Shown: positions 1 to 64,000 of the stretch, one piece after another
Layout: every line of letters starts with the position of its first letter
Position numbering within the stretch: the stretch's first letter is position 1
Source of the DNA: Nibricoccus aquaticus
GTDB lineage: Bacteria > Verrucomicrobiota > Verrucomicrobiia > Opitutales > Opitutaceae
Direction of reading: 5' to 3'
Length of the DNA stretch: 64,000 bases
NCBI RefSeq assembly: GCF_002310495.1
Contig: NZ_CP023344.1
Coordinates: 4,109,501 to 4,173,500, forward strand
Notes under the pieces: model-generated
The model's database searches: none
What the model was told of the DNA's origin: nothing
Seen by the model: the letters and a program-made list of their open reading frames with translations, nothing else
Program-made: the position numbers and the translations under genes

Positions 1-465
1 TGGCGTGCAAATGCGGATCGCGACCGGAATAAAATCCTGCGCGGTGAACTCGCGATGGACTGGCCGCGTTCGTGGGAGTACGCGTCCTGGATTATCGAGG
101 CGAAGGAGAAGAACTCGCCGTTCCGGATTCATGGAAACGTCATGAATTCCACCGATGGCGGTGGGCCACTCATCGCGAATCTACCGGCGTGGGGTTGTAT
201 CGAGGTAGCCTGCCTGATCGATGCCAACGGCGTGCAGCCGATTCGCTACGGTGCGTTGCCACGGCAGATGGCGGCGGTCTCCGCGAGCAATCTCAGTTTC
301 TTCGATCTCGGAGCGGAAGCGGCGATCAACCGGAGCGTGGAAACGGCCGTGCATGCGTTGCTGCTGGACCCGCTCACATCAGCGGTCTGCACGCCGGCTC
401 AGATCGAGGCGATGACGCTTGAGCTCTTTGCTGCGGAGAAAGCGTTTCTACCTGAGTACCGATGA
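1..465 (+). CDS. GH4-family glycosidase, C-terminal part
   Basis: This is the 3' end of a gene that enters from before the window; the frame is open from base 1 and ends with TGA at 463. The visible residues include a block reading IEVACLIDANGVQP and then GALPRQMAA, which matches the C-terminal part of family 4 glycoside hydrolases (alpha-galactosidases, alpha-glucosidases and alpha-glucuronidases that use NAD and a metal ion). The NAD-binding N-terminus is outside the window, so the substrate cannot be assigned. The gene lies upstream of a TonB receptor and several carbohydrate-active enzymes on the same strand, so it probably acts in the cytoplasm on oligosaccharides released by that locus. 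Confidence 0.8.
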   Translation, partial: WRANADRDRNKILRGELAMDWPRSWEYASWIIEAKEKNSPFRIHGNVMNSTDGGGPLIANLPAWGCIEVACLIDANGVQPIRYGALPRQMAAVSASNLSFFDLGAEAAINRSVETAVHALLLDPLTSAVCTPAQIEAMTLELFAAEKAFLPEYR

Positions 466-527
466 ACGAGTAGCACGCCCGTTCGCGAAAAATTTAACAG
501 GTTTAACGCGGACGGGTTTGGATATTT

Positions 528-541
528 TGCGAGCGTTTGCA
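528..541. promoter_or_regulatory. LacI/PurR-type operator candidate
   Basis: The 14-mer TGCGAGCGTTTGCA is an imperfect palindrome around a central CG. Its two half-sites read TGCGAG and TGCAAA, the form recognised by LacI/GalR-family repressors. It lies about 97 bp before the TonB receptor start, in an A+T-richer leader. No regulator gene is in the window, so the assignment rests on the motif and on the carbohydrate context only. Confidence 0.42.
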
Positions 542-637
542 CGGTACGTTTATTCGCGGTCGCCCCCGGCCGGATTTCCCCCCTCGTTGATTTCCACGGC
601 CTGTCCGTCGGCGATTCTCTCTTCTCTTCCCAACACC

Positions 638-3600
638 ATGCATACCCCCCGACTCCACCTCAGTTCTCCGGCCCGTTCATCGGTGCGCCGTTTCGATCTT
701 CTTTTGTGGTTATTGTTCGCCCTGCCGGTCGCGCTATTCGCGCAGGCCACGGGCACCATCACCGGTCAGGTATTCAAGCCTGGCACCGGAGAATTTGTTC
801 GTTCAGCCGAAGTGCGGATCTCTGGAACGAACCAGGTCACTGATACGGATCGTGAAGGCTCCTATGTCTTCACCGGCGTACCGGCAGGCGACGTGACCGT
901 GGAGGTTTCCTTCACCGGTTATGAAACAGCCAAGACGACCGTAACGGTCGTCGCAGGCCAGACCGTCACGCGTGATGTCAGCCTCTATACTGCTGAACAG
1001 CGCACGATGGGAGATGCTGGCGAGGTCATCGAACTGGAGGCCTTTATCATTTCTGCCGAAGTGGAAGGGCAGGCGAAGGCTACCCAGAATCAGCGCCGCT
1101 CGATGACGATCGGCGATCACGTCTCCTCGGACGAGTTTGGCGATGTGGTCGAAGGTAATATCGGTGAGTTTCTCAAGCACCTTCCCGGTGTCGATCTCGA
1201 GTATGTGCAGTTCGACGCGCGTGGTCCTCGTATGCGTGGTCTCGATCCGCAGTACGTCGGTGTCACGATGGATGGCGTGAAACTCGCCAGTGCGGATGCC
1301 TTCAACGCAACCGTGGGCACAGATAACGCGGGTGCCGATGGCAGCCGCGCCTTTGGTTTTGAGTCTATCTCCCTTTCGAGTGTCGATTCCGTGGAGGTCT
1401 ATAAAAACCTCAGCGCTGACCTTGATGCGGATGCGCCGGCGGGCACTATCAATCTCCGCTCGAAGCGTGCTTTTGATCGTTCGGGTCGGCGGATAAGCTA
1501 CACAGCCTCCCTCTCGGCCAATTCCGAGGAGTTCCAGTTCGAGCGCACTTCGGGCCCTGGCGATTATAAGCATCACAAGGCGCTGCCCTCCGTTTCACTG
1601 GAGTACTCGGACATCTTCCTCAACAAGCGGCTCGGCATCATCCTGACCTATAACCGCTCGAGCCTCTACAACGAGTTTCAGCAGTACTCGATGACGACGG
1701 TGAATCGCACGGCCACCGTAGCTGATCCCCGTGTGGCGGTCCCGCAGACCATCACCTTCACGGACGGTCCCAAGCTCACAGACCGCGAGACTTTCGGCTT
1801 TCGCGTCGACTACAAACTCTCACCCCGCCTCTCGTTCGGCGTGAACACCACGTTCGCGAAATACCACGCTACTTGGGATAACCGTCAGTTCCGTTTCGTG
1901 ACTTCGACCAACAACAACGCAACCTCACGCGCCACAGTTGTCGGTTCCGACCCGATGGTGAGCTTCACTTCCAGTGCTGCTAACTCTTCACTCACGCTCA
2001 CCGGCGACGGTGCCGACAAGTTCACAGACACGACCAGCATCATGCCGAGCTTCGATTGGAAGCCGACCAACACACTGACCGTCGAAGGGCGTTTTGGCTG
2101 GTCGAAATCCGACAACGAGTATCGCGCGATTTCGGAAGGCAAAGCGCGCAGCACAGTCGTCGATGCGCTGTCGGGCATTCAATACACCGCGAACCGTACA
2201 TCCATCGGTTCTGCTGACTGGACCTTCAATCAGGTAGCTGGAGCTGATTGGGGCGTAGTCACGAACTATAAGAACCCGCGGATCACCGATGAAGGCCGCA
2301 ACGACTCCAATGAAGTTTATAGCGGTGGTCTCGACATCACCTGGAAGCGCCCGATCATGGGGCTGCCCACTTTCTTTAAGGCGGGCATCAAGAGCCGCGA
2401 AGACTATCGCAAGTTTGCGGATCGGCGGAGCTGGTACACTTGGCGGTACGATGGTCCCGGCGGTGGCGCCACGGGTAACTTCCCTGCGAATACGCTTACC
2501 GGCGATTCGATCGACATGAGCGCACTGGACATCGATTTCAATTCGCTGAGCAACCTGCCCCCCGCATTCCCCGGTCGTAGCTATGCCGCCGATCTCTACC
2601 GCTCGAATCCTGAGCTGTTCACCCAGACGGGAGCGACCCCTGCGAATCACTATGCGGCCTTCATCGGCAACAATCGTAACGTGTATGAACGTGTCGATGC
2701 GGCCTATGTGCTCGCCAACACGCGCATTAACCGACTCCAGATCCAAGCTGGTGTCCGCTTCGAGAAAACCACCGATGTGATCCAGCAGCCCACGCAGCGC
2801 ACACGCGCTGAGATGGTTGCGGGCGGTTACACTCTCGATGCAACTGGTCGCGCGACCACGATCCCCGGCTTGCAATATCAATTCCGGTCACTCCCTGATC
2901 TGGAGAAGGAGACTTCCTACGATCATGTTTTCCTCAGCTCCGCGCTTAAATACACGATCACCGATAACTTGATCGCTCAAGTGGGTATGCATCAGGCGAT
3001 CAACCGTCCGCCGCTGACCGTCATCGCCGGTGTCACGACCTTCAACGAGCAATCGCTGATCATCTCCGCTCCAAATCCCGGTCTTCTCCCCGAAGAGTCC
3101 AATAACTACTCGGCTAAACTGGCGTACTATCTTCCCAAGTCCGGCACGCTTTCAGCAGGTGTTTTCCAAATCGACATCGATAATCTCCGCGTCGACTTTG
3201 ATCGTCCGCCTGGCACGTGGTTTGACGAATTCCCCGAGATCGACCCCGTGACTTATGGCGCGTACACCGTCCGGTCCACGGTCAACAGCGAGAACTCCCG
3301 TCGTTTCCGCGGCGTGGAGCTGGAATACCGCCAGGGCCTCTATTTTCTGCCCAAGCCCTTTCTCGGCTCCAACGTCTACGCCAACTATACCCGCGCCTAT
3401 GCTGACGTCCGGCGCGGTGGCATGGCTCCGCACCAGATCAATGCAGGTGCGACCTTCCGCTACAAACGGCTCTCACTCGGTGGCAACGCCATCTGGACTT
3501 CTGACACACCCTGGACGAACACAGCCAATTCGGTGCGTTTCCGCGACGAACGCATCCGTACCGATGTGAATGCCAGTTTTGTCATCAATAAGTGGGCGAC

Positions 3601-3736
3601 GCTCGTGCTCGCGGGACGCGATGTCGGCAACGTCGGCCAGAGTCTCATCGAGAAGCGCGCAGGCCGGTCAGACGAACTCGTTCAAAAAGATCTGTACGGT
3701 GCGCTTTGGACGTTCTCGGTCAAGGGCAGCTTCTAA
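638..3736 (+). CDS. TonB-dependent receptor with carboxypeptidase-regulatory domain
   Basis: The 1032-residue outer-membrane protein should import a saccharide with energy from TonB. The frame is open 73 codons further upstream, but the ATG at 638 is preferred because a basic stretch and the hydrophobic core LLLWLLFALPVALFAQ follow it, giving a good signal peptide. A carboxypeptidase-regulatory-like beta domain follows (GTITGQVF to about residue 110), then a plug domain around residues 140-280 and a long beta-barrel ending in aromatic strands (ALWTFSVKGSF). The protein ends in Phe, as beta-barrels folded by Bam usually do. It precedes a PL8 lyase and is separated from it by a terminator, so receptor and enzymes may be expressed at different levels. 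Confidence 0.92.
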   Translation: MHTPRLHLSSPARSSVRRFDLLLWLLFALPVALFAQATGTITGQVFKPGTGEFVRSAEVRISGTNQVTDTDREGSYVFTGVPAGDVTVEVSFTGYETAKTTVTVVAGQTVTRDVSLYTAEQRTMGDAGEVIELEAFIISAEVEGQAKATQNQRRSMTIGDHVSSDEFGDVVEGNIGEFLKHLPGVDLEYVQFDARGPRMRGLDPQYVGVTMDGVKLASADAFNATVGTDNAGADGSRAFGFESISLSSVDSVEVYKNLSADLDADAPAGTINLRSKRAFDRSGRRISYTASLSANSEEFQFERTSGPGDYKHHKALPSVSLEYSDIFLNKRLGIILTYNRSSLYNEFQQYSMTTVNRTATVADPRVAVPQTITFTDGPKLTDRETFGFRVDYKLSPRLSFGVNTTFAKYHATWDNRQFRFVTSTNNNATSRATVVGSDPMVSFTSSAANSSLTLTGDGADKFTDTTSIMPSFDWKPTNTLTVEGRFGWSKSDNEYRAISEGKARSTVVDALSGIQYTANRTSIGSADWTFNQVAGADWGVVTNYKNPRITDEGRNDSNEVYSGGLDITWKRPIMGLPTFFKAGIKSREDYRKFADRRSWYTWRYDGPGGGATGNFPANTLTGDSIDMSALDIDFNSLSNLPPAFPGRSYAADLYRSNPELFTQTGATPANHYAAFIGNNRNVYERVDAAYVLANTRINRLQIQAGVRFEKTTDVIQQPTQRTRAEMVAGGYTLDATGRATTIPGLQYQFRSLPDLEKETSYDHVFLSSALKYTITDNLIAQVGMHQAINRPPLTVIAGVTTFNEQSLIISAPNPGLLPEESNNYSAKLAYYLPKSGTLSAGVFQIDIDNLRVDFDRPPGTWFDEFPEIDPVTYGAYTVRSTVNSENSRRFRGVELEYRQGLYFLPKPFLGSNVYANYTRAYADVRRGGMAPHQINAGATFRYKRLSLGGNAIWTSDTPWTNTANSVRFRDERIRTDVNASFVINKWATLVLAGRDVGNVGQSLIEKRAGRSDELVQKDLYGALWTFSVKGSF

Positions 3737-3811
3737 AAGCGGCTTTTCTGCCGGCTACTTCGCATCATGTACCAGTGACCGCATCCTCCTTACTAATCTC
3801 TCCTCAATGGA

Positions 3812-3847
3812 AACAACGCTCCCGTGCTGTCATGGGAGCGTTGTTTT
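3812..3847 (+). terminator. Rho-independent terminator after the TonB receptor
   Basis: A perfect 12-bp stem (AACAACGCTCCC at 3812-3823 with GGGAGCGTTGTT at 3834-3845) encloses a 10-nt loop, and TTCC follows after the stem's own terminal Ts. It lies 75 bp after the receptor stop. One candidate start codon of the next gene (ATG 3832) is inside the hairpin, so read-through transcripts would fold over the lyase start. Confidence 0.7.
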
Positions 3848-5877
3848 CCATGGTGATTCTTCTGTCGTTGTCAAAAGCGGCGGAAGTGAGCCCTCAGGTG
3901 ATGGTGGATCGGTATCGCGAACTTTTGCTGGCTGGTTACGCGCGTGGTTCTCCGCCGGTAAGCTGGGAGGGCAAGCAGGCCGCAGTCTGGATTTCCGAGA
4001 TTAGGCAGGATGGCAGCTGGTCGGATATCGATTATTCAAGTACGGCGGGAGGGGCGTGGCCGGTGGTTGATCATCTGCGCCGGATCCGCGTGTTAGCCCG
4101 GGAAACCGCCGATCCGAAATCCGCACTCCATCGGAGCGCCAGCGCCGAACGCGCGCTCTTTAGTGCGCTCGATCACTGGACCGAGAAGCGTTACCAGAAT
4201 CCGAACTGGTGGCAGAATCAGATCGGTGTGCCCCAGGTGATGCGCGACATCATCGTGCTGCTCGGCGCGCGCTTGGCCGGAGACAAACGCGAAAACGCAA
4301 TGGCCGTGTTGAAGCAGTTCAAAGTGATGGAGGCAGGGGTGGGCGCGAATACGGTCTGGAGCGCGGAACTCGCGCTGATGGCGGCTGCGCTTGAGGATGA
4401 CTCCGCGACCGTGATGGAGATGAGCCGGCTGATCGCTGGGGAAGTTGTGAAGGGCGGGGCCCAAGGTATTCAGTCCGATTTCAGTTTTCACCAGCACGGT
4501 GCGCGCTTGCAGCAGTTTCATTATGGCGGCTCGTTTTTCCAAGATACCACTCGGATCGCATGGCTGCTGCGTGACACGCCTTGGGCATTTCCGGAGGACA
4601 AGGTGCGTCTCCTTGCCCATCTTGCAGGTGAGGGGAGCGTATGGATGAGTCGCGGCATAGTCACGGTACCGGGCACGCTGGATCGGGCGGTGAGCCGCCC
4701 GGCTGCGCTCGCGGGAGCCGATCTGCGTCCGGAGCTGGCGTTACTGGCAGATCTCTTGCCTGAACGAAAAAAAGAACTCTTGGCGGCGTCGCGGAAGCAG
4801 GGAAACGGACAGGCGGTAAAAGCGGGGTTTCGAGCGTTTCCTCATTCGGACTTCGCGACCTATCATGCGCCGGCTTTTAGCTTCTTCGTGAAAACGGTGT
4901 CGGCTCGCTCTGAGCTGACAGAATCTATCCAACGGGAGAACCGGCGTGGGCGTAAGCTCAACTGGGGCGATCATTATGTGCTTACCTCCCGTAGTGATTA
5001 TGTGGATCTGCCTCCGGTCTGGGATTGGGAGTTGTTGCCCGGAGTGACTTCCGCTGCGGACATCGACACCCTCCAACGACGACCCTTCGTGGGAGCGATC
5101 GAGTCTCAGGGGTCGGGCGCGTCAGCCATGGATTACGCGACGGGCAAAGGGGATGCGGTGACTCTCACCGCCCGAAAATTCTGGGTGGCTCACCAGAATG
5201 TGGTGATTGGACTGATCGGCGCTCTGACGAGCACTCAGACGGGAGAGCCGGTGCGCACGGCGCTCGATCAGCGGCGATTGCGCGGAGCGGTGACGGTGGC
5301 GGATGCCGAGGGAACCACTACGCTCCCGACCGGCCGCCAGGAGCGACGCGGAGTGGCGTGGATTCACCATGACGGGCTTGTCTATGTGCCACTGGGCGCG
5401 GCGGCGGTTTCATTCTCGCTGGGGCCGGTGTCGGGCGCGTGGCGGGACATCAATTTGAACGGGCCGGTCGATCCAGTTTCGGAGAATATTTTTCTGGCAG
5501 TGCTGGAGCACGGACTTTCACCGCAAGGCGTCGCGAGCGGGTTTGTGGTGATACCTTGCGACAGCGTGAGAAAGGCCGCCCGCTTGGTGAAGAAGCCCTC
5601 GTGGAGCATCCTGAGAAACGATGCGGAGGCGCAGGTCGTGCGGTTCGCGGACGGGACGTGGATGGCCGCATTTTATGTCGCCGGAAAATTTAACGTTCCA
5701 TCACACAAACTCTCCGTCGAGACAGATGCGCCCTGTTTGTTGATCTTCAACCGCGGTGAGCTGCGAGCCAGCGATCCTTCGCATGAAGGCCGCACGGTGC
5801 GCGTACGCGTCAATGCGCGTGACTATTTCCTGGTGTGCCCGCCCGGCGGGAAAACGTCCGAGCCAGTTTCTTTCTGA
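3832..5877 (+). CDS. Polysaccharide lyase family 8 (chondroitinase AC/hyaluronate lyase type)
   Basis: The 681-residue secreted lyase should cut uronic-acid-containing polysaccharides by beta-elimination. Its residues line up with the catalytic set of Pedobacter chondroitinase AC at nearly identical spacing: NWW at 125-127, Asn173 in GAN, His222 in SFHQHG, Tyr231 nine residues later, Arg285 and Arg289, and Glu369. A short hydrophobic N-terminus (MVILLSLSKA) suggests export. The ATG at 3832 lies inside a terminator hairpin; the in-frame ATG at 3850 has GGGAG upstream and may be the real start. Length fits the chondroitinase AC subgroup. The substrate is not proven: glycosaminoglycan-like polymers are likeliest, and xanthan-type polymers are possible. 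Confidence 0.88.
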   Translation: MGALFSMVILLSLSKAAEVSPQVMVDRYRELLLAGYARGSPPVSWEGKQAAVWISEIRQDGSWSDIDYSSTAGGAWPVVDHLRRIRVLARETADPKSALHRSASAERALFSALDHWTEKRYQNPNWWQNQIGVPQVMRDIIVLLGARLAGDKRENAMAVLKQFKVMEAGVGANTVWSAELALMAAALEDDSATVMEMSRLIAGEVVKGGAQGIQSDFSFHQHGARLQQFHYGGSFFQDTTRIAWLLRDTPWAFPEDKVRLLAHLAGEGSVWMSRGIVTVPGTLDRAVSRPAALAGADLRPELALLADLLPERKKELLAASRKQGNGQAVKAGFRAFPHSDFATYHAPAFSFFVKTVSARSELTESIQRENRRGRKLNWGDHYVLTSRSDYVDLPPVWDWELLPGVTSAADIDTLQRRPFVGAIESQGSGASAMDYATGKGDAVTLTARKFWVAHQNVVIGLIGALTSTQTGEPVRTALDQRRLRGAVTVADAEGTTTLPTGRQERRGVAWIHHDGLVYVPLGAAAVSFSLGPVSGAWRDINLNGPVDPVSENIFLAVLEHGLSPQGVASGFVVIPCDSVRKAARLVKKPSWSILRNDAEAQVVRFADGTWMAAFYVAGKFNVPSHKLSVETDAPCLLIFNRGELRASDPSHEGRTVRVRVNARDYFLVCPPGGKTSEPVSF

Positions 5878-5891
5878 ACTATGTTTTTCCC

Positions 5892-6899
5892 ATGAACTCT
5901 CCCAAACCACGCGGCCTGTTCGTTCTAGACGACTGGGCCTACGAGCAAATTTACGGGCAGGAGCTGGATGCCGCCGTCCGTCAGCGTCTGGAGATCGTCG
6001 CACCTCCACTCAACGGAGCTGCGCTGCTGAAGAACCTGCATCTGTTGCAGGATGTGGAAGTGATCATGGGAGGCTGGGGCATGCGCGTGATGGACGAAAC
6101 GTTTTTGGAGGCAGCTCCCAAACTGCGCGCCGTTTTTCTCGGCGCGGGCTCGGTCAAGGCCGTGGTGTCGGAGCCGTTCTGGCGGCGTGGGATCGAGATT
6201 GTGTCGGCTTATTCTATGAACGCCATCCCGGTTGCCGAGTTCACCGTGGCGGCGATTATTTTCAGCCTGAAACATGTCTGGAAATACGCGCTCGGGATGC
6301 AGCGCGAGAAACGCTATCTTCCCAAGACGGGAACGATGCCCGGAGCGTATCGCACGACGGTCGGGCTCATTTCCTTGGGCGCGATCGGACGGCGGACGGC
6401 GGATATGCTCAAGTCCTACGATCTTCACGTGATCGCTTACGATCCCCAGTGTTCGGCCGCGCAAGCGGCGGAGCTCGGCGTCGAACTGGTTTCCCTGGAT
6501 GACGTTTTCAAGCGGTCACATGTTGTTTCGCTGCACGCCCCCTGGCTGCCTGAAACAGAGCGCATGATCACCGGCGCGCATTTTGCCGCGATGCGCACGG
6601 GTGCCACCTTTATCAATACGGCTCGCGGAATCATCGTTCGCGAGCAGGAGATGATTGAAGTTTTACGCGTGCGACCTGACCTGACCGCCCTGCTCGACGT
6701 GACCAAGCCCGAGCCGCCGCCGCCGGACTCCCCGCTGTTTACACTGCCAAATGTCGTGCTGACGCCGCACATCGCAGGCGCTATGGACGAGGAGTGCCGC
6801 CGGTTGGGGCATTTTCTCGTGGAGGAACTCGACTGTTTCCTTGCGGGCAACAATTCGAAGTGGCGCTTGCGGCGGGAGCAGATGGCTTGGATGGCATAA
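5892..6899 (+). CDS. D-isomer-specific 2-hydroxyacid dehydrogenase
   Basis: This 335-residue NAD(P)-dependent oxidoreductase should interconvert a 2-keto acid and a D-2-hydroxy acid. The Rossmann motif is GLISLGAIGR near residue 157, and the catalytic triad is seen as Arg in NTARG, an acidic residue in DVTKPE and His in LTPHIAG. The ATG at 5892 is chosen over an upstream in-frame ATG that lies in the lyase gene. It follows the lyase by 14 bp on the same strand. In this locus it may process a uronic-acid-derived keto acid or a sugar acid. The exact substrate is unknown. Confidence 0.88.
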   Translation: MNSPKPRGLFVLDDWAYEQIYGQELDAAVRQRLEIVAPPLNGAALLKNLHLLQDVEVIMGGWGMRVMDETFLEAAPKLRAVFLGAGSVKAVVSEPFWRRGIEIVSAYSMNAIPVAEFTVAAIIFSLKHVWKYALGMQREKRYLPKTGTMPGAYRTTVGLISLGAIGRRTADMLKSYDLHVIAYDPQCSAAQAAELGVELVSLDDVFKRSHVVSLHAPWLPETERMITGAHFAAMRTGATFINTARGIIVREQEMIEVLRVRPDLTALLDVTKPEPPPPDSPLFTLPNVVLTPHIAGAMDEECRRLGHFLVEELDCFLAGNNSKWRLRREQMAWMA

Positions 6900-6908
6900 G
6901 GCCCCTTC

Positions 6909-8381
6909 ATGACTACGCCCGATCCCAATCCTGCAGACTCATCGGCCAACGTTGAGAAACCAGCGGCGCGCAAGACGTGGTCGGCCGGTACGCGTGTGTA
7001 CACGTTGGGGACGCTGGTGGCGCTTTTCGCGTGGCTGTTGATTGGCGATTTCGCGTGGGCTACGCGGGAGCGATCGGTGGGGCCGATGGCCCAATGGTAT
7101 CTTAATTCGCTCCAGATTCCCAATCTGCTGTTCGGGCTGCTGATCACCTCTTTTCCGGCGGCGCTGTGGTTGGTCCTAGGACCGATCATCAGCATGAAAT
7201 CAGACCGCCACCGTGGTCCACGCGGTCGTCGTATCCCGTTTTTGCTGACAATGGCACCGCTCGCGGGGCTTGGTATCGTGGGTATCGGGCTCACGCCGCT
7301 GCTCGCGGGCTGGTTGCATGCGGTGCTCGCACCTGAACATGCGTGGGGGAGTGGTTTGCACGGCGCGCTCGATGGCACGGCAGCGGGTGCATGGATGCTG
7401 GAGATACTGCAGAATGAGCGGATCGTGGCTGTCTGCTGCTTCGGTATTTTTTGGGCGATGTACGAACTCGCCACCATCGCGGTGCCAACACTGCTTGGCG
7501 GGCTGATCAATGATGTCGTGCCGAAACCGCTGCTCGGGCGTTTCTATGGGCTGTTTCGCGCGGTAGGCCTGATCGATGGGATGATCTTCAATTTCTGGCT
7601 GATGGGGAAGGTGCCCACTCATTTCACGCTGATGCTGGTCATCATCGGCATCACCTACACCGTCGCGTTTATGTGGATGTGTTTTCAGGTGAAGGAGGGG
7701 GACTATCCGCCGCCGGAGCCGCAACCGGAGCGTCGCGGATTGAAAGGGTGGTGGACCGATCTGAGGCGTTATGTGCGCGAGTGCTTCACGAACTCCTATT
7801 ATCTGAGTGTATTTGTGATGTGGATGTTCGCGAGCCTCTGCTTTCAGCCGGTCAATGTGTTTGCGCTTCCGTATGCCCGGAGTCTCGGCGTGGACATGGA
7901 TCTTTACGGCAAGATGCTCGCGCTGACGTTTCTGGTTTCACTCGGATTCTCCTACTTTCTGGGCTGGCTGGTGGATAAATTTCATCCGCTGCGAATGGTG
8001 ATGGTTTCCCTCGCCGCGTATGCCGCGGTTACGCTGACAGGATCGCTTTATGCCACCACCGCCAATGCGTTTTTGGTCGCGTGGGTACTGCACGGTGTTT
8101 TCTCCGGCTGCTATTACACTTGTGTGGCTTCGCTCGGGCAGCGGCTTTTCCCGCATCACAAGTATGCACAGTTTTTCTCCGCTTCGAGTATCTTCCTGTC
8201 CCTGGCCAACATCGTGCTGGCACCGGCGATCGGCTGGACGATCGATGCGACGGGCAAAGTTTATCGCCTGACGTTTCTTTTTGGAGGCGGGCTGGCGGCG
8301 CTTGCGCTGGTGTGCGCGTTTTTCGTGTACCGGAAGTTCATGCGCTTGGGCGGACCGAAAGATTATGCAGCGCCCGAATGA
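6909..8381 (+). CDS. MFS sugar transporter (GPH-like)
   Basis: The 490-residue inner-membrane protein has about twelve hydrophobic segments and the loop signature SDRHRGPRGRRIPF after the second or third helix, typical of the glycoside-pentoside-hexuronide cation symporters. It should take up the mono- or disaccharide products that arise in the periplasm. It starts 9 bp after the dehydrogenase gene, and its last 17 bases overlap the start of the esterase gene, so the three are probably one transcript. The first 25 residues are hydrophilic and not conserved in the family. The substrate cannot be read from sequence. Confidence 0.86.
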   Translation: MTTPDPNPADSSANVEKPAARKTWSAGTRVYTLGTLVALFAWLLIGDFAWATRERSVGPMAQWYLNSLQIPNLLFGLLITSFPAALWLVLGPIISMKSDRHRGPRGRRIPFLLTMAPLAGLGIVGIGLTPLLAGWLHAVLAPEHAWGSGLHGALDGTAAGAWMLEILQNERIVAVCCFGIFWAMYELATIAVPTLLGGLINDVVPKPLLGRFYGLFRAVGLIDGMIFNFWLMGKVPTHFTLMLVIIGITYTVAFMWMCFQVKEGDYPPPEPQPERRGLKGWWTDLRRYVRECFTNSYYLSVFVMWMFASLCFQPVNVFALPYARSLGVDMDLYGKMLALTFLVSLGFSYFLGWLVDKFHPLRMVMVSLAAYAAVTLTGSLYATTANAFLVAWVLHGVFSGCYYTCVASLGQRLFPHHKYAQFFSASSIFLSLANIVLAPAIGWTIDATGKVYRLTFLFGGGLAALALVCAFFVYRKFMRLGGPKDYAAPE

Positions 8382-9207
8382 CGAAATCTATCGGTTGCGC
8401 GCTCAGTGTGAACGCTGGCCAGCGGACAAGCCGCTCGCCGGGCGCGAATTTTCACGTGAGGTGTTCCTGGAGACGGATGTTGTCGAAGCGTCCCTCGCCT
8501 GGAGGAGAGGTGCTGTAGAAAATCCACGCGGGGCGATTATCATTTGCCCGGGTGGAGGCTACGAAGTTCTCGCGACGGCACACGAGGGGAACAACGTGGC
8601 GGACTGGCTAAACGCACATGGATTTGCGGCGTTCGTGCTTCGCTATCGGGTGCCACAGCCTGGAGCGCCGGCACCGCTCGAGGATATTCGTTCGGCGCTG
8701 CGTCTCGTCAGAGAACGAGCTGACTATTTTGGCGTTCCTCGTGATCGTGTAGGTGTGCTGGGGTTTTCGGCGGGCGGACATCTTGCGGGTTGCGCCGCGC
8801 TGATGGTCCCGCCTGATGACAAGATTGAACGGCCCGATTTTCTCGCGATGATCTACCCCGTTGTCAGCATGTGCGAAGCGTGGGCGCATCGCGGGTCGGT
8901 CGATACGCTGCTCGGACATAAGCGAGATAGCTCGCTCGGAGAACATTACTCGCTCGAGCGGCAGGTTGCGGACTGCGCTCCGCCATTGTTTCTCGTACAC
9001 GCCCGGGACGACGCGCTCGTTCCGGTGGAGAACTCGCTGGCTTTGCAAGCGTCCTATCGCGGTGTGGAGGCGGAGTGCACGACGTATTTTCCTGCCGAGG
9101 GAGGCCACGGCTTCGGGCTGGGCAGGACTGGAACTGAAGCCGGGGACTGGCCCCGGCGATTGCTCCTGTGGCTGAACGCTCGATGCTCAGCAGTTGCGAA
9201 GGTATAA
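8365..9207 (+). CDS. Alpha/beta-hydrolase, acetyl-esterase-like
   Basis: The 280-residue protein carries an oxyanion-hole region CPGGGY, a nucleophile elbow GFSAGGHLA (Ser), an acid in RDDALVP and the catalytic His in GGHGFG. This set matches carbohydrate-acetyl esterases of the xylan-esterase/BD-FAE type. It should remove acetyl groups from oligosaccharides. The ATG at 8365 overlaps the transporter gene by 17 bp and is preferred, since the longer frame only adds sequence from inside that gene. There is no signal peptide, so it is probably cytoplasmic and acts after import. A broader carboxylesterase role cannot be excluded. Confidence 0.84.
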   Translation: MQRPNDEIYRLRAQCERWPADKPLAGREFSREVFLETDVVEASLAWRRGAVENPRGAIIICPGGGYEVLATAHEGNNVADWLNAHGFAAFVLRYRVPQPGAPAPLEDIRSALRLVRERADYFGVPRDRVGVLGFSAGGHLAGCAALMVPPDDKIERPDFLAMIYPVVSMCEAWAHRGSVDTLLGHKRDSSLGEHYSLERQVADCAPPLFLVHARDDALVPVENSLALQASYRGVEAECTTYFPAEGGHGFGLGRTGTEAGDWPRRLLLWLNARCSAVAKV

Positions 9208-9218
9208 TTTTATCATCG

Positions 9219-12014
9219 ATGAACGCACCCGTGTTAGACCCTCTCCCGCGCAGCGTCCGGCTCGACGACTGGCAGCTCTATTTTGATCCATCCTGCGTAC
9301 AAGATCCCGCACGATTGCCAGCAGGTTGGCGGGATCAAGCGGTTGCCGTAAAAGTGCCGCACGTGTGGGAGCAAATCCGTCCGGGTTATGACGGAGCGGG
9401 GTGGTATCGGTGCGTGGTGAATGCCGGTGCGGGGTCATTGGGTCAGATTTGGCGCGTGCGGTTTTCGGCAGTAAATTATCGTGCGCAGGTCTTTCTTAAT
9501 GGTGTCTCGTTGGGCGCGCATGACGGCGGGTATACGCCCTTTGTTGTAGAGTTTGGTCCATGGCTGCGTGCGGGTGAGAACGAACTGCTGGTGCGTGTGA
9601 TCGATCCGCCGCGTGAATACGCAGTCGAAGGACTTCAGAGCAGCCATCCGCTGCGTCAGACCGCGCTGCCGACCTACAAGGCGGGTTGGTACTATTCGTT
9701 TGGGGGCTTGTGGCAGCCGGTGCATTTGTTGCGCACCGAACAAATCTGGATCGAGGACGCATTCATCCAGCCGCGACTGAATCCGCGAGAGATCACGGTT
9801 AATTACACGCTTGGGCTGGCAAACAGTGGCGTTGCTGGTGGTGAGTTGCGTTTTTGGGTGACGCGTCGTGAAGGCGGGCTGTCGCTGGCCGAAGGGCGCG
9901 TGGCGGTTTCTGGCGCAGAAGGCATTTTCAAAGTGGCTCTGCTGGATGCGCCGCTGTGGTCCTGTGAGTCACCAAATTTACTGATGCTCCATCTGGACTT
10001 TGAAGGTGCATCGGGCCGCGACTCGCGCAGCTGGAGATTTGGGCTGAGGGAATTCACGACAGACGGCTCGCGTTTTTTGCTCAACGGAACGCCGATCCAC
10101 CTGCGCGGAGTTCTGCATCAGGGCGGATTTCCGCGTACGCTCGTGTATCCGCAGGACGAGGCGATGGCGCTCAAGGACGTGCGTTCGATCCTCGATGCGG
10201 GGTGCAATCTTTCGCGCATCACTTTGCGTCCAGCCAGCCCGCGCGAGTTGGATTTGTGTGATGAACTCGGGCTGATGGTCATCGGCGAGCCTCCGATAGG
10301 CTGGGTTGCCGACGACGACCAGATCGACGCGCGCTGTCTTCAAGAAGTGGAGGAAATGATCCGTCGCGACCGGAACCGCCCGTCAGTCGTGATGTGGACA
10401 TTGCTGAACGAGTTTAGTGACACCGTCTACTTCAAGCATAAGAGCCCGCGTGCGTTGATCGAGGCGGCGTGCCGACTCGGGCTAAGCCTGGACCCGACGC
10501 GTTTGATGACGGGCAACTCCGGGCGTGGAGTTGGCGAAGCGGTTTCGGGCAACGGCATTTTTGGTCAAGGCCGTGCGCCAGTTCCCATTCAGGATGAGCA
10601 TATTTATCTGCGGAATTTCCCTTCGGCGCAGGAGCTCGATCAACGCATCGTCTCTGTTGGTCGCAACGAGCCTGGACTTCTCTTCGTTAGCGAGTTTGGC
10701 ACTAGCGCATTGCCTGATCTTGAGCGTGTGCTCGCTACCTACTCGGATGCGGAGCGCGCGCTTGGATTGGAAGATTACCGGCAGATGAAAAACTACCGCG
10801 ACGAAGTCGTGCGTGGGTGGGAAGAGTTCGATTTGGCACGTTATTTTGGATCGCTGCAGCAGTTTTATCACGCGCTAGGCTATGATCAGGCGGAGATGGT
10901 GCGGCTGGAGCAGCGTGCGTTGCGGCTGAATCCCCGAGTCGCCGGTTACGTGATTACGCAGGGCGCCGACGCGTCGAGTGAGTTTGGCGGTATCGTCGAT
11001 CTCTGGCGTGAACCGAAGCGTGTTTATGCGGGTTTCCGCGAACTCAACCGCGAGAAAGTTCTCCTGCTTGATACACCGGGCACCTGTTTTGCGGAGGGGG
11101 CTGAAGTGAAATTGCGAGTTGTCGTCTCAAACTTAGGACCGCGGGCGCAGAGCGTGCGCGGTGGAGTTAGCCTGCGATATGCGGAGGAAGTCGTTCACGC
11201 ATGGGAGTTCTCCGGTGACGCCGGCTGGAGTTCGGCGTTGTTGGAAACGACCTTGCCGCTGGATCGAGCTGGCCGGTGGCAACTGCGTGCGGACGCGACC
11301 TGTGGTGGAGAGACCATCTCAGATGAGGTGACGCTCACTGTATTCGGGACGCCTCGTTTCAAGGGAACGGAAATTTTGCTGATGGACAGCAGTGTCGCTC
11401 CCCACGGAGCGGCGAGATCGGAGATTGGTGAGCAACTCACGACTCTGGGCCTGAAGACAATCAAGTTTGGTAATCAGGCCAACGCGGCGAAGCTCCCGGT
11501 GGTGGTCCATCTCCGAGGACGCGATCGCACGCTGAACTATTTTGAAAATCAGCGCGTGCTGCGTCGTGAAGTCGAGGCCGGTCGCACGGCGCTCTTCGTG
11601 GACTGCGATCTCGCCTACCTGCATTATTTTTTCGGCGAAGACACACCGCGCGAGATTTACGGCAACGGCGCTTTTGCCGGAAACATGGGTTTCGCGTTTG
11701 ATGATGCGTTGTTCGGTCATCTGGGACCCGAGCGCCAGATAGGGCCCGCTTATGGCGCCTGTTATCCACGCATCCATCCTTGTGCGAAGAGCGTGCGGAA
11801 GGCTGGTGGCGAAATTCTCGCGTTGCACGCGATGCCCTATCAGTTCGGCCGGCCCGACACGATCGAGTGGGGAGCCACCCTATATACCAAACGGTACGGA
11901 GCCGGTCGCGTGTGGGTTTGCTCGTTCCGGTTGTTCGAGGCCATTGCCGCTGGTGATCCCGTCGCGGTGGACTTGCTTGATCGCATGCTCGAAGCGGCCC
12001 GGGCGCATCATTGA
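9219..12014 (+). CDS. Glycoside hydrolase family 2 with a C-terminal amidotransferase-like domain
   Basis: The 931-residue enzyme should hydrolyse beta-galactosides, beta-glucuronides or beta-mannosides with retention. It shows an N-terminal jelly-roll, an immunoglobulin-like domain and the TIM barrel with acid/base Glu398 in WTLLNE and nucleophile Glu492 in VSEFG. Beyond about residue 700 there is an extra beta-sandwich and then a domain (TEILLMDSS onward) resembling the ThuA/GATase1-like fold found at the end of some beta-galactosidases. No signal peptide is seen after the chosen ATG at 9219. It lies 11 bp after the esterase gene. The sugar specificity is open. Confidence 0.9.
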   Translation: MNAPVLDPLPRSVRLDDWQLYFDPSCVQDPARLPAGWRDQAVAVKVPHVWEQIRPGYDGAGWYRCVVNAGAGSLGQIWRVRFSAVNYRAQVFLNGVSLGAHDGGYTPFVVEFGPWLRAGENELLVRVIDPPREYAVEGLQSSHPLRQTALPTYKAGWYYSFGGLWQPVHLLRTEQIWIEDAFIQPRLNPREITVNYTLGLANSGVAGGELRFWVTRREGGLSLAEGRVAVSGAEGIFKVALLDAPLWSCESPNLLMLHLDFEGASGRDSRSWRFGLREFTTDGSRFLLNGTPIHLRGVLHQGGFPRTLVYPQDEAMALKDVRSILDAGCNLSRITLRPASPRELDLCDELGLMVIGEPPIGWVADDDQIDARCLQEVEEMIRRDRNRPSVVMWTLLNEFSDTVYFKHKSPRALIEAACRLGLSLDPTRLMTGNSGRGVGEAVSGNGIFGQGRAPVPIQDEHIYLRNFPSAQELDQRIVSVGRNEPGLLFVSEFGTSALPDLERVLATYSDAERALGLEDYRQMKNYRDEVVRGWEEFDLARYFGSLQQFYHALGYDQAEMVRLEQRALRLNPRVAGYVITQGADASSEFGGIVDLWREPKRVYAGFRELNREKVLLLDTPGTCFAEGAEVKLRVVVSNLGPRAQSVRGGVSLRYAEEVVHAWEFSGDAGWSSALLETTLPLDRAGRWQLRADATCGGETISDEVTLTVFGTPRFKGTEILLMDSSVAPHGAARSEIGEQLTTLGLKTIKFGNQANAAKLPVVVHLRGRDRTLNYFENQRVLRREVEAGRTALFVDCDLAYLHYFFGEDTPREIYGNGAFAGNMGFAFDDALFGHLGPERQIGPAYGACYPRIHPCAKSVRKAGGEILALHAMPYQFGRPDTIEWGATLYTKRYGAGRVWVCSFRLFEAIAAGDPVAVDLLDRMLEAARAHH

Positions 12015-12019
12015 AAGAA

Positions 12020-12655
12020 ATGGCCATGAGCGTTCAGGTATTTTGCGACGACCGATTTCATCCTGCTGCGACAGTGCGGGAAGGGCTGGCGCCGCTGGGC
12101 AGAGACTGGAGTTTTGTTTGGACCGATAATGTGCACGAGTGGAAACCCGAGTCGCTCGCGGATTTCCCCGCGGTGATTCTGAGTAAGTCAAACACAGCGT
12201 CGGCGACCGACTGGAGTCCCTGGCTGGTCGGCGGCAAGGAGACTGCCTTTCGGGATTATGTCCGAGCGGGAGGTGGACTGCTGATCGTTCACTCTGGCTG
12301 CGCGAGCTACGCACAAGTGGAACCGATGCGAGCCGTGACAGGCGGTGCGTTCACCCATCACCCGCCTGCGTGTGAGGTAACGATAGAGTCAACGGACGAC
12401 CATGCATTGACCGCGGGCGTCGATGCGCGGTTCTCGGTTTTTGATGAACACTACTTTGTGACGCTGGATGATCTGGATGCGGATGTGTTTTTGCGCAGCC
12501 GGTCGAGCCATGGAATGCAGCCGTCCGGTTGGACGAGAAGAGAGGGAGCCGGTCGTGTCTGTGTGCTCACGCCGGGCCACTTTGCACAGGTCTGGCTGCA
12601 TCCTTCTTTTCAAAAACTGCTGGCAAACGCCCTGCGCTGGGTGTCGGCATCATGA
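12020..12655 (+). CDS. ThuA-like (GATase1-fold) protein
   Basis: The roughly 211-residue protein resembles the trehalose-utilisation ThuA family, a class I amidotransferase-like fold. Visible marks are VFCDDRFHP at the N-terminus, GGGLLIVHSG near residue 97 and a late segment GRVCVLTPGHFAQVW. ThuA-like proteins often act on keto-sugars or have unknown roles in carbohydrate loci. The start is uncertain: TTG 12011, ATG 12020 and ATG 12026 are all in frame, and none has a strong ribosome site. It ends in an ATGA overlap with the next gene, which implies translational coupling. It echoes the C-terminal domain of the GH2 enzyme just before it. Confidence 0.75.
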   Translation: MAMSVQVFCDDRFHPAATVREGLAPLGRDWSFVWTDNVHEWKPESLADFPAVILSKSNTASATDWSPWLVGGKETAFRDYVRAGGGLLIVHSGCASYAQVEPMRAVTGGAFTHHPPACEVTIESTDDHALTAGVDARFSVFDEHYFVTLDDLDADVFLRSRSSHGMQPSGWTRREGAGRVCVLTPGHFAQVWLHPSFQKLLANALRWVSAS

Positions 12656-13761
12656 GCGAGTCGGTATTATCTTCTGAGGAGAACTTGGAGCGTTTCCGTC
12701 CAGGTGAGGTTTGGACGGATACGGCTGGCGTTCCCATCAATGCACACGGCGGCGGTATTTTGCGCCACGGTGCGACCTACTACTGGTTCGGGGAACATAA
12801 GATCGCCGGGCCGTGGGGCAACGAAGCGCACGTGGGCGTTCGTGTCTATGCGTCGGAAGATCTGGTTCGCTGGCGCAACCAAGGCATCGCGCTTGCGGTG
12901 AGTGCTGATCCGGCGAGCGAAATTGCAAGCGGCTGCATCCTGGAAAGACCGAAGGTTATTCATAACCGGCACACCGGTCTTTTTGTGATGTGGTTTCACC
13001 TGGAGCCGCCAGGCGCAGGTTATACGGGCGCGCGGAGTGGTGTGGCGGTGGCGAATGCTCCGTGTGGTCCCTATCGTTATCTGGGCAGTCTGCGACCGAA
13101 CGCAGGAATCTGGCCGTTGAATGCCGATGCTATGCTGCGTCAAATGCTCTCAGCGGAGGAAGCGGACTCGCTGGCGGCCCGGCGCTTCAGCGGAGGGCCG
13201 GAGGCGGATTTTCCCGCTGATTTGATTCAGCGACGCGATCATGAGGGCGGTCAGATGGCGCGGGATATGACCCTCTTCGTGGACGAGGATGACATCGCGT
13301 ACCAGATCTACTCTTCCGAAGAAAACGGCACGCTGCATATTTCTCAGCTGACGAAAGACTATCTGCATCACGAGGGCCGATACATCCGGGTGTTCCCCGG
13401 TGGATTTAACGAGGCGCCGGCACTGATGAAGTGGAGCGGCCGGTATTTCCTGTTTACATCGGGATGCACGGGTTGGAGGCCGAACGCACTCCGACTGGCC
13501 GTGGCTGATTCCATCTGGGGGCCGTGGACCGATATGGGTAATCCCTGTGTGGGAACTCCACAGGAATCAGCCACGACTTTTCAGTCTCAGCCGACATTCA
13601 TTCTCCCGGTGAATGAAAAATCCGGTCGATTCATTTTTATGGCGGATCGATGGGCTCCTAAGAATCCGATCGACGGACGCTATGTTTGGTTGCCGGTGGA
13701 TTTGTCTGACTCACGCCCGACTGTGCGCTGGCACAAAGAATGGACGATCAGTGCCAGCTGA
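12652..13761 (+). CDS. GH43-like five-bladed beta-propeller glycosidase
   Basis: The 369-residue protein begins with INAHGGGILRHGATYYWFGE, the first-blade pattern of GH43-type glycosidases that act on galactose, arabinose or xylose side chains. Later blades show LERPKVIHN and the region around FPGGFNEAPALMKW, where a conserved glutamate would be expected. No signal peptide is present. It overlaps the ThuA-like gene by ATGA and is the last gene of the carbohydrate locus; no clear terminator follows. GH43 and related propeller families are hard to separate by eye, so the family number is tentative while the propeller-glycosidase call is firm. Confidence 0.8.
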   Translation: MSESVLSSEENLERFRPGEVWTDTAGVPINAHGGGILRHGATYYWFGEHKIAGPWGNEAHVGVRVYASEDLVRWRNQGIALAVSADPASEIASGCILERPKVIHNRHTGLFVMWFHLEPPGAGYTGARSGVAVANAPCGPYRYLGSLRPNAGIWPLNADAMLRQMLSAEEADSLAARRFSGGPEADFPADLIQRRDHEGGQMARDMTLFVDEDDIAYQIYSSEENGTLHISQLTKDYLHHEGRYIRVFPGGFNEAPALMKWSGRYFLFTSGCTGWRPNALRLAVADSIWGPWTDMGNPCVGTPQESATTFQSQPTFILPVNEKSGRFIFMADRWAPKNPIDGRYVWLPVDLSDSRPTVRWHKEWTISAS

Positions 13762-13898
13762 AGGCGTTGACCGATCAGTGTTAAAGGGGGCAGTGATTTC
13801 TCCATGACTACACAGGTTAACACCTCAGCCACAATTCGGCGCAATACACCGACGTGTTGGACGATTTCTCACATGCGGCGATCTCTTTTTCCGCTGTG

Positions 13899-14177
13899 TC
13901 AGTGATTCTGATCAAGGATCGATCTACTGTATTGGATTTCAATTACGTACACCAGTAATTTCATAGATGTAAGAATTCTCGATGGCACATGCGTATTGTA
14001 GGCTGTTTTGTCGGCCACAAACAGCACCTTGCTCGGCGATGAAAAATTGTTGATCCCATAGTTCTCACGGATGAGGTCCGCCTCGTCTGAGTCGTCCAGC
14101 CAATCGTTGAAATCGACAAAGCACTCGAAGTGTTTGTGGCCGTCGCGCTCGCACCAAATTTCTGGAGTTATGGACAT
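13899..14177 (-). CDS. Small hypothetical protein behind broken hsdS
   Basis: I do not recognise this 92-residue frame. It starts at ATG 14177, 14 bp after the end of the hsdS remnant on the same strand, and contains a very acidic stretch (VDFNDWLDDSDEADL) followed by a more ordinary C-terminus. Codon use is less G+C-biased than in neighbouring genes, as in the hsdS remnant. It may be an accessory gene of the lost type I system, or a remnant with a run-on C-terminus. It has no membrane segment. Confidence 0.4.
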   Translation of the reverse strand: MSITPEIWCERDGHKHFECFVDFNDWLDDSDEADLIRENYGINNFSSPSKVLFVADKTAYNTHVPSRILTSMKLLVYVIEIQYSRSILDQNH

Positions 14178-14191
14178 GCGCGTGTCTCGAT

Positions 14192-15324
14192 TTACGATTT
14201 TCGGGGGCGGCCGCGGCGGCCGGTGCCGGAAGCGGCGGGGACGGAGACTTTGCAATTGGCGGGTGAGCCGGTGAGTTCGGCGACGACGGCGGCGAGGAAG
14301 GACGTGGCGGTGGCGAGCTGGGTTTCCAGCGCGTCCACCAAGGCAATCACTTTGTCCACCTTCGCCACGATCCGGCGTTGTTCGGCGAGGGGGGAATTGG
14401 TATTGGGATACGCTCCCATTTTCCTTTGTTGATAATCGGCGTAGCTGAACCTGAAGCATTGGCGCGGACTTGCTCCTGAAAGTGCCCAGCCGTCATCGCT
14501 GAGAAAACTTACTCGGGTAACGCACTCTTCAGTCGAACGGAATTGATCTGCTGATTAAACCCCATCGGTTGCACGCAGATCGCCGCTTTCCCAATGGAGC
14601 CCCCGATACACACCATCAGAATGTCAGATGCGATGGCGTCTGTGCTGTTTTCCAGTCCTCTACTCGTAGTCGCTTTCTCTGGCGCGGTAAAACTGCCGCT
14701 TGGAGTGATTTGGCCGGGACCAATAAAAGGAAATCTTTCCCCATAATTTTGGGGCTCATTTGTGGCAGGAGTTCTGCCGGTTCTACAAAGCCCCAGCGAG
14801 CCGAGTGCCCTCCATCGCCTATTCGAGGGAAGATCGAACAACGAATCGATGTTGCTGCTGGTTTCCGCCGGTTCGTCGTTGGGGTCTTGGAGGACGAGTT
14901 GGCCTTGGACGGCGAGGGTGAGGATGTACTTCCGCAAATCGGAGGGCGGAATGCTGAAGGATGAATGAAAGAGCAGAGTCTGGTTCGCGAGCGTGGGGGC
15001 TTCGGCGAAGCGGGCCAGCGTCGCGCGGGCGAGCGCGGCGTGCAGCGTCTCCCGTTCCTGCTGCCGCAACTCCAAGCGGTCACACAAGGCCATCAACTCA
15101 TCCACCTTCGCCACGATCCGCTTCTGCTCGGCGAGTGGCGGGAGGGGGATCATCGTCCTTCCTAGGTTCTTCTGGTTAATTGAAGCTTGGTTGATAGTGC
15201 GTTGGGCTATGGAGACGAAGTAAAGGCATCGTCGTTGGAACTGAAGGAGCTGGGGATGTTCAGAATCCCCGCGTAGCCTAGAGCCTGGAGGCGAGAGAGA
15301 AGAGGTCGGGAGGGCGTTGTACAA
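14192..15324 (-). pseudogene. hsdS: Type I restriction specificity subunit (hsdS), degraded
   Basis: Two conserved HsdS helices are visible, each beginning with PLAEQ(K/R)RIVAKVD, near 15150 and near 14390. Between them lies a full second target-recognition domain of about the expected length. The gene is broken in at least three ways. The first recognition domain is missing, because homology begins only shortly before the first helix. A TAA at 14509-14511 interrupts the frame where Tyr would fit. A run of six G (14389-14394) has lost one base relative to the reading frame needed for IPIPIPPLAEQ. No hsdR or hsdM is nearby. The fragment lies next to tRNA-Lys. Confidence 0.85.
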
Positions 15325-15531
15325 CGCCGATTGGCGTTCGCCCCAGTAGCGAGGCGTTCAGGTCAGACCTTGCTGCCAAGTCTGGAGCTTAAACCGTGGA
15401 CGATTGATTGAAAGGCACTTGTATTTCTGGAGGCACAAGTTTTCCGCTAATGTTTCGGAGGCATAAGATGCCCGTGGCGGACAACTCATGCTTCGGTCGA
15501 CACTCGGTGTCGCCGGAGTCTTCTGCCTGCT

Positions 15532-15606
15532 TGGTGGGTCGACCGGGATTCGAACCCGGAACCAACAACTTAAAAGGATGCTGCTCTACCATTGAGCTAT
15601 CGACCC
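15532..15606 (-). tRNA. tRNA-Lys (anticodon UUU)
   Basis: The 75-nt cloverleaf folds with acceptor GGGTCGA/TCGACCC, D-arm GCTC/GAGC, anticodon loop CTTTTAA, T-arm CCGGG/CCCGG with TTCGAAT, and an encoded CCA. The anticodon stem has one T-T mismatch and a terminal G-T pair. Flanking bases 15521-15529 and 15608-15616 are complementary, so the precursor can extend the acceptor stem. Confidence 0.95.
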
Positions 15607-15822
15607 CCAGGCAGAAGAAGGGTCGAAAAAGGTTTTCCGCCGGGGCTTTGCAAGGCTTTTTTCGGCGCTGCGTGATAGTCCCGACGCGATTGGGCTGGCC
15701 GGGAGCGGCTGGCCGGAAAACATATGATGAATTACGCAACAAAGTACGGAGAGCCCGAGTCATCCAAATCTGAAAAAGTGGGAACAATCGAAAAATACAC
15801 CCATCAAAGTTCCGTTGAACGT

Positions 15823-16425
15823 ATGTCAACGAAAGCTCAGGACGTGGCCTTGGACCGTATTCTGGTAGATCGCTTCAAAGGCGGTGATCAGGCGGCATTC
15901 GATGAAATGGTGACGCGCTACTGGGACCGCATTTATGCGATGGTCCACCAGCTTTTGCGCAACCAGCAGGACGCCGAGGAGGTGACACAGGACGCGTTTA
16001 TCCGGGCGCATCGCGGGTTGGTGAATTTTCGCGGAGAGTCGGCTTTCTCGACGTGGCTTTATCAGATTGCGACGAATCTCGCCCGGAATCGCTACTGGTA
16101 CTGGTGGCGTCGCAAGCGGGATAAGACGGTGTCGTTTGACCAGCCGGTGAGTGAGAGCAACGACATGCCGTTGTCGGAAGTTTTCGCGGCGGAGATCGAG
16201 TCGCCAGACGAGATCACGGTCACGCAGGAGTTCGTGGACCGGATCGCCAAGGGTATGGAAAAACTGGGTGCCAAGCACCGGGAGATTCTGATTCTGCGCA
16301 ACGTGAAGAACCTCTCGTATGAGGATATTGCCGCGATTCTGAAGATTTCGGTTGGCACGGTGAAGAGTCGCATAGCACGCGCCCGCGAAAGCCTGCGCGC
16401 CAAAATGGGAGATGATTTCAAATGA
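15823..16425 (+). CDS. ECF-type RNA polymerase sigma factor
   Basis: The 200-residue protein has sigma region 2 (RNQQDAEEVTQDAFIRAHR, then FSTWLYQIATNLARN) and region 4 (LSYEDIAAILKISVGTVKSR), with no region 3, as in extracytoplasmic-function sigma factors. The upstream frame is open for 33 more codons, but the ATG at 15823 fits the usual family N-terminus. The next gene overlaps by ATGA and encodes a membrane protein that is probably its anti-sigma factor. A terminator after that gene closes a two-gene unit. The stimulus it answers to is unknown. Confidence 0.93.
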   Translation: MSTKAQDVALDRILVDRFKGGDQAAFDEMVTRYWDRIYAMVHQLLRNQQDAEEVTQDAFIRAHRGLVNFRGESAFSTWLYQIATNLARNRYWYWWRRKRDKTVSFDQPVSESNDMPLSEVFAAEIESPDEITVTQEFVDRIAKGMEKLGAKHREILILRNVKNLSYEDIAAILKISVGTVKSRIARARESLRAKMGDDFK

Positions 16426-17168
16426 ACGAATCGCGTTTTATCGAACTGCTCAACCTGTACGTTGATCAGCAACTATGTCCGCAAGAAGCCGCTGAGCTGG
16501 AGGCTGAGATCCAGACGAATCCAACGCGGCATCGCACTTATCAGCAATATTGCCGGATGCAGAAGGCTTGCGCGCAGTTGTTTGAGCACGAGCGATCGGC
16601 CGCACCTGCTTCGGTGGCACTGTCGCGGGCGATGGCGGATGCGGACCGGAAGATCGTGGCGTTCCCGGAGCAGGGGACGCGGCGTTCGATCTGGCCGGTG
16701 GGGTTTTCCATCGGCGCGGTCGCGACGGCGGCGTGTGTGGCGTTTGTCGTGTTGAGCCGGACGGAGACTCAGGGGCCAACGGTTAGCGGCCAGGTCGTGG
16801 CGACGAACGAGCAAGCGCCCGTGAAGGAAAGTGGCACGACGGTCGCGCGTGTGATCACTGAGGATGCGAAGCAGCCTGCTGCGTTGCTTGCGTCTTCTAC
16901 GGAGGAGTTCACGCGGGTGTTTACAGTTCAACCGTTCCGCTCTTCGGAGATGAGGCCGGAAGGGCTGTTCGTGAGTGGCTCAAGTGCTGACGCTCTGGTC
17001 ATTGATTGGGCGCAGGACGTGCAGCTCAAACCGCTGCGTAAAGTATCGGCTGAAGATCTGGCTTTTGATCAACGCACGGCGGTGGACAAGCCGGTGACAA
17101 CGCAGTTTTCGACGACTTCTTCGGATGAACACAGCACCGAGATGACGGCGTTTCAGTTCACGAAGTGA
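16422..17168 (+). CDS. Putative membrane anti-sigma factor
   Basis: The 248-residue protein starts inside the sigma gene's stop region (ATGA), a typical coupling for a sigma/anti-sigma pair. The first 60 residues form a helical domain (ELLNLYVDQQLCPQEAAELE, then YQQYCRMQKACAQLFEH) that resembles anti-sigma domains but lacks a clear HxxxCxxC zinc motif. A single membrane helix (VGFSIGAVATAACVAFVVL) is near residue 95. The periplasmic part is about 130 residues and of unknown fold. The function is inferred from position and topology. Confidence 0.72.
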   Translation: MNESRFIELLNLYVDQQLCPQEAAELEAEIQTNPTRHRTYQQYCRMQKACAQLFEHERSAAPASVALSRAMADADRKIVAFPEQGTRRSIWPVGFSIGAVATAACVAFVVLSRTETQGPTVSGQVVATNEQAPVKESGTTVARVITEDAKQPAALLASSTEEFTRVFTVQPFRSSEMRPEGLFVSGSSADALVIDWAQDVQLKPLRKVSAEDLAFDQRTAVDKPVTTQFSTTSSDEHSTEMTAFQFTK

Positions 17169-17214
17169 ATCGCTGACGGAGCGATTCGCTCCGGTTTGAG
17201 CCAAGACGTTTTGA

Positions 17215-17244
17215 GGCGTTCGGTTTTTAACCGAGCGCCTTTTT
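17215..17244 (+). terminator. Terminator of the sigma/anti-sigma unit, inside the ruvA 3' end
   Basis: An 11-bp stem (GGCGTTCGGTT with AACCGAGCGCC, one G-T pair) has a 3-nt loop and is followed by five T. It terminates + strand transcripts. The right half of the hairpin overlaps the last codons and stop of ruvA on the other strand, where no T-run follows, so it should act in one direction only. Confidence 0.78.
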
Positions 17245-17841
17245 GATGAGCTGCTCGGTCGTGGCTTTGGTGCCGAGCGTGAGGCTGGCGCGGCGGACGG
17301 CTTCGTCGGCGTCGGCGGCTTTGTAGCCGAGGGCGGTGAGTGCGAGCACGGCATCGCGTATGCGCGAATCGCCAGCGGGGCGTGAGTCTGGAGAAGCGGG
17401 ATCGTCGCCGAGTGAAACAGGATCGGCGGAGGAAGTTGCACCGACTTTGGCGCGGAGTTCGACGACGAGGCGCTCGGCGGTTTTTTTGCCGATGCCGGGG
17501 CATTTCGCGAGTGTGGCGATGTCGCCCATGCGGATCGCGGATTCGAGCGAGGGCAGGGAGAGTTTGCTCATGATGGTGAGCGCCATTTTGGGGCCGACAC
17601 CTGTGACGTGCTCGATCATGAGGCGGAAAAAATCGCGCTCGGGGATCGTCGCGAAACCGTAGAGCGTTTGGGCGTCCTCGCGGTAGATCACGAGCGTGTG
17701 AAGCTTTACCGTGGCTCCGGTCGCGGGGAGTTTTTCGGCGGTGGTGACGGGGATGTTTACCTCGTAGCCGAGGCCGTTGAGCTCGATGATGGCGCGCAGC
17801 GGAGTCGCTTCAGTGAGCAGGCCTTGGATGGAAGTAATCAT
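17227..17841 (-). CDS. ruvA: Holliday junction branch migration protein RuvA
   Basis: The 204-residue protein is full length for RuvA, which binds four-way DNA junctions and loads the RuvB helicase. The N-terminal OB-fold begins MITSIQGLL, and two helix-hairpin-helix motifs are visible (HVTGVGPKMALTIMS and LAKCPGIGKKTAERLVVEL). The C-terminal RuvB-binding domain follows (LTALGYKAADADEAV). It is followed on no side by ruvB or ruvC in this window. Upstream on the same strand are dapB and dapA with short gaps, so the three may be cotranscribed. Its 3' end is shared with a terminator for the opposite strand. Confidence 0.95.
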   Translation of the reverse strand: MITSIQGLLTEATPLRAIIELNGLGYEVNIPVTTAEKLPATGATVKLHTLVIYREDAQTLYGFATIPERDFFRLMIEHVTGVGPKMALTIMSKLSLPSLESAIRMGDIATLAKCPGIGKKTAERLVVELRAKVGATSSADPVSLGDDPASPDSRPAGDSRIRDAVLALTALGYKAADADEAVRRASLTLGTKATTEQLIKKALG

Positions 17842-17866
17842 GACGCGCTAATCTACTGCGGCAGCT

Positions 17867-18601
17867 TCAGCGAAGTGCGAGGACGTCCTGCATGTCGTAC
17901 ACGCCTGCAGCGCGGCCGGTGGAGAGCCATTCGGCGGCGCGGATCGAGCCGCGGGCGAAGATGCCGCGGTCGGAGGCTTTGTGCGTGAGCTCGATGCGTT
18001 CGCCAAGCGCGGCAAACATGACGGTGTGTTCGCCGACGACATCGCCGCCGCGGAGAGCGTGGATGCCGACTTCGGTGGAGGTGCGTTCGCCAGTAATGCC
18101 TTCGCGGCCGTGGCGGAGGGCGTCGGCGGTGAGTTTGCGCTCTTCGAGAATGATTTCGAGGAGGCGGGCGGCGGTGCCGCTCGGGGCGTCCTTCTTGAAG
18201 CGGTGGTGCATCTCGACGACTTCGGCGTCGTAGTCAGCGCCGAGGACGCTGGAGGCGCGGCGGGTGAGGGCGTAGAGGAGATTAACGCCGACGGAGTAGT
18301 TGCCCGCCCAGACGCAGGGTATCTTCGCAGCGGCGGCGAGGAGGTGTTTCTTTTCCTCGGCGGGGTGGCCGGTGGTGCCGATGACGAGCGGTTTGTTGAA
18401 GGCGGTGGCGTGCTTGATGACTTCGCCGGTGGTGGCGTGGAAGCTGAAGTCGATCACGGCATCCGCGGTTTTGATACCTGCGGCGAGATCGTCGCCCTGA
18501 TCGAGGGCGGCGGAGATGGAATGGCCGAGGCTTTGGGCGGCAGTGGTGATGGTCTGGCCCATGCGCCCCTTGGCGCCGACGAGTGCGATACGGAGAGGCA
18601 T
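17867..18601 (-). CDS. dapB: 4-hydroxy-tetrahydrodipicolinate reductase
   Basis: The 244-residue enzyme reduces the DapA product with NAD(P)H in lysine and diaminopimelate synthesis. The dinucleotide motif is VGAKGRMGQ near residue 8, followed by VIGTTGH, the signature EVVEMHHRFKKDAPSGTA with catalytic His and Lys, and the ending region FARGSIRAAEWL. Length is normal. It starts 5 bp after dapA, so the two steps are encoded together. The product feeds peptidoglycan synthesis, along with the alanine racemase gene further on. Confidence 0.96.
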   Translation of the reverse strand: MPLRIALVGAKGRMGQTITTAAQSLGHSISAALDQGDDLAAGIKTADAVIDFSFHATTGEVIKHATAFNKPLVIGTTGHPAEEKKHLLAAAAKIPCVWAGNYSVGVNLLYALTRRASSVLGADYDAEVVEMHHRFKKDAPSGTAARLLEIILEERKLTADALRHGREGITGERTSTEVGIHALRGGDVVGEHTVMFAALGERIELTHKASDRGIFARGSIRAAEWLSTGRAAGVYDMQDVLALR

Positions 18602-18606
18602 GGTGG

Positions 18607-19494
18607 TTACTTGCCGGCGGCAGTGAGCGCGGCGATGAGGATTTGCTTGTTGGGCTCGGTCATCTCGCAGAGCGGCGAACGCACTTCGGCGGAGCCGATG
18701 CGACCGGCGCGGAGGAGTGCGGTCTTTACGGGTACGGGATTGGGCTCGATGAAGAGGGTCTTGAAGACGGTGTAGAGCTTGCGGTGGAGCTTCGCGGCTT
18801 TGGCGAATTCGTCGGCGAGGGCGAGCTCGGTGAGTTGGGCGACTTCTTTTGGTAGGAGATTCGACGCGACGCTGATGACGCCTTCGGCACCGACGGCCAT
18901 GAAAGGCAGTGTGAGGCTGTCGTCGCCGCTGAGAACGGTGATGTCTTTGCCTAGCGCCTGTTTGATCTGGTCAACGCGATCAACGGAGCCGCCGGCTTCC
19001 TTGATGTAGCGGACGTGCGGGTACTTCGCGCGGAGGCGCTCGATCACGGGGACGCTAATCTCGATGCCGCAGCGGCCGGGGATCGAGTAGGTGATGATGG
19101 GCTTGTCGGTGGCCTCGGCGACGGCGGAGAAATAGCGGAAAACGCCCTCCTGGCTGGGCTTGTTGTAGTAAGGCGCGACGACGAGCATGGCATCGACGCC
19201 GGCTTCGTGGGAAAGGTGCGTGAGCTCCACGGCTTCCTTGGTGGAGTTGGAGCCGGTGCCGGCGATGACGGGGACTCGGCGCTTTGTGTAGCCGACGACG
19301 GCGCGGATGACCTCCATGTGTTCCTCGTGGGAGAGGGTGGGCGATTCGCCGGTGGTGCCGACGGGGACGAGTCCGTGGATGCCCGATTTGATCTGAAACT
19401 CCACGAGCTTGCGGAGATCGTCGTAGGCGACGGACTCGTTTTTGAACGGGGTCACGAGAGCGGTGATGGCACCGGTGAGCGGACGGAGTTTCAT
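18607..19494 (-). CDS. dapA: 4-hydroxy-tetrahydrodipicolinate synthase
   Basis: The 295-residue TIM-barrel aldolase condenses pyruvate with aspartate semialdehyde. Visible marks are GTTGESPTLSHEEH, the tyrosine region ITYSIPGRCG and the Schiff-base lysine in VRYIKEAGGS. The ATG at 19494 is chosen, as the longer frame adds 25 residues not expected in the family. It is divergent from the pilT-like gene with 83 bp between starts, which should hold both promoters. dapB follows after 5 bp. Confidence 0.96.
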   Translation of the reverse strand: MKLRPLTGAITALVTPFKNESVAYDDLRKLVEFQIKSGIHGLVPVGTTGESPTLSHEEHMEVIRAVVGYTKRRVPVIAGTGSNSTKEAVELTHLSHEAGVDAMLVVAPYYNKPSQEGVFRYFSAVAEATDKPIITYSIPGRCGIEISVPVIERLRAKYPHVRYIKEAGGSVDRVDQIKQALGKDITVLSGDDSLTLPFMAVGAEGVISVASNLLPKEVAQLTELALADEFAKAAKLHRKLYTVFKTLFIEPNPVPVKTALLRAGRIGSAEVRSPLCEMTEPNKQILIAALTAAGK

Positions 19495-19577
19495 GGAGGG
19501 TTTACAGGAAGATACCTTGCGCAAAAAAGCAGGTCTATTTACCAAATCCACAAGGTTTTTCTTCCCCACTGTATTCT

Positions 19578-20672
19578 ATGTCTACCTCGCTACACACGGA
19601 GATCTTCAACGACTTGCTGAAACTGGCGGTGGATAGCGGAGCGAGCGATGTCGTGGTGAAGTCCAACAAGCCGGGCTATGTGCGCTTGTCGGGGAAATTG
19701 AAACCGGTGGACATGGACCCGATCGCGGGTGTCGAGGCGCAGGCGTTCGTGGATGACCATGTGCCTCGCGTGTTTAAGCAGATTTGGGAAAACGAAGGCC
19801 AGATAGACTTCGCGTACGCGGCGGAAAACATCGGTCGCTTTCGTGTGAACGCGTTTCACCAACGCGGGACGGTCAGCATTGTTTTTCGTCATATCAAGAG
19901 CCGCATCCCGAGCTTCGAGGATCTGAATTTGAACCCCGACCCGTTGCTCCATCTGGGGCAGGGCAAGGACGGCATCTTGTTGTTTTGCGGAGCGACGGGC
20001 ATGGGCAAGAGCTCGACGATGGCGTCGCTGCTTAACTGGATTAACCACAATTTCGACAAGCATGTCGTCACCATCGAAGACCCGATCGAGTACACGTTTC
20101 AGGATGACAAGTCGGTTTTCAACCAGCGCGAGATCGGCCTCGATGTGCCGAGCTTCCCGATGGCGATCAAGTCGGTGCTGCGTCAAAATCCCGACATCAT
20201 CCTGATCGGTGAAATGCGTGATCGCGAAACGTTCGAGACGGCGATCTCGGCGGCGGAAACGGGGCATTTGGTTTTCTCCACGATGCATGCGGCGACGGTG
20301 GCGCAGTCGTTGACGCGTCTCTTTGAGTTTTTTCCACCTGAGCAAGTCGCGCAGGCGCGGCGGCAGATCGCGGGATCGATTCGCGGGCTCATCTGCCAGA
20401 AGCTGATCCCGGCGCTCGAAGGCGGTGGACGCGTTCCTGCGAACGAAATTCTTTTCGCGGATGCCACAATCAAGACGCTGATCCTGGAAGGGCAGTTTGA
20501 GAAGATCCAGTCGTTGCTGGAGAGCTCGAGCGATTCGCGCACGTTCTCGTTCAACAAGGATCTCTATCGCCTGATCAAGGCGGGTAAGATCAGCAAGGCT
20601 GACGGCCTTCGTTTCTCGCCGAATCCGCAGGCGCTTGAAATGAATCTCAAAGGCATCTTTATCCGGACCTGA
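19578..20672 (+). CDS. Type IV pilus retraction ATPase (PilT/PilU family)
   Basis: The 364-residue hexameric ATPase should drive pilus retraction from the cytoplasmic side. It has a Walker A variant GATGMGKSS near residue 138, an Asp box around VVTIEDPIEYTF, Walker B in IILIGEMRDRETF and the His box HLVFSTMHA. The GAT...GKS form of the P-loop is more like PilU than PilT, so the symbol is left open. No other pilus gene is adjacent. The next gene starts 8 bp downstream and encodes an alanine-rich protein of unknown role. Confidence 0.92.
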   Translation: MSTSLHTEIFNDLLKLAVDSGASDVVVKSNKPGYVRLSGKLKPVDMDPIAGVEAQAFVDDHVPRVFKQIWENEGQIDFAYAAENIGRFRVNAFHQRGTVSIVFRHIKSRIPSFEDLNLNPDPLLHLGQGKDGILLFCGATGMGKSSTMASLLNWINHNFDKHVVTIEDPIEYTFQDDKSVFNQREIGLDVPSFPMAIKSVLRQNPDIILIGEMRDRETFETAISAAETGHLVFSTMHAATVAQSLTRLFEFFPPEQVAQARRQIAGSIRGLICQKLIPALEGGGRVPANEILFADATIKTLILEGQFEKIQSLLESSSDSRTFSFNKDLYRLIKAGKISKADGLRFSPNPQALEMNLKGIFIRT

Positions 20673-20680
20673 TTTTAACC

Positions 20681-21538
20681 ATGGCAGGCACTCGCGCACC
20701 TTTCGCTTCTCTGGCCGCTCTCGCAGCGGTGGCTTCAGCGCAGGGCGAGCAGCCGGGCACGGCGGCGGCGGAGTCGGCGAAGAAGGATTTGCAGTCGCTG
20801 CCGACGATGCAGCGGCCGGTGGAGGCGACGTCGAGCAAGTCTCTGTTTTCGGGAACGTCGTCAGTGACGGGGCTTTCCCTGGGAACGCCGTCTGCACCGA
20901 GCGCCGATGCCAAGAGTCGTGATAACCCGCCTGCTGGAAAACCGGCGAACTGGTTGCTCGATGGCGTGAATCAACTGGAGGCCGAGGCGAAATCTCAGCG
21001 CGACGCGTCTGAGGCTAAGATCAAGAACGACAACCAGCAGACGTCCGCGACGGGGGAGCGCATGACTGCAGCGACGACGAACCCATTCACCGAATACCTG
21101 ACGCAGTGGCTCTCGCCTGGAGATCAGGCGTTGCTGAGCGCGGCCAGCCGGAGCAGTACGTCGTCATCGACGGCACCGTGGGAAATCCCGCGCAGCGATT
21201 TCCGGCGTGAAACCACCGCCACGCCCGCTTCGGTCACGACCAATCCGTTGCAGATGGAGCTGCCGGGGATAGCGAATTTGCCTGCGAACCGGACGGCGCA
21301 AAATCCTTATCTCGCCGAACCGTTTCAGGCGGAGTTTGCCGGAGCTGCGCCGCTGGCTGGTACAGCAGGCGAGCGAGAGACGTCTGGTGCGTTGTCATCC
21401 CTTTTGACGCCGGCTCCCAGTGTGTTGCCGCCGGTCGCATCCTCGCCAATCGAGCAAGCCAAGCCCGCTGCGGTTGCGCCGCCGACAGAGCGGTTGATCG
21501 ATGATCGGAAATATTTCCCGCAGCTGCGTCGGTTTTAA
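20681..21538 (+). CDS. Hypothetical Ala/Pro/Ser-rich protein
   Basis: I do not recognise this 285-residue protein. The N-terminus (ASLAALAAVASAQGEQ) may be a weak export signal. The rest is low-complexity, rich in Ala, Ser, Thr and Pro, with one more ordered-looking patch around NPFTEYLTQWLSPGDQALL. It starts 8 bp after the pilus ATPase gene and precedes prfB by 125 bp. Co-transcription with the ATPase suggests a pilus-related or envelope role, but nothing in the sequence demonstrates it. Confidence 0.6.
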   Translation: MAGTRAPFASLAALAAVASAQGEQPGTAAAESAKKDLQSLPTMQRPVEATSSKSLFSGTSSVTGLSLGTPSAPSADAKSRDNPPAGKPANWLLDGVNQLEAEAKSQRDASEAKIKNDNQQTSATGERMTAATTNPFTEYLTQWLSPGDQALLSAASRSSTSSSTAPWEIPRSDFRRETTATPASVTTNPLQMELPGIANLPANRTAQNPYLAEPFQAEFAGAAPLAGTAGERETSGALSSLLTPAPSVLPPVASSPIEQAKPAAVAPPTERLIDDRKYFPQLRRF

Positions 21539-21663
21539 CTCGGCAGATGGATTGGATGATGCGGCGAGTGTGCTGCGCGTCTTTGGAAAATCAGCCTTGC
21601 GCCGGGCGGCGGGGTTTGCGGCCATGACCGCTTCACTGAACGAACTCACCGACTTTTCAGACC

Positions 21664-22807
21664 ATGATCGCTCCCGAAACTTTCAACCACATCGAAAACA
21701 TTAAGAAGCGCGCCGGGCATCTATGGAGGTTTCTTTGACTGCGATCAAAAGCAGCGGGAAATAGAGGCCATGGACGCCCAGATGGGCGATCCGACGTTTT
21801 GGGATAACAACGAGCGCGCGCAGAAGCATATCGCGAAGCTTAACGCGTTGAAGCGCTCGATCCTGCCGGTCGTGGCGTTCAAGAAGAAGACCGATGACAT
21901 CGACGTGATGGTGGAGCTCATCGAAGGCGCGGCCGAAGATGAGAAAGCGATGTATGAGGACGAGTTGACGACCTCGGTCGATGGGATGGTTGAGGAACTC
22001 GACAAGCTCGAGATCGCGTCCTTCCTCAGCGAGCCGTTCGACAAGAATAACGCGATCCTCTCGATCCAGGCGGGCGCGGGCGGCACGGAGTCCAATGATT
22101 GGGCGGACATCCTTTTCCGCATGTACAGTCGCTGGGCGGAGCGTCGTGGCTTCGAGATCGAAGTGCAGGATGTGCAGGCCGGTGACACGGCGGGCATCAG
22201 CAAGGCGACGATTCTGATCAAAGGCGAAAACGCCTACGGTTACGTGAAGGCGGAGCGTGGCGTTCACCGGCTGGTGCGTATCAGTCCTTTCGATTCGAAC
22301 AAGCGGCGGCACACGTCGTTTTCTGCGATCGATGTGATCGCGGAGATCACCGATGACATCAAAATCGAGATTCCCGACAGCGAGCTGCGCGTGGATGTTT
22401 ACCGCTCCTCGGGCAAAGGCGGCCAGGGCGTTAACACGACGGATTCGGCGGTGCGCATCACGCACATCCCGACGAACATCGTGGTGGTCTGCCAAAACGA
22501 ACGTTCACAAATCAAGAATCGCGCGAGTGCGATGAGCGTTTTGAAGGCGCGCCTCTATGAGAAGCGGCTGGATGAGAAGCGCAGCGAGATGGAGCGTTTC
22601 TACGGTGAGAAAGGCGAAATCGGCTGGGGCAGCCAGATCCGGAGTTATGTGTTGCAGCCTTACCAGATGGTGAAGGATCTGCGCACGGGCACGGAGACGA
22701 GCGACACGCAAGGCGTGCTCGATGGCGATCTGGACCGGTTCATCTATTCGTGGTTGCGCGCGGGGTGTCCGCGTCATCGCAACAAGGATATTAAGATGGA
22801 GGATTGA
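21664..22807 (+). CDS. prfB: Peptide chain release factor 2, with programmed +1 frameshift
   Basis: RF2 releases the peptide at UGA and UAA codons. The coding sequence is join(21664..21735, 21737..22807), giving 380 residues. The zero frame runs 24 codons from ATG 21664 and stops at TGA 21736-21738. Shifting +1 on CTT continues as GAC TGC GAT into the main frame, matching the RF2 region that reads YLD in E. coli. The SPF anticodon-like motif ([14 protein letters not shown]) and the catalytic GGQGVN are present. A frame starting at ATG 21770 alone would lack the N-terminal domain start. Regulation is autogenous: low RF2 leaves TGA unread and favours the shift. Confidence 0.95.
21725..21739 (+). 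promoter_or_regulatory. RF2 frameshift site
   Basis: GGAGG (21725-21729) acts as an internal Shine-Dalgarno, separated by exactly three bases from the slippery CTTTGAC (21733-21739). The same spacing and heptamer occur in E. coli prfB. The ribosome slips from CTT to TTT and skips one base at the TGA. Confidence 0.93.
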
Positions 22808-22904
22808 TCTGGCGGATCGAGCCGGCGGGAGGGCGCGGCGGCGAGCCTAGCGATGAGGCGAGGGGGGCGGCACTTGATAAGTGCAGGTCCGGGCGTGACG
22901 CGGA

Positions 22905-23285
22905 TCAGTAGTCGAAAGTGACGATCTGGCGTGAGCTGCCGGGGGCGGTGTCGTTTTGGATGAGCAGGAGCGGGCGGTCGCGCACAAGTGTGAGGAGCTC
23001 GGTGTCGGAGATGATTTCGTAGGCGGGAGCCGGGTCGGAAGGAGGAAGAGCGGTGGTTGGGGCCGAGACGCTGATTGATGCGATGCGTGTGGGTTCTCGC
23101 AGTGCAGGGATGGCGACGAAGACGAGCGCGGCGACGGCGGAGATTGGGAGTGCGATCCGGAGCGTGCGGCGGCGGCGGGCGGAGCGGGCGGCGTTGCGCG
23201 CGAAGGTGGCGGCGGGACCGGTGGACCAGTCGCCGTGATAGGTTTCGGCGAGGAGATGTTCGCGGTTATCGGATTTCGGTGTCAT
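22905..23285 (-). CDS. Small membrane protein, putative anti-sigma factor
   Basis: The 126-residue protein has a basic cytoplasmic stretch (ARSARRRRTLR) followed by one membrane helix (IALPISAVAALVFVAIPAL) and a short periplasmic tail. It overlaps the end of the sigma gene by 20 bp. Position and topology suggest it restrains that sigma factor, although no recognised anti-sigma domain is visible. A much longer frame that covers both genes is a shadow. Confidence 0.6.
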   Translation of the reverse strand: MTPKSDNREHLLAETYHGDWSTGPAATFARNAARSARRRRTLRIALPISAVAALVFVAIPALREPTRIASISVSAPTTALPPSDPAPAYEIISDTELLTLVRDRPLLLIQNDTAPGSSRQIVTFDY

Positions 23286-23898
23286 GGCGGAGGGATGTTT
23301 CGAGGAGACGACGGAGTTCGGCGCGGGCGCGGGTGAGGCGGGACTCGGCAGCCTTGGGTGAGATGGCGAGGCGGTCGGCGAGGGAGCGGACGTCGGTGCC
23401 GGAAAAATATTTGGCTTCGAGGAGGGCGCGGTCGTCGGGGGAAAGCCGGGCGAGGGCGGCGTCGAGCGCGGCGAGGGTGCGGTCGTCGTCTGCGGGGGCG
23501 GGTTCGTCGGAGAGTTTGTCGGAGGGATCGGCGTGGCGGCGCTGTAGGAGTTGCCAGAAGCTGCGGCGTTTGCGGAGGCAGTCGTGGAGGGCGGAGCGGG
23601 CGACGGTGCGGAGCCAGGCGGCGAACATGGTATCCGAGTCGCAGGGACGGACGTGGCGGGCGACGCGGAGGTAGGTTTGCTGGAGCGCTTCGGAGGCGAG
23701 GGCGTGGTCGCCGCGGGTGGTGGCGAGGAGCTGGCGGAAGAGCGCGGGACCGTAGTCGCGGTGGAAGGCCGCCCAAGCTGGGTCGTCGCCCCGGGCGAGC
23801 GCCGTGGTGAACGCACGCAGGTGAGGAACGTCCGATGGAGAACCGGACAACGTCGTGAGCACGGCGGAGGTGTCGGCGGCGTTGGAGACGTGGATCAC
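23266..23898 (-). CDS. ECF-type sigma factor (GTG start)
   Basis: The 210-residue protein shows region 2 (ASEALQQTYLRVARH and FAAWLRTVARSALHDCL) and region 4 (RSLADRLAISPKAAESRLTR). It starts with GTG at 23898 in a GTGA overlap with the stop of the secretin-like gene, so its translation is probably coupled to that gene. A putative membrane anti-sigma gene overlaps its end. Having an exported protein gene first in the cassette is unusual, since sigma genes usually come first. Confidence 0.88.
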   Translation of the reverse strand: MIHVSNAADTSAVLTTLSGSPSDVPHLRAFTTALARGDDPAWAAFHRDYGPALFRQLLATTRGDHALASEALQQTYLRVARHVRPCDSDTMFAAWLRTVARSALHDCLRKRRSFWQLLQRRHADPSDKLSDEPAPADDDRTLAALDAALARLSPDDRALLEAKYFSGTDVRSLADRLAISPKAAESRLTRARAELRRLLETSLRHDTEIR

Positions 23899-25127
23899 TT
23901 ACTCGCGGGAGGTTCGGGCGGTGGAGGTGTCGAGGGAGACGGTGTGGAAGGCGATGGTTGAGGCTTAAGTTTCTGACGGGCGTCACGGCGAGCGCGGACC
24001 TCGTCGGTGGCTTTCTGAATTTCTTCGGGGCTCATGAGCGGAGCGGCGGTTGCAGGGCGTGCGGGTGCGGCTGGGGGCGGTGTTGCGAAGGTCCCGAATT
24101 CCGGAAGGAGAACGACCTCAGGATCATTGGGGGTGGCGGCCGCCTGGCGGAGTTCGCGGCGGCGGCGGACTTCTTCGGCGACGGATTCCAGGCGACCGGC
24201 TTCGAAGGCGGCGTTGGTGCCGCGGGTTTTCGAGCGCATGCTGCCGAGAACGATGTCGGCGGTTTTGATGGCGGAGTCGGGGCCGTTGACCAGGAGCAGA
24301 GAGGTGCCGGGGTGGAATTTGATACGGAGATCTTCAGGTTTGTTATCGGGACGCAGTTCCCAGGCGGAGCGGATGGCTTGGGTGATCTGATCGACGGTGG
24401 TTTTCTCGTCGAGGTAGTCGCTGAGATCGTATGAGCGGAGGCGCGGGGATGCGGGCGACGCGGTGGCGTCGGGCTCGGAAATTTTTTGAAGGACGTACAC
24501 GGAGTCGCGTCCTGAGAAATCGGTGACGCCGCTCTGGCTCTGGCCGATGGCGAGGCCTTTGGGATTGAGCACCGCGTTCAGGGCAAGGACGAGCGTGCCG
24601 GGTGAGGAGACTTTCAGGTTGAGAGGCGGGATCTCTGTTTGCAGATCGGCTTTTTCACCGACGAGGTTGAAGGCCATGCGGCCCCGGTTTTCAGGGAGTT
24701 GAGCGAGAAACTGGGCGATGGTGCCGCCCGGAAAGTTAATGGTGAAGCCGAGAGGTTCGGCGATGGATGGGGTGAGTTCGAGTTTGTAGTCGCCGAGGCG
24801 GATGAGCTGGGTATGGCCGACGGGGATGGCGATGGAATCCGCTTCGTGGCGGCGGGTGGTGCCGTCGGGGAGTTTTTCGGCGAGACGGGTGTTGATGCGG
24901 ATGGATTTTTCGTCCGCGTCGGCTGAGGCGAGTAGGGCGACGGCAACGTTTTTGAAGGTGACGGTGGCGGGCGTACCGAGGGCGGTGACGGTGCGGGCAC
25001 CGATGAGTTCGGTTTTATCCTCTTCGATGTAGCGGCTGACGACGGTTTGGATGCGGATGATCTGGGCGGAGAGCGGAGCGGCGAGGCTGAGCAGGAAAAC
25101 GGCGAGGGGGACCCGGAGGTTTTTCAT
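23895..25127 (-). CDS. Exported secretin-like/hypothetical protein
   Basis: The 410-residue protein has a clear signal peptide (MKNLRVPLAVFLLSLAAPLS, cut near AQ). Two segments (FTINFPGGTIAQFLAQLPEN and a block around YLDEKTTVDQITQAIRSAW, followed by HPGTSLLLVNGPDSAIKTA) resemble the small ring-building N domains of secretins, but the secretin pore domain is missing. The C-terminal 70 residues are Pro- and Ala-rich. It is coupled to an ECF sigma gene and may act in its signalling or as an envelope sensor. The exact function is unknown. Confidence 0.6.
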   Translation of the reverse strand: MKNLRVPLAVFLLSLAAPLSAQIIRIQTVVSRYIEEDKTELIGARTVTALGTPATVTFKNVAVALLASADADEKSIRINTRLAEKLPDGTTRRHEADSIAIPVGHTQLIRLGDYKLELTPSIAEPLGFTINFPGGTIAQFLAQLPENRGRMAFNLVGEKADLQTEIPPLNLKVSSPGTLVLALNAVLNPKGLAIGQSQSGVTDFSGRDSVYVLQKISEPDATASPASPRLRSYDLSDYLDEKTTVDQITQAIRSAWELRPDNKPEDLRIKFHPGTSLLLVNGPDSAIKTADIVLGSMRSKTRGTNAAFEAGRLESVAEEVRRRRELRQAAATPNDPEVVLLPEFGTFATPPPAAPARPATAAPLMSPEEIQKATDEVRARRDARQKLKPQPSPSTPSPSTPPPPEPPASK

Positions 25128-25220
25128 GGGGCGTGGGCTGGAGGGGAGGGCGGGAGGTTGAGCGCGGATATGGTTAGATACGATTCTCGATGCGGAATCC
25201 TTCGCGGGGAGTGCCGGAAA

Positions 25221-25250
25221 ATAAAAAGCCGACCTTTGAGTGGCCGGCTT
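25221..25250 (-). terminator. Terminator of the TPR-protein gene
   Basis: On the minus strand a stem (AAGCCGGCC with GGTCGGCTT, one mismatch) is followed by TTTTTATTTT. It lies 30 bp beyond the stop of the TPR gene and so should end that transcript. Confidence 0.75.
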
Positions 25251-25279
25251 CGGGAAAAGTGATGGAAGATGGGCGGCGT

Positions 25280-26473
25280 CTATTTTTGGCCGAACCAGAT
25301 TTCCCGGATGTAGCGGACCAGTTCCGCACGATTGGTTTCTCGGTAAGCGGAGTAGTCCTGCGCGATGCCTTGATTGGCGCGATCGAGAAGAATGAAGGTG
25401 TCGAGGAGGCCGGCTTTTTTCACCTCACGAAGCGTGTCGATAGCGGATTTCCATTTGGAGAGCTCTTCTTTGAGCTCTGCCCCGCTGGCTTCGTCGGCGA
25501 AGGTGAGCACGGCTTCCAGTCCCGAGCGTTCTTCAGGAAGGCTGTGGCGTGGAGTGGCGTCTTCTGCAAAAAATGCGGCGCGCTCTTCGCTTAACCATTT
25601 CCCGCGGGCGAGACTGTAGAGCAGGACGAGGGCGCCGTCCGCCGGGTCGCAGCCGATGCTCATCTCTTTGTCTTTTATCTCCACGGTGGGCACCGGGAGA
25701 TTGATGGCGCGGCGTTTCAAATAGATCTGATTTTGCGCGGCCCATCGTTTGAGCATTTCGAAGGGAATCCGGTTATAGGGCTCGGCGATGAATGCATCGA
25801 TGTATTTGGCCAAGGCTTCCTGCGGACGCTTTGTTTTGGCGTACGCATCGCCGCAGTAGCGATGCGCCGTTTCGATATGTGGCTGAATCGAGGCGGCTTT
25901 TTCAAACCAGGTGATCGCATCGTCGTACTGGCCGCGATTGAAGTGGATGTCGCCGATGAACAGGGTGGCGTGATAGTTTCGCGGATCCTGATCGAGTGCT
26001 CGTTGGTAAAATGCGAGCGCATCGTTGAGTTTTCCTGAGCCGAAGGCTTTCTCGCCTTTCTGCATCAAGGCCTGCGCTTCTTTGGAGGATGAAAACTCAC
26101 GCGATAGCGGTTTACCTTCGGTGTCGTACGCGTTGAGCAGGGCTGGAAGGAGCACCTCTTTGCATCCCAATTTATGTGCCTTGGTGAGCCGTTCATAGGC
26201 TATACGGTGGAGTTTCCGACTGCGTTTGTCGTTCGGCTCGGCCTCGGCCTGGAGGTGCAGGGTAAAGCCGGAATGAAACAGGATGTCGGTATCGTCCGGA
26301 TTCTGGTCGAGCCACTGGTCGAAAATAGTCGAAGCTGCGGCGTATTTTTTCGCGCCACTCAACGCGAGGGCCTTCTGAAGGTCGTCCGAATTAACGGAGC
26401 GTGCGGCGTAGGAGGGCGGGAGAGCCGTCACCATGATCAGAGTGATCAGCCAGGGGGTGAAAAGTTTTCGCAT
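25280..26473 (-). CDS. Exported TPR-repeat protein
   Basis: The 397-residue protein begins with a signal peptide (MRKLFTPWLITLIMVTALPP, cut after SYA). TPR-like repeats follow, for example AAASTIFDQWLDQNPDDTD, NDALAFYQRALDQDPRNYH and DDAITWFEKAASIQPH, spaced about 34 residues apart. TPR domains bind protein partners in the periplasm or outer membrane. The C-terminal third lacks repeats and has no recognised family. The ATG at 26473 is chosen because it starts the signal peptide; the frame is open 21 codons further. It is a single-gene unit bounded by terminators on both sides. Confidence 0.78.
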   Translation of the reverse strand: MRKLFTPWLITLIMVTALPPSYAARSVNSDDLQKALALSGAKKYAAASTIFDQWLDQNPDDTDILFHSGFTLHLQAEAEPNDKRSRKLHRIAYERLTKAHKLGCKEVLLPALLNAYDTEGKPLSREFSSSKEAQALMQKGEKAFGSGKLNDALAFYQRALDQDPRNYHATLFIGDIHFNRGQYDDAITWFEKAASIQPHIETAHRYCGDAYAKTKRPQEALAKYIDAFIAEPYNRIPFEMLKRWAAQNQIYLKRRAINLPVPTVEIKDKEMSIGCDPADGALVLLYSLARGKWLSEERAAFFAEDATPRHSLPEERSGLEAVLTFADEASGAELKEELSKWKSAIDTLREVKKAGLLDTFILLDRANQGIAQDYSAYRETNRAELVRYIREIWFGQK

Positions 26474-26544
26474 GGGGTAAGAAACAAGTGCGTGCATCAT
26501 GGATGGATACGATCCTCGTGTCAGAATCTTTTGCATGGGGCATG

Positions 26545-26574
26545 AAAAAGGCCGACTCGGGATGAGTCGGCCTT
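26545..26574 (-). terminator. Terminator of the aminotransferase gene
   Basis: A perfect 11-bp stem (AAGGCCGACTC with GAGTCGGCCTT) with a 5-nt loop is followed by TTTTT on the minus strand. It lies about 75 bp after the aminotransferase stop and before the TPR gene start. Confidence 0.85.
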
Positions 26575-26621
26575 GGAGATTTGGAGCGAGGCGTCAGGGA
26601 CAACGCGCCCGGTGTCGGAAT

Positions 26622-26646
26622 GGACGACACGGAGGTCGTCTCTCCA
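26622..26646. repeat. Hairpin repeat GGACGAC...GTCGTC, copy 1
   Basis: GGACGAC (26622-26628), loop ACGGAG and GTCGTCT (26635-26641), then CTCC, form a small hairpin. A near copy with loop AAGGAG lies at 43899-43922. No T-run follows, so it looks like a dispersed palindromic repeat rather than a terminator. Confidence 0.6.
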
Positions 26647-26647
26647 T

Positions 26648-27736
26648 TTAGGAAGCGAGCTTCGGGGTTTCGGCGAGGGCGGCGTCGAGGGAGGCGATGA
26701 GGGACTTGATGGTGTCCACGGTTTCGTCGCCCATGTTGGAGATGCGGAAGGTCTTTCCCTTCAGCTTTCCGTAGCCGCCATCGATCACGAGCTTGTGCTT
26801 CGACTTGAGCGTCTTGTTCAGCGCGGCGAGGTCGTAGTTGAGGTTGTTCGCGAAGCAGTTGAGCGCGAGCGAGCCGTATTTCTCTTGGGGGAAGAGTTTG
26901 AAGCCTTTCGAGAATCCCCAGTCGCGGACCATCTTGTTGAGCTGGGCGTGGCGGGCGAAGCGGTTGTCGAGGCCTTCGGCTTTGATGTCTTCGAGCTTCG
27001 ACTTGAGCGCGTAGATAAGCGGGATGACCGGAGTGCTGGGCGTCATGCCGGCTTCGTGGTTCTTCTGGAACTCGACGAAGTCGACGTAGTAGCCGCGGTC
27101 GGTCTGGGTGGCGGCGCGGTCGAGGGCGCGTTTCGAAACGGAGAGGAGGGAGAGGCCGGGAGGAAGGGCGAAGGCTTTTTGCGAGCCGGTGATGAGAACG
27201 TCGATACCTAGTTCGTCCTTCTTGATCGGGAGGACTGTGAAGGAGCTGACGGTGTCGACGATCGAGATGACGTCGGGGAATTCGCGGAGAACGGCGGCGA
27301 TGGCGGTGAGGTCGCTCATCGTACCGGTCGAGGTTTCGTTGTGAATGATGGTGACGGCGTCGTACTGGCCGGTCGAAAGCTCTTTGCGGAGCGCCTCGGG
27401 ATCGACGGGCTGGCCCCATTCGGACTTGAGGGCGCCGGCTTGTTTTCCGCAGCGCTGGGCGACGTCGAACCACTTGTCGGAGAAGGCGCCGTTCATGCAG
27501 TTGAGCACCTTCTTTTTGACGACGTTACGGATGGCGCCTTCCATCGAGCCCCAGGCGGAATTCGTGGCGAGGAAGACCGGGTCCTTGGTGTAGGCGAGAG
27601 CCTGAAGCTCGGGCTGGATGGACTGGTAGAGCGCAACGAAGTCGGTGCTGCGGTGACCGATCATGGGCTGGGCCATGGCGCGCAGCGTTTTTTCGGAGAC
27701 AGCGATGGGGCCGGGGATGAAGAGTTTGTAGCTCAT
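26648..27736 (-). CDS. Class V aminotransferase (alanine-glyoxylate/phosphoserine type)
   Basis: The 362-residue PLP enzyme has the N-terminal LFIPGPIAVSEKTLRAM, typical of the alanine-glyoxylate and serine-pyruvate aminotransferase group, and the PLP lysine in LITGSQKAFALPPG. Archaea and some bacteria use this type as phosphoserine aminotransferase for serine synthesis, so that role is possible here. Other candidate roles are glyoxylate detoxification or serine-glyoxylate exchange. It stands alone, with its own terminator and a repeat element upstream, so context does not decide between them. Confidence 0.88.
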   Translation of the reverse strand: MSYKLFIPGPIAVSEKTLRAMAQPMIGHRSTDFVALYQSIQPELQALAYTKDPVFLATNSAWGSMEGAIRNVVKKKVLNCMNGAFSDKWFDVAQRCGKQAGALKSEWGQPVDPEALRKELSTGQYDAVTIIHNETSTGTMSDLTAIAAVLREFPDVISIVDTVSSFTVLPIKKDELGIDVLITGSQKAFALPPGLSLLSVSKRALDRAATQTDRGYYVDFVEFQKNHEAGMTPSTPVIPLIYALKSKLEDIKAEGLDNRFARHAQLNKMVRDWGFSKGFKLFPQEKYGSLALNCFANNLNYDLAALNKTLKSKHKLVIDGGYGKLKGKTFRISNMGDETVDTIKSLIASLDAALAETPKLAS

Positions 27737-27771
27737 GGGTGGAAAGTTGGGAGAAGGGAGGATCGGAAAGG

Positions 27772-27887
27772 TTTAATCTGGAACTCTGGAAGGCTGGAAC
27801 GGAGGCGGATTATGAAAGGGACGATGAAGAAGGAGTGGTGGATGAAAGCCGATGGGATTTTTCCAGAGTTCCTGAGTTCCAGATTCT
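27772..27887. repeat. Inverted pair of 9-nt-period phrases
   Basis: The left arm (27772-27803) repeats a CTGGAA-type unit three times at 9-nt spacing. The right arm (27858-27887) has the same phrase on the other strand. Together they bound 116 bp between the aminotransferase gene and panD. A related single phrase is at 50996-51029. Confidence 0.65.
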
Positions 27888-27911
27888 CTTCTGCGCGGGT
27901 GGGGGCGCGGC

Positions 27912-28277
27912 TTATTTGTGGGAGACTTTGATGACCTTTTTGTTGGCGTCGCCGAGGACGAGGACGCGGGGTTGCCAGGTTTCAGCTTCAGCTTCAGTGA
28001 AGACGGCGAAGGACATGATCGTGAGGAGATCGCCGCGTTTGCCGAGGAGGGCGGTGGCGCCGTTGAGGGAAATGGTTTTGGAGCCGGCGGGGGCGGCGAT
28101 GGCGTAGGTCTCGAAGCGCTCGCCGTTGGCGGTGTTGCCGATGAGGATGCGCTCGTACTGGCGCATGCCGACCTGGGCCATGAACTCGGAATCGATCGCG
28201 AGGCTGCCTTCGTAGTTGAGCGAGCTGTCGGTCACCTCGGCGCGGTGGATCTTGGACTTGAGTAGATTGAGTTGCAT
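27912..28277 (-). CDS. panD: Aspartate 1-decarboxylase precursor
   Basis: The 121-residue pyruvoyl enzyme makes beta-alanine from aspartate for pantothenate and coenzyme A. The self-cleavage site is Gly24-Ser25 in NYEGSLAID, and the ERI and NGATALLG regions are conserved. Cleavage gives a 24-residue beta chain and an alpha chain with N-terminal pyruvoyl. No other pan genes lie nearby. It is divergent from lpxK with 90 bp between starts. Confidence 0.96.
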
Positions 28278-28367
28278 GGCGCGAGGTGCGTCGTGATAGA
28301 GAACGGCAAGCGAAGCGTTTCGCGACCTTTAGCGTCAATCTCCAACCTTCCCGCTCTCATCCCGCGC

Positions 28368-29573
28368 ATGTCGTCGTCCTGGCTGAAGACCAAGCTGAAC
28401 CAATTCGAGCAATTCGGGATCGACGTGATTTATGGGCGCGCGGAGGGCATCCGGGCGACGTTGTTTGCGGCGTTTTTGCAGGCGCTGTCGTATCTGTTCA
28501 GCGGGATCGCACAGGCTCGTCTATGGCTTTATCGGAAGCGGATTTTGCATGACCAGCCGCTGGGATGTCTGGTCGTTGTTGTGGGCAATCTCACGGTGGG
28601 CGGCACGGGGAAGACGCCGGTGGTGGAGAAGTTCGCGCGGTCGCTGCAGGAGCGCGGGCGGAAAGTGGCCATCTTGAGCCGTGGATACAAAAGCAAGTCG
28701 GCGTCGATGGGAAAGAAGCTGGCGAACTGGTTCACGGGAGCGGCTGAGCCGCCGCCGCGCGTGGTGAGCAATGGTGAGGCGGTGCTGCTGGATTCGGAGC
28801 TGGCGGGCGACGAACCGTTCATGCTCGCGCGGAATCTGCCGGGCGTGGTGGTGCTGGTGGACAAAAACCGGGTGAAGTCGGGAACGTATGCGATCAGGAA
28901 GTTTGGCTGCGACACGTTGATCCTGGACGACGGGTTTCAGTATTTGCCGCTCAAGGGGCGGCTGAATTTGCTGCTCGTGGATAAGACGAATCCGTTTGGG
29001 AACGGGCATCTGCTGCCACGCGGGATTTTACGTGAGCCGATCAAGCACCTGAAGCGGGCGAGCTATGTTTTTCTCACGAAGTCGAACGGGCAGCGCGATG
29101 CGGAGCTGGAGGAGTTGATCCAGGAGCACAACCCGGGCGTGGACATCATCGAGTGTACGCATCAGCCGAAGTTTTTGCAGCGGTTTGGGTCGGACGAGCG
29201 GATGCCGCTGGAGTTTTTGAAGGGGAAGAAGGTCGGTGCGTTTAGCGGGATCGCGACGCCGGAGAGTTTCGAGAAGTTTCTGAAAGATCTCGGGGCGACG
29301 TTGACGTTCACGCGGCGGTTTCTGGACCACTACCGGTTCACGGATGAGGATTACGTTTCGATCTTCAGCGAAGCGATGGGGAAGCGGGTGGATTTCATCG
29401 TAACCACGGAGAAGGATTCGGTGCGGCTGCCGGTGGATTTGCCGTGTCCGATCCCCGTTTATTACCTGAGGCTGGAGATCGAAATCATCCGGGGTGCGGC
29501 GGATTTTCAGGAGGCAGTAGGGCGTATTTGTTTTCCTGAAAACGGGACGGCGATGCCCTGGCCTGAGGCGTGA
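28368..29573 (+). CDS. lpxK: Tetraacyldisaccharide 4'-kinase
   Basis: The 401-residue membrane-anchored kinase phosphorylates the lipid A disaccharide at the 4' position. A hydrophobic N-terminal helix ([20 protein letters not shown]) precedes the Walker A motif [10 protein letters not shown] and the conserved [16 protein letters not shown] and [10 protein letters not shown] complete the family marks. The ATG at 28368 is preferred, as the extra upstream residues are unlike the family. Its presence shows that the organism makes lipid A and has an outer membrane. It is somewhat longer than the E. coli enzyme, mainly at the N-terminus. Confidence 0.94.
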
Positions 29574-29635
29574 GCGAGGGATTTCCCTCTTGCGAGAGCG
29601 ACGGCGTGGCGGGTTAGCTTTGGGTACATCCCAAC

Positions 29636-30775
29636 ATGATCATCGATTCACGTTTCAACGATCTCGCCGCCGGACTTATCAATTTTTCGACTCAGCTGAA
29701 GAAGGGGGAGCGCGTGTTGATCGACGCGTTTGATATTCCGGACGCAATGGTCATCGCACTGATCCGGGCGACACGCGATGCGGGCGCGCATCCCTACGTG
29801 AATATCCATCGGGCACGGGTGACCCGCGAAATGATGCTGGGGGCGGCGGTGGATCAGTTCGAGCCGCACGCGGCAGTGGAGCTGGCGCGCATGCAGAAGA
29901 TGGATGCGTATATCGCGCTGCGGGGATCGGATAATATTTTCGAGGCGTCGGACGTGCCCCCAGATCGCGTGCAGCTGGTCAGCAAGCTCATGAAGCCGGT
30001 GCTCGATCATCGCGTCGGCAAGACGAAGTGGGTGGTGCTGCGCTGGCCGACGGCGTCGATGGCACAGCAGGCAGGGATGAGCACGGAAGCGTTTGAGGAT
30101 TTTTATTTCCGCGTCTGCACGCTTGATTACGCGCGCATGGTTCCGGGCATGGAAGCGCTCAAGGAACTGATGACGGCGACGGATCGGGTGCACATCAAGG
30201 GGCCGGGAACGGATCTGCGTTTTTCGATCAAGGGCATCGGCGCGCAGCCGTGCGGCGGTTTGCGGAATATTCCGGACGGAGAGGTTTTCTCGTGTCCGGT
30301 AAAGGACTCGGTTGAGGGCTATGTGCAGTACAACGCGCCGACGGTTTATCTCGGGCAGTCGTTCGACAACATTCGCCTCGGGTTCAAGAAGGGCAAAATC
30401 GTCGAGGCGACTTCGACGAACACGAAGCGGCTGAATGAGATTTTGGACAGCGATGATGGAGCGCGGTATATCGGTGAATTTGCACTGGGTTTTAATCCGC
30501 ACATCACGGCGCCGATGCGCGATATCCTCTTCGACGAGAAGATCGCGGGGTCATTCCACTTCACGCCTGGTCAGGCGTACGAAGGCGTGGGCAATGGCAA
30601 CAAGTCGCAGGTTCACTGGGACATGGTGTGCATCCAGCGTCCGGAGTACGGCGGCGGGGAAGTGTGGTTCGACGATAAGCTCATCCGCAAGGACGGGATG
30701 TTCGTGCCGAAGTCGCTGCATAAGCTGAATCCGGAGTATTTGCTGGGGGCGGAGAAGGCGAAAAAGGGGAAGTGA
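29636..30775 (+). CDS. M29-family aminopeptidase
   Basis: The 379-residue protein matches the thermophilic aminopeptidase family M29 (AmpS/PepS type), dimetallic enzymes that remove N-terminal residues. Visible marks are the N-terminal [13 protein letters not shown], a metal region [20 protein letters not shown] with its glutamate, and the C-terminal [15 protein letters not shown] and HWDMVCI segments, which carry the conserved Glu, His and Asp ligands. There is no signal peptide, so it is cytoplasmic. It is a single gene following lpxK by 62 bp. Confidence 0.9.
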
Positions 30776-30808
30776 GGGGCCGGTCGTGTCGCTCACTTCA
30801 AATCGCGA

Positions 30809-31210
30809 ATGAAAGCCATCAGCTACCTTCTCGTAACTGGAGGCATTATTGGACTTACTTGGTTGGCGCTGAATCGCGGCAACCTTGATGACTCGCGCGG
30901 GGGCAACGTCTCTACTGCGGGGTATATTGTCCGGCAGGCGATGGTGCGGCCGTTTGAGTCATTTCGAAATGATGTTGGTCGTTATCCGACGGCAGATGAA
31001 GGCCTCGCAGCGTTGTTATTCTGCCCTGCAAGCCTGACGAAAAGCTGGAAGGGACCATATATAGACGCCGAGAAACTTCCGCTGGATCCTTGGCGCAGGG
31101 AGTATCGTTATCGGTCGCCGGGTATTCGAAGTCATTGCGGATATGATTTATGGAGCCTGGGCGCGGATGGCGTGGAGAGTGCTGACGACATTGGTAACTG
31201 GGAAAAGTGA
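30809..31210 (+). CDS. GspG-like domain protein without pilin signal
   Basis: The 133-residue protein has an N-terminal hydrophobic segment (YLLVTGGIIGLTWLAL) and then the C-terminal fold of the type II secretion major pseudopilin GspG: GRYPTADEGLAALL, WKGPYID, LPLDPWRREYRYRSPG and YDLWSLGADG. The usual prepilin cleavage site and the following FTLIE-type helix are absent, so it is not a processed pilin. It is probably a membrane-anchored relative of unknown role. Base composition is a little lower in G+C than its neighbours. Confidence 0.75.
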   Translation: MKAISYLLVTGGIIGLTWLALNRGNLDDSRGGNVSTAGYIVRQAMVRPFESFRNDVGRYPTADEGLAALLFCPASLTKSWKGPYIDAEKLPLDPWRREYRYRSPGIRSHCGYDLWSLGADGVESADDIGNWEK

Positions 31211-31232
31211 AGTTTCCTGAATAACTGTCTCC

Positions 31233-32243
31233 ATGAGTGACCTAACCCATCGATCTAACGCGATCGCACTCGGAGACTTCATCCAGGCGCTGCCGAAGAC
31301 GGAGACGCATCTGCATATCGAGGGGGCGTTGCCGTATGAGTTGTTGCATGCGTGGAAGCCGGAGAGTTATCCGCTGAATCCGGGGTTTCATGAGGCGCAG
31401 TTTAGATTTGGGAGCTTTCCGAAGTTCGATGAAGTGCTGCTCGGTCATGCGTTGCCGTGGTTCGTGTCGGCGGAGCGTTATTACGAGGCGGCGAAGGCGG
31501 TTTTTGCGAAGCATGTCGCGCAGAATGTGCGGTATGTGGAGACGAGTTTTCACCTGCCGGTGGGGGGATTCATCGGTGTGCCGCCGAGGGAGATTCTCGC
31601 GGCGATCCGGGCGGCGGTGCCGAGCGGGTTGGAGGTGCGGATTTTTGCGGGGATGCTGCGGACGGATTGTGCGGGGCCGATGCGGGTGGTCATCGATCAG
31701 CTCGATAAATGGGATGAACTGGCGGGCGTGGATTTGCATGGATTCGAGCAGGTGCCGACGGAGCCGTGGACGGCGAAGATTTGGGAGCGGCTGCGCGGGG
31801 CGGGGAAGGTGACGAAGTGTCATGCGGGGGAATTCGACGGGGCGGCGCGGGTGCGGGAGGCGATTGAGGAACTCGGGGTGATGCGGGTGCAGCATGGCGT
31901 GCGGGCGATTGAAGATCCGCGCGTGGTGGCGCTGGCGGTGGAGCGTGGGGTGACGTTCGATGTGTGTCCGATCAGCAATGTGCGGCTGGGTGTGGTGCGG
32001 TCGCTGGCGGAGCATCCGTTGCGGGCGCTCATGAAAGCGGGCGTGCGTTGCACGGTGAGCACGGATGATCCGCTGGTGTTTGGGAATACTCTGAACGGCG
32101 AGTATGCGGCGCTGGCGGGCGAGGCGGGGTTCACGCGCGCGGAGCTGGCGCGGGTGGCGAAGAACGGGTGGGCCGTGGCGAGTGTGCCGTCGGCGGTACG
32201 CGACGCGATGTGCGCGGAGATCGACCGGGTGGCGGGCCTTTGA
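31233..32243 (+). CDS. Adenosine deaminase-like metal hydrolase
   Basis: The 336-residue TIM-barrel protein carries the whole metal and catalytic set of the adenosine deaminase family: HLHIEGALP near residue 28, [17 protein letters not shown] and STDDPLVFG. It should deaminate a purine nucleoside or base. Close relatives include adenine deaminases and N6-methyl-AMP deaminases, so the substrate is open. The start ATG is 22 bp after the GspG-like gene. Confidence 0.9.
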
Positions 32244-32354
32244 CGTGAGGCGTGAGCGAATGGTGACCGCGGCGTAAAGCCGCTCCTGCGAGTCAGAGAG
32301 GCTTTCGCATCGCCAAGAGGGGCGGGGGGGCGGATAAGGGCCGACCGCAAAATC

Positions 32355-33383
32355 GTGAGCCAACAAACTTATATCGTTCCAGAAGGCGTTCGCCGTATCC
32401 GTGCCGACAAGGCGCTTGCTGTCGGGTTTCCCGATCATAGCCGCGTGGCGTTGCAACGTTCGTTCGATGCGGGGCTCGTGCTCATCGCGGGCAAGGCGAT
32501 CAAGCGCGATCACTCGGTGCGGGGCGGCGACGAGATCGCTTTCTCGATGCCGGACCTGGTGCCTTCAGAGCTGAAGGCGGTGGATATTCCGCTCGATGTG
32601 ATTTTTGAGGACAAGCACCTGCTGGCGATCAACAAGGCGGCGGGGATGATCGTGCATCCGGGCGCGGGTACGGGCGAAGACACACTGGTCCACGCGTTGC
32701 TCTCACATTGTGAGGGAAGTCTGAGCGGCGTCGGTGGCGTGGAGCGGCCAGGGATCGTCCACCGGCTGGATCGCGAGACTTCGGGCGTGATGCTGGTGGC
32801 GAAGAGCGACAAGGCGCATCGCGGGCTGGCGGAGCAGTTTTCGGAGAGGTCGTTGCAAAAGGAATACCTCGCGCTGGTCGCGGGCGCGCCGGGCTTGCTG
32901 AGCGGGAGCATGAAGAAGCCGATCGGGCGGAATCCGAATCACCGGCACAAGATGGCGGTGGTCGAGAGCGAGCTCGGCGGGCGCGATGCTCACACGGATT
33001 GGGAAGTCGTGGAGAAATTTGGCAAAGTGGCGTCGCTGATGCGCTGCCTGATTCACACGGGGCGCACGCATCAGATTCGCGTCCACATGAAGGCGCTCGG
33101 GCATATCGTGATGGGCGACGAGATTTATGGCTGGAAGCCGGACTCGCGGCTGAAGAAGCAGCCGCCGCGCGTGATGTTGCACGCGGAGCATTTGATCGTG
33201 ACGCATCCGATCACGGGCAAGCAGCTCGATCTGCGCGCGCCGTTGCCGAAGGATTTCAAGGCGCAGCTGGAGCAGCTGCGGAAGTTGACGGCGGCCGACG
33301 TGAAGAAGGACGTGGCGGCGGCGAAGCTGGTGAAGAAGCCGAAGAAGGCTGCGCCGCCGGCGGCGCATGTGCGGGAAGAGTGA
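32355..33383 (+). CDS. RluA/RluD-family 23S rRNA pseudouridine synthase
   Basis: The 342-residue enzyme should convert uridine to pseudouridine in large-subunit rRNA. An S4 RNA-binding domain (RADKALAVGFPDHSRVALQ) is followed by the catalytic motif GIVHRLDRETSG with its Asp, and by the conserved HTGRTHQIRVHM. The domain order fits RluD or RluC; which one cannot be told by eye. The start is GTG at 32355, since no in-frame ATG lies near and the S4 domain begins soon after. The tail is Lys- and Ala-rich. It is convergent with the oligopeptidase gene, only 9 bp away. Confidence 0.92.
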   Translation: MSQQTYIVPEGVRRIRADKALAVGFPDHSRVALQRSFDAGLVLIAGKAIKRDHSVRGGDEIAFSMPDLVPSELKAVDIPLDVIFEDKHLLAINKAAGMIVHPGAGTGEDTLVHALLSHCEGSLSGVGGVERPGIVHRLDRETSGVMLVAKSDKAHRGLAEQFSERSLQKEYLALVAGAPGLLSGSMKKPIGRNPNHRHKMAVVESELGGRDAHTDWEVVEKFGKVASLMRCLIHTGRTHQIRVHMKALGHIVMGDEIYGWKPDSRLKKQPPRVMLHAEHLIVTHPITGKQLDLRAPLPKDFKAQLEQLRKLTAADVKKDVAAAKLVKKPKKAAPPAAHVREE

Positions 33384-33392
33384 GCGCGTGCG

Positions 33393-35495
33393 CTACAGGC
33401 CGAGAATCGTCAGAGCGAAGGCGTAGTCGAAGGCGGTTTCTTTGAGCGAATCGTAGCGGCCTGACGCGCCGCCGTGGCCGGCGTCGAGGTTGGTGCGCAG
33501 GAGGAGAGGGTTGGAGTCAGTCTTCAACGTGCGGAGTTTGGCGACGAGTTTGGCGCCTTCCCAGTAGGGAACCTGGCTGTCGTTGAGGGAGACGTTCACG
33601 AGCATCGCTGGGTACGCCTGGGGCTTGAGGTTGTCGTAGGGCGAGTAGGCGCGCATCCAGGCGTATTCAGCTTTCACGTTCGGGTTGCCCCACTCGATGT
33701 ACTCGCTGGTCGTCAGTGGCAGGGTGTCGTCGAGCATGGTGTTGACGATGTCCACGAAGGGGACGTCGAGGATGGCGGCGCGGAAGAGCGCGGGCTTTTG
33801 ATTGAGGACGGCGCCGACGAGGAGGCCGCCGGCGCTACCGCCGCTGATGATGAGTTTTTTCGAGTCGGTGTGTTTGCTGGCGATGAGGCTTTCGGCGCAG
33901 GCGATGAAATCGGTGAAGGTGGTTTTCTTGAGCGCCATTTTACCGGCGTCGCGCCAGTCTTCGCCGAGTTCGCCGCCGCCGCGGATGTGGGCGATGGCGT
34001 AGATGACGCCGCGGTCGAGGAGGCTGAGGCGGGTGGTCGAAAACGAATCGGGTATGCTGACGCCGTAGGAGCCGTAGCCGTAGAGGAAGAGCGGCTGCGG
34101 GCCGGGGGCACGGCGGTCTTTGCGCCAGACGAGGGAGACAGGGATCTTTGTTTTATCGGAGGCAGAGGCCCAGATGCGTTCGCAGGCGTAGAGCGCGGGA
34201 TCGTAGCCGCCGGGAATTTCGGCGCGTTTGAGGAGCGTGCTGGCGCCGGTGTTGAGATCGTAGGCGTAGGTGGAGTCGGGCGTGACGGGGGACTCGTAGG
34301 TGAAGCGGTAGCTGGTGGTGTCGAACTCCAGATTTTCGCCCTCGTCCACTTCGTAGATGGGCTCGGGCATCGGGATGCGGTGCTGTTTGCCGGAGGCGAG
34401 GTCGATGACGCGGATGTGAGGGAGGCCGTTTTCGCGTTCGTGGACGACGAGATGGTTGGCGAAGGTTTCGATGTCTTCGCGTTTGATGGCGGGATCGTGC
34501 GGGAGGATTTCCGTCCAGTGCATCGGCGTGGGGGTGTCCACGGGAGCGGAGACGAGGCGGAAGTTTTTCGCGTCGAGATTGGTGAGGATGTAGAAGAGGC
34601 CGTCGCGGTGTTCGAGAGAGCATTCGACGCCGTCGCGTTTGCGGACGATGACGCGGAATTTGCCGCGCGGCTGATTGCTCGGGAGGGCGAGGATGCCGGT
34701 GGTGGTTTTGCTCTCGGAGATGCAGACGAGGTATTTTTCGTCGAGGGTGCGGGAGATCTCGAGGTCGTAGAGTTCGTCTTTCTCGTCGAGGAGAACGCGG
34801 CGCTGGCCGGTGGAGAGCACCCAGCGTTCGAGGCGGTAGGCGCGCTTGGTTTCTTTTTCCTCGGTGACGTAGAAGATCGTGTCGTTGTCGGCGGCCCACT
34901 CGATGGAGGCGACGTTGCCGATCTGCTGCGGGATCTCGGCGCCGGTCTCGAGGTTCTTGATGTGGACGGTGTAGTCGCGCGAGCCGGTGCGGTCGGTGGT
35001 GTAGATGAGCAGGCGGGCGTCGTCACTGACGACGAGGTGGCCGACGGACATGAAGGCTTCGCCGACGGCAAGCTGGTTGATGTCGAGGATGATTTCCTCG
35101 GGAGCCTTGGGCGTATCGGCGAGTTTGCGACAGTGGATGGGGTACTGTTTTCCCTGCTCGGTGCGGGTGTAATAAACGTGGCGGCCTTTGCGCGCGGGCA
35201 CGGACTGGTCGGTCTCCTTCACGCGGGCGACCATCTCGGTGTAGAGTTTTTCCTGGAGCGGTTTCGCGGGAGCGGTGACGGACTCGGTGTAGGCGTTTTC
35301 AGCCTTCAGGTAGTCGAGGACGGCGGGGGACTCTTTTTCGCGGAGCCAGAAGTAGTCGTCGGTGCGTTTGTCGCCGTGGACGGTGACGTCCTTGGGCTGG
35401 CGCGTGGCGACGGGCGGTTGAGTGGAGAGGTCGAGCGCGGCGTGCGCAGCGAGTGTTGTCATAAAGAGGGCGAACCAGGCATGACGCGCGGTCAT
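33393..35495 (-). CDS. Oligopeptidase B-like S9 peptidase with signal peptide
   Basis: The 700-residue serine peptidase has an N-terminal seven-bladed propeller (from DDYFWLREKESPAVLDYL) and an alpha/beta hydrolase domain with Ser in ISGGSAGGLL, Asp in NVSLNDSQVPYWE and His in DAGHGGASG. It should cut short peptides after basic residues. Oligopeptidase B is usually cytoplasmic, but here a signal peptide (HAWFALFMTTLAAHAALD) is visible, which implies a periplasmic enzyme. Its start overlaps the stop of an upstream lipoprotein gene by ATGA, so the two are coupled. Confidence 0.9.
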   Translation of the reverse strand: MTARHAWFALFMTTLAAHAALDLSTQPPVATRQPKDVTVHGDKRTDDYFWLREKESPAVLDYLKAENAYTESVTAPAKPLQEKLYTEMVARVKETDQSVPARKGRHVYYTRTEQGKQYPIHCRKLADTPKAPEEIILDINQLAVGEAFMSVGHLVVSDDARLLIYTTDRTGSRDYTVHIKNLETGAEIPQQIGNVASIEWAADNDTIFYVTEEKETKRAYRLERWVLSTGQRRVLLDEKDELYDLEISRTLDEKYLVCISESKTTTGILALPSNQPRGKFRVIVRKRDGVECSLEHRDGLFYILTNLDAKNFRLVSAPVDTPTPMHWTEILPHDPAIKREDIETFANHLVVHERENGLPHIRVIDLASGKQHRIPMPEPIYEVDEGENLEFDTTSYRFTYESPVTPDSTYAYDLNTGASTLLKRAEIPGGYDPALYACERIWASASDKTKIPVSLVWRKDRRAPGPQPLFLYGYGSYGVSIPDSFSTTRLSLLDRGVIYAIAHIRGGGELGEDWRDAGKMALKKTTFTDFIACAESLIASKHTDSKKLIISGGSAGGLLVGAVLNQKPALFRAAILDVPFVDIVNTMLDDTLPLTTSEYIEWGNPNVKAEYAWMRAYSPYDNLKPQAYPAMLVNVSLNDSQVPYWEGAKLVAKLRTLKTDSNPLLLRTNLDAGHGGASGRYDSLKETAFDYAFALTILGL

Positions 35496-36238
35496 GGTTT
35501 GGTTTTGGGGGCGACGCGGAAGTTAATCGTGTCGGTGGGCAGCTTTGCCTTGAGCGTTTGCAGACGGCCGGTGGCGGAGTCGAAGGCGAAGGTCATCTCG
35601 ATGGGCTTCGCTTTTTTCTCGGGGGTCATGGCTCGGTAGCGGTAGCGGAAGATTTCGAGGCCGTCGCGGGTGGTGCGCTCGTTGGGGCGGCCCAACATGC
35701 CGCCGATGGAGTCGATGGTGGGAGGCTTGATCTCGGCGGCGGCGGGGTCGGGCGTGTTATCGACCTCGGCGGAACGGGAGCTCTTGTCGATGCGGGCGCC
35801 GCCTGTGGAGCGGAGGAGGCTGACAAAAAGTTCTTTAGGAAAGAAGGCGAAGTAGCGCTCGGGGATGCCGACGTAGGCGAGGCGGTCGTCGATGAAGCGG
35901 GTTTCGAGTTCGACATCGTACACGGCGGTCTCAGGTTCACCGGGCGGGGCGTCTTTGACCCAGCGCACGCGCCATTTTTCGGATACGCCGTCGGTGGTGA
36001 CTGTCTCGGGGAAGACGCCAAGCCAGCGGACGTCATCGGGGAGCAGAATGGGTTTCAGGCACTCGATGCGGACGCCGTCGGAGGTGTCGGCTTTGAAGTG
36101 CGTGTCGAAGCGGGCGAACTGTCGTTTGAGATCGAGGAGGCGGAGGTAAACGCAGCCGGAGAGCAGGAGGGTGGCGGCGAGCAGGGAAAACGCGAAGGTG
36201 CGTCGCAGGCGGGGTGAATTGCGACGGGGTGACGACAT
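35492..36238 (-). CDS. Hypothetical lipoprotein
   Basis: The 248-residue protein has a lipoprotein signal peptide with the lipobox LLLSGC, so it should be anchored by Cys. The mature part has no family I recognise; it includes VRIECLKPILLPDDVRWLG and a late beta-rich section. It overlaps the oligopeptidase gene by 4 bp and is probably translated together with it. A partnership in peptide handling is possible but not shown. Confidence 0.72.
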   Translation of the reverse strand: MSSPRRNSPRLRRTFAFSLLAATLLLSGCVYLRLLDLKRQFARFDTHFKADTSDGVRIECLKPILLPDDVRWLGVFPETVTTDGVSEKWRVRWVKDAPPGEPETAVYDVELETRFIDDRLAYVGIPERYFAFFPKELFVSLLRSTGGARIDKSSRSAEVDNTPDPAAAEIKPPTIDSIGGMLGRPNERTTRDGLEIFRYRYRAMTPEKKAKPIEMTFAFDSATGRLQTLKAKLPTDTINFRVAPKTKP

Positions 36239-36253
36239 GAGGCGGGGCGTGGG

Positions 36254-36502
36254 CTAGTGCTTGATGAAGCGGAGGAGATAGGCGAAGAGGAGCGCGCCGG
36301 CGGTGGCGAAGATGAGCTGGCCGACGAAGCCGCTCGCCGTGATGCCGACGATACTGAAAAGGAAGCCGCCGAGGAGGGCGCCAATGACGCCGACGATGAC
36401 GTTACCGGCGAGGCCGAAGCCCTTGCCCTTCATGATCACGCCACTGAGCCAGCCGGCGAGAGCGCCGATGAGCAGGATGGTGACGAAGGCTTTGAGGTTC
36501 AT
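36254..36502 (-). CDS. GlsB/YeaQ/YmgE-family small membrane protein
   Basis: The 82-residue protein has three hydrophobic segments with the glycine-rich motif AGWLSGVIMKGKGFGLAGN, followed by IVGVIGALLGGFLFS, as in transglycosylase-associated stress proteins. Function in the family is poorly known; expression often rises under stress. It is 15 bp before the lipoprotein gene on the same strand. Confidence 0.9.
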   Translation of the reverse strand: MNLKAFVTILLIGALAGWLSGVIMKGKGFGLAGNVIVGVIGALLGGFLFSIVGITASGFVGQLIFATAGALLFAYLLRFIKH

Positions 36503-36540
36503 GAAGGGAGGCGGGAGCGGTCGAGCGGGGCGCGTGAGAT

Positions 36541-37269
36541 TTATTTCGCGACGGCGGGAGCGGGGGCTGCAGGAGCGGCGGACGTGGAAGGCACGGTGGT
36601 TGGGAACGTCATTTTCGCGAGGAGTTCCAGCAGGCGTTTGCGGAGGATGGCGTCTTCCTCTTCGGGAGTTTTTTTGAAGGTGTCGCGTTTGAGGATGCGT
36701 TCATAGAGCTCGGTGGTGATGATGACGACGCGGTCGCCTTTGAGGAAGACGAGTGAGCCGCGTTTGGCGACGGGAATGGGCTCGCCCTCGGCGAGGAGGA
36801 CGCGGTCGCGGAAGGCGGTGCCGCCGGGGAGGAGATTCATGACGAGCAGGGAGCCATCCTGGGTGGTGGCGAGGTATTTGGCGCTTTCGGCGGTGGTGCC
36901 AGGAAAGGCTTTTTGGTATTCGGGCTGCACGTGCTGGGAGAAGAGCCAGGCAAGGAAATCTTTGCGGCCGCGTTTATCCAGTTCGGCGCGGTACTCGGCA
37001 TTGAGCGGGAGGCTGCCGATGGAGATGTGGACGCCGTAAGGGTCGCGGAAAGTGGTGGTGATGCTGGTGTCCTGGACGGTGCCATCGAGCTCGGCGAGGA
37101 CGGGGATCTGGATGCGGAAGAATCCGTCGGGGCTGGTGTAGATGTTGTTCTCATCGATCTGGCCAAGCAGTGACGGCGGCTCGGAGGATGGATCGTCTTG
37201 CGCGAGGAGCGGAGCGGCGAGACAGGCGAGAAGAGTGAGCAGACGAAGCGGACGAAGGCGGATGTTCAT
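36541..37269 (-). CDS. Exported hypothetical protein
   Basis: The 242-residue protein starts at ATG 37269 with a good signal peptide (LRLLTLLACLAAPLLAQDD). The mature part begins with IYTSPDGFFRIQIPVLAEL, a pattern seen in small exported proteins with a PsbP/DUF1795-like fold, though this is only a resemblance. The C-terminus is Ala- and Pro-rich. A longer frame upstream is a shadow of rsmA. It lies 38 bp after rsmA on the same strand. Confidence 0.65.
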   Translation of the reverse strand: MNIRLRPLRLLTLLACLAAPLLAQDDPSSEPPSLLGQIDENNIYTSPDGFFRIQIPVLAELDGTVQDTSITTTFRDPYGVHISIGSLPLNAEYRAELDKRGRKDFLAWLFSQHVQPEYQKAFPGTTAESAKYLATTQDGSLLVMNLLPGGTAFRDRVLLAEGEPIPVAKRGSLVFLKGDRVVIITTELYERILKRDTFKKTPEEEDAILRKRLLELLAKMTFPTTVPSTSAAPAAPAPAVAK

Positions 37270-37307
37270 GGATGGGGAAAAGTGGGGAGGGGCAAAGACA
37301 GGGCCGA

Positions 37308-38147
37308 TCACTGTGTGGTGCCGGAAAGCTGCGTCCAGAGCGGAGCGGGGATGTCTTCGGGACGGGTTTGGGGTGAGAGGCCGGCGGTGGCGAGGACGGC
37401 GAGCCAGGCGGAGACGTGGGCGGAGTCGGCGATGTTTTGGCGGAGGAGGGAGCCGATCTGTTTGCGGCGTTGCTGAAAGCAGGCGCGGATGAGGGCTTTG
37501 GTTTCGGGCGAGAAAATGAAGGGCGCGGGTTTGCGAACGAGGTGGAGGAGGTACGACTCGATGTCGGGCTTGGGGTAGAAGCAGCCGGAGGCGACTTTGT
37601 GGCCGGGGGCGATGTCGTAGGCGGACTGGAGGAAGATGGAGATGGCGGAGAATTGTTTGGAGCCGTGCGAGGCTGAGTAGCGCTGGGCGGCTTCTTGTTG
37701 AAGCATGAGGACGAGGCGTTCGGGGAGCGGGCCGCTGAGGACGGCGTCCATCCATGGGGTGGAGATCGCGTAGGGGAGATTGGCGACGACTTTGAAGGGG
37801 GCGGAGCGATCGGCGGGGAGAGCGGCGAGCGGGTGTTCGATGGCGTCGCCTTCGAGGAGGTGGAAGGTGGATGGGAACTCGACGACGAGGGTTTCTTCGA
37901 GGTGGGCGTGGAGGGTGCGGTCTTTTTCGACGGCCCAGACTTCGGCTCCGTCGGTGAGGAGCGCGGAGGTGAGCGTGCCGAGGCCGGGACCGACTTCGAC
38001 GACGACATCGCCGGGGGCGATCTGGGCGAGTTCGAGGGATTTGCGGACGATGTTGCCGTCTACGAGGAAGTTTTGCCCGAGGAAGCGTTTCGGCAGGTGG
38101 CCGAGCTTGGCGAGGAGGTCGCGCGTGGCGGAGGGGGTCAGCGGCAT
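37308..38147 (-). CDS. rsmA: 16S rRNA dimethyladenosine methyltransferase
   Basis: The 279-residue enzyme (KsgA) dimethylates two adjacent adenines near the 3' end of 16S rRNA. The N-terminal KRFLGQNFLVDGNIVRK, the SAM motif VVEVGPGLGTLT and the catalytic NLPYAIST are present, with the late FYPKPDIESY segment. The ATG at 38147 gives the more usual N-terminus; ATG 38165 is also in frame. It stands in a minus-strand run with an upstream lipoprotein gene 18 bp away. Confidence 0.96.
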   Translation of the reverse strand: MPLTPSATRDLLAKLGHLPKRFLGQNFLVDGNIVRKSLELAQIAPGDVVVEVGPGLGTLTSALLTDGAEVWAVEKDRTLHAHLEETLVVEFPSTFHLLEGDAIEHPLAALPADRSAPFKVVANLPYAISTPWMDAVLSGPLPERLVLMLQQEAAQRYSASHGSKQFSAISIFLQSAYDIAPGHKVASGCFYPKPDIESYLLHLVRKPAPFIFSPETKALIRACFQQRRKQIGSLLRQNIADSAHVSAWLAVLATAGLSPQTRPEDIPAPLWTQLSGTTQ

Positions 38148-38165
38148 GAAGGAGGGACCAGGCAC

Positions 38166-38591
38166 TCAGTTTTTATTCAGGGAATTTGAGGTTTCGACCA
38201 AAGCGAGGAGTCCATCCCTGAATGCTAAACGATAGTGTTTTCCTGGCTCGAGGGTGGCTTGAACCGTCATGAATTCGACAACTTCTCGCTTTATGTCGGC
38301 TGACGGAGTTCGGGTGGTTTTGACCTTAAGTAAGTAGCTGCCTGCCGGAGTCACCACATAGGGAATCATAGTGGCGATGGGATGCTGTGCCCTTTGAGGT
38401 AGGCGACCGTTTACGGCTATGACCTCGAATGCCCAGCGTGAGCCATTGACGATGTCTTCGTCCCAGAAGGGCGCTAGATCGTTGATGGAGGCGGTTTGAG
38501 CGAGGGCTTCAGGTTTGTGTGACGTGCAGGCTGCGGAAAATGCACACAGAAGAACCAATAGCGTGAACGCCATGATTGGAGGTCGAGCCAT
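38166..38591 (-). CDS. Small hypothetical lipoprotein
   Basis: The 141-residue protein starts at ATG 38591 with a signal peptide (IMAFTLLVLLCAFSAAC) whose Cys would be lipidated. The mature domain (WAFEVIAVNGRLPQRA and ATLEPGKHYRLAFRDG) is short and beta-rich, and I do not recognise the family. Codon use is less G+C-biased than in rsmA. The frame is open for 42 codons further upstream, but that part has no signal or conserved look. Confidence 0.6.
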   Translation of the reverse strand: MARPPIMAFTLLVLLCAFSAACTSHKPEALAQTASINDLAPFWDEDIVNGSRWAFEVIAVNGRLPQRAQHPIATMIPYVVTPAGSYLLKVKTTRTPSADIKREVVEFMTVQATLEPGKHYRLAFRDGLLALVETSNSLNKN

Positions 38592-38649
38592 GCAATCCTG
38601 TGATGAGCGCGTGCGGATCAGAGGCATGAGGGATGAAGGCATCGGAATT

Positions 38650-38740
38650 TTAACCACTGATGGGCACTTAGTGACACTGATGTCGGAGGCGGGCAGAGGG
38701 AGATTTTTAACCGCCAATGGACGCCAATGGACGCGAATGT
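38650..38740. repeat. Two phrase repeats in the trpC downstream region
   Basis: Bases 38651-38682 hold a CACTGATG-type phrase with three degenerate units, and 38709-38740 hold three copies of a CGCCAATGGA-type unit at 10-nt spacing. Both begin with TTAACC or TAACC. They lie between a lipoprotein gene and trpC and have no coding value. Confidence 0.6.
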
Positions 38741-38754
38741 TCGGAAGGTGAGTG

Positions 38755-39555
38755 TTAGTTTGCGCGGAACTCGGCGATGAGGGCGGCGGGGTTGGGGGAC
38801 TTCATGAGGGCTTCGCCGACGAGGATGGCGTGGGCGCCGCAGGCTTTTACCCGGGCGGCGTCGGCGCCGGTGAAGATGCCGCTTTCGCTGACGGCGATGA
38901 CGTCCTTTGGGAATTTCGGGATGAGGCGTTCGCTGAGGCCGAGATCTGTTTTGAAGATGGCGAGGTCGCGGTTGTTGACGCCGATGATCTTCGCGCCGTG
39001 GCGGACGGAGCGGTCGAGCTCGGCGTCGTTGTGAATCTCGAACAGGGCGTCGAGACCGGCGGCGGTGGCGGCATCGAAAAGGGTCTTGATGTCGGCGTCG
39101 GAAAGGGCGCGGACGATGATGAGGATGGCGGAGGCGCCGGCTTCGCGGGCCTGGAGGACTTGAATGGGGTGAACCATGAAGTCCTTGCGGAGGCAGGGGA
39201 CGGCGGGCGGTTTTTCGCGGAAGAGCTGCGTGACGCTGCGGAGGTCGTCGAGAGTGCCGCCGAAAAATTTGGTGTCGGTGAGGACGGAGAGGGCGCTGGC
39301 GCCGGCGGCCTGGTAGCGGAGGGCTTGATCGGTGGCGGCGATTTTCTCGGCGATGGCGCCGGCGGAGGGGGAGCGGCGCTTGATCTCGGAGATGACGCCG
39401 AGTTTGCCGTCGGGGCGGCGGAGCGCGGCGGCGAAGGACGGGGGCTTCGAGAGGGAGGCGTTGAGGCGGGAGAGTTCGTCGAGGGAAACGGTGCGGAGGA
39501 GGGAGGCGACTTCCTGGCGCTTCCAGGCCATGATCTCGGTGAGTTTGTCGGACAT
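38755..39555 (-). CDS. trpC: Indole-3-glycerol phosphate synthase
   Basis: The 266-residue TIM-barrel enzyme closes the indole ring in tryptophan synthesis. Seen are the N-terminal KRQEVASL, VISEIKRRSPSAG with its lysine, ALSVLTDTKFFGG, CLRKDFMVHPIQ and VNNRDLAIFKTDL, all typical. The ATG at 39555 matches the usual start; the frame is open further upstream through a repeat element. No other trp genes lie in the window. It is divergent from mazG. Confidence 0.96.
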   Translation of the reverse strand: MSDKLTEIMAWKRQEVASLLRTVSLDELSRLNASLSKPPSFAAALRRPDGKLGVISEIKRRSPSAGAIAEKIAATDQALRYQAAGASALSVLTDTKFFGGTLDDLRSVTQLFREKPPAVPCLRKDFMVHPIQVLQAREAGASAILIIVRALSDADIKTLFDAATAAGLDALFEIHNDAELDRSVRHGAKIIGVNNRDLAIFKTDLGLSERLIPKFPKDVIAVSESGIFTGADAARVKACGAHAILVGEALMKSPNPAALIAEFRAN

Positions 39556-39564
39556 GTGAAGCGC

Positions 39565-39709
39565 ACCACGAAACACACGAAATTCACGAAAACCAGAACA
39601 GAGTGTGATGGCAGAGCACAGAGGTGATGACGATAGATGCAGGCAATCTGGCAGGAGGGACGAACAGCGGCTGGAAATTTTCGTGTGTTTCGGGAGTTTC
39701 GTGAGTTTT
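39565..39709. repeat. Inverted pair of ACACGAAA-type phrases
   Basis: The left arm (39565-39593) has three CACGAAA units at 9-nt spacing. The right arm (39674-39709) has the matching phrase in the opposite direction. They bound 145 bp that fill nearly the whole space between the divergent trpC and mazG starts, so both promoters must lie in or beside the element. Confidence 0.65.
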
Positions 39710-39718
39710 CTTCGCGGC

Positions 39719-40396
39719 ATGAGTGCCATTGAAGAGCTTCGCAAAACGATCGCGCGGTTGCGTGCGCCGGGTGGGTGTCCTTGGGATCAGGAGCAGACGC
39801 ATGCGTCGCTCACGCGTTGTCTGATAGATGAGGTCAGCGAGTTGCTTGAGACGATCGACCGGGGCGATATGCCGCACATGCGCGAGGAGCTGGGCGATGT
39901 GTTGATCCAGGTGGTTTTTCACGCGCAGATCGCGGAGGAGGCGGGGCACTTTACTCTCGAAGATGTAGCGCGAGAGGTGAACGAAAAGTTAGTCCGGCGG
40001 CATCCACATGTGTTCGGGGATCACGCGAAGCTAGGGACGGGCGCGGAGGTCGTGGTGAAGTGGGAGGAGATCAAGGCGCAGGAGAAGGCGGCGAAGGGGG
40101 ACGCGGGGAAAACGGAAAGTATTTTTAAGGAGCTGCCGCCGAAGCTGCCGTCGCTGATGTATGCGGAGGCGATCTGGAAGCAGATCGAGAAGAAGAAACT
40201 GCCGGTGGGCGAGGACGTGAACGTGACGCGTATCCATGCTTTGGGCGCGGAGCTGAACACGGTGGAACTCGGGCGGTTGTTGTTCGAGATCGCGGCGGCG
40301 AGCCGGGTGAAGGGGCTCGACCCGGAAGGGGCGTTGCGGTTGTACGCGGAGAGGGTGAAGGACGATGTCGAAAAGCGCGCGCAGCAAGCGAAGTGA
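39719..40396 (+). CDS. mazG: Nucleoside triphosphate pyrophosphohydrolase MazG
   Basis: The 225-residue protein should hydrolyse NTPs and dNTPs to monophosphates. It shows LRAPGGCPWDQEQTHASL, the metal-binding ExxE...ExxD helix pair in IDEVSELLETI and MREELGDVLIQVVFHA, and later RRHPHVFGD. It is a little shorter than E. coli MazG. Its 3' end overlaps the xerC-like gene by 32 bp, so the two are probably cotranscribed. Confidence 0.94.
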   Translation: MSAIEELRKTIARLRAPGGCPWDQEQTHASLTRCLIDEVSELLETIDRGDMPHMREELGDVLIQVVFHAQIAEEAGHFTLEDVAREVNEKLVRRHPHVFGDHAKLGTGAEVVVKWEEIKAQEKAAKGDAGKTESIFKELPPKLPSLMYAEAIWKQIEKKKLPVGEDVNVTRIHALGAELNTVELGRLLFEIAAASRVKGLDPEGALRLYAERVKDDVEKRAQQAK

Positions 40397-41447
40397 GTCT
40401 GACGCGGTGAAGCCGCGCGCGGAGGCGGAGGTCGTAAAGGCTTCGGCTGAGCGGGAGGTCCGCGTCTTAAACGACGCGGCTACGCCGGAGGAGGGGGAGA
40501 CGACGGGCGTGGTTATGACGGACGCGATGATGCGGGAGTGGGTGGGGCCGTTTTTGGATTATCTGGAGAAGGAGCGGCGGTACTCGCGTTATACGGTGCG
40601 GAATTACCGGCAGGCGCTGGAGAATTTTTATCGGTGGCTCGATGGGGAGAAACTGGCGGAGACGGTTTTTGGTGAAGGGGATTTTGCGGCTTTAGGGAAG
40701 CGCGTGGTGCGGGATTTCGTGATCGAGGCGCAGGAGCGATTCGACCGGCGTACGCTGCACAATCACGTGTCGGGGCTGCGGGCGTTTTTTAAGTTCTGGC
40801 TGATGCGCGGGAAAGTGGTGCGGAATCCATTTGTGGGCGTGCCTCTGCCGAAACTGGAGAAGCGGTTGCCGCAATTTTTGACGGAGGAGCAGATGAAGCG
40901 GTTGCTCAACGGGCCGCAGCGGCTGCTGGAGAATGAGGCGATCGATGCGTTCACGGCGTGGCGCGACCGGCTGGCGATGGAGCTGCTTTATGGCGGCGGG
41001 TTGCGGGTGAGCGAAGTGGTGGGGCTGAACCATGGCGATGTGGAGATGAGCAACGGCGTGGCGCGGGTGACGGGCAAGGGGCGCAAGGAGCGGCTGTGTC
41101 CGCTGGGGAAGGTGGCTCTGGCGGTGCTCAGGAAATTTCAGACGGAGTTCGCGCGGGAGACAGGTGTGGATGCGCCGGTGTTGGTGACGAAGGCGCATGA
41201 GCGGATGAATGCGCGGGCGGTGCAGCTGATGTTGAAGCGTTATCTGGCGCTGGCGGATCTGCCGCATGGTCTAACGCCGCACAAGCTGCGGCATTCCTAT
41301 GCGACGCATCTGCTGAATGCGGGGGCGGATTTGCGCGTCGTGCAGGAGCTGCTGGGGCACGCGAGTCTGAACACGACGCAGGTGTACACGCATGTGAGCG
41401 TGGCGCGGTTGAAGGAGATTTACGCGCGGGCGCATCCGCGGGCGTGA
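40365..41447 (+). CDS. Tyrosine recombinase XerC/XerD family
   Basis: The 360-residue recombinase should act at dif in chromosome-dimer resolution. An N-terminal SAM-like core-binding domain (FLDYLEKERRYSRYTVRNYR) precedes the catalytic domain with Arg in GLRVSEV, Lys in GKGRKER, HKLRHS, LLGHAS and the nucleophile Tyr in TQVYTHV. The first 50 residues are charged, poorly conserved and overlap mazG; an alternative start at ATG 40515 would remove them. The gene is not tied to any island, which favours the housekeeping Xer role over an integrase. Confidence 0.9.
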   Translation: MSKSARSKRSESDAVKPRAEAEVVKASAEREVRVLNDAATPEEGETTGVVMTDAMMREWVGPFLDYLEKERRYSRYTVRNYRQALENFYRWLDGEKLAETVFGEGDFAALGKRVVRDFVIEAQERFDRRTLHNHVSGLRAFFKFWLMRGKVVRNPFVGVPLPKLEKRLPQFLTEEQMKRLLNGPQRLLENEAIDAFTAWRDRLAMELLYGGGLRVSEVVGLNHGDVEMSNGVARVTGKGRKERLCPLGKVALAVLRKFQTEFARETGVDAPVLVTKAHERMNARAVQLMLKRYLALADLPHGLTPHKLRHSYATHLLNAGADLRVVQELLGHASLNTTQVYTHVSVARLKEIYARAHPRA

Positions 41448-41473
41448 GTGTGATGGTGATGCGGAATCCAACT

Positions 41474-41498
41474 GGGCGGGGTTAAGGCTAACCCGCCC
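41474..41498. terminator. Hairpin between convergent genes
   Basis: A 10-bp stem with one bulged G (left arm GGGC-GGGGTTA, right arm TAACCCGCCC) and a 4-nt loop AGGC lies between the xerC-like gene and the PEP-CTERM gene. There is no T-run on either side, so it may be a dispersed palindrome that only weakly ends transcription. Confidence 0.4.
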
Positions 41499-41507
41499 TA
41501 CCTCGGA

Positions 41508-43736
41508 TTAGTGGCGTTTGCGGCGCCAGAGGTAGAGGCCGAGGCCGGCGGCGGTGAGGAGCGCGCCGTAGGTGGCGGGCTCGGGAACAGGGGTGATTTG
41601 TTTGTCGTAGCTCTGCCAGGCGGCACCGGGTGATGACGCATTGGAGAAGATGATACGGGAGAGGTCGGCGGCGCCGGGGGCGAACTGGGAGTAGAAGTAG
41701 TCGATGCTCTGGGTCCAGTTGGTAATGGTGAGCGTGGAGCCGTCGGCTATGGAGAGGGAGTTGATGTTCAGCAGAGACGAGCCGCCAAAATCGAGGACTG
41801 AGTTTCCCGTGATGGAGAGAGCGTTGAAGATCTGAGAGGTGTCGTTCAGGAAGAGCGTGCCGCCGGCCATCGTGAGATTGGTGGAGGAGGTAAAGATGTT
41901 GTCGGCGAGGAAGCTGATCGCGCCCTCGTTGAGGAAGATTGAGCCGGTGTAGCTGGAGCTGACGCCGCCGAAGGCGAGGGTGCCCGCGCCGGTTTTGATG
42001 AGGTTGCCCGAGCCGGAGAGAGTCGCGAGCAGGGCGAGGTCGTGGGTGGCGGCGCCGTCGGCGATGGCGAAGGTGTGGCTGTAGGCGTCGAGCCGGAGGT
42101 TGCCGGAGATCGTAGCCGAGGTGGCGGAGGCGTTGGTGGTGAGGGCGCCATTGCCGGTGTTGGCGAGGGCGAGGGTGCCGGTGCCGGTGGCGACGGTGCC
42201 GCCGGTGAGTGTGAGCGCGGCGATGGCGTCGGAGTTGTTGTTGAGGTTGAGGGTGCCGCCCTGATTCACGGTGACGGTGGTGCCGGAGTCCTTGATCTGG
42301 TTGGAGGCGTCGAGACGGACGGTGCCGCCGTTGTTGATGGTGAGGTTGGCGGCGATGGCGTCGGTCCCGGCGGTCTTGTTGAGGACGAGGGTGCCGGTGT
42401 TGACGGTGGTGGCGCCGGAGAACGAGTTGGCGTTGGTTCCTGAATACGTGAGCGTGCCGGAGCCGGTTTTGAGGACCGAGGCTGAGCCTTGGAGAGAGCT
42501 TTCGATGATGGTGTTACCCGGGCCGGTGAGCGTGAGCGCCTGAGAGGCGTCGAGGTAGCCGCCGGAGAGTGTGAGCGTGCCGCCGGTTTCGGAGACGAAG
42601 GTGGTGGCGGAGCCGAGATTGATGGAGCCGGAGAGGGTGTTGTTGCCGGAGACGTTGCGGAGGGCGCCGACGCCGCCGTCGCCGGTGCCGCTGAAGGTGA
42701 AGCCGCCTTCTTTGACGATGATGTTGTTTTCGAGAGCGAGGGTCGCGCCGCTGGCGATGGTGTTGCCCCAGGTGCCGGTGTCGCCGAGGGCGTACTGGTG
42801 GCGGAGGGTGAGGGTGCCGGCGTTGACGGCGACGGCGCCGGTGAAGGAATTGGAGCCGGAGAGGATGAGGTTGCCAGAGCCTGCTTTGGTGAAGCCGGCG
42901 TTGTACTGCTGGCCAATGGAGCCGGAGAAGGTGGTGGTGGCGGTGTTGTCGATGGTGAAGATCCTCGAACCGCCGGAGAGCGTCATCGGGCCGGAGAGGG
43001 TGAGCGCCTGGGAGCCGGTGACGGTGGTGTCGGCGGTGACGTTGACGGTATTCGCCAAGGTGCGACTGGCGCCGGTGGCGGCGATGGAGCCGCCTGCGAG
43101 GGTGAGGGTGCCGGAGCCGGCGGCGGTGTTGTTGCCGAACTGGGTGAGGCCGGAGTTGAGCGTGAGGCCGCCGGAGAAGGTGTTGGCGCCGTTGAGCGTG
43201 AGGGTGAACGCGCCGGATTTGGTGAGGGACGACCCGGAGCCGGCGATGGTGTTCTGGACGGTGGCGTTGCCGGTGCCGGAGCCGGTCCAGGTTTGCGACG
43301 AGGCGAGGGTGAGCGTGCCGACGTTGATCAGCGCGCCGCCGGAGCCGTTGAGAGTGAGGCCGGTGGAATTGTTGAGCGTGAGCGCGTTGGCAGTGCCGCT
43401 GATCGTGTACGTGTAGGGAGAGTCGAAAAAGAGAGCACCGATGCTCCGCGGGGCGTCGAGAGTGACGGTGCGGTTGGCGGTGATGATGCCGCCGAAAGTG
43501 GCGGTATCGGTGGTGGCATTGGGATTGGAGGAGGTCCAGTTGGAGTTCGAGGACCAGTTGCCGGTGCCGTTGGTTTTCCAGGTGGAGTCGGCGGCGTGGA
43601 GTGGGGTGGTGGATGAAGTGAAGGCGAGCGCGACGATAAGCGTGGCGAACAGGCGGAGGACGGCGCCGGGCACGAAACGCCCGGTGCGCGTGAATGAGCG
43701 CGTGGGCTGGTTTCGGGTGTGGCGTGGTGTGTTCAT
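41508..43736 (-). CDS. PEP-CTERM surface protein with autotransporter-type strand repeats
   Basis: The 742-residue secreted protein has a signal peptide (LRLFATLIVALAFTSSTTPL, cut near HAA), then many beta-strand repeats of the autotransporter-associated kind, for example GSGNLILSGSNSFTGAVAV and GSGTLTYSGTNANSFSGAT. The C-terminus is the exosortase sorting tail: VPEPATY, a hydrophobic helix and RRKRH. There is no outer-membrane barrel, so sorting should depend on an exosortase encoded elsewhere. The middle is low in Cys and rich in Gly, Thr, Ser and Asn. It probably lies on the cell surface or in the exopolysaccharide. A palindrome sits 91-106 bp upstream of its start. Confidence 0.93.
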   Translation of the reverse strand: MNTPRHTRNQPTRSFTRTGRFVPGAVLRLFATLIVALAFTSSTTPLHAADSTWKTNGTGNWSSNSNWTSSNPNATTDTATFGGIITANRTVTLDAPRSIGALFFDSPYTYTISGTANALTLNNSTGLTLNGSGGALINVGTLTLASSQTWTGSGTGNATVQNTIAGSGSSLTKSGAFTLTLNGANTFSGGLTLNSGLTQFGNNTAAGSGTLTLAGGSIAATGASRTLANTVNVTADTTVTGSQALTLSGPMTLSGGSRIFTIDNTATTTFSGSIGQQYNAGFTKAGSGNLILSGSNSFTGAVAVNAGTLTLRHQYALGDTGTWGNTIASGATLALENNIIVKEGGFTFSGTGDGGVGALRNVSGNNTLSGSINLGSATTFVSETGGTLTLSGGYLDASQALTLTGPGNTIIESSLQGSASVLKTGSGTLTYSGTNANSFSGATTVNTGTLVLNKTAGTDAIAANLTINNGGTVRLDASNQIKDSGTTVTVNQGGTLNLNNNSDAIAALTLTGGTVATGTGTLALANTGNGALTTNASATSATISGNLRLDAYSHTFAIADGAATHDLALLATLSGSGNLIKTGAGTLAFGGVSSSYTGSIFLNEGAISFLADNIFTSSTNLTMAGGTLFLNDTSQIFNALSITGNSVLDFGGSSLLNINSLSIADGSTLTITNWTQSIDYFYSQFAPGAADLSRIIFSNASSPGAAWQSYDKQITPVPEPATYGALLTAAGLGLYLWRRKRH

Positions 43737-43826
43737 GTTCTGGCGATAGGCAGGACGGAACTATCGCTAAAAAGTTATGAACGGCACGCGCAAAGGCCGG
43801 ATTTAGGGGAAGATTTCGCGTGCGAG

Positions 43827-43842
43827 TGGGTATAAGTACCCA
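43827..43842. promoter_or_regulatory. 16-bp palindrome upstream of the PEP-CTERM gene
   Basis: TGGGTATAAGTACCCA has 6-bp arms and a 4-nt centre, and it lies 91 to 106 bp before the start codon on the minus strand. It could be a dimeric regulator's operator. The binding protein is unknown. Confidence 0.4.
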
Positions 43843-43898
43843 TGACGTGGGGATAAGAAATCGCGGAGGCGGACGGGGAAGAGCGCGTGAGCACGAAC

Positions 43899-43922
43899 GG
43901 ACGACAAGGAGGTCGTCCCTCC
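43899..43922. repeat. Hairpin repeat GGACGAC...GTCGTCC, copy 2
   Basis: GGACGAC (43899-43905), loop AAGGAG and GTCGTCC (43912-43918), then CTCC, form a 7-bp stem. It is nearly identical to the repeat at 26622-26646. Neither copy has a T-run. Confidence 0.6.
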
Positions 43923-44039
43923 GAGTCGGAGTGTTGGGTGCGGCGAACGCGGGCGTGCGCGTTGGCGGTGGGCGGAACGGGGTAAGCGGGCGGCGGTTTG
44001 CGCGGTGGGGGCAACGCGCCTCCAACGGAGCGGAACGCG

Positions 44040-45296
44040 TTAGATGAAGCCGAGGGGCTGGTAGGATTTGCCGAGGATCTGATCGGTCGGGCAGGAGAAC
44101 CAGCGGTCGAGCATCGTGGCGTAGACCTGACGAAAATCGGTGGTGTAGGTGAGGTCTTGGTTGCGCGCGAGGTTGAGGTCGGGCGCGGTGCCGTGGAGGC
44201 CGCCTTTGATTTTAGAGCCCATGACAAAGAGCGGAGCGGCGGTGCCGTGGTCGGTGCCTTTGCTTTCGTTTTCCATGGGGCGGCGGCCGAATTCGGAGAA
44301 CGTCATCGTGGTGACCTGATCGTCGAGCTTGTGGGCTTCGAGGTCTTTCTGGAAGGCGGCGAGGCCGTCGGAAAGCGTCTTCATGAGGTTCTGGTGGAGG
44401 TTGGCCTGGTTGGCGTGAGTGTCGAAGCCGCCGAGGGAAACGAAGTACACGCGGGTGGAGAGGCCGGCGGCGATGAGGGCGGCGACGCTCTTGAGAGACT
44501 GGGCGAAGGGATTGCCCGGATACGTGGAGGCGGGCTGGTAGCCGCCGAGGACTTTTTGGACGCGCTTCTCGGTGACGAGGGCGTCCATCATCGTCTGCTT
44601 GAGGAATGAGTTGTTGCCGTGTTCGTCGTGATCGGCGGAAGGCTGGTGCACGAGGCGCTCCAGGAACTCCATGTTCTGTTTGTTTTCGCGGCGGCCGATG
44701 GTGTTGGGATTGAGGCCGAAGGTTTGGTGAGCCTGGTCGGCGAGGAAGGTTTGCGGGACTTCGCCACTGAGATGGATGGCGGTCGGATCGTTGTCGGCGA
44801 CGGGCGTGCCGGAGCAAGTGTTGTCGAGGAAGCGGCCGATCCAGCCGGAGGAGAGGATCTGGTTGGAGTCGCTGCCGGATTCCCAGATCTCGGTGGAGCG
44901 GAAGTGGGAGCGGTTGGGATTGGGGTAGCCGACGTTTTGGATGACGCCGAGTTTACCGCCCTTGAAAAGTTCGTGCATCGCGGTGCAGGCAGGATGGAGG
45001 CCGAGAGTGTCGGAGAGGCGGAGGGCTTGATCCTTGGCGATGCCGATGGTGGGGCGGAGGCGGTAGTAGTTGGCGTCCTCGAAGGGGATGACGGTGTTGA
45101 GGCCGTCGTTGCCGCCGGCGAGCTGGACGAGGACGAGGATGCTACGGTCTTTCTCGGGGCGCGGTGTGGCGGCGAGTGTGGACTGGACGAGGAAAGACGG
45201 GGCGAAATTGCTGAAGGCGAGAAGGCCGATGCCGCTGCCGGAGAAACGGAGAAACTCGCGACGGGTGGTGGGGAGGAAGTGCGGTGAGTTATTCAT
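44040..45296 (-). CDS. DUF1501 exported protein (Tat signal)
   Basis: The 418-residue protein begins with a twin-arginine signal (TTRREFLRFSGSGIGLLAF). The mature part has the family marks LVQLAGGNDGLNTVIPF, HPACTAMHELF, a GFDTH motif and TEFGRRP-like TFSEFGRRPMEN. The fold is related to sulfatases and alkaline phosphatases, but the activity is unknown. The DUF1800 gene precedes it by 24 bp on the same strand. The pair is conserved in Planctomycetes, Verrucomicrobia and Bacteroidetes and probably works together in the envelope. Confidence 0.93.
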   Translation of the reverse strand: MNNSPHFLPTTRREFLRFSGSGIGLLAFSNFAPSFLVQSTLAATPRPEKDRSILVLVQLAGGNDGLNTVIPFEDANYYRLRPTIGIAKDQALRLSDTLGLHPACTAMHELFKGGKLGVIQNVGYPNPNRSHFRSTEIWESGSDSNQILSSGWIGRFLDNTCSGTPVADNDPTAIHLSGEVPQTFLADQAHQTFGLNPNTIGRRENKQNMEFLERLVHQPSADHDEHGNNSFLKQTMMDALVTEKRVQKVLGGYQPASTYPGNPFAQSLKSVAALIAAGLSTRVYFVSLGGFDTHANQANLHQNLMKTLSDGLAAFQKDLEAHKLDDQVTTMTFSEFGRRPMENESKGTDHGTAAPLFVMGSKIKGGLHGTAPDLNLARNQDLTYTTDFRQVYATMLDRWFSCPTDQILGKSYQPLGFI

Positions 45297-45320
45297 GGCG
45301 TGCGGATTTTCAGGGCGCGT

Positions 45321-46877
45321 TTAGCAGAGCTGGTACTCGGGGGATTGGAGGAGGGCGATGGCGGCGTTGCGGACGCGTTGGGTGAGTTGTTTGGAGCCGC
45401 CGTCTTTCAGGAAAGCGGTGACTTCGTCGCGGTAGGCGGGAGCGGAGGTGCCGGGGAGGAACGTGTCGAGGAAGCGGGAGGCGGCTTGCTCGGCGGTGAG
45501 GCCGGCGAAGGCTTTGAGGTGTTCGCTATCGACGACGAAACGGTCTTTGCCGTCGGCACGGGCGGCGACGATCTCGACTTGTTCGTCGGCGTTGAGGTTG
45601 GCCTCATTGATGGGGTTGAAGAGGGTCTGCACGAGCTGGCGCCGGGCGCCGAAGGTGGCGGAGTTAATCCATTGGCGTCCGCCGACCCAGCCGCGGACGT
45701 TGGGCGGGTTGTAGAGAGTCTGGCCCATCTGGCGGAGGGAGCCGAGGACCTGGCGGGCGAGCGGGGCGACGTCGAGCTGGAGGTCTTGAGTGAGGGCTAG
45801 GTAGAACTGTACGGGGCTCTTGATGTAGTTGCCGCGATAAGACGGAGAGAAGAAGAGCTGGCTCCCGAAGAAACGGTGGGCGAGAGCTCGGAGATCGAAG
45901 GCTTGGGCGCTCCACCACTGGCCGAGGGCGGGGAGGTATTCCGGCGGGAGCGGGTCGTCGGTGAGGTAGAAGCGGACGAGCTCGTGCGGGAGCCAGGTGC
46001 CGGCGGCGGGTTGTTTGTAGGCGAGGTCGATGATGTCGTCGCCGGTGAAGGCGGCGGTTTTGCCGAAGACGGTTTTGGGGCGGGGGTCGTGCTGACGTTG
46101 AACGAACGAGAACTCGCCGAGTCGCTGGCGGTAGCCGGTGAACGCGCGGGCGGCTTCCTTGATGTCTTTCTCGGTGTAGTTGCCCTCGCCGAGGACGAAG
46201 AGCTCGAAGAGTTCGCGGGCGAAATTTTCGTTGGGAGCGTCGCGTTTGCTGTCTTGCAGATCGAGGTAGCGGATCATCGCGGGCGTGCGCGAGATGGCTT
46301 TGGTGAGAGCGGGGGCGGGGCCGAAGGCGTGGCGGCGGATGGCGGCCTGGTGGTCGAAGACGTGGCCGGCGTTTTTGATTTTCTCGAAACTGATGACGTA
46401 GATGTCGCTCAGGAAGAGGGTCCACTTTTCCTGCGCGGCGTGGGCGGGCGCGGAGGAAAATTGGAGCCACTTGATGCTCATATCCTGGTAGGCCTGCTGG
46501 GAGCGGTCGCGGGCTTCTTTTTGCAGGACACGTTTCTGGAGTGGGTCGGCGTCGCGGAGGCGTTTGGCGAAGTCGGGGGTGTCTTCTTCGAGGCGCTCAA
46601 CGAGTTTGGGTTTCGCGAGAGCGACGGGCTCGGCGGGGAAGAGGCGGGCGAGGGTGGTGGGGAGGCCGTCGGCGACGGCGCGGGCGACTTCGTCGGGCTG
46701 GGCGGACCAGGTGACGCGGCGGAGGAGGTGCCGGGCGGCTGCGGCGTCGAAGGCGGAAGCGGGGAGTTGAGTCCAGGCGTCGGCGGGGGAAAGCGTGGGC
46801 GGGGCAGGTTGCGTCGAGGCTGGGGCAACTGCGGCGTTGGAAGCGGAAGTGGTCTTCGCGGAGGCGGGCGTTTCCAT
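45321..46877 (-). CDS. DUF1800 protein
   Basis: The 518-residue protein has ARHLLRRVTWSAQPDEVARA near its start, NENFARELFELFVLGEGNYT, IKEAARAFTGYR and PNVRGWVGGRQWIN, all features of DUF1800. The chosen ATG at 46877 gives an Ala/Pro/Ser-rich leader; ATG 46952 is in frame too and would add 25 residues with no clear signal. DUF1800 proteins are usually found beside DUF1501 proteins, as here (24 bp). The biochemical role is not known. Confidence 0.9.
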   Translation of the reverse strand: METPASAKTTSASNAAVAPASTQPAPPTLSPADAWTQLPASAFDAAAARHLLRRVTWSAQPDEVARAVADGLPTTLARLFPAEPVALAKPKLVERLEEDTPDFAKRLRDADPLQKRVLQKEARDRSQQAYQDMSIKWLQFSSAPAHAAQEKWTLFLSDIYVISFEKIKNAGHVFDHQAAIRRHAFGPAPALTKAISRTPAMIRYLDLQDSKRDAPNENFARELFELFVLGEGNYTEKDIKEAARAFTGYRQRLGEFSFVQRQHDPRPKTVFGKTAAFTGDDIIDLAYKQPAAGTWLPHELVRFYLTDDPLPPEYLPALGQWWSAQAFDLRALAHRFFGSQLFFSPSYRGNYIKSPVQFYLALTQDLQLDVAPLARQVLGSLRQMGQTLYNPPNVRGWVGGRQWINSATFGARRQLVQTLFNPINEANLNADEQVEIVAARADGKDRFVVDSEHLKAFAGLTAEQAASRFLDTFLPGTSAPAYRDEVTAFLKDGGSKQLTQRVRNAAIALLQSPEYQLC

Positions 46878-46945
46878 GTCGGGAGAGACGCCGGGATCGG
46901 GCGGAGGTTTCGTGGATGACGCAGAAAGTTTTCGACGGGGGTAAA

Positions 46946-47020
46946 GCGCCAAGACGCGAAGGTCGGAGCCATGATTGGGCGGAAACGATTGGGCTCACGC
47001 AAAGACGCGAAGGCGCAAAG
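46946..47020. repeat. Two GACGCGAAGG-type phrases
   Basis: Bases 46946-46962 and 46997-47020 carry degenerate CGCGAAGR units at 8 to 9-nt spacing in the same direction. They lie between the DUF1800 gene and the next minus-strand gene end. Confidence 0.55.
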
Positions 47021-47063
47021 AAGAGCCGGCGGAAGCGGCGGAAAGAACGATGCGGAGTGGCGG

Positions 47064-48506
47064 TTACCAGGCCCAGTCGCCATCGGTGGTGAGGTCGTTG
47101 GAGCCGGTGGGGGCGCGGTGGCCGTTGTCGTCGTCACCGTCGAGACCGAGGGAGTAGAGGGTGAAGGTGGCGTCGGGGTTGAGGCGGTAGCGGAGCGGGG
47201 CACCGTCGATGATGTCGAGCGGGACGGAAGGGAGGTAGGCGGGCACGAGGGCCGTCAGGGAATCCGGATACGCGCCGTGGGCGAGGCGGTGGCGTTCGAG
47301 GGCGCAGGCGGTGAGGGCGAGGCGGGTGGCGTTGGCGGAGCGGGCGACGTTGGGGACGATTTTTTCGTAGGAAGTCATGAAGGCTTCAGCGAAGAAACTG
47401 TAGGGCGCAGGGGAGAAGCTCGGAGGGGGATATTGCATTGCTTGGAGTTTGGCCCGGAAGCCTGGCGTTTCCTGACTGGCGATAGCCTCAAGGACCGGAT
47501 CATTCATTCTGACCATTCTGGTTTTATTTTGCAGCCACCAACCTTCGGGCATCAGGGCATATAGACCTGGATGCCATTCGGACGCGGTCGGCTCACTGAC
47601 AGACGAGAGCGGCAGAAACATCGCGTTGTTGCGTTCGTTGCGGATCGTTTGAGCGAGTGCGCCTAACAGGTCCATTTCGGAGAATGACGCGGAGAAGCGG
47701 GCGAGCTGGCTGTCGGTGAATGAGTGTTGTCGAACACCTTCCCAGACGGGTTGAATCGCCATACGAATGAGCACGGCAGAGATCATTGTTTCGACCAAGG
47801 TGTAGGGGTGATCGCCGAGGCCTTTTGCGAGCTGGATGGCGGCGAGGACGCTGGGGTAGGCGAGATCAGGCTGGGAGTTGGCTAGAAGCGCGGATGATTG
47901 AAACATCAGCTGACGGGCGAAGTACCGTTGAATGCTAAAATTGGGGAACTCTATTTTCAGCAGTTGCCCAATGGCGGGCGGCGGTCCGGGTCTTACCACT
48001 CTAGCAAGCGGTCGAAAAAGTGCGGCTTCGCGTAGTTCGGCGAGGTCGGGTTTCTCGATGTTGAATTGAGCAAGAATCAGATCGGCATCTTTCGATGGAG
48101 ACAAAGCAGGCAGTTTTTTTTCCGCGCGCTGCTTTGCAATATCGCGGGCGAGCAAACCCAGGTTGAGGTGCTCGCCATTGTCCCATAGAGTCTGAGTGGT
48201 CGGAGCAAAATCGAAGAACGGTTCTTTCGAACGAAACGCGGTGAGTTTGGAGCTGTCATATTTTTCCAGGAGAAGCGGTGTCAGTAGCGGCGTTTGCAGG
48301 AAATTTTCTTCCGCCGGTATAGGAAGCGGTACTGGAAGAGTGTCGAGAGGCTCACCTCGGTCGGCGTAGGTTTTTAAGGTGGCTTTCCACTCACGTTCGC
48401 CGCGGATGTTTTCGATCTGCCAGGCAACGGCGATGAGGGTGGCGACGCAGGCGAGAACGATGAGCAAGCGGCGGAGGCGGCGGATGAGTTTAGCGGAGAA
48501 GGGCAT
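47064..48506 (-). CDS. Membrane-anchored hypothetical protein of a sigma cassette
   Basis: The 480-residue protein has a basic N-terminus and one membrane helix (LLIVLACVATLIAVAWQIE). The rest is exported and mostly helical. Its C-terminal 90 residues (ERHRLAHGAYPDSLTALVP, then YRLNPDATFTLYSLGLDGDD) resemble the pseudopilin-type end domain seen in GspG. I do not recognise the main domain. It overlaps the small membrane gene before it by 17 bp, which in turn is coupled to an ECF sigma gene, so the three form one unit. Confidence 0.68.
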   Translation of the reverse strand: MPFSAKLIRRLRRLLIVLACVATLIAVAWQIENIRGEREWKATLKTYADRGEPLDTLPVPLPIPAEENFLQTPLLTPLLLEKYDSSKLTAFRSKEPFFDFAPTTQTLWDNGEHLNLGLLARDIAKQRAEKKLPALSPSKDADLILAQFNIEKPDLAELREAALFRPLARVVRPGPPPAIGQLLKIEFPNFSIQRYFARQLMFQSSALLANSQPDLAYPSVLAAIQLAKGLGDHPYTLVETMISAVLIRMAIQPVWEGVRQHSFTDSQLARFSASFSEMDLLGALAQTIRNERNNAMFLPLSSVSEPTASEWHPGLYALMPEGWWLQNKTRMVRMNDPVLEAIASQETPGFRAKLQAMQYPPPSFSPAPYSFFAEAFMTSYEKIVPNVARSANATRLALTACALERHRLAHGAYPDSLTALVPAYLPSVPLDIIDGAPLRYRLNPDATFTLYSLGLDGDDDNGHRAPTGSNDLTTDGDWAW

Positions 48507-48885
48507 GGAGTTGTGCCTGGCGGTCGGCGAAGCTGGTGGACGTGGGGAGGCGGTCGGGGTGGGTTGGCGAAGACGAGGACACTCGCGTGGTCGTTGATGG
48601 GGCCGAGGCGAGTTGCGCTGAGTTGGGGGTGAGAGAACTGGCTTTTGGATCGGAGCGGAGGAAGTGGAGGGCGAGGAGGAGAGTCCAAGTGGCGGCGAGA
48701 GTCGTCCAGAGGCGGCGGTGGGGGAGGAAGAGGGCGCGTAGTAGTTGAGATGTGGGTACGGGGGCGTCTTGGGCGGCGTGGCGTGTGAGCGTGGAGGACA
48801 GGACGGAGTGGCGGAGGGCGTCGAGCTGCGGGGCGGCGGAAGCGTGGCGCGCGAGGAGATGATCGCGGGGAGATTTTTTATTCAT
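48490..48885 (-). CDS. Small membrane protein, putative anti-sigma factor
   Basis: The 131-residue protein has a soluble N-terminus, one membrane helix (RLWTTLAATWTLLLALHFL) and a Ser/Thr-rich tail. It starts in an ATGA overlap with the sigma gene. It probably controls that sigma factor, by position and topology; no known anti-sigma motif is visible. Confidence 0.6.
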   Translation of the reverse strand: MNKKSPRDHLLARHASAAPQLDALRHSVLSSTLTRHAAQDAPVPTSQLLRALFLPHRRLWTTLAATWTLLLALHFLRSDPKASSLTPNSAQLASAPSTTTRVSSSSPTHPDRLPTSTSFADRQAQLHALLR

Positions 48886-49538
48886 GACGCGGTGGTGTTT
48901 GCGGAGGGCGCAGCGGCGGGTGATGGCGTGGTCGGGGGCGGGGGCACGGTGAGGAGCTGGCGGAGGGCGCGTTTGGCGTGGTGGAGGCGGGACTTCACAG
49001 TGCCGAGCGGGGCGGCGGTGATGCGGGCGATTTCTTCGAGTGGGAAATCTTCCAGGATGTGAAGGAGGATGACGGAGCGCTGGGGGAGCGGGAGTTGTTC
49101 GACAAGGGCGAAGAGGGCGGACGCGTCTTCACGGCGGAGGAGTTGTGCGAGGGGATCGTCGACGGTGGGGTCGGCGATGTTGGCGAGCGGGTCGGTGGAG
49201 GCTGGGGAGCCGGAGGTGTCGTCGGAGACGGGCGTAAGAGAAGATGTGTCAACGAAGCGGGCGTCGGTGCGGCGGGCGCGGCGGAAGTGTTGGGCGCATT
49301 TTTGATGCGCGATGCCGAAGAGCCAGGAGGTGAAGCGGGCGTCGTCGCGCAGTGTGGCAAGGTGGCGGACGGCGGAGGCGAAGGTTTCCTGGACGAGGTC
49401 GAGGGCGGCGGTGTCGTCGCGGATGAGTTCGGCGATGTAGGTGTAGAGCGGGAGCTGGTGAGCTTTGAGGAGGCGATCCCAGGCGGCGAAGTCGTGAGCG
49501 CGGGCGGCGCGGAGGAGCTGGGGATCGGGGGGCGACAC
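48882..49538 (-). CDS. ECF-type sigma factor
   Basis: The 218-residue protein has region 2 (DTAALDLVQETFASAVRHL, then FTSWLFGIAHQKCAQHFRR) and region 4 (FPLEEIARITAAPLGTVKSR). A Pro/Ala/Thr-rich tail follows. It is the first gene of a three-gene unit with a membrane protein and the 480-residue protein. It is the third sigma cassette in this window. Confidence 0.92.
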   Translation of the reverse strand: MSPPDPQLLRAARAHDFAAWDRLLKAHQLPLYTYIAELIRDDTAALDLVQETFASAVRHLATLRDDARFTSWLFGIAHQKCAQHFRRARRTDARFVDTSSLTPVSDDTSGSPASTDPLANIADPTVDDPLAQLLRREDASALFALVEQLPLPQRSVILLHILEDFPLEEIARITAAPLGTVKSRLHHAKRALRQLLTVPPPPTTPSPAAAPSANTTAS

Positions 49539-49680
49539 GTCGGGGTTTGTCTCAGTGGAATGCGCGAAGGGGCGGAAGGTTCAACGCGGGCGAAGGTTTT
49601 TTCGCGGACGCTGTGAAGAGCGGAATCGCAAGGGCGCGAAGGGGCGAAGGACGGAAGCGACGAGGGGAGCGCGGAAAAGA

Positions 49681-49718
49681 ATAGGTCCTATGGGTCTTAT
49701 GGGACCGATAGGACCTAT
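49681..49718 (-). terminator. Phrase-repeat hairpin, possible alr terminator
   Basis: ATAGGTCCTAT (49681-49691) and ATAGGACCTAT (49708-49718) form a perfect 11-bp stem with a 16-nt loop. On the minus strand TCTTTTCC follows. The whole run is four units of about 9 nt, so a repeat phrase may have been used as a terminator for alr. A related CGCGAAGG phrase lies at 49622-49650. Confidence 0.5.
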
Positions 49719-49764
49719 GTCGGAGGGGCGAACGAGTAAGAGAAAGAGAACGAGAAAGATTAGG

Positions 49765-50913
49765 TCAGAGGCCGAGCTGGGTTTTGTAGAGGCGGGGGAC
49801 TCGCTTCGTCACGGAGCAGAGGGTTTCCCAGGGGATCGTGTCGGAGGAGTGGCTGAATTCGGCGAGGGAGATTTCGCCGTCGCCCTGGCGGCCGACGATG
49901 ACGGCTTCGTCGCCACTCGCGACGCCGGGGATGTCAGTCACGTCGACGATAGTCTGGTCCATGGTGACGCGGCCTAGGACGGGGCAGCGAGAGCCTCCGA
50001 CGAGAATTTGCGCGCGGTTGCTGGCGGCGCGGGGGATGCCGTCGCCGTAGCCGGCGGTGAGGACGGCGATGGTGGTTTCGCGTTTTAACGTGTGCGTGCG
50101 GCCGTAGCTGATGGCGGTGCCGGCGGGGAGTTTTTTGACGATGCCGACGCGTGTCTTGAAACTGAATACGGGCTCGGCGCGGACCTGGGTGAGGAGGGAT
50201 TCCCGGCGCGGGAGGATGCCGAACTGGAGGAGGCCGATGCGGACGGCGTTGAAGGGGCCGGCGGCTTCGAGGGTCTCGAGGCCGGCGGAGTTGTCGGCGT
50301 GGACGAAGAGCTGGGAGAGTTCGAGGCCAGGGCAGCGGGCGAGGGCGGAGAGGAAGCGGCGGCGTTGCTCGGCGGTGAATGCAGGGTCGTCGTCGGGGGA
50401 AGAGAAGTGCGTGAACACTCCGGCGAGTTTGACGAAGGGAGCGGCGAGGATCTCGGCGTAGAGTTTTTCGGTTTCCTCGTGCCAGACGCCGAGGCGGCCC
50501 ATGCCGGTATCGATTTTCAAGTGGACCTGTATCGGACGGCCGGCGGTGCGGCCGACGGTGTCGAGGCGGCGGACTTCGTCGCTGGTGGAGACGGTCGCGG
50601 TGAGGTCGTATTCGGCGACGTAGCGATCTTCGTCGGGGAGGAGAGGGCTGAGGAGAAGGATGGGCCAGCCGGGGCCGATTTCGCGGAGGGCGGCTGCTTC
50701 GGCGAGGTTGGCGACGGCGAAGAGATCGGCGCCGGCGTGCATGAGGCGGGCGGCGGTCTGCGGGAGGCCGTGGCCGTAGGCGTCGGCTTTGACGACGGCG
50801 ACGTAGCGCATGTGCGGCGGGAGCGAGGCGCGGATGAGGTGCAGGTTACGCTCGAGGACGGCGAGGTCGATTTCGGCCCAGCAACGGAGCGGGAGGCGGG
50901 AGAGGTTTTGCAC
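49765..50913 (-). CDS. alr: Alanine racemase
   Basis: The 382-residue PLP enzyme makes D-alanine for peptidoglycan. The PLP lysine is in AVVKADAYGHG, the substrate region is IDTGMGRLG, the catalytic tyrosine is in LTAGYGDGIPR or the nearby ISYGRTHTL, and GRVTMDQTIVDVT is the typical C-terminal domain motif. The length is normal. It is a single-gene unit with repeats on both sides. Confidence 0.96.
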   Translation of the reverse strand: MQNLSRLPLRCWAEIDLAVLERNLHLIRASLPPHMRYVAVVKADAYGHGLPQTAARLMHAGADLFAVANLAEAAALREIGPGWPILLLSPLLPDEDRYVAEYDLTATVSTSDEVRRLDTVGRTAGRPIQVHLKIDTGMGRLGVWHEETEKLYAEILAAPFVKLAGVFTHFSSPDDDPAFTAEQRRRFLSALARCPGLELSQLFVHADNSAGLETLEAAGPFNAVRIGLLQFGILPRRESLLTQVRAEPVFSFKTRVGIVKKLPAGTAISYGRTHTLKRETTIAVLTAGYGDGIPRAASNRAQILVGGSRCPVLGRVTMDQTIVDVTDIPGVASGDEAVIVGRQGDGEISLAEFSHSSDTIPWETLCSVTKRVPRLYKTQLGL

Positions 50914-50950
50914 GGGGGACGAACGATGGAGCGACGGAGCGGAGTTTATT

Positions 50951-51071
50951 CACCGCGGAGACGCGGAGGGCGCGGAGTTTCGGAGGAGGAGATTACTTAA
51001 TCTGGAAGGCTGGAAATCAGGAACGGAGGGGGGCTGTTTTTTAACCACAGATGACACAGAGAACACAGATG
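50951..51071. repeat. Three phrase repeats upstream of alr
   Basis: CGCGGAGA-type units at 50951-50977, a CTGGAA-type phrase at 50996-51029 and a CACAGATG-type phrase at 51041-51071 each contain three units at about 9-nt spacing. Three different wordings lie one after the other in one gap of 233 bp. Confidence 0.6.
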
Positions 51072-51146
51072 TGAAGAATCTGAAATACGAGCCAGGCATG
51101 GACGGGAGAACGCGTATGTTGCTGTGGAAGCTCTGCTCCGGCGATT

Positions 51147-51839
51147 TCAAGCCTGGCCGGCTGGCGCGCGGTGGATTTTGGCGGTCCAAGTTTGATAGGA
51201 CGGCTCTTCGTGGAGGAAGGCGTCGGGCTCGGGGGCTTCGATGAAGAGCGGGGTGCCGGCGAGCGCGAGGAGTTGCGAGGCGAGATCGTAGGGCACGGTG
51301 CGGACGGACTGAGGGAGCGTGGACCAGTGGCGGAAACATTCCGGGAGCATGAGCGGGCCGATGAGTTCGGCGGTGGGCGTGCGGTGGAGAGGCGAAAGTG
51401 CGCCAGAGGAATCGACGGTGACGCGGTGCCAAGTTTCGCGGCGGGCGTCGGAGATGACGGAGAAGTCGCGGAGGTTTTCCGTGAGCGCGAGCGTGTGCGC
51501 GACGAGGGCGAGGCTCGTGTAAGCGTAGGACGGACGTGGATGCAGCGAATGCCAGGTGCGAAGGGCGACGGCGGCGGTGCGGATGCCGAGGACGGAGCCG
51601 GGGCCGTCGCAGAAGAGAAAGGCTTCGATCGCGGAGAGCGGGAGCGGGCCGAGTGGCGAGGCGGCGCGGGCGAGAAGTTTTTCGGTGAGGGAGAAAAGCG
51701 CAGTGCCGGCTTCTTCGGCAGCAGTTTCCCAGAGTGGATCGTGGCCGAGGCGAAGGAGGCCGACTTGGATGCGCGACGAAGCGGAGTCGATCAGGAGGAT
51801 CGTGGGGTGTCGGTCGAGCAGAGCGCGGAGCGTGAACAT
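51147..51839 (-). CDS. tsaB: tRNA threonylcarbamoyladenosine synthesis protein TsaB
   Basis: The 230-residue protein is an actin-fold M22 glycoprotease homologue that pairs with TsaD in making t6A in tRNA. Its N-terminal LLIDSASSRIQVGLL, GPGSVLGIRTAAVALRTW and YTSLALVAHTLAL follow the TsaB pattern. Identity to the family is moderate by eye, and the C-terminal half is less conserved. TsaD and TsaE are not in the window. Confidence 0.8.
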   Translation of the reverse strand: MFTLRALLDRHPTILLIDSASSRIQVGLLRLGHDPLWETAAEEAGTALFSLTEKLLARAASPLGPLPLSAIEAFLFCDGPGSVLGIRTAAVALRTWHSLHPRPSYAYTSLALVAHTLALTENLRDFSVISDARRETWHRVTVDSSGALSPLHRTPTAELIGPLMLPECFRHWSTLPQSVRTVPYDLASQLLALAGTPLFIEAPEPDAFLHEEPSYQTWTAKIHRAPAGQA

Positions 51840-51941
51840 CGGCAGGGCCGACGAAAGGTGGCGGCGGGGCGGCGGGCAAGCATTGGGATGCGAGCCGCGA
51901 CGCGCTCCAAGCGTGCCGCCACCGTTTGGAAGAGGGCGGAA

Positions 51942-52097
51942 TTAACGAGGGCCGCGGAGGCCGCCCATCAAGTAGATGATGAGGACGATCAGGAGCACCA
52001 AGCCGAGACCGCCGCCACCGATGGCTGGGCCACCGAAGTAAAAGCCGCCACCGCCGAAGAGGAGTAGAAGAACAATGATAAGCAGGAGGGTATTCAT
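51942..52097 (-). CDS. DUF3309-type small membrane protein
   Basis: The 51-residue protein starts at ATG 52097. It has two hydrophobic segments (LLLIIVLLLLFGGGG and GLGLVLLIVLIIYLMGG) joined by a glycine-rich turn. Its size and pattern match the DUF3309 family, whose function is unknown. A longer frame that starts at 52256 runs through a region with no conservation, so the short start is used. AGGAGGG lies just upstream on the plus-strand reading and is not its ribosome site. Confidence 0.75.
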   Translation of the reverse strand: MNTLLLIIVLLLLFGGGGFYFGGPAIGGGGLGLVLLIVLIIYLMGGLRGPR

Positions 52098-52273
52098 CGC
52101 CGGGGCCGACAGGGACTCGGTCGGGGCGTTCCTGTGAGCAGGGCAAAGAGCGCTCTGGAAAAATACCGGACGAGGCCCCGGGTTTTTTCTGTGGGGACGG
52201 TGGCGGGGCGTCGTTGTGGTTCGAGCTGAGCACTTCCAGTGGACGAATGCAGCCAAGCCGGTACGGTCCGCGC

Positions 52274-53128
52274 ATGGCTATTCACATCGGATGCGGAAGT
52301 TGGAGAGACGACGAGTACGTGGGCGTGCTTTACCCGAAGAAGCTGCCCGAGAAGCGGCGGCTGGCGTTTTATACGAAGTGGTTCGACCGGGTGGAGCTCA
52401 ACGCGACTTACCACGCGCTGCCGAAAAGAGAGCACGTGCAGGCGTGGGAGGCGCAGACGCCGGCGGGATTTTTCTTCGACGTGAAGCTGCCGAGGGGTTT
52501 TTCGGACGATCCGTCGGCGGCGGCGCAGAGTGGTTTGTGCGAGCGGATGCACGAGATGATCGGGCCGTTTGTTGAAGCGAAGAAATTCGGAGTGTTTCTG
52601 CTCACGCTGTCGCCCTCGTTCACGACGAAGAAGCATAGCCTGGAAGAACTGGACGAGGTGGTGGAGAAGCTGCGCCCGCATCGGATTGCAGTAGAGTTTC
52701 GCAACCGGGAGTGGGTTGACGGGAAACGGCTGGCGGAGGCGCTGGAGTATTTTCGGAGCCGCCAGCTGGTCTGGGTGGCGCTCGATCTGCCGCGGATCGA
52801 TTCGCCGAAATTGCTCCCGGCGATCGATGAAGTGACCCATCCGGACGTGGCGTACATGCGGCTGCATGGGCGGAATCCGGATTATCTCCTGGGTGAGAAC
52901 GCGAAGGATAAACATCGGTACGCGTATACGGAGAGAGACTTGAAAGAGATTGCGGCGCGCATCCAGAAGCTGGCGACGAAAGCGAAGGATGTACACGTGA
53001 GCGTGAACAACCACGCGGAGGATTTTGCGCCGAAGGCGGCGATCGCCCTGCGGCGGATTCTGGGGCAGCCGGTGCTGCCGGGCATTCCGGAAATCCCGGA
53101 TGGCGGCGATCAAGGCTCTTTGTTTTAA
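52274..53128 (+). CDS. DUF72 family protein (YecE-like)
   Basis: The 284-residue TIM-barrel protein shows the DUF72 marks: IHIGCGSWRDDEYVGVLYP near the start, FYTKWFDRVELNATYHALP, FFFDVKLPRGFS, IAVEFRNREW and the late YMRLHGRN and VSVNNHAEDFAPKAA. The role is unknown; some family members are tied to metal or nucleic-acid processes. The ATG at 52274 fits the family N-terminus. The DUF1810 gene follows after 9 bp, so they may be cotranscribed. Confidence 0.92.
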   Translation: MAIHIGCGSWRDDEYVGVLYPKKLPEKRRLAFYTKWFDRVELNATYHALPKREHVQAWEAQTPAGFFFDVKLPRGFSDDPSAAAQSGLCERMHEMIGPFVEAKKFGVFLLTLSPSFTTKKHSLEELDEVVEKLRPHRIAVEFRNREWVDGKRLAEALEYFRSRQLVWVALDLPRIDSPKLLPAIDEVTHPDVAYMRLHGRNPDYLLGENAKDKHRYAYTERDLKEIAARIQKLATKAKDVHVSVNNHAEDFAPKAAIALRRILGQPVLPGIPEIPDGGDQGSLF

Positions 53129-53137
53129 GGCCAGCCC

Positions 53138-53635
53138 ATGACATCCGACCAATCGCTCGAACGTTTCAAGAAGGCTCAAGATGATCCGAACTCAGGTTTC
53201 GCGATAGCGCTCGCGGAGATGCAGGCCGGCAAAAAGACCAGCCACTGGATCTGGTACGTGCTGCCGCAGCTCGCGAGTCTGGGGCGATCGGATACGGCGC
53301 GGTTTTATGGGATCGCCGATCTTGCGGAAGCGCGGGCGTATTTGAACGATCCGGTTCTGTCAGAGCGGCTGATGCGAGTGATGGAGGTGATTGCGGAGCA
53401 GCTGAAGAATGGCGTGAGTCTGCCGGTGTTGATGGGCAGCGAAGGCGACTGCGTGAAGCTTATGTCTTGCACCACGTTGTTTCAACACGTGGCGAAGAAC
53501 CTGGACTCGGGGGCGAGTGCGCAACGTTTCGAGAAACTCTCGGCAGTGTGCGGTGAAATTATCGGGCTGGCGGAAAAACAAGGCTACGCGAGATGCTCAC
53601 TGACGGATGCGGTCTGCGGCGGTGGTAGCGAATAG
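53138..53635 (+). CDS. DUF1810 family protein
   Basis: The 165-residue protein begins with LERFKKAQDDPNSGFAIALA and AGKKTSHWIWYVLPQLASLG, then YLNDPVLSERL and FGSEGDCVKLMSC-like MGSEGDCVKLMSCTTLF, all typical of DUF1810. The structural class is helical and relatives are widespread. The function is not known. It follows the DUF72 gene on the same strand. Confidence 0.92.
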   Translation: MTSDQSLERFKKAQDDPNSGFAIALAEMQAGKKTSHWIWYVLPQLASLGRSDTARFYGIADLAEARAYLNDPVLSERLMRVMEVIAEQLKNGVSLPVLMGSEGDCVKLMSCTTLFQHVAKNLDSGASAQRFEKLSAVCGEIIGLAEKQGYARCSLTDAVCGGGSE

Positions 53636-53688
53636 AGAACGGTTGGGAAAGCGAAGTGCAGGCACGGGAGTCGGCGACTCGCGCAAGA

Positions 53689-53716
53689 CTCCGCATCGTT
53701 GTGGGACGATGCGGAG
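53689..53716. terminator. Hairpin between convergent genes
   Basis: CTCCGCATCGT and ACGATGCGGAG form a perfect 11-bp stem with a 6-nt loop TGTGGG, between the end of the DUF1810 gene and the end of the HAF-repeat gene. No long T-run follows on either strand, so it may stop both transcripts only partly. Confidence 0.5.
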
Positions 53717-53748
53717 ATGCGTGTGTGTTGTTCCGGCAGTGTGGCTGC

Positions 53749-54771
53749 TCAAGGCGTGATTGTGAGAGGGAGCGGTATGAAAACGAACGGGCGCAGTCTG
53801 TAACCGCGATAGATGTACATGCCGGCGCCGGGGTCGTCGGCTGGAGTGGCGAGGCGGCGGGCGCGGCCGACGATGACTCCACCATCATTGATGCCGTCAG
53901 CGGAGAGAAGCGTCCACGTTGCGGCGGTTGCGGCGGAGATAGCGGTGTTAAGGTCGATGAATTGAGCGGTGTCGCGAAGATACACGAAGGCTTTTCCACT
54001 GGCCGTACCGACGACGTCGCCATCGGTGTTGACGGCTTTCACCTCGGTGACGCTGGAGCCGAATTTCACGGCGACGCCACCCGAATAGAGAAAACCCTGG
54101 CTGCCCACCGTGCCGGCGACTTCGCCTCTTTCATTGATGGCGTAGGCGCGATTGCTGAATGAGCCGAGCGCCCAGCCGAGGTAGGTGGTGGTGCCCGAGC
54201 CGACGTCATAGGTCTTTCCACCCCAGGTCGTGTCGTAGCCAGCCATGACGAAGTCGTTGTTCATGTCTTTTGGGACGAAGTTGCCGCCGATGGTAGAGCC
54301 GAGGAGAAAGATCCAGCCGCTGGTGTGGCCGATGAACGGCTGCGATGAGGCGGTGCCGACGACATAGTTGGAGTCGTTGATTGAAACGGCCTCGCTGTTC
54401 CGGGTGAAATCGCTGTCGAAATCCACCGCCAGGCCGCCACCGGGCGTGACGTAGCATGCGTGGTAGATACTGCCATTACGGTCGCAGAGGCCCGCGATGA
54501 TGCCTGTGCTGTTGATGGCGTTGCCCCAACTCGAATGAGCAGGCCCGGGCGATGGATGAGTGTAGAAGGTTCCAGATGCCAGGCGGAACGCGACCGGGTG
54601 CCCGCCGAGATCGTAAGCGGAACCGACAATCTGGCCGGCGTTGTTGATACCCGTGGGAATAACCCACGGATAAGACGCGGGTGCGCCGAGATCAGAGAAC
54701 AAATAGAACGCAGCGTTCGCGGTCGCAGTGAATACCAGCGCGACGAGACAGAGGAGGAGTTTTGTTTTCAT
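53749..54771 (-). CDS. Exported HAF-repeat protein
   Basis: The 340-residue protein has a signal peptide (MKTKLLLCLVALVFTATANA). Repeats of the form GINNAGQIVG, INSTGIIAGL, INDSNYVVGTA, INERGEVAGTV and INDGGVIVGRA recur about every 45 residues. They match the extracellular HAF family, probably a beta-propeller. There is no PEP-CTERM tail, so it should be free in the periplasm or medium. The exact function is unknown. Confidence 0.85.
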   Translation of the reverse strand: MKTKLLLCLVALVFTATANAAFYLFSDLGAPASYPWVIPTGINNAGQIVGSAYDLGGHPVAFRLASGTFYTHPSPGPAHSSWGNAINSTGIIAGLCDRNGSIYHACYVTPGGGLAVDFDSDFTRNSEAVSINDSNYVVGTASSQPFIGHTSGWIFLLGSTIGGNFVPKDMNNDFVMAGYDTTWGGKTYDVGSGTTTYLGWALGSFSNRAYAINERGEVAGTVGSQGFLYSGGVAVKFGSSVTEVKAVNTDGDVVGTASGKAFVYLRDTAQFIDLNTAISAATAATWTLLSADGINDGGVIVGRARRLATPADDPGAGMYIYRGYRLRPFVFIPLPLTITP

Positions 54772-55188
54772 GGGGAGTTGTGTCGCGTACATCGCAAGCG
54801 CTCCCTCGCGCGTTACTGAAAACGATTTTGTGCATGTGCATGCGGCATTTCTCGCACGCGTTTATTGAGAGAAATGCCTACGCATCTGCCGTGCGACTGG
54901 CAGAGATAGTCGAGTGCTTCAGAAACAGGAAACTTGTCTGAGTGGCGCTCTTTGACGGCGGTTGAACAAGAGCGGTTAGTTAGTAGTTGTGATTGCCGCT
55001 GCACCAAGAGCGGAAGCGCTGGTTGCAAAATGCTCAGAAAGCGACTGGTGGAAATGCGGTTTGCCTCCTGCCGCACTCGAGAAATTGCGACACATGGCTC
55101 TCAATGTCTTCCTGTGAACTATATTTCCCGGGGCCGCTTTTCACGAAAGCCCAAACTGGCAGGCTTCGTGCGAAGTAGTTGAGCATCT
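54772..55188. other. 417-bp intergenic region
   Basis: This lies between the divergent HAF-repeat gene and the VTT-domain gene. It should contain both promoters. Two overlapping short frames are open, but neither has a ribosome site, conserved look or normal codon use. A GCATGTGCATGC motif at about 54831-54842 is the only small symmetry I noticed. Confidence 0.5.
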
Positions 55189-55875
55189 ATGCCCGATTCC
55201 CGCTCAGTACGTCGTCAGCGCATCAAACTCATTGTGATCGCGGTGATGATCGTTGTCGGGTTTGGGCTCTTCGCAAAGTTCGGAGGGCACTATTGGAAGG
55301 AAGCGATCACCGGTTTGCCCGTGCCTGTTCTGCTGCTCTGCCTCGTGGTACTTCCGCTTACGGGTTTTCCTGTTTCACTGATGCTGGTGGCCGTGGGTGC
55401 GCGGTTCGGTTTCTGGCAGGGATTGGCGGCAGCCGCGGCGGCGATTCCGATTCATCTGGCGTTGAGTTATCCGCTGTCGGGGTTGTTTCGGCGGCCGATA
55501 ACGGCAATGGTGACTAAGGCGGGCTGGAGTCTGCCAAAACTGGATCGCGAGACCGCGTGGCCGTTCACGACGTGGCTGGCATTTGTGCCGGGCGTTTCTT
55601 ACACGCTGAAAAATTATACGCCTCCGCTGGCGGGCGTTCCATTCCGAATCTACTTCCTCGCGTTCTATCCGGTGCACCTTTGCACCGCGGTGCTGGGGTT
55701 GCTGATTGGCGGAGCGACGATGCACTTTTCGTGGCTCCTCGCTGTGGGAATCGTCACCTACGGGATCGCGATCGGGATTCTGACGAAGGTGCTGGCGAAT
55801 CGTTTGCGGGCGAAGGGAGCGTGGGTGTCGGACTCGAGCGCGGACGGCATGCAGGCGAAGTTCGCGAGCACGTAA
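55189..55875 (+). CDS. VTT-domain (TVP38/TMEM64-like) membrane protein
   Basis: The 228-residue inner-membrane protein has five or six hydrophobic segments. The VTT core is visible as FPVSLMLVAVGARFGFWQGL, followed by FTTWLAFVPGVSYTLKNYTP, with the conserved glycine and proline residues. VTT proteins are thought to move lipids between leaflets, and related DedA proteins move undecaprenyl phosphate. A specific substrate is not clear. It is a single gene. Confidence 0.82.
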   Translation: MPDSRSVRRQRIKLIVIAVMIVVGFGLFAKFGGHYWKEAITGLPVPVLLLCLVVLPLTGFPVSLMLVAVGARFGFWQGLAAAAAAIPIHLALSYPLSGLFRRPITAMVTKAGWSLPKLDRETAWPFTTWLAFVPGVSYTLKNYTPPLAGVPFRIYFLAFYPVHLCTAVLGLLIGGATMHFSWLLAVGIVTYGIAIGILTKVLANRLRAKGAWVSDSSADGMQAKFAST

Positions 55876-55892
55876 GGTTAGGCAGCGGGTGG

Positions 55893-56097
55893 TTGAATCG
55901 CGAAGACGCTAAGGTGCGAAGATAGACGCGAAGCGAACGAGGGCTTTGGGGAAATTCGAGCTGAAGACATGCAGAGATCGGTTATCGCTGAAGCGCGAAA
56001 GAGCGGAAACGCGGAGGGGATCGCCTGTCTGGGGTCCCGGTGTCTCTGTCCAAGAGGGACGAACTGATCTTAGCGGCTTTGCATCTTTGCGATTCAA
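55893..56097. repeat. 205-bp element with 31-bp inverted ends
   Basis: The left end (55893-55923) and the reverse complement of the right end (56067-56097) agree at 25 of 31 positions; both begin with TTGAATCGC and end with AAGAT. Each end consists of three units at about 9-nt spacing. The centre holds further CGCGAAAGAGCGGA-like sequence and no gene. It resembles a small non-autonomous mobile or palindromic element. Confidence 0.65.
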
Positions 56098-56125
56098 TCC
56101 GGGAGTTGATCGCGGTGACCGGTGA

Positions 56126-56617
56126 TTATTTGGCGCGGATGGCGGCTTGGATTTTGGCGACGTCGATTTTGTCCATTTCCATCATCGCTTCGAAGGCGCG
56201 TTTGGCGGTGTCGCCGCCTTTGGCCATGGCGTCGGTGAGGACGCGCGGGGTGATCTGCCAGTTGATGCCCCACTTGTCTTTGCACCAGCCGCAGACGCTC
56301 TTTTTGCCGCCGTTCTTGATCAGGGCGTTCCAGTATTTGTCCGTCTCCTTCTGGTTGTCCGTGGCGACCTGGAAGGAAAACGCCTCGCTGTGTTTGAACT
56401 GGGGACCGCCGTTGAGGCCGATGCAGGGGATGCCGAGGACGGTGAATTCGACGGTGAGAATCTGGCCCTTCTTGCCTCCGCCCGGAAAGTTGGACGGGGC
56501 CTTGTGGACGGCGGTCACTTTGCTGTTGGGAAAGGTCTTCGCGTAGAACTTCGCGGCCTTGAGCGCGTCTTTGTCGTACCAGATGCAGACGATGTTTTTT
56601 GGAGTCCGTTTTTTCAT
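56126..56617 (-). CDS. VOC-superfamily protein (PhnB-like)
   Basis: The 163-residue protein fits the PhnB-like branch of the vicinal oxygen chelate superfamily, once annotated as 3-demethylubiquinone methyltransferase. It shows NIVCIWYDKDALKAAKFYAK, ILTVEFTVLGIPCIGLNGGP and SVCGWCKDKWGINWQITPRV. The fold is a paired beta-alpha-beta-beta-beta module; the metal ligands and reaction are not clear. It is the last ordinary G+C-rich gene before the A+T-richer island. Confidence 0.9.
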   Translation of the reverse strand: MKKRTPKNIVCIWYDKDALKAAKFYAKTFPNSKVTAVHKAPSNFPGGGKKGQILTVEFTVLGIPCIGLNGGPQFKHSEAFSFQVATDNQKETDKYWNALIKNGGKKSVCGWCKDKWGINWQITPRVLTDAMAKGGDTAKRAFEAMMEMDKIDVAKIQAAIRAK

Positions 56618-56734
56618 GGGAAGGAATTGGACCGCAGAACCGGGAATTCGGTTCGGGGTGTTTTGTTCTCACCCTCTCAACGAATCAGCCGGACGCAAAT
56701 GGACAGGGGAGTGCGGAAAATCTGACCGCTAACC

Positions 56735-57181
56735 CTAGCTGCTGGATAATTCTAAATACGCCGGAGACGGCCGCTTTAACCAGCGGTCCGCTTTGAGTAT
56801 CGTTTTACCAAGGCTAGCTCCTTTAAGTGCGCACTCCCAAACGACCAAAGTTTTCCAGCCGGTAGATTTAAGCGCCATATACGCTCTTGAATCTCGCTCT
56901 TTGTTCGCTCGGAACTTGTCAGCCCAAAATGCAGCCTGCGATTTTGGCTTTGTTGCGAATCTGCAGCCAGAGTGGTCGTGCCAGAAGCAACCGTGCACAA
57001 AAATTACGACACGTCGTTTGGCAAATACTAGGTCAGGTGAACCCGGTAGGCTCCGCTGATTTATTCGGTAGCGATAGCCTAGTTTGTGCAGCGCCCGACG
57101 TAATAACATTTCAGGCTTTGTATCCTTCCGCCTGACTGATGCCATTAACCGCGACCTAGCTTTTGTACTCAGCCGATCCAT
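56735..57181 (-). CDS. vsr: Very short patch repair endonuclease
   Basis: The 148-residue nuclease nicks DNA at T:G mismatches that arise when 5-methylcytosine deaminates. Family marks are complete: RRKDTKPEMLLRRALHKLGY, LPGSPDLVFAKRR with the catalytic Asp, FVHGCFWHDHSGCR with the His and zinc ligands, and AFWADKFRANKERD. It is the last gene of a minus-strand group with a C5-cytosine methyltransferase, which explains its presence. It is separated from the ATPase-TIR gene by 91 bp. The codons are much less G+C-biased than in flanking genes. Confidence 0.95.
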   Translation of the reverse strand: MDRLSTKARSRLMASVRRKDTKPEMLLRRALHKLGYRYRINQRSLPGSPDLVFAKRRVVIFVHGCFWHDHSGCRFATKPKSQAAFWADKFRANKERDSRAYMALKSTGWKTLVVWECALKGASLGKTILKADRWLKRPSPAYLELSSS

Positions 57182-57272
57182 GATGTTAAGCAGTTAACGG
57201 TCTCGTAACGGACGTACTCATCAAACGTGGCCGCCCCAGCACGACATTCAGCGCATTCCGTCTTGTTTCCTC

Positions 57273-59153
57273 TCAGTCCTTCCGGATGGAAACGAGTGTT
57301 CCGAGGTGAGCTTTGTTTTCGGCGCGTTTTTTCTTCTTGTAGCCGAGCGTATCGCAAACCGCTTCGACCTTCTGGCAGAAAATATCTGCGTTCAGCGGCG
57401 TCATCCACAGTTCGTCCGGCTTTCCATCTCTGTTGGTGGATTGCCACTGGGTTTCGTCATCCAAGGGATGCTCGGGCCTGAACGGGCGGATATTGAAAAT
57501 CTTATGATCTATCTGCGTGATCCAAGCGGCGCCCACCTCTGTGATCGCTCCCCAAGAAACCTTAGTGTTCTCACTGGTAATGAAGAGAGCGAAAATCTTT
57601 TGATCCGAGTAACTCTCGATGAAGAAGTCGCGCAGGTATTCATAGACATGGCGCCCTTCCGGAATGCGACAGACCTCATCGTCGCAGTTAGTGTATAGGA
57701 TGTCCTCGGAAGACACGTTGTTGAACACTAGCATCGCATGCACGATGTCCGCGAACGATTTGTCCGGTAACGTCTGACTGATCAAAATCCTCTTCTTCTG
57801 GGAATCTACGAGCCGCTTCAGTCCAAGGTTGGGAGAGTTCTGATTGATCGAATCCAAGACGATTTTCTCAAGTGACTCCAACGGCATCTTTACCCCGAGC
57901 TTGGCGAGATTTTTTGCGGCCGCCTTGCTCGCAGTCCCACGAAAATCGTCGAAGGCGACCCTGAGGTTTTCTTCGTCCTGCTTCTGTTTCTCTTCCTTTT
58001 TTAGCTTTTTATCAGTGTTTCTGAGGTCTGTGAAAGTATCCCGGCGCCTGAGGATGTCTGCCAAGAGATCACGCCTCACGTACTCAAGGAGCGCGACGTA
58101 ACGGGGATCGTCGGATTTATAACCCTGTCTGTTGCTCAATGCCATGTCCGGCAATTCCGTGAGCTCGAACAGATCGACGTGAAGCTGCCCGACCACATAG
58201 ACCTCGTTCAGTTTGTTTTGGCCGACGACGGGAAGAATGTTGAATTCGCCCATCTTTCCATTCGCGAACAGAGAGATGAAGTTGTCAGGGAAATCCGTCA
58301 TCTCGGCCTTCCGGCCCTTCGTGCTCTGGTAGGTGCCGATCCATCCATTGATTTCGAGGGAATATTCATGCTCGGCTCCTTTATTGTCCGTCAACGACAG
58401 CGGAATCGCTTTCGTCGGATAGGTGCCGACCAATTCCTTCCGCTTTTTCGGAAAAGTGTTCGGAACCAGATCGCCCAGCGAGGCATAAGCCCTGCCGAGG
58501 GTGATGAGCGTGATGAGCTCAGTCATGATGTTCCGGTCGAAATCTTTTATCACCTCCGACTCCTTGCCTCTGATGATGTGGATTTTGAAATCCTTACTTA
58601 CCAAGGGAAATATTTTCAGGAGATTGCGCTTCACGGCGGTAAGCGAATTGTGCAACCGATATTGCGGAGCCTTCATCACGATGGCCGTTCCGTGTTTCGT
58701 TATGTGTTCGAACTCAATTTTGTCCTCGGGGATTGCGCGAAGCTTGCGGTCTTTCTCAATTCTCCGAGATAGGACGAATCCCGACTTGTCACCACCTGCG
58801 ATGGTCATGACATCGACATTCTCCGATACAGAAAGGGCGGCCAGCTTGCCTACTCCCTTGCGCCCCATCTTTTTTCGTTTGTGCGATTTGGTAGTGGAGT
58901 CTGTCTCCGTTGTTCGTGATTCGGCGGCGACGTCCAAATACCGTCTGACATCGCCTTTCGCGTAGGACATTCCGTGGCCGTCGTCTTCCACGCGGATGTC
59001 GTCTTTGTTCGAGATGATGTAAACATTCTTCGCGTCGGCGTCGTAAGCGTTAGCGATAAGCTCGGCCAATACGTAGTAGATGTTTGTGTATAGGTTCGGT
59101 CCCAATAGCTCCAGTATCCGTGGGTCGATGCTGATTTCGTATTCCTTACTCAT
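57273..59153 (-). CDS. GHKL (MORC/Hsp90-like) ATPase with C-terminal TIR domain
   Basis: The 626-residue protein has an N-terminal GHKL ATPase: the N-box ELIANAYDADA (31-41), G1 VEDDGHGM (55-62) and G2 GRKGVGKLA (97-105). A second domain of the S5-like type spans about 205-345 (FPDNFISLFANGK, NRQGY). A charged, coiled-coil-like stretch is at 375-400. Residues 454-610 read as a bacterial TIR domain: KRILISQT as strand A, EDILYTN, RIPEGRHVYEYLRDFF, IFALFITSEN and SWGAITEVGAAW (533-544) with the putative catalytic Glu539. It lies between the methyltransferase and vsr genes on the same strand. I infer a defence role: ATPase as sensor, TIR as NAD+-consuming effector. Confidence 0.85.
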   Translation of the reverse strand: MSKEYEISIDPRILELLGPNLYTNIYYVLAELIANAYDADAKNVYIISNKDDIRVEDDGHGMSYAKGDVRRYLDVAAESRTTETDSTTKSHKRKKMGRKGVGKLAALSVSENVDVMTIAGGDKSGFVLSRRIEKDRKLRAIPEDKIEFEHITKHGTAIVMKAPQYRLHNSLTAVKRNLLKIFPLVSKDFKIHIIRGKESEVIKDFDRNIMTELITLITLGRAYASLGDLVPNTFPKKRKELVGTYPTKAIPLSLTDNKGAEHEYSLEINGWIGTYQSTKGRKAEMTDFPDNFISLFANGKMGEFNILPVVGQNKLNEVYVVGQLHVDLFELTELPDMALSNRQGYKSDDPRYVALLEYVRRDLLADILRRRDTFTDLRNTDKKLKKEEKQKQDEENLRVAFDDFRGTASKAAAKNLAKLGVKMPLESLEKIVLDSINQNSPNLGLKRLVDSQKKRILISQTLPDKSFADIVHAMLVFNNVSSEDILYTNCDDEVCRIPEGRHVYEYLRDFFIESYSDQKIFALFITSENTKVSWGAITEVGAAWITQIDHKIFNIRPFRPEHPLDDETQWQSTNRDGKPDELWMTPLNADIFCQKVEAVCDTLGYKKKKRAENKAHLGTLVSIRKD

Positions 59154-59294
59154 GGGGGGTAGGGCGGGGGTATATGCTACTTGTGTGTGTGTGGCTGCTT
59201 GTTAAATTCTCCCTGAGCTAATCCCTGTTCTGACCAGTTGTCCTTTGTAGCGCCGCCATCAAGTGCGCCGTTGGCAATGGTTGGATCAACCAGA

Positions 59295-60380
59295 TCAGCG
59301 CTTAGTTGGAATCGGCGCTGCTTGAAGACTGTCGATATGGTGGCGGAATGACTTTCCGATGACTTCGCCCAAGCGCACAGGCACTGCGTTACCTACCAAG
59401 CGACCAATGGCCTTCATATAGATAGGCTGGTTCGGCTCCACGAAGCGATACGTGCGCGGAAAACTCTGGATGATTGCACCCTCGCGTAATGAAATCGCGC
59501 GATCCTGTTCAGGATGTCCAAACCGCCCGTTTCCAAACCCAAAAAACTGGGTGGTAATTGTCGGGGCAGGCTCATCCCATGACATGCGACCATAAACGCT
59601 GGGGTATGTCTTGCCGCTTTTCTTCCTGTGGCACTTGGCAACAAGTTCATTGGGCCAATCGCGCCAAGTACCACTGGGCTTCGATGCGCGAATTCGCTTC
59701 AGATTCAGGGGCGACAGCTCGGACGATTGATGAATCGGATCTGACTTATCAACACCACCTGACGCGAGCACGGGAAGATCGCTGAGGGCGTCGCGGACTG
59801 TCTTGGTGCGATTTCTGAAATGTGAAGGAGGCAGGAGGTCAATTTTACCAAGCCGAGAAGCCATGACTACGAGTCGTGAGCGCTGTTGTGGAATACCGTA
59901 GTCTTCGCAGCGCACGATCTTTTCGGCGGTGTGATAGCCCGATTCGTGGAGAAATCCCAGGAATTCACCGAATACAGTATGCTCAGCGAGCCCGGGAACG
60001 TTCTCCATCGTAACCAGCTCGGGATTGAGTTCGCGTACTACCCGCAAAAATTCCCGGAGCAGCCACCACCGACTATCGGTTTTGTCGGCTTTCTGATTAT
60101 ATGTTGAGAACGTCTGACAAGGTGCGCATCCGGCAATCAAGCGAATGGATTCGTCCGCAACGAAGTGAGATGCGAGTTCTGCCGTCTTGATTTCACGGAC
60201 ATCTTTCAGGAGGCAAGGCGCAGAATTGTTGTATTCGTAAGGGTATTGGCAGGCAGGATCGACATCAACGCCCAGACGCACCTTCACGCCTGCTTTTTTG
60301 AGGCCGCAAGTCAGCCCGCCCGCGCCGCAAAATAGATCAACTGCTTGGATGCCCCGCTCAAGAACGTGTCGCCTTTTCAT
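59295..60380 (-). CDS. DNA C5-cytosine methyltransferase
   Basis: The 361-residue enzyme methylates cytosine at C5 in a specific DNA site. Motif I is DLFCGAGGL (15-23), motif IV is GCAPCQTFS with the catalytic Cys88, motif VI is MENVPG (125-130), motif VIII is QQRSRLVV and motif X is GRLVGNAVP. The variable region between motifs VIII and IX is about 100 residues, enough for one target-recognition domain. Its start overlaps the HNH gene by 23 bp, so the two are coupled. The target sequence is unknown. Confidence 0.95.
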   Translation of the reverse strand: MKRRHVLERGIQAVDLFCGAGGLTCGLKKAGVKVRLGVDVDPACQYPYEYNNSAPCLLKDVREIKTAELASHFVADESIRLIAGCAPCQTFSTYNQKADKTDSRWWLLREFLRVVRELNPELVTMENVPGLAEHTVFGEFLGFLHESGYHTAEKIVRCEDYGIPQQRSRLVVMASRLGKIDLLPPSHFRNRTKTVRDALSDLPVLASGGVDKSDPIHQSSELSPLNLKRIRASKPSGTWRDWPNELVAKCHRKKSGKTYPSVYGRMSWDEPAPTITTQFFGFGNGRFGHPEQDRAISLREGAIIQSFPRTYRFVEPNQPIYMKAIGRLVGNAVPVRLGEVIGKSFRHHIDSLQAAPIPTKR

Positions 60381-61131
60381 CTGTGATATTCCCGACGATG
60401 TCCATTCGCCAGCACACTTCGCAAGCCAAGTATTCCCTCACCACGATGCGAATTACGATACCTCCCGCATCGTCGATGGCTAGATAACGGTAGTTGCCCT
60501 CCTGGACTTCGACCCAGTCATTTATCAGCATTCGGACTCTAGATTCTTTGCCATCACCTGAATTGAGTACCATCTCGGTAACGAGCAGTCGCTGCAGTCC
60601 GCGAGAGCCCACCTCTCCAAACATTTTTTGCTCATGGAAGGCATTGAACGCGTCTCTGACATCGCTAGGTAAAGTAGCGAGCGGGCCACACCAGAAATGG
60701 TCGGGGGGCTCACGGCACGGTTGGCTCAACTCATAAGCTGCATGCCCCCTAGCTAGCTTGAGCAGAACATTCGCGACGCGGTCTTGTTCGACAGCAAACT
60801 CAACGGTGTTGGTGGACTGGCGCTTCGCGCTCTCAATTCTAGCCCGCAGCGCAGGAGAGTTTCGGAGAATCCGAGCAACGGAGGGACGGGATATTTTGTC
60901 GGGCTCTGCTGAGCCGGAGAGAACGGCATCGACTAAGCATACGAGATACTCCTCATCCTTGGAGAAACTCTGATTACAGGTCTGGCAGCACCCGATGACG
61001 GGAAGATTTTCGGGGAATGGTTGGTCCAAGAGGCTTCGTGAAGGGATGTGGTCGCGAGTATCCGCTGGACCTGCACAGTGGATGCAGCCGTTGATCAGTC
61101 TGTTGTCGGCGAAGTCTTTTAGCTGATCCAT
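60358..61131 (-). CDS. HNH-type zinc nuclease
   Basis: The 257-residue protein has an N-terminal HNH-like module with CIHC (16-19), DHIPSRSLL with Asp27 and His28, LPVIGCC, then CQTCN (49-53) and an acidic residue pair near 60. This is the four-cysteine form of HNH nucleases. The other 180 residues have no family I recognise and may bind DNA. It is the first gene of the island's minus-strand group and overlaps the methyltransferase gene. It is the best candidate for the cutting enzyme of the modification system. Confidence 0.82.
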   Translation of the reverse strand: MDQLKDFADNRLINGCIHCAGPADTRDHIPSRSLLDQPFPENLPVIGCCQTCNQSFSKDEEYLVCLVDAVLSGSAEPDKISRPSVARILRNSPALRARIESAKRQSTNTVEFAVEQDRVANVLLKLARGHAAYELSQPCREPPDHFWCGPLATLPSDVRDAFNAFHEQKMFGEVGSRGLQRLLVTEMVLNSGDGKESRVRMLINDWVEVQEGNYRYLAIDDAGGIVIRIVVREYLACEVCWRMDIVGNITDEKATRS

Positions 61132-61190
61132 GACCGTTGGTAATCGAGGTCCGCTCCGGCGAACAGTGTGTAAATCCGTTCAAATCCTGG

Positions 61191-61225
61191 AAAACAAAAA
61201 ACCGCGCCGGTGAGGGCGCGGTTTT
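61191..61225 (-). terminator. Terminator of typA
   Basis: AAAACCGCGCC and GGCGCGGTTTT form an 11-bp stem with a 6-nt loop. On the minus strand TTTTT, G and TTTT follow. It lies about 40 bp after the typA stop and marks the right border of the A+T-richer island. Confidence 0.87.
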
Positions 61226-61266
61226 GAAGTGGGCGACGCGGGTCGCGGCGGGCGTAAGCGCGGGGC

Positions 61267-63084
61267 TTACTTGCCGGATTTGCGGGCTTTTTGGCGCTCG
61301 TTGTTATTCAGGATGCGCTTGCGGAGGCGGAGGCTCTTCGGGGTGACCTCGAGGAGTTCGTCGGCGGCGATGTATTCGATCGCGCGTTCGAGCGACATCT
61401 TGGCGGCCGGGATGAGGCCGGTCGCCACACCGGAGCCTTGCGAGCGGAAGTTGGTGAGGGCTTTTTCACGGACGGCGTTACACGCGATGTCTTCGTTGCG
61501 TGGGTTTTCGCCGACGATCATGCCTTCGTACACTTGCTCGCCGGGGCCGACGAAGAGCTTGCCGCGTTCCTGCACCATCAAGAGGGCGTAGGTCGTGGTC
61601 TCGCCGGCGTCGGTCGCGATGAGCGTGCCGGTGAGGCGGGTGAGCACTTCGCCCGCGTAGGGGCCGTATTCTTTGAAGAGGTGGCTCGTGATGCCGCGGC
61701 CGCTGGTGGCGTTGATCACGTCGATCTCCATGCCGATCAAGCCGCGCGTGGTGATGGTGGCTTCGATCATCGTGGAGTGCGAAAGCTTCTCCATGTTGGT
61801 CAGCTGGCCTTTGCGGTTGGCGAGGTTCTGCATGACGGAGCCGACACACTCGTCGGGAACTTCGACCCAGACGGTCTCGTAGGGCTCGTGGCGCTGACCA
61901 TCGACGATCTTTTCGATAACGGTCGGGCGGGAGACGAGGAGCTCGAAGCCTTCGCGGCGCATGGTCTCGACGAGAACGGCGACCTGCATGGCGCCGCGTG
62001 CTTTGACGTTGAATACGCCAGCGCGGTCAGCGTCTTCGATGTAGATCGAGACGTTGGTCTTGAGCTCGCGCATGAGGCGTTCGCGGAGCTGGCGGGAGGT
62101 GACGAGCTTACCTTCCTGGCCGACGAGCGGGCCGTCGTTGACGGAGAACTGCATCTCCAGCGTGGGCGGATCAATCTGCTGGAAGGGGAGGGCGTGGGCG
62201 TCTTCGCTGACGGCGAGGGTGTCGCCGATGTCGACGTCTTCGAAGCCGGCGAGGCCGATGATGTTACCGGCGTGGGCGGTTTCGACTTCGCGCTGACCGA
62301 GGCCGGTGAACTCAAAAATCTTGGTGATCTTGGCGCGGACTTTTTTGCCACCTTCCGCGTGACGGATGACGAAGGTCGGGTCGCCGACTTTGACGACGCC
62401 GCCGAGGACTTTGCCGACGGCGATACGGCCGACGTAATCGGACCAGTCGATGTTCGACACGAGCATGTGGAAGGGATCTTCCGGCTTGGCGAAGGGTGGC
62501 GGGACGTGGTCGATGATGGTCTGGAAGAGCGGGGTCATGTCCTTCTTCTCTTCGCCGAGCTTGTACATCATGTAGCCGTCGCGGCCGGAGCCGTAAACGA
62601 CGGGGGCGTCGAACTGTTCTTCGGTCGCGTTGAGCTCCATGAGGAGTTCGAGGACCTTGTCGTACATTTTGGCCGGGTCGGCGTTGTCGCGGTCGATCTT
62701 GTTGATGACGATGACGACCTTGAGGCCGTGGGCGAGGGCCTTGCGGAGCACGAAACGGGTCTGGGCCTGGGGACCGTCGTAGGCGTCGATGACGAGGAGA
62801 ACGCCGTCGACCATGCGGAGGGCGCGTTCGACTTCGCCGCCGAAGTCGGCGTGGCCGGGGGTGTCGAGAATGTTGACGATCTTACCCTTCCAGTGGACGG
62901 AGGTGTTCTTGGCCTTGATCGTGATGCCCTTTTCCTTTTCGAGGTCCATGGAGTCCATGGCGCGGACTTCGACGGCCTGGTTGGCGCGGTACACGCCACC
63001 TTCTTTGAGGAGCTGGTCGACGAGGGTGGTTTTACCGTGGTCGACGTGAGCGATGATGGCGATGTTGCGGATGTTCTGGTTCAT
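61267..63084 (-). CDS. typA: Ribosome-binding GTPase TypA/BipA
   Basis: The 605-residue translation GTPase helps ribosome assembly and stress response. The G1 motif is AHVDHGKTTL, switch II region LDTPGHADFGGEVER, G4 VINKIDRDNADP. Domains III and V follow with TLEMQFSVNDGPLVGQEG and the TypA-specific C-terminal domain, ending in a Lys/Arg-rich tail. The ATG at 63084 gives the standard N-terminus (MNQNIRNIAII); the frame is open further upstream. It is a single-gene unit. Confidence 0.97.
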   Translation of the reverse strand: MNQNIRNIAIIAHVDHGKTTLVDQLLKEGGVYRANQAVEVRAMDSMDLEKEKGITIKAKNTSVHWKGKIVNILDTPGHADFGGEVERALRMVDGVLLVIDAYDGPQAQTRFVLRKALAHGLKVVIVINKIDRDNADPAKMYDKVLELLMELNATEEQFDAPVVYGSGRDGYMMYKLGEEKKDMTPLFQTIIDHVPPPFAKPEDPFHMLVSNIDWSDYVGRIAVGKVLGGVVKVGDPTFVIRHAEGGKKVRAKITKIFEFTGLGQREVETAHAGNIIGLAGFEDVDIGDTLAVSEDAHALPFQQIDPPTLEMQFSVNDGPLVGQEGKLVTSRQLRERLMRELKTNVSIYIEDADRAGVFNVKARGAMQVAVLVETMRREGFELLVSRPTVIEKIVDGQRHEPYETVWVEVPDECVGSVMQNLANRKGQLTNMEKLSHSTMIEATITTRGLIGMEIDVINATSGRGITSHLFKEYGPYAGEVLTRLTGTLIATDAGETTTYALLMVQERGKLFVGPGEQVYEGMIVGENPRNEDIACNAVREKALTNFRSQGSGVATGLIPAAKMSLERAIEYIAADELLEVTPKSLRLRKRILNNNERQKARKSGK

Positions 63085-63434
63085 AGCGCGTAGGGCGTTC
63101 GGATCTTTGGAAAAGGTCAGAACGTGCGGAGCGGGCTGGGGCTTGGCAAGGCCGAAGGCGGGGAGTTGCGATAAGGTGACGGAAGAGGGCAGATGCCAGA
63201 GGGCCAAATGCCGGAGGAGCTAAGGGCCGAGGGGCAAGCCGGACGGAAGTTTACCGCAGAGAGCGCGGAGGACGCGGAGACAGGAAAACTGAAGAGGCGG
63301 AATTTTTGGACAGGATTAACGGGATTAAGAGGATTGGGGAGGCGGAGGCGCAGTCGCGTGAAGGGAGCGGTGGACGCGAAGGCCGGAAATTTAACCGCAG
63401 AGATCGCGGAGATCGCAGAGGGATGCGAGGTGGG
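63085..63434. other. 350-bp intergenic region rich in phrase repeats
   Basis: Between typA and the phosphotransferase gene lie three phrases with units at about 9-nt spacing: CGCGGAG-type (63251-63284), GGATTAA-type (63311-63338) and CGCAGAG-type (63391-63421). No gene can be supported here. Confidence 0.65.
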
Positions 63435-64000
63435 TTAGGCGGAGGGCGTTTGCGCGAGGGCGCGGCGGGCGCGGTTGAAGATCGTGATAACGAGGAGGGC
63501 GATCATCGCGGGCTGGGCGATTTGCTGCCAGGTGCCGGGGACGACGCCGAGGCCGAGGAGGAGGGCGGCGAGGCCGAAGAGGAAGGCGCGGTCGCTCTTG
63601 CCCATCGGGCCGTCGTAGCGGCGGGTGGCGCCGATCTGGATGGCGACGACGCCGGTCATTTCGCTGACGATGGCGAGGATGACGATGAGGACGATCTGGA
63701 GCGGATCGAAGCCGGGGACGAGGGCGAAGGGGAGGTAGAGGGCGGTGTCGGCGATGACGTCGCCGATTTCGTTGAGGACGGCGCCGAGGCGGGATTTCTG
63801 GGCGTGCTCGCGGGCCAACATGCCGTCGATGGCGTTGAGCGCCATGCGTACGAAGAGGAAGGCGGGAACGACGAGGAGCGGCCAGCGGGCGGTGGGTTGC
63901 CAGGCGAGGCACGAGCCGGTGGCGATGGAGAGAGCGGCGGCGAGGACGGTGATCTGGTTGGCGGTGACGCCGGCGCGAAAGAGGGCGCGCGTGAGCGGGC
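63435..64000 (-). CDS. CDP-alcohol phosphotransferase family (YnbA-like), partial
   Basis: The frame is open to the window end, so the start is outside. The visible 188 residues contain the family motif region MALNAIDGMLAREHAQK followed by SRLGAVLNEIGDVIAD. In the standard DxxDGxxAR...GxxxDxxxD motif the first and third aspartates are replaced by Asn here, as I recall for E. coli YnbA. The following ALYLPFALVPG and GPMGKSDRAFLFG segments also fit YnbA. It should be an inner-membrane enzyme that joins a CDP-activated lipid or alcohol to an acceptor; the substrates are unknown. Confidence 0.87.
   Translation of the reverse strand, partial: PLTRALFRAGVTANQITVLAAALSIATGSCLAWQPTARWPLLVVPAFLFVRMALNAIDGMLAREHAQKSRLGAVLNEIGDVIADTALYLPFALVPGFDPLQIVLIVILAIVSEMTGVVAIQIGATRRYDGPMGKSDRAFLFGLAALLLGLGVVPGTWQQIAQPAMIALLVITIFNRARRALAQTPSA

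Follow-up and report, generated by a model that had tools for sequence, protein, structure and literature searches.

A 205-bp pair of inverted three-unit phrases in Nibricoccus aquaticus, a probable gene-less relative of phrase-bounded GxxExxY elements

The window analysed here is a stretch of 64,000 nucleotides from Nibricoccus aquaticus (contig NZ_CP023344.1, positions 4,109,501 to 4,173,500), and coordinates refer to it unless the genome is named. At 55893–56097, a 205-bp element sits between the 3′ ends of two convergent genes: the stop codon of a gene for a VTT-domain-like membrane protein (55189–55875, + strand; 28.5 bits, under the Pfam cut-off of 33.9) lies 17 bp before it, and that of a 3-dmu-9_3-mt (PhnB-like) gene (56126–56617, − strand) lies 28 bp after it. 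The element is bounded by two inverted 31-nt arms that match at 25 of 31 positions (81% complementary) across 143 nt. This architecture, already reported in the first-pass annotation, is confirmed by shuffling of the surrounding 1.2-kb region, in which the best 31-nt inverted match reached 19–21 positions (12 shuffles) and never more than 21. In the single-stranded DNA fold (−40.4 kcal/mol, z −3.2), the two arms are paired with each other from end to end. Likewise, each end is indeed a three-unit phrase, in which TTGAAT is followed by three CGCnAAG-like 7-mers at a spacing of 8 bp. The left arm (55893–55923, + strand; 40 bits with the family model described below) reads CGCGAAG-a-CGCTAAG-g-TGCGAAG, with its units at 55899–55905, 55907–55913 and 55915–55921, and after a 5-bp spacer there is a fourth CGCGAAG unit (55927–55933, + strand), an extension common to many family members. 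The right arm (56067–56097) is inverted and reads TTGAATCGCAAAGATGCAAAGCCGCTAAG on the − strand (32 bits). The 143-bp interior (55924–56066, + strand) has no gene and differs between copies. It contains a lone phrase belonging to a second family, TTATCGCTGAAGCGCGAAAGAGCGGAAACGCGGAG (55982–56018, + strand), recognized by its separate genome matches at query positions 103–138; in a sampled 511 kb, six of six copies of this second family are on the G-rich strand. An Rfam search of the element region gave no match at any family's gathering score, and a neighbouring gene used as a query against the genome contigs found one distant locus only. Beyond the convergent gene, a vsr-like mismatch endonuclease gene (56735–57181) stands beside a HATPase-domain gene (57273–59153) in a stretch of lower G+C (0.51–0.53) that is possibly a separately acquired island.

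The arms belong to a family that is dispersed through the genome (4.73 Mb, a single contig). A sequence-only model, R1, built from 26 arms, has at least 150 matches, which fall into 122 clusters: 24 inverted pairs, 4 same-strand doublets and 94 solitary copies. The first-pass proposal that phrase repeats can come in matched inverted pairs is thus borne out 24 times, and all 24 pairs face inward, with TTGAAT outermost and the arms 16–207 bp apart. Further full-length copies of the 205-bp unit, which that annotation had suggested looking for, are absent from the genome; what the copies share is the arms (consensus TTGAATCGCnAAGnCGCnAAGnCGCnAAG) and not the interior. Where gene context was read, from sequence stretches around the copies and with our own, approximate gene caller, 0 of 90 clusters overlap a called gene, and many copies lie near gene ends. 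Weaker single CGCnAAG phrases also occur in the window at 46998–47021 and 49623–49653, both on the + (G-rich) strand. Elsewhere (L003/L073, genome positions 2827097–2827321), a phrase pair of the second family is nested inside a CGCnAAG-family pair, with a RAYT-like gene about 1 kb away and what looks like an RNase P RNA gene adjacent.

Among copies picked by the model, CGC and AAG hardly vary within the phrase, and the fourth base of each unit is free. That free base is not distributed at random, as adjacent units avoid sharing it: in R1 copies from the sampled stretches L105–L178 and the window, units 1 and 2 have the same fourth base in 18 cases against 34.5 expected and units 2 and 3 in 3 against 24.4, while units 1 and 3 share it in 33 against 24.1. 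The avoidance between adjacent units is outside all 5000 shuffles, which gives the impression that the phrases have been purged of exact tandem repeats. If the two arms of a pair were copied from each other, they should be especially alike, and this idea was rejected: partner arms agree at 23.2 of 29 positions and arms of different copies at 23.9 of 29 (21 inverted pairs; p for greater likeness 0.996 by permutation, which places the value in about the lowest 0.4% of the distribution), as if perfect palindromes were avoided in pairs. The solitary copies, for their part, are not simply decayed pairs, because a clear second arm (at least 8 bits) within 230 bp is found for only 1 of the 53 stronger singles.

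It is informative to examine the orientation of the solitary copies in light of replication. In all 94, TTGAATCGC.. reads along the G-rich strand of the replichore concerned (binomial p ~1e-28), given the GC-skew switches seen near 2.09 and 4.45 Mb in sampled stretches. The rule holds equally for the 54 strong (at least 27 bits) and the 40 weak (12–27 bits) matches, and some of the weak ones may be members of sister phrase families. Simple pattern counts place phrases of the CACAGAG, CAGATG, CAGGATT and CGCGGAAGCGC types mostly on the same strand, and in two genomes of another genus the rule is less clean. Here “leading” strand is read from GC skew only, since SSU rRNA, sought as an additional marker, had no match in the sequence examined. 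The one-strand rule for single phrases suggests that some step involves single-stranded DNA at the replication fork, and it provides a way into a copying mechanism coupled to replication.

The same kind of inverted phrases that bound the 205-bp element are found around genes of the GxxExxY family (TIGR04256/PF13366). Almost every GxxExxY gene in the phylum is tightly enclosed by such a pair: among relatives and the wider phylum, 59 of 74 loci have a flank inverted-repeat score of at least 14 (median 18.75), a level that 0.1% of shuffles attain, as do 3 of the 252 control genes taken from phrase-rich parts of this genome (loci against control genes, Fisher p 1e-46). Most of these elements are about 430–470 bp long with one gene between the ends, and the gene often begins and ends within the phrases. 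The phrase sequence varies from element to element, while the left and right phrases of one element agree. The inverted phrases around the two GxxExxY genes of this genome are of other types (AACCGCAGAGGCGCGGAGG.. and CCACTGATGGACACTGAT..), and the CGCnAAG phrase surrounds neither gene; CGCGAAG-type phrases do bracket GxxExxY genes in the relatives G006, G021 and G008 (L312, L311 and L098). Elements of this kind recur at the same junctions in several genera, after leuB, before hemL and before gatB (L074/L091/L103; L075/L093/L217; L079/L080/L081/L092/L094/L096/L210/L213), with phrase types that partly differ. Such recurrence implies that GxxExxY elements can be very old residents, and the junctions concerned are either sites of very old residence or insertion hot spots. 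A description of these elements was not found in the open-access literature, to which the search was confined, and an earlier one in subscription journals is possible.

We take TIGR04256/PF13366 (PDDEXK_3), or GxxExxY, to be a PD-(D/E)XK nuclease family that is annotated as of unknown function. Across 46 proteins, E29, D69, E79, K81, Q93 and Y97 are invariant, an E..D..ExK..Q..Y set. The AlphaFold model has a pLDDT of 94, and the solved structures closest to it in fold are Cas4 SSO0001 and lambda exonuclease; with a best E of 1.7e-3, this is a likeness at the level of the fold. PADLOC assigned the protein to no defence family, and PHROGs gave one borderline match, which is CRISPR-associated.

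Whether such elements move can be judged from junctions that are filled in one species and empty in another. For seven elements, the two flanks were joined and used as queries against 21 genomes of genus g50, which belongs to the same family as N. aquaticus. In five cases, one or more congeners align straight across the junction with no insert. At the L218 site, a sixth case, a remnant of the right phrase is all that the nearest congener has, and the right phrase alone is kept in three congeners. Species by species, the same junctions are empty or hold a GxxExxY element, a gene-less phrase pair or a deleted derivative. Beside truA, for example, a GxxExxY element is found in G166 and nothing is inserted in G049 or G245; in G246, GCTAAT units form a gene-less pair around a 10-bp loop, and a gene-less CACGGAT pair is common to five other species. 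At the L219 site, the gene is present in two species, two are empty and others carry gene-less pairs of three different types; in G244 there is a 177-bp derivative (L278) that consists of both phrases and the start of the gene. Gene-less pairs with the anatomy of the 205-bp element therefore occupy the same kind of place as gene-carrying ones, and the phrase type mostly differs between the two forms at one junction. These comparisons show that the elements come and go. The flanks are about 70–84% identical, so that the exact insertion junction and any target duplication are unreadable; no target-site duplication is visible at the listed element junctions, and the empty sites have diverged too far for the cut to be placed.

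Taken together, these observations lead us to favour, as the probable reading, that the 205-bp unit belongs, as a non-autonomous form without a gene, to a phrase-bounded GxxExxY class of mobile DNA. It has the matched inverted ends of that class, with three short units each and an outer AAC/GAAT, and it does not have a GxxExxY gene between them; with a gene-free interior of 143 bp, it can at most be a gene-less member. The first-pass view of it as a miniature mobile element is accordingly upheld in part: the family is dispersed, and in another genus a given junction may have a pair in one species and lack it in the next, but most copies are single phrases and not pairs. As to mechanism, the GxxExxY nuclease might recognise the CGCnAAG-like units, or else the hairpin or single strand of the inverted pair, and the near-invariant CGC and AAG with a free fourth base would fit recognition by a protein. 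It would then cut or nick at the phrase, and new copies may arise as the cut or looped DNA is repaired or replicated. Gene-less pairs and single phrases would either depend in trans on gene-carrying elements or be relics.

It is also worth considering that the phrases could be host sites under selection, such as terminators, mRNA hairpins or nucleoid or regulator sites, with GxxExxY genes merely among them. Copies are intergenic and often near gene ends, their conserved bases around a variable one look like a protein's recognition site, and similar repeats in Geobacter metallireducens have been read, in the passages that treat them, as sites of IHF/HU-type global regulators (PMC2700814). However, single copies are unable to form a terminator hairpin, one orientation with respect to replication is unexpected for regulator sites beside genes of all orientations, and the presence, absence and sequence type of phrase pairs vary by species at one junction, and we consider this explanation unlikely. 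Equally doubtful, in our judgement, is the idea that GxxExxY genes are homing-type nucleases invading the loops of phrase pairs that already existed as an older repeat of independent origin. It would agree with the gene starting and ending inside phrases and with junctions whose pairs are gene-less or gene-carrying depending on the species; yet the phrase type usually differs between the two at one junction, so that simple invasion of the same pair is not seen, and the 177-bp derivative shows that gene-less forms also arise by deletion. That the arms are REP sequences moved as REPINs by this genome's RAYT (TnpA-REP, Y1 HUH) transposase is very improbable in spite of the inverted pairs and singles, the intergenic location, the high copy number, the strand asymmetry and three Y1_Tnp genes, because each of those RAYT-like genes (L071, L072 and L073; genome positions 425854, 2306048 and 2828312) has its own family of GTAG-containing palindromic REPs, none of them the CGCnAAG phrase, and the arms are direct 8-bp repeats and not short GTAG-tagged hairpins.

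Comparison with known systems leads to similar distinctions. The nearest description in the literature is that of the “class 1” multicopy sites of Geobacter metallireducens, where 24 opposite-strand pairs at variable distance are made of tandem octanucleotide repeats (consensus GTTGCTYN, four units; Aklujkar et al. 2009, PMC2700814). In the parts of that paper concerned with these sites, the anatomy of the pairs is the same as that of the phrase pairs here, although the sequence is another one, there are four units and the sites are guessed to bind a global regulator; those parts draw no link to GxxExxY, to mobility or to the replication strand (PMC2700814). REPINs (PLoS Genet. 2011, PMC3116915) are likewise short intergenic repeats of high copy number that occur as inverted pairs and singles, but the phrase ends here have no GTAG hairpin and the Y1 transposases are tied to other REPs. 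As no RAYT is flanked by the phrase and the arms contain no GTAG tag or hairpin, a REPIN identity of the 205-bp unit was rejected. Prokaryotic MITEs such as the Correia element (PMC10969869) are also short, mostly intergenic and multicopy, with inverted ends and internal-deletion derivatives. The 205-bp unit has in common with MITEs its terminal inverted repeats, shortness, lack of coding sequence and multicopy nature, with interiors that vary between copies. In contrast to MITEs (PMC10969869), the gene that goes with these ends encodes a PD-(D/E)XK nuclease and no DDE-type parent was found. Among the GxxExxY elements and Y1 transposase genes of this genome, no parent transposon with the same ends was found, the two GxxExxY elements having other phrases.

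Because gene-carrying relatives of the 205-bp unit come and go between species, they look like a widespread and hardly described kind of small mobile DNA. A more far-reaching proposal, which we offer tentatively and judge somewhat less probable than not, is that GxxExxY elements, gene-less pairs and single phrases together are selfish DNA outside the known transposon classes and, jointly with this, that their sole enzyme is a PD-(D/E)XK protein of Cas4/lambda-exonuclease type, that their ends are tandem 7-mers varying by element and that their spread is tied to one strand of the replication fork. Short phrases with a period of 7–10 bp are scattered in many genomes and, to our knowledge, lack an explanation; if the proposal were true, GxxExxY elements would have left the “phrase” repeats of a great many bacterial genomes as their footprints. 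More immediately, the link between GxxExxY and phrases, with its empty and filled sites, provides a testable setting for both, the nuclease and its probable DNA substrate. The association extends to other phyla: in a sample of eight plasmid records, clear inverted phrases were found in four, from Bacteroides, Bernardetia, Sphingomonas and Gemmatirosa. On plasmid 1 of Gemmatirosa kalamazoonensis (L320, 993198–994753), a GxxExxY gene is flanked both left and right by a complete phrase pair that lacks a gene.

Follow-up and report, generated by a model that had tools for sequence, protein, structure and literature searches.

A GHKL ATPase-TIR fusion paired with a C5-methyltransferase in Nibricoccus aquaticus: a candidate restriction-modification-like immune module

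Restriction-modification and abortive infection are commonly regarded as two distinct lines of defence. A locus of Nibricoccus aquaticus, located in the 64-kb stretch of DNA analysed here (the window), raises the question of whether the two may be combined in one design, as it encodes, in a four-gene island on the minus strand, an HNH-like protein, a C5-methyltransferase, a GHKL ATPase fused to a TIR domain, and a Vsr endonuclease (Table 1). The initial annotation knew of no characterised system joining such an ATPase to a TIR domain beside a C5-methyltransferase and Vsr, a statement that holds in part: the fusion was described computationally, in methylase and Vsr neighbourhoods, as paraMORC4 (Iyer, Abhiman and Aravind 2008, PMC2292703), while a literature search covering sources outside bioRxiv and most subscription journals retrieved no experimental characterisation of GHKL-TIR.

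Table 1. Coding features of the island and their positions in the window.
Feature	Position	Strand	Basis
GHKL ATPase - S5-like - long helix - TIR fusion protein, 626 aa	57273..59153	minus	ORF; Pfam/NCBIfam/PADLOC; AlphaFold mean pLDDT 80.6
GHKL ATPase + S5-like + long-helix part, residues 1-420	57894..59153	minus	profile, model, alignment
TIR domain, residues 442-626	57276..57830	minus	SpbK match by sequence and fold
C5-cytosine methyltransferase, Dcm-type, 361 aa, constant partner	59295..60380	minus	Pfam PF00145 E 1e-51; clade tree; same-contig tally
Vsr mismatch endonuclease, 148 aa	56735..57181	minus	TIGR00632 E 3.7e-44, above cut-off
HNH-like protein, 257 aa	60358..61131	minus	PF14279 E 0.01, below cut-off (weak match)

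Domain architecture of the GHKL-TIR protein

The open reading frame pointed out initially was recovered at exactly 57273-59153, though on the minus strand, and all four strings quoted from its product (KRILISQT, IPEGRHVYEYLRDFF, IFALFITSEN and SWGAITEVGAAW) were found in the protein. A chance reading frame was ruled out by full-length homologues at 48-82% identity across many phyla. In a two-genome comparison with the nearest relative, pN over the whole gene was 0.109 against a saturated pS, and the gene is strongly conserved. The HNH-like gene, which overlaps the methyltransferase start by 23 bp, is an optional accessory; a relative of its product at 36% identity sits between DrmD and DrmMI in locus L110.

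The N-terminal GHKL boxes noted initially belong to a complete ATPase module, as supported by profiles, model and alignment. Pfam HATPase_c_3 matches residues 27-154 (E 2.6e-19), and the NCBIfam BbrUII/HgiDII profile matches at residues 5-419 only (E 2e-68), with 231.5 bits, below the cut-off of 550, and over profile positions 1-398 of 659. A structure search with the full-length AlphaFold model (pTM 0.60) retrieved Hsp90, MutL, MORC3, MORC4, and gyrase B. Residues E31, N35, D38, D57, G59, G61, G97, R98, K99, G100, G102, and K103 are invariant in all 46 aligned rows.

The C-terminal TIR assignment also stands, although Pfam is silent on it: a search of the window protein with the Pfam TIR models stayed without a match up to E 1, and PF13676 scored, below its cut-off, on one divergent homologue (L062, E 0.01). 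The PADLOC spbK profile, in turn, matches the window protein (E 3e-15) and all 45 TIR rows of alignment A3, and a profile built from this alignment retrieves the Bacillus subtilis TIR NADase SpbK in the PDB (E 2.3e-13); in the window protein the SpbK sequence match is confined to the TIR part, at residues 453-560. Structure prediction for residues 442-626 alone (mean pLDDT 81.2, near 60 around model residues 50-80) yielded a TIR fold with SpbK as nearest relative. With this model, SpbK was the sole Foldseek match under E 0.001 (7.7e-7) and ranked top in VIA-align (Z 13.2), followed by the TIR domains of MyD88, a plant NLR, SPARTA, and SARM1 at Z of about 9-11.

Glu539, proposed in the initial annotation as the catalytic glutamate, aligns with catalytic Glu192 of SpbK, falls within predicted helix 534-546 in both the full-length and TIR-only models, and, like G541 (SpbK G194) and W544 (SpbK W197), is the same in all 46 rows. 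In SpbK, replacement of Glu192 by Gln abolishes NAD loss and defence (PMC11984713), and G194 and W197 are required for TIR assembly and NADase activity, the product being N1-cADPR as well as ADPR (PMC12847820). The GHKL-TIR protein is a predicted NADase. Residue 460 is Gln where SpbK has H120 (41 Q and 5 H among the 46 rows), and Gln instead of histidine in the TIR motif Hx[ST]xD might alter substrate or rate. SpbK differs from the window protein in its N-terminus, which is a sensor of its own that binds the phage portal protein, the SpbK trigger being this protein and not DNA; the available passages of the SpbK papers mention no ATPase or methyltransferase partner (PMC11984713, PMC12847820).

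By description, rather than by alignment, the window family resembles paraMORC4, a GHKL and S5 ATPase fused to TIR near methylases and Vsr, whose species list includes Marinobacter sp.; a Marinobacter homologue (L066) is also present in our set (PMC2292703). In paraMORC4, however, Hx[ST]xD is conserved after the first TIR strand, while the window protein has QTLPD in the same fusion architecture, so that strict membership is not claimed. The accessible passages of the 2008 paper name no DISARM, no methyltransferase clade common with restriction enzymes, and no NADase.

Methyltransferase partner and relation to restriction enzymes

For a tally of GHKL-TIR loci, we combined duplicate genomes manually (L003/L069/L109, L004/L036/L110, L005/L041/L111, and L007/L063), omitted L075, L077, and L073 as partial, and kept both L056 and L057, which are close but separate records. 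A C5-methyltransferase of one clade was encoded on the same contig in 45 of the 50 distinct loci, which span many phyla and one archaeal bin, so the association seen in the window recurs widely; Vsr was nearby in 19 of 50. The five remaining loci lie on contigs cut or broken within the operon: L039, L047, L065, and L071 are truncated by the start or end of their contig, and the L072 contig stops about 0.4 kb past DrmB. In the L072 genome, the sole strong methyltransferase match is on a separate contig (L132), next to a drmC-like piece with which that contig ends, and the methyltransferase of the L065 genome is on a different contig that ends in DrmMI (L131); the available genome sequence of L039 and L071 gave no strong match. 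Of the 34 loci that show no drm genes, 23 have the methyltransferase within 100 bp of GHKL-TIR, and 4-bp stop/start overlaps of the two genes occur in L045, L050, and L053. Against tight pairing, the methyltransferase of L048 is 11.5 kb off on the opposite strand. Searches of 13 whole genomes gave a strong match to the partner methyltransferase in 11, and a single one in 10 of these 11 (genome G391 has a second, weaker match, E 3e-71); the enzyme being near-unique per genome, its proximity to GHKL-TIR is not due to chance.

Methyltransferases of the same clade also accompany GHKL restriction enzymes of the BbrUII/HgiDII family (NCBIfam NF050001), which have in common with the window protein the GHKL module, the methyltransferase partner and, sometimes, Vsr; L079, for instance, shows the order methyltransferase, GHKL enzyme, Vsr. 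The difference lies in the C-terminal third, which is TIR in the window protein and not the family's own C-terminus. Enzymes of this family were found above the curated cut-off in L078, L079, L080, and L121, with L163 and L164 as further family rows; a same-clade methyltransferase adjoins the enzyme in the five whose stretch reaches far enough, L121 being cut at a contig end. In the methyltransferase tree, the five restriction-enzyme-partnered rows form no single group and require four changes, at least two of which are forced by starred branches. Three of them fall with the TIR-partnered L044 in a clade supported at 100/99, and random shuffling of the labels gave as few changes in 55 of 500 trials. 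TIR- and restriction-enzyme-partnered methyltransferases therefore mix in the tree, with modest support from five restriction-enzyme rows. Over window residues 215-290, our own estimate of the target-recognition region, 15 methyltransferases of both partner types are 53-88% identical, while GHKL modules of the TIR and restriction-enzyme types are only about 27-30% identical, implying that any swap involved whole proteins or is ancient.

A GHKL module with a C-terminal effector is likewise found in VcSduA/paraMORC3 (GHKL-Shedu nuclease) and in GHKL-Ymh (HEPN), whose effector is a nuclease or predicted RNase and not TIR; GHKL-Ymh adjoins methyltransferases in L008 and L096, and L085 contains an SduA match below the cut-off. 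ATPase and nuclease mutants of VcSduA each abolish defence, and protection by VcSduA preserved viability (PMC12137116), so that a GHKL reader alone does not imply suicide.

Occurrence inside and outside DISARM operons

Sixteen of the 50 distinct GHKL-TIR loci are hosted by class 1 DISARM (DrmD, DrmMI, DrmA, DrmB, DrmC), where GHKL-TIR separates drmMI from drmA in every locus in which drmMI can be seen; the DrmA of L123 can be aligned along its length to the solved DrmA structure 7s9v (2399 bits). The PADLOC definition of type I DISARM lists five core genes, none of them GHKL-TIR (PMC9252829), and the literature search, within the scope given above, retrieved nothing on DISARM with a TIR domain and GHKL. 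A predicted NADase thus seems to have gone unnoticed in some class 1 DISARM operons, which would matter both for the DISARM mechanism and for the definitions used by defence finders. The domain pair is known and its setting appears new, a claim limited by the auxiliary genes mentioned for the Serratia sp. SCBI DISARM operon, which lie beyond the available passages of that paper (PMC9142583).

A search of the 64-kb window itself with reference drm proteins was negative at E 1e-8, and DrmA, the Drm protein covered by the genome-wide search, is absent from the genome at E 0.001. The 33 other loci without drm genes lack them in the available stretch, several contigs being short. The window order methyltransferase, GHKL-TIR, Vsr equals the nearest relative's DISARM operon minus drmD, drmMI, drmA, drmB, and the PLD gene. 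A blastn comparison of the island with L108 returned the three common genes and, outside both spacers, three further short matches (E 0.32). With the tree unrooted, the data are compatible with gain of the DISARM setting as well as with its loss.

The same GHKL-TIR protein family serves the minimal and the DISARM settings. A division into two fixed sub-families, a DISARM type and a methyltransferase type, was dropped because wider flanks of the DISARM loci show the same methyltransferase upstream of DrmD. On the GHKL-TIR tree, the labels DISARM and C5-methyltransferase-only (C5MT) need eight changes (unlabelled row L048 left out), with at least six (C5MT) or at least seven (DISARM) forced by starred branches; the weaker C5MT rows are L062 (methyltransferase on the other strand, long branch), L068 (methyltransferase 2.7 kb away, other strand), and L107 (long branch). 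In a comparison of 51 loci, the methyltransferase, Vsr, and drm genes were the only gene clusters shared by more than four.

When close DrmA proteins were sought in the order to which G768 belongs (394 genomes), one match was obtained, at 42%, and complete E. coli genomes contained no DNA match to the L123 DrmA gene. In phage records the sole find was a distant GHKL protein annotated ParaMORC3; GHKL-TIR, Vsr, and the methyltransferase occur together on one viral contig (L134).

Proposed mechanism and competing readings

Taken together, the data favour, with a probability of about 0.55, a restriction-modification-like immune module in which NAD+ depletion would form the restriction arm, as if a restriction system had its DNA-cutting blade exchanged for a self-destruct switch. 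The C5-methyltransferase would mark the host's own sites, Vsr, where present, would repair the deamination damage arising from 5-methylcytosine, and GHKL-TIR would replace a GHKL restriction enzyme of the BbrUII/HgiDII type using the same methyltransferase clade. On meeting unmarked incoming DNA, the GHKL module may bind ATP and close as a dimer, which would bring the TIR domains into head-to-tail contact and form the NADase site; NAD+ would then fall and the infected cell stop. In a large sub-clade the module lies inside a class-1-type DISARM operon, presumably adding a suicide branch, and the window would carry its stand-alone form. In this scheme we infer NADase activity, DNA-state sensing, dimer gating, toxicity, and phage defence, the assembly and sensing steps being drawn by analogy. 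The initial proposal, in which the ATPase would sense the state of DNA and set TIR activity free, agrees with the data. Counting against it, DISARM has its own DNA sensor, DrmAB, so that in 16 of the 50 loci the GHKL protein need not sense DNA. A more specific version, in which the module is type II-like with death as "restriction", GHKL-TIR reads the site of its methyltransferase, and the cassette has moved in and out of class 1 DISARM, is held tentatively, at somewhat less than even odds.

As PrrC guards a type I enzyme, GHKL-TIR could instead be a guard or back-up that watches the methyltransferase, DrmAB, or a phage protein and kills when the first line is inhibited. This is unlikely but deserves weight: 16 of 50 loci place the gene within DISARM, one protein family occurs in both minimal and DISARM settings, and the TIR part is like that of SpbK, which answers to a phage protein (PMC11984713, PMC12847820). 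The constant methyltransferase partner and the restriction-enzyme alternatives with the same methyltransferase clade nevertheless point to a methylation signal. For the window locus, a decaying DISARM remnant devoid of present function would accord with the gene order described above and with the missing drmA; with all three genes intact, low pN against saturated pS in the two-genome comparison, a window branch (0.17) about as long as that of its sister (0.13), and 33 other loci also showing no drm genes in the available stretch, some on short contigs, it is very improbable.

Two further readings concern the output of the TIR domain. In Thoeris, a TIR-made messenger activates another protein. 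A cyclic-ADPR-type signal of this kind is improbable here, as no other gene cluster occurs in more than four of 51 loci, even if a receiver could be encoded elsewhere and SpbK makes N1-cADPR besides ADPR (PMC12847820). No better placed, and if anything a shade less credible, is the guess of the 2008 paper that the TIR is a nuclease or an allosteric site (PMC2292703): GHKL relatives with nuclease-type ends (BbrUII, and the sub-cut-off SduA match in L085) and the Gln in place of the motif His in 41 of 46 rows speak for it, but the match of all 45 TIR rows to an NADase and the invariance of the NADase Glu and both assembly residues speak against it. Under the preferred reading, a restriction-modification-like module ending in NAD+ depletion, one methyltransferase clade serving both GHKL restriction enzymes and GHKL-TIR would join the two lines of defence in one exchangeable design, and the pairing would offer a way to put the gating of a suicide enzyme by a methylation mark directly to the test.

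GTCGAC, the target of HgiDII, was considered as the target site here and set aside: it occurs 12 times in the 64-kb window against 25.7 expected and lies outside the eight lowest palindromes, a count that says little because the TIR form need not cut. The methyltransferases of the Serratia DISARM have been assigned ACAC(mA)G and YMT(mC)GAKR (PMC9142583). YMT(mC)GAKR and GTCGAC have a TCGA core in common, which is noted as an unproved lead.

Domain structure and conserved positions of the GHKL-TIR protein

The N-terminal part of the GHKL-TIR protein matches the Pfam HATPase_c_3 model (residues 27-154, E 2.6e-19) and, over residues 5-419, the profile of the BbrUII/HgiDII restriction enzymes, GHKL proteins with a different C-terminus. 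The latter match, with 231 bits, lies below the cut-off of 550 and stops at profile position 398 of 659. The full-length predicted structure (mean pLDDT 80.6, pTM 0.60) revealed PDB matches to Hsp90, MutL, MORC3, MORC4 and gyrase B. The C-terminal part was modelled separately (mean pLDDT 81.2), with SpbK, the TIR NADase of Bacillus subtilis, as the sole Foldseek match under E 0.001 (7.7e-7); a second structural comparison aligned 147 residues with SpbK at Z 13.2, ahead of the MyD88, plant NLR, SPARTA and SARM1 TIR domains, which score about Z 9-11. The PADLOC spbK model also matches residues 421-558 (E 3e-15). Although Pfam TIR models gave no score on the window protein, the TIR assignment proposed in the initial annotation is secure.

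Alignment of 46 rows, in which three pairs each represent one genome under two locus identifiers, showed invariant E31, N35, D38, D57, G59, G61, G97, R98, K99, G100, G102 and K103 in the GHKL module, and E539, G541 and W544 in the TIR domain. The last three align with SpbK E192, G194 and W197, respectively, which upholds the earlier placement of Glu539 at the position of the catalytic glutamate. According to the accessible parts of the two reports, SpbK E192Q loses NAD+ depletion and defence (PMC11984713), and G194R and W197A impair both the assembly of filaments and NADase activity (PMC12847820). At position 460, 41 rows have Gln and five have His, the SpbK residue, and this prevalence of Gln would count against a simple transfer of SpbK function.

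In pairwise comparison with G045, the genome holding the nearest relative, pN was 0.109 for GHKL-TIR (0.097 and 0.110 for its two halves, which are thus alike), 0.155 for the C5-methyltransferase (MTase) and 0.189 for Vsr, with pS of 0.76-0.82, at or past saturation, in all three; these values apply to the pair and not to the window's branch alone.

Island and DISARM settings

The window genes (see table) are transcribed in the order HNH-like gene, MTase, GHKL-TIR and Vsr, and the G+C content of this block (52.3%) is lower than that of the window (60.3%), as might be expected of an acquired island.

Features of the island, its flanks and a comparison plasmid (window coordinates unless a locus is named)
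Feature	Position	Strand	Remark
TypA/BipA-like gene	61267-63207		island flank; named by eye
HNH-like gene	60358-61131		PF14279 E 0.01, below cut-off
C5-methyltransferase	59295-60380		overlaps HNH-like gene by 23 bp
GHKL-TIR ORF	57273-59153	minus	626 residues
Vsr	56735-57181		
3-dmu-9_3-mt gene	56126-56617		other island flank; Pfam
Vsr, C5-MTase and restriction-enzyme-type GHKL protein, Deinococcus sp. AJ005 plasmid p96k	L168 20593-24302		after DISARM operon

Genes of the anti-phage system DISARM (drm) occur in 16 of 50 distinct GHKL-TIR loci (tblastn), DrmD, DrmMI, DrmA and DrmB being named by PADLOC models in representatives and by similarity elsewhere. The usual order is C5-MTase, (Vsr), DrmD, DrmMI, GHKL-TIR, DrmA, DrmB and a DrmC-like gene, at times with extra genes; in L038 the MTase lies at the opposite end on the opposite strand. 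A 4-bp overlap links DrmMI to GHKL-TIR in several loci, L032-L035 among them. In the comparison locus L108, DrmB is followed by a gene for a PLD-domain protein, as expected of DrmC, with relatives (37-59%) in most other DISARM loci. An AbiGi-like gene (PADLOC E 4.3e-30 for the L069 copy) lies between DrmMI and GHKL-TIR in the Ereboglobus/G080 operon (L109 8957-9760 and L069 5014-5817, one genome under two identifiers).

The G045 protein (81% identity, sister to the window's at 100/100 support) lies in the order 103-aa gene, C5-MTase (77%), DrmD, DrmMI, GHKL-TIR, DrmA, DrmB, PLD gene and Vsr (73%); the window's MTase, GHKL-TIR and Vsr thus reproduce this order minus the drm genes. No DrmA match was found in the window's genome. 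On the GHKL-TIR tree, the labels DISARM and C5-MTase-only need 8 changes, with one unlabelled row left out, and supported branches force at least 6 or at least 7, by label. The spacers of the window island yielded no drm remnant, so the difference may reflect either loss or gain of drm genes. In L110 15059-15760 (= L036 1111-1812), DrmD and DrmMI flank a relative (36%) of the window's HNH-like gene, so this gene may be another piece common to stand-alone and DISARM settings. A 56% relative lies near a different GHKL gene in L106.

Of the 387 genomes sampled from the window's phylum, DrmA matches occur in 24 and are strong (E 0) in eight, and GHKL-TIR is in the operon in four of these eight (G045, G080, G126 and G376). 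G104 (L121 1-1722), the only one of the 387 above the curated BbrUII-family cut-off, has instead a restriction enzyme of this family, and two genes separate it from DrmA further downstream. G226 and G332 carry other genes, the 647-aa one of G332 being Schlafen/HATPase_c_4, and the G191 operon is cut at the contig end. On plasmid p96k of Deinococcus sp. AJ005, the order DrmD, DrmMI (annotated as MmeI-like), DrmA, DrmB (DUF1998) and DrmC continues with Vsr, C5-MTase and then a GHKL protein that matches the restriction enzyme of L079 at 35% across 99% of its length. In Microvirga terrae plasmid pR24_2 (L169 11567-13981), a different ATP-binding protein of 471 aa, its start GHKL-like by eye, replaces GHKL-TIR between DrmMI and DrmA, together with a gene annotated as O-methyltransferase. 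From these differing occupants in few loci, the position looks like an exchangeable cargo slot.

Homologues and the methyltransferase partner

Besides one archaeal bin, the sources of full-length homologues (48-82% identity) include Verrucomicrobiota, Pseudomonadota, Bacillota, Bacteroidota, Fibrobacterota, Nitrospirota and Planctomycetota, among others; seven of the 387 genomes hold one at ≥60% identity (the window's counted, one split over two contigs). In the Rikenellaceae bin locus L060 (5998-7868) the reading frame is split into two overlapping frames, and the gene is therefore frameshifted or mis-assembled.

The methyltransferase neighbourhood noted initially recurs with the same domain pair: in a single tblastn count, with duplicates merged by hand, 45 of 50 distinct loci had a window-type C5-MTase on the same contig, and 19 had Vsr. 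Where no drm genes occur in the stretch examined (34 loci), the MTase lies ≤100 bp from GHKL-TIR in 23. Of the five loci without a same-contig MTase, L039, L047, L065 and L071 are truncated by the start or end of their contig, and the contig of L072 stops just beyond DrmB. The L065 and L072 genomes hold the clade MTase on another contig, ending in DrmMI or a drmC-like piece; no strong match was found in the available sequence of the L039 and L071 genomes. The proximity is not chance, because 11 of 13 genomes searched whole have a strong MTase match and only G391 has a second, of middling strength. Four Bacillota loci (L051, L056, L057 and L058) carry, just upstream of the MTase, a conserved 317-aa protein, a distant Vsr and another C5-MTase, 26-28% identical to that of the window. 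The viral-collection locus L134 (IMG/VR, 7989-11502) has the order GHKL-TIR, Vsr and C5-MTase, with no drm genes in the stretch examined.

Five BbrUII-family enzymes over the cut-off (L078, L079, L080, L163 and L164) each have a neighbouring MTase from the window-type clade, 51-55% identical to the window's. In the 50-row MTase tree these rows need 4 changes against TIR-partnered rows, supported branches forcing at least 2; L078, L079 and L080 form a 100/99 clade with TIR-partnered L044. Label shuffles were equally low in 55 of 500, and with five rows the evidence for mixing is modest. The target-recognition region, by our own estimate window residues 215-290, is 53-88% identical across 15 rows drawn from both partner types, which may point to a common DNA target.

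Proposed mechanism and relation to described systems

GHKL modules dimerise upon ATP binding. In the accessible parts of the respective reports, the active site of TIR NADases is built between two TIR domains (PMC12847820), unmethylated DNA stimulates the DrmAB ATPase of DISARM more than 5-methylcytosine DNA does (PMC9142583), and ATPase and nuclease mutants of VcSduA, a GHKL-Shedu nuclease, each lose defence; VcSduA, however, spares the cell (PMC12137116). By analogy with these precedents combined, the C5 methylation mark may act as a password, which the GHKL module would read and for which the TIR domain would be the effector, a joint reading to which we give a probability of roughly 0.55. 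Its strongest rival, which we consider rather unlikely, has the response triggered by a phage protein or by DISARM or MTase failure.

L123 DrmA aligns with the solved DrmA 7s9v, which we take to be that of Serratia DISARM, at 2399 bits over residues 5-1341, and given this similarity the studied Serratia operon may itself hold a GHKL-TIR gene. The accessible part of the paper on Serratia DISARM refers to auxiliary genes. Since this gene may be present there and the fusion was described in 2008 as paraMORC4 (PMC2292703), novelty is limited to new features on a known fusion, namely the predicted SpbK-type NADase, the one-clade MTase partner common with BbrUII and the DISARM setting, all absent from the searched literature (bioRxiv and most subscription papers lay outside its scope). 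GHKL-HEPN was described in 2013 (PMC3710099); related GHKL proteins with a Ymh (HEPN) end were found in L008, L082, L086, L088 and L096, and that of L085 has an SduA match below the cut-off.
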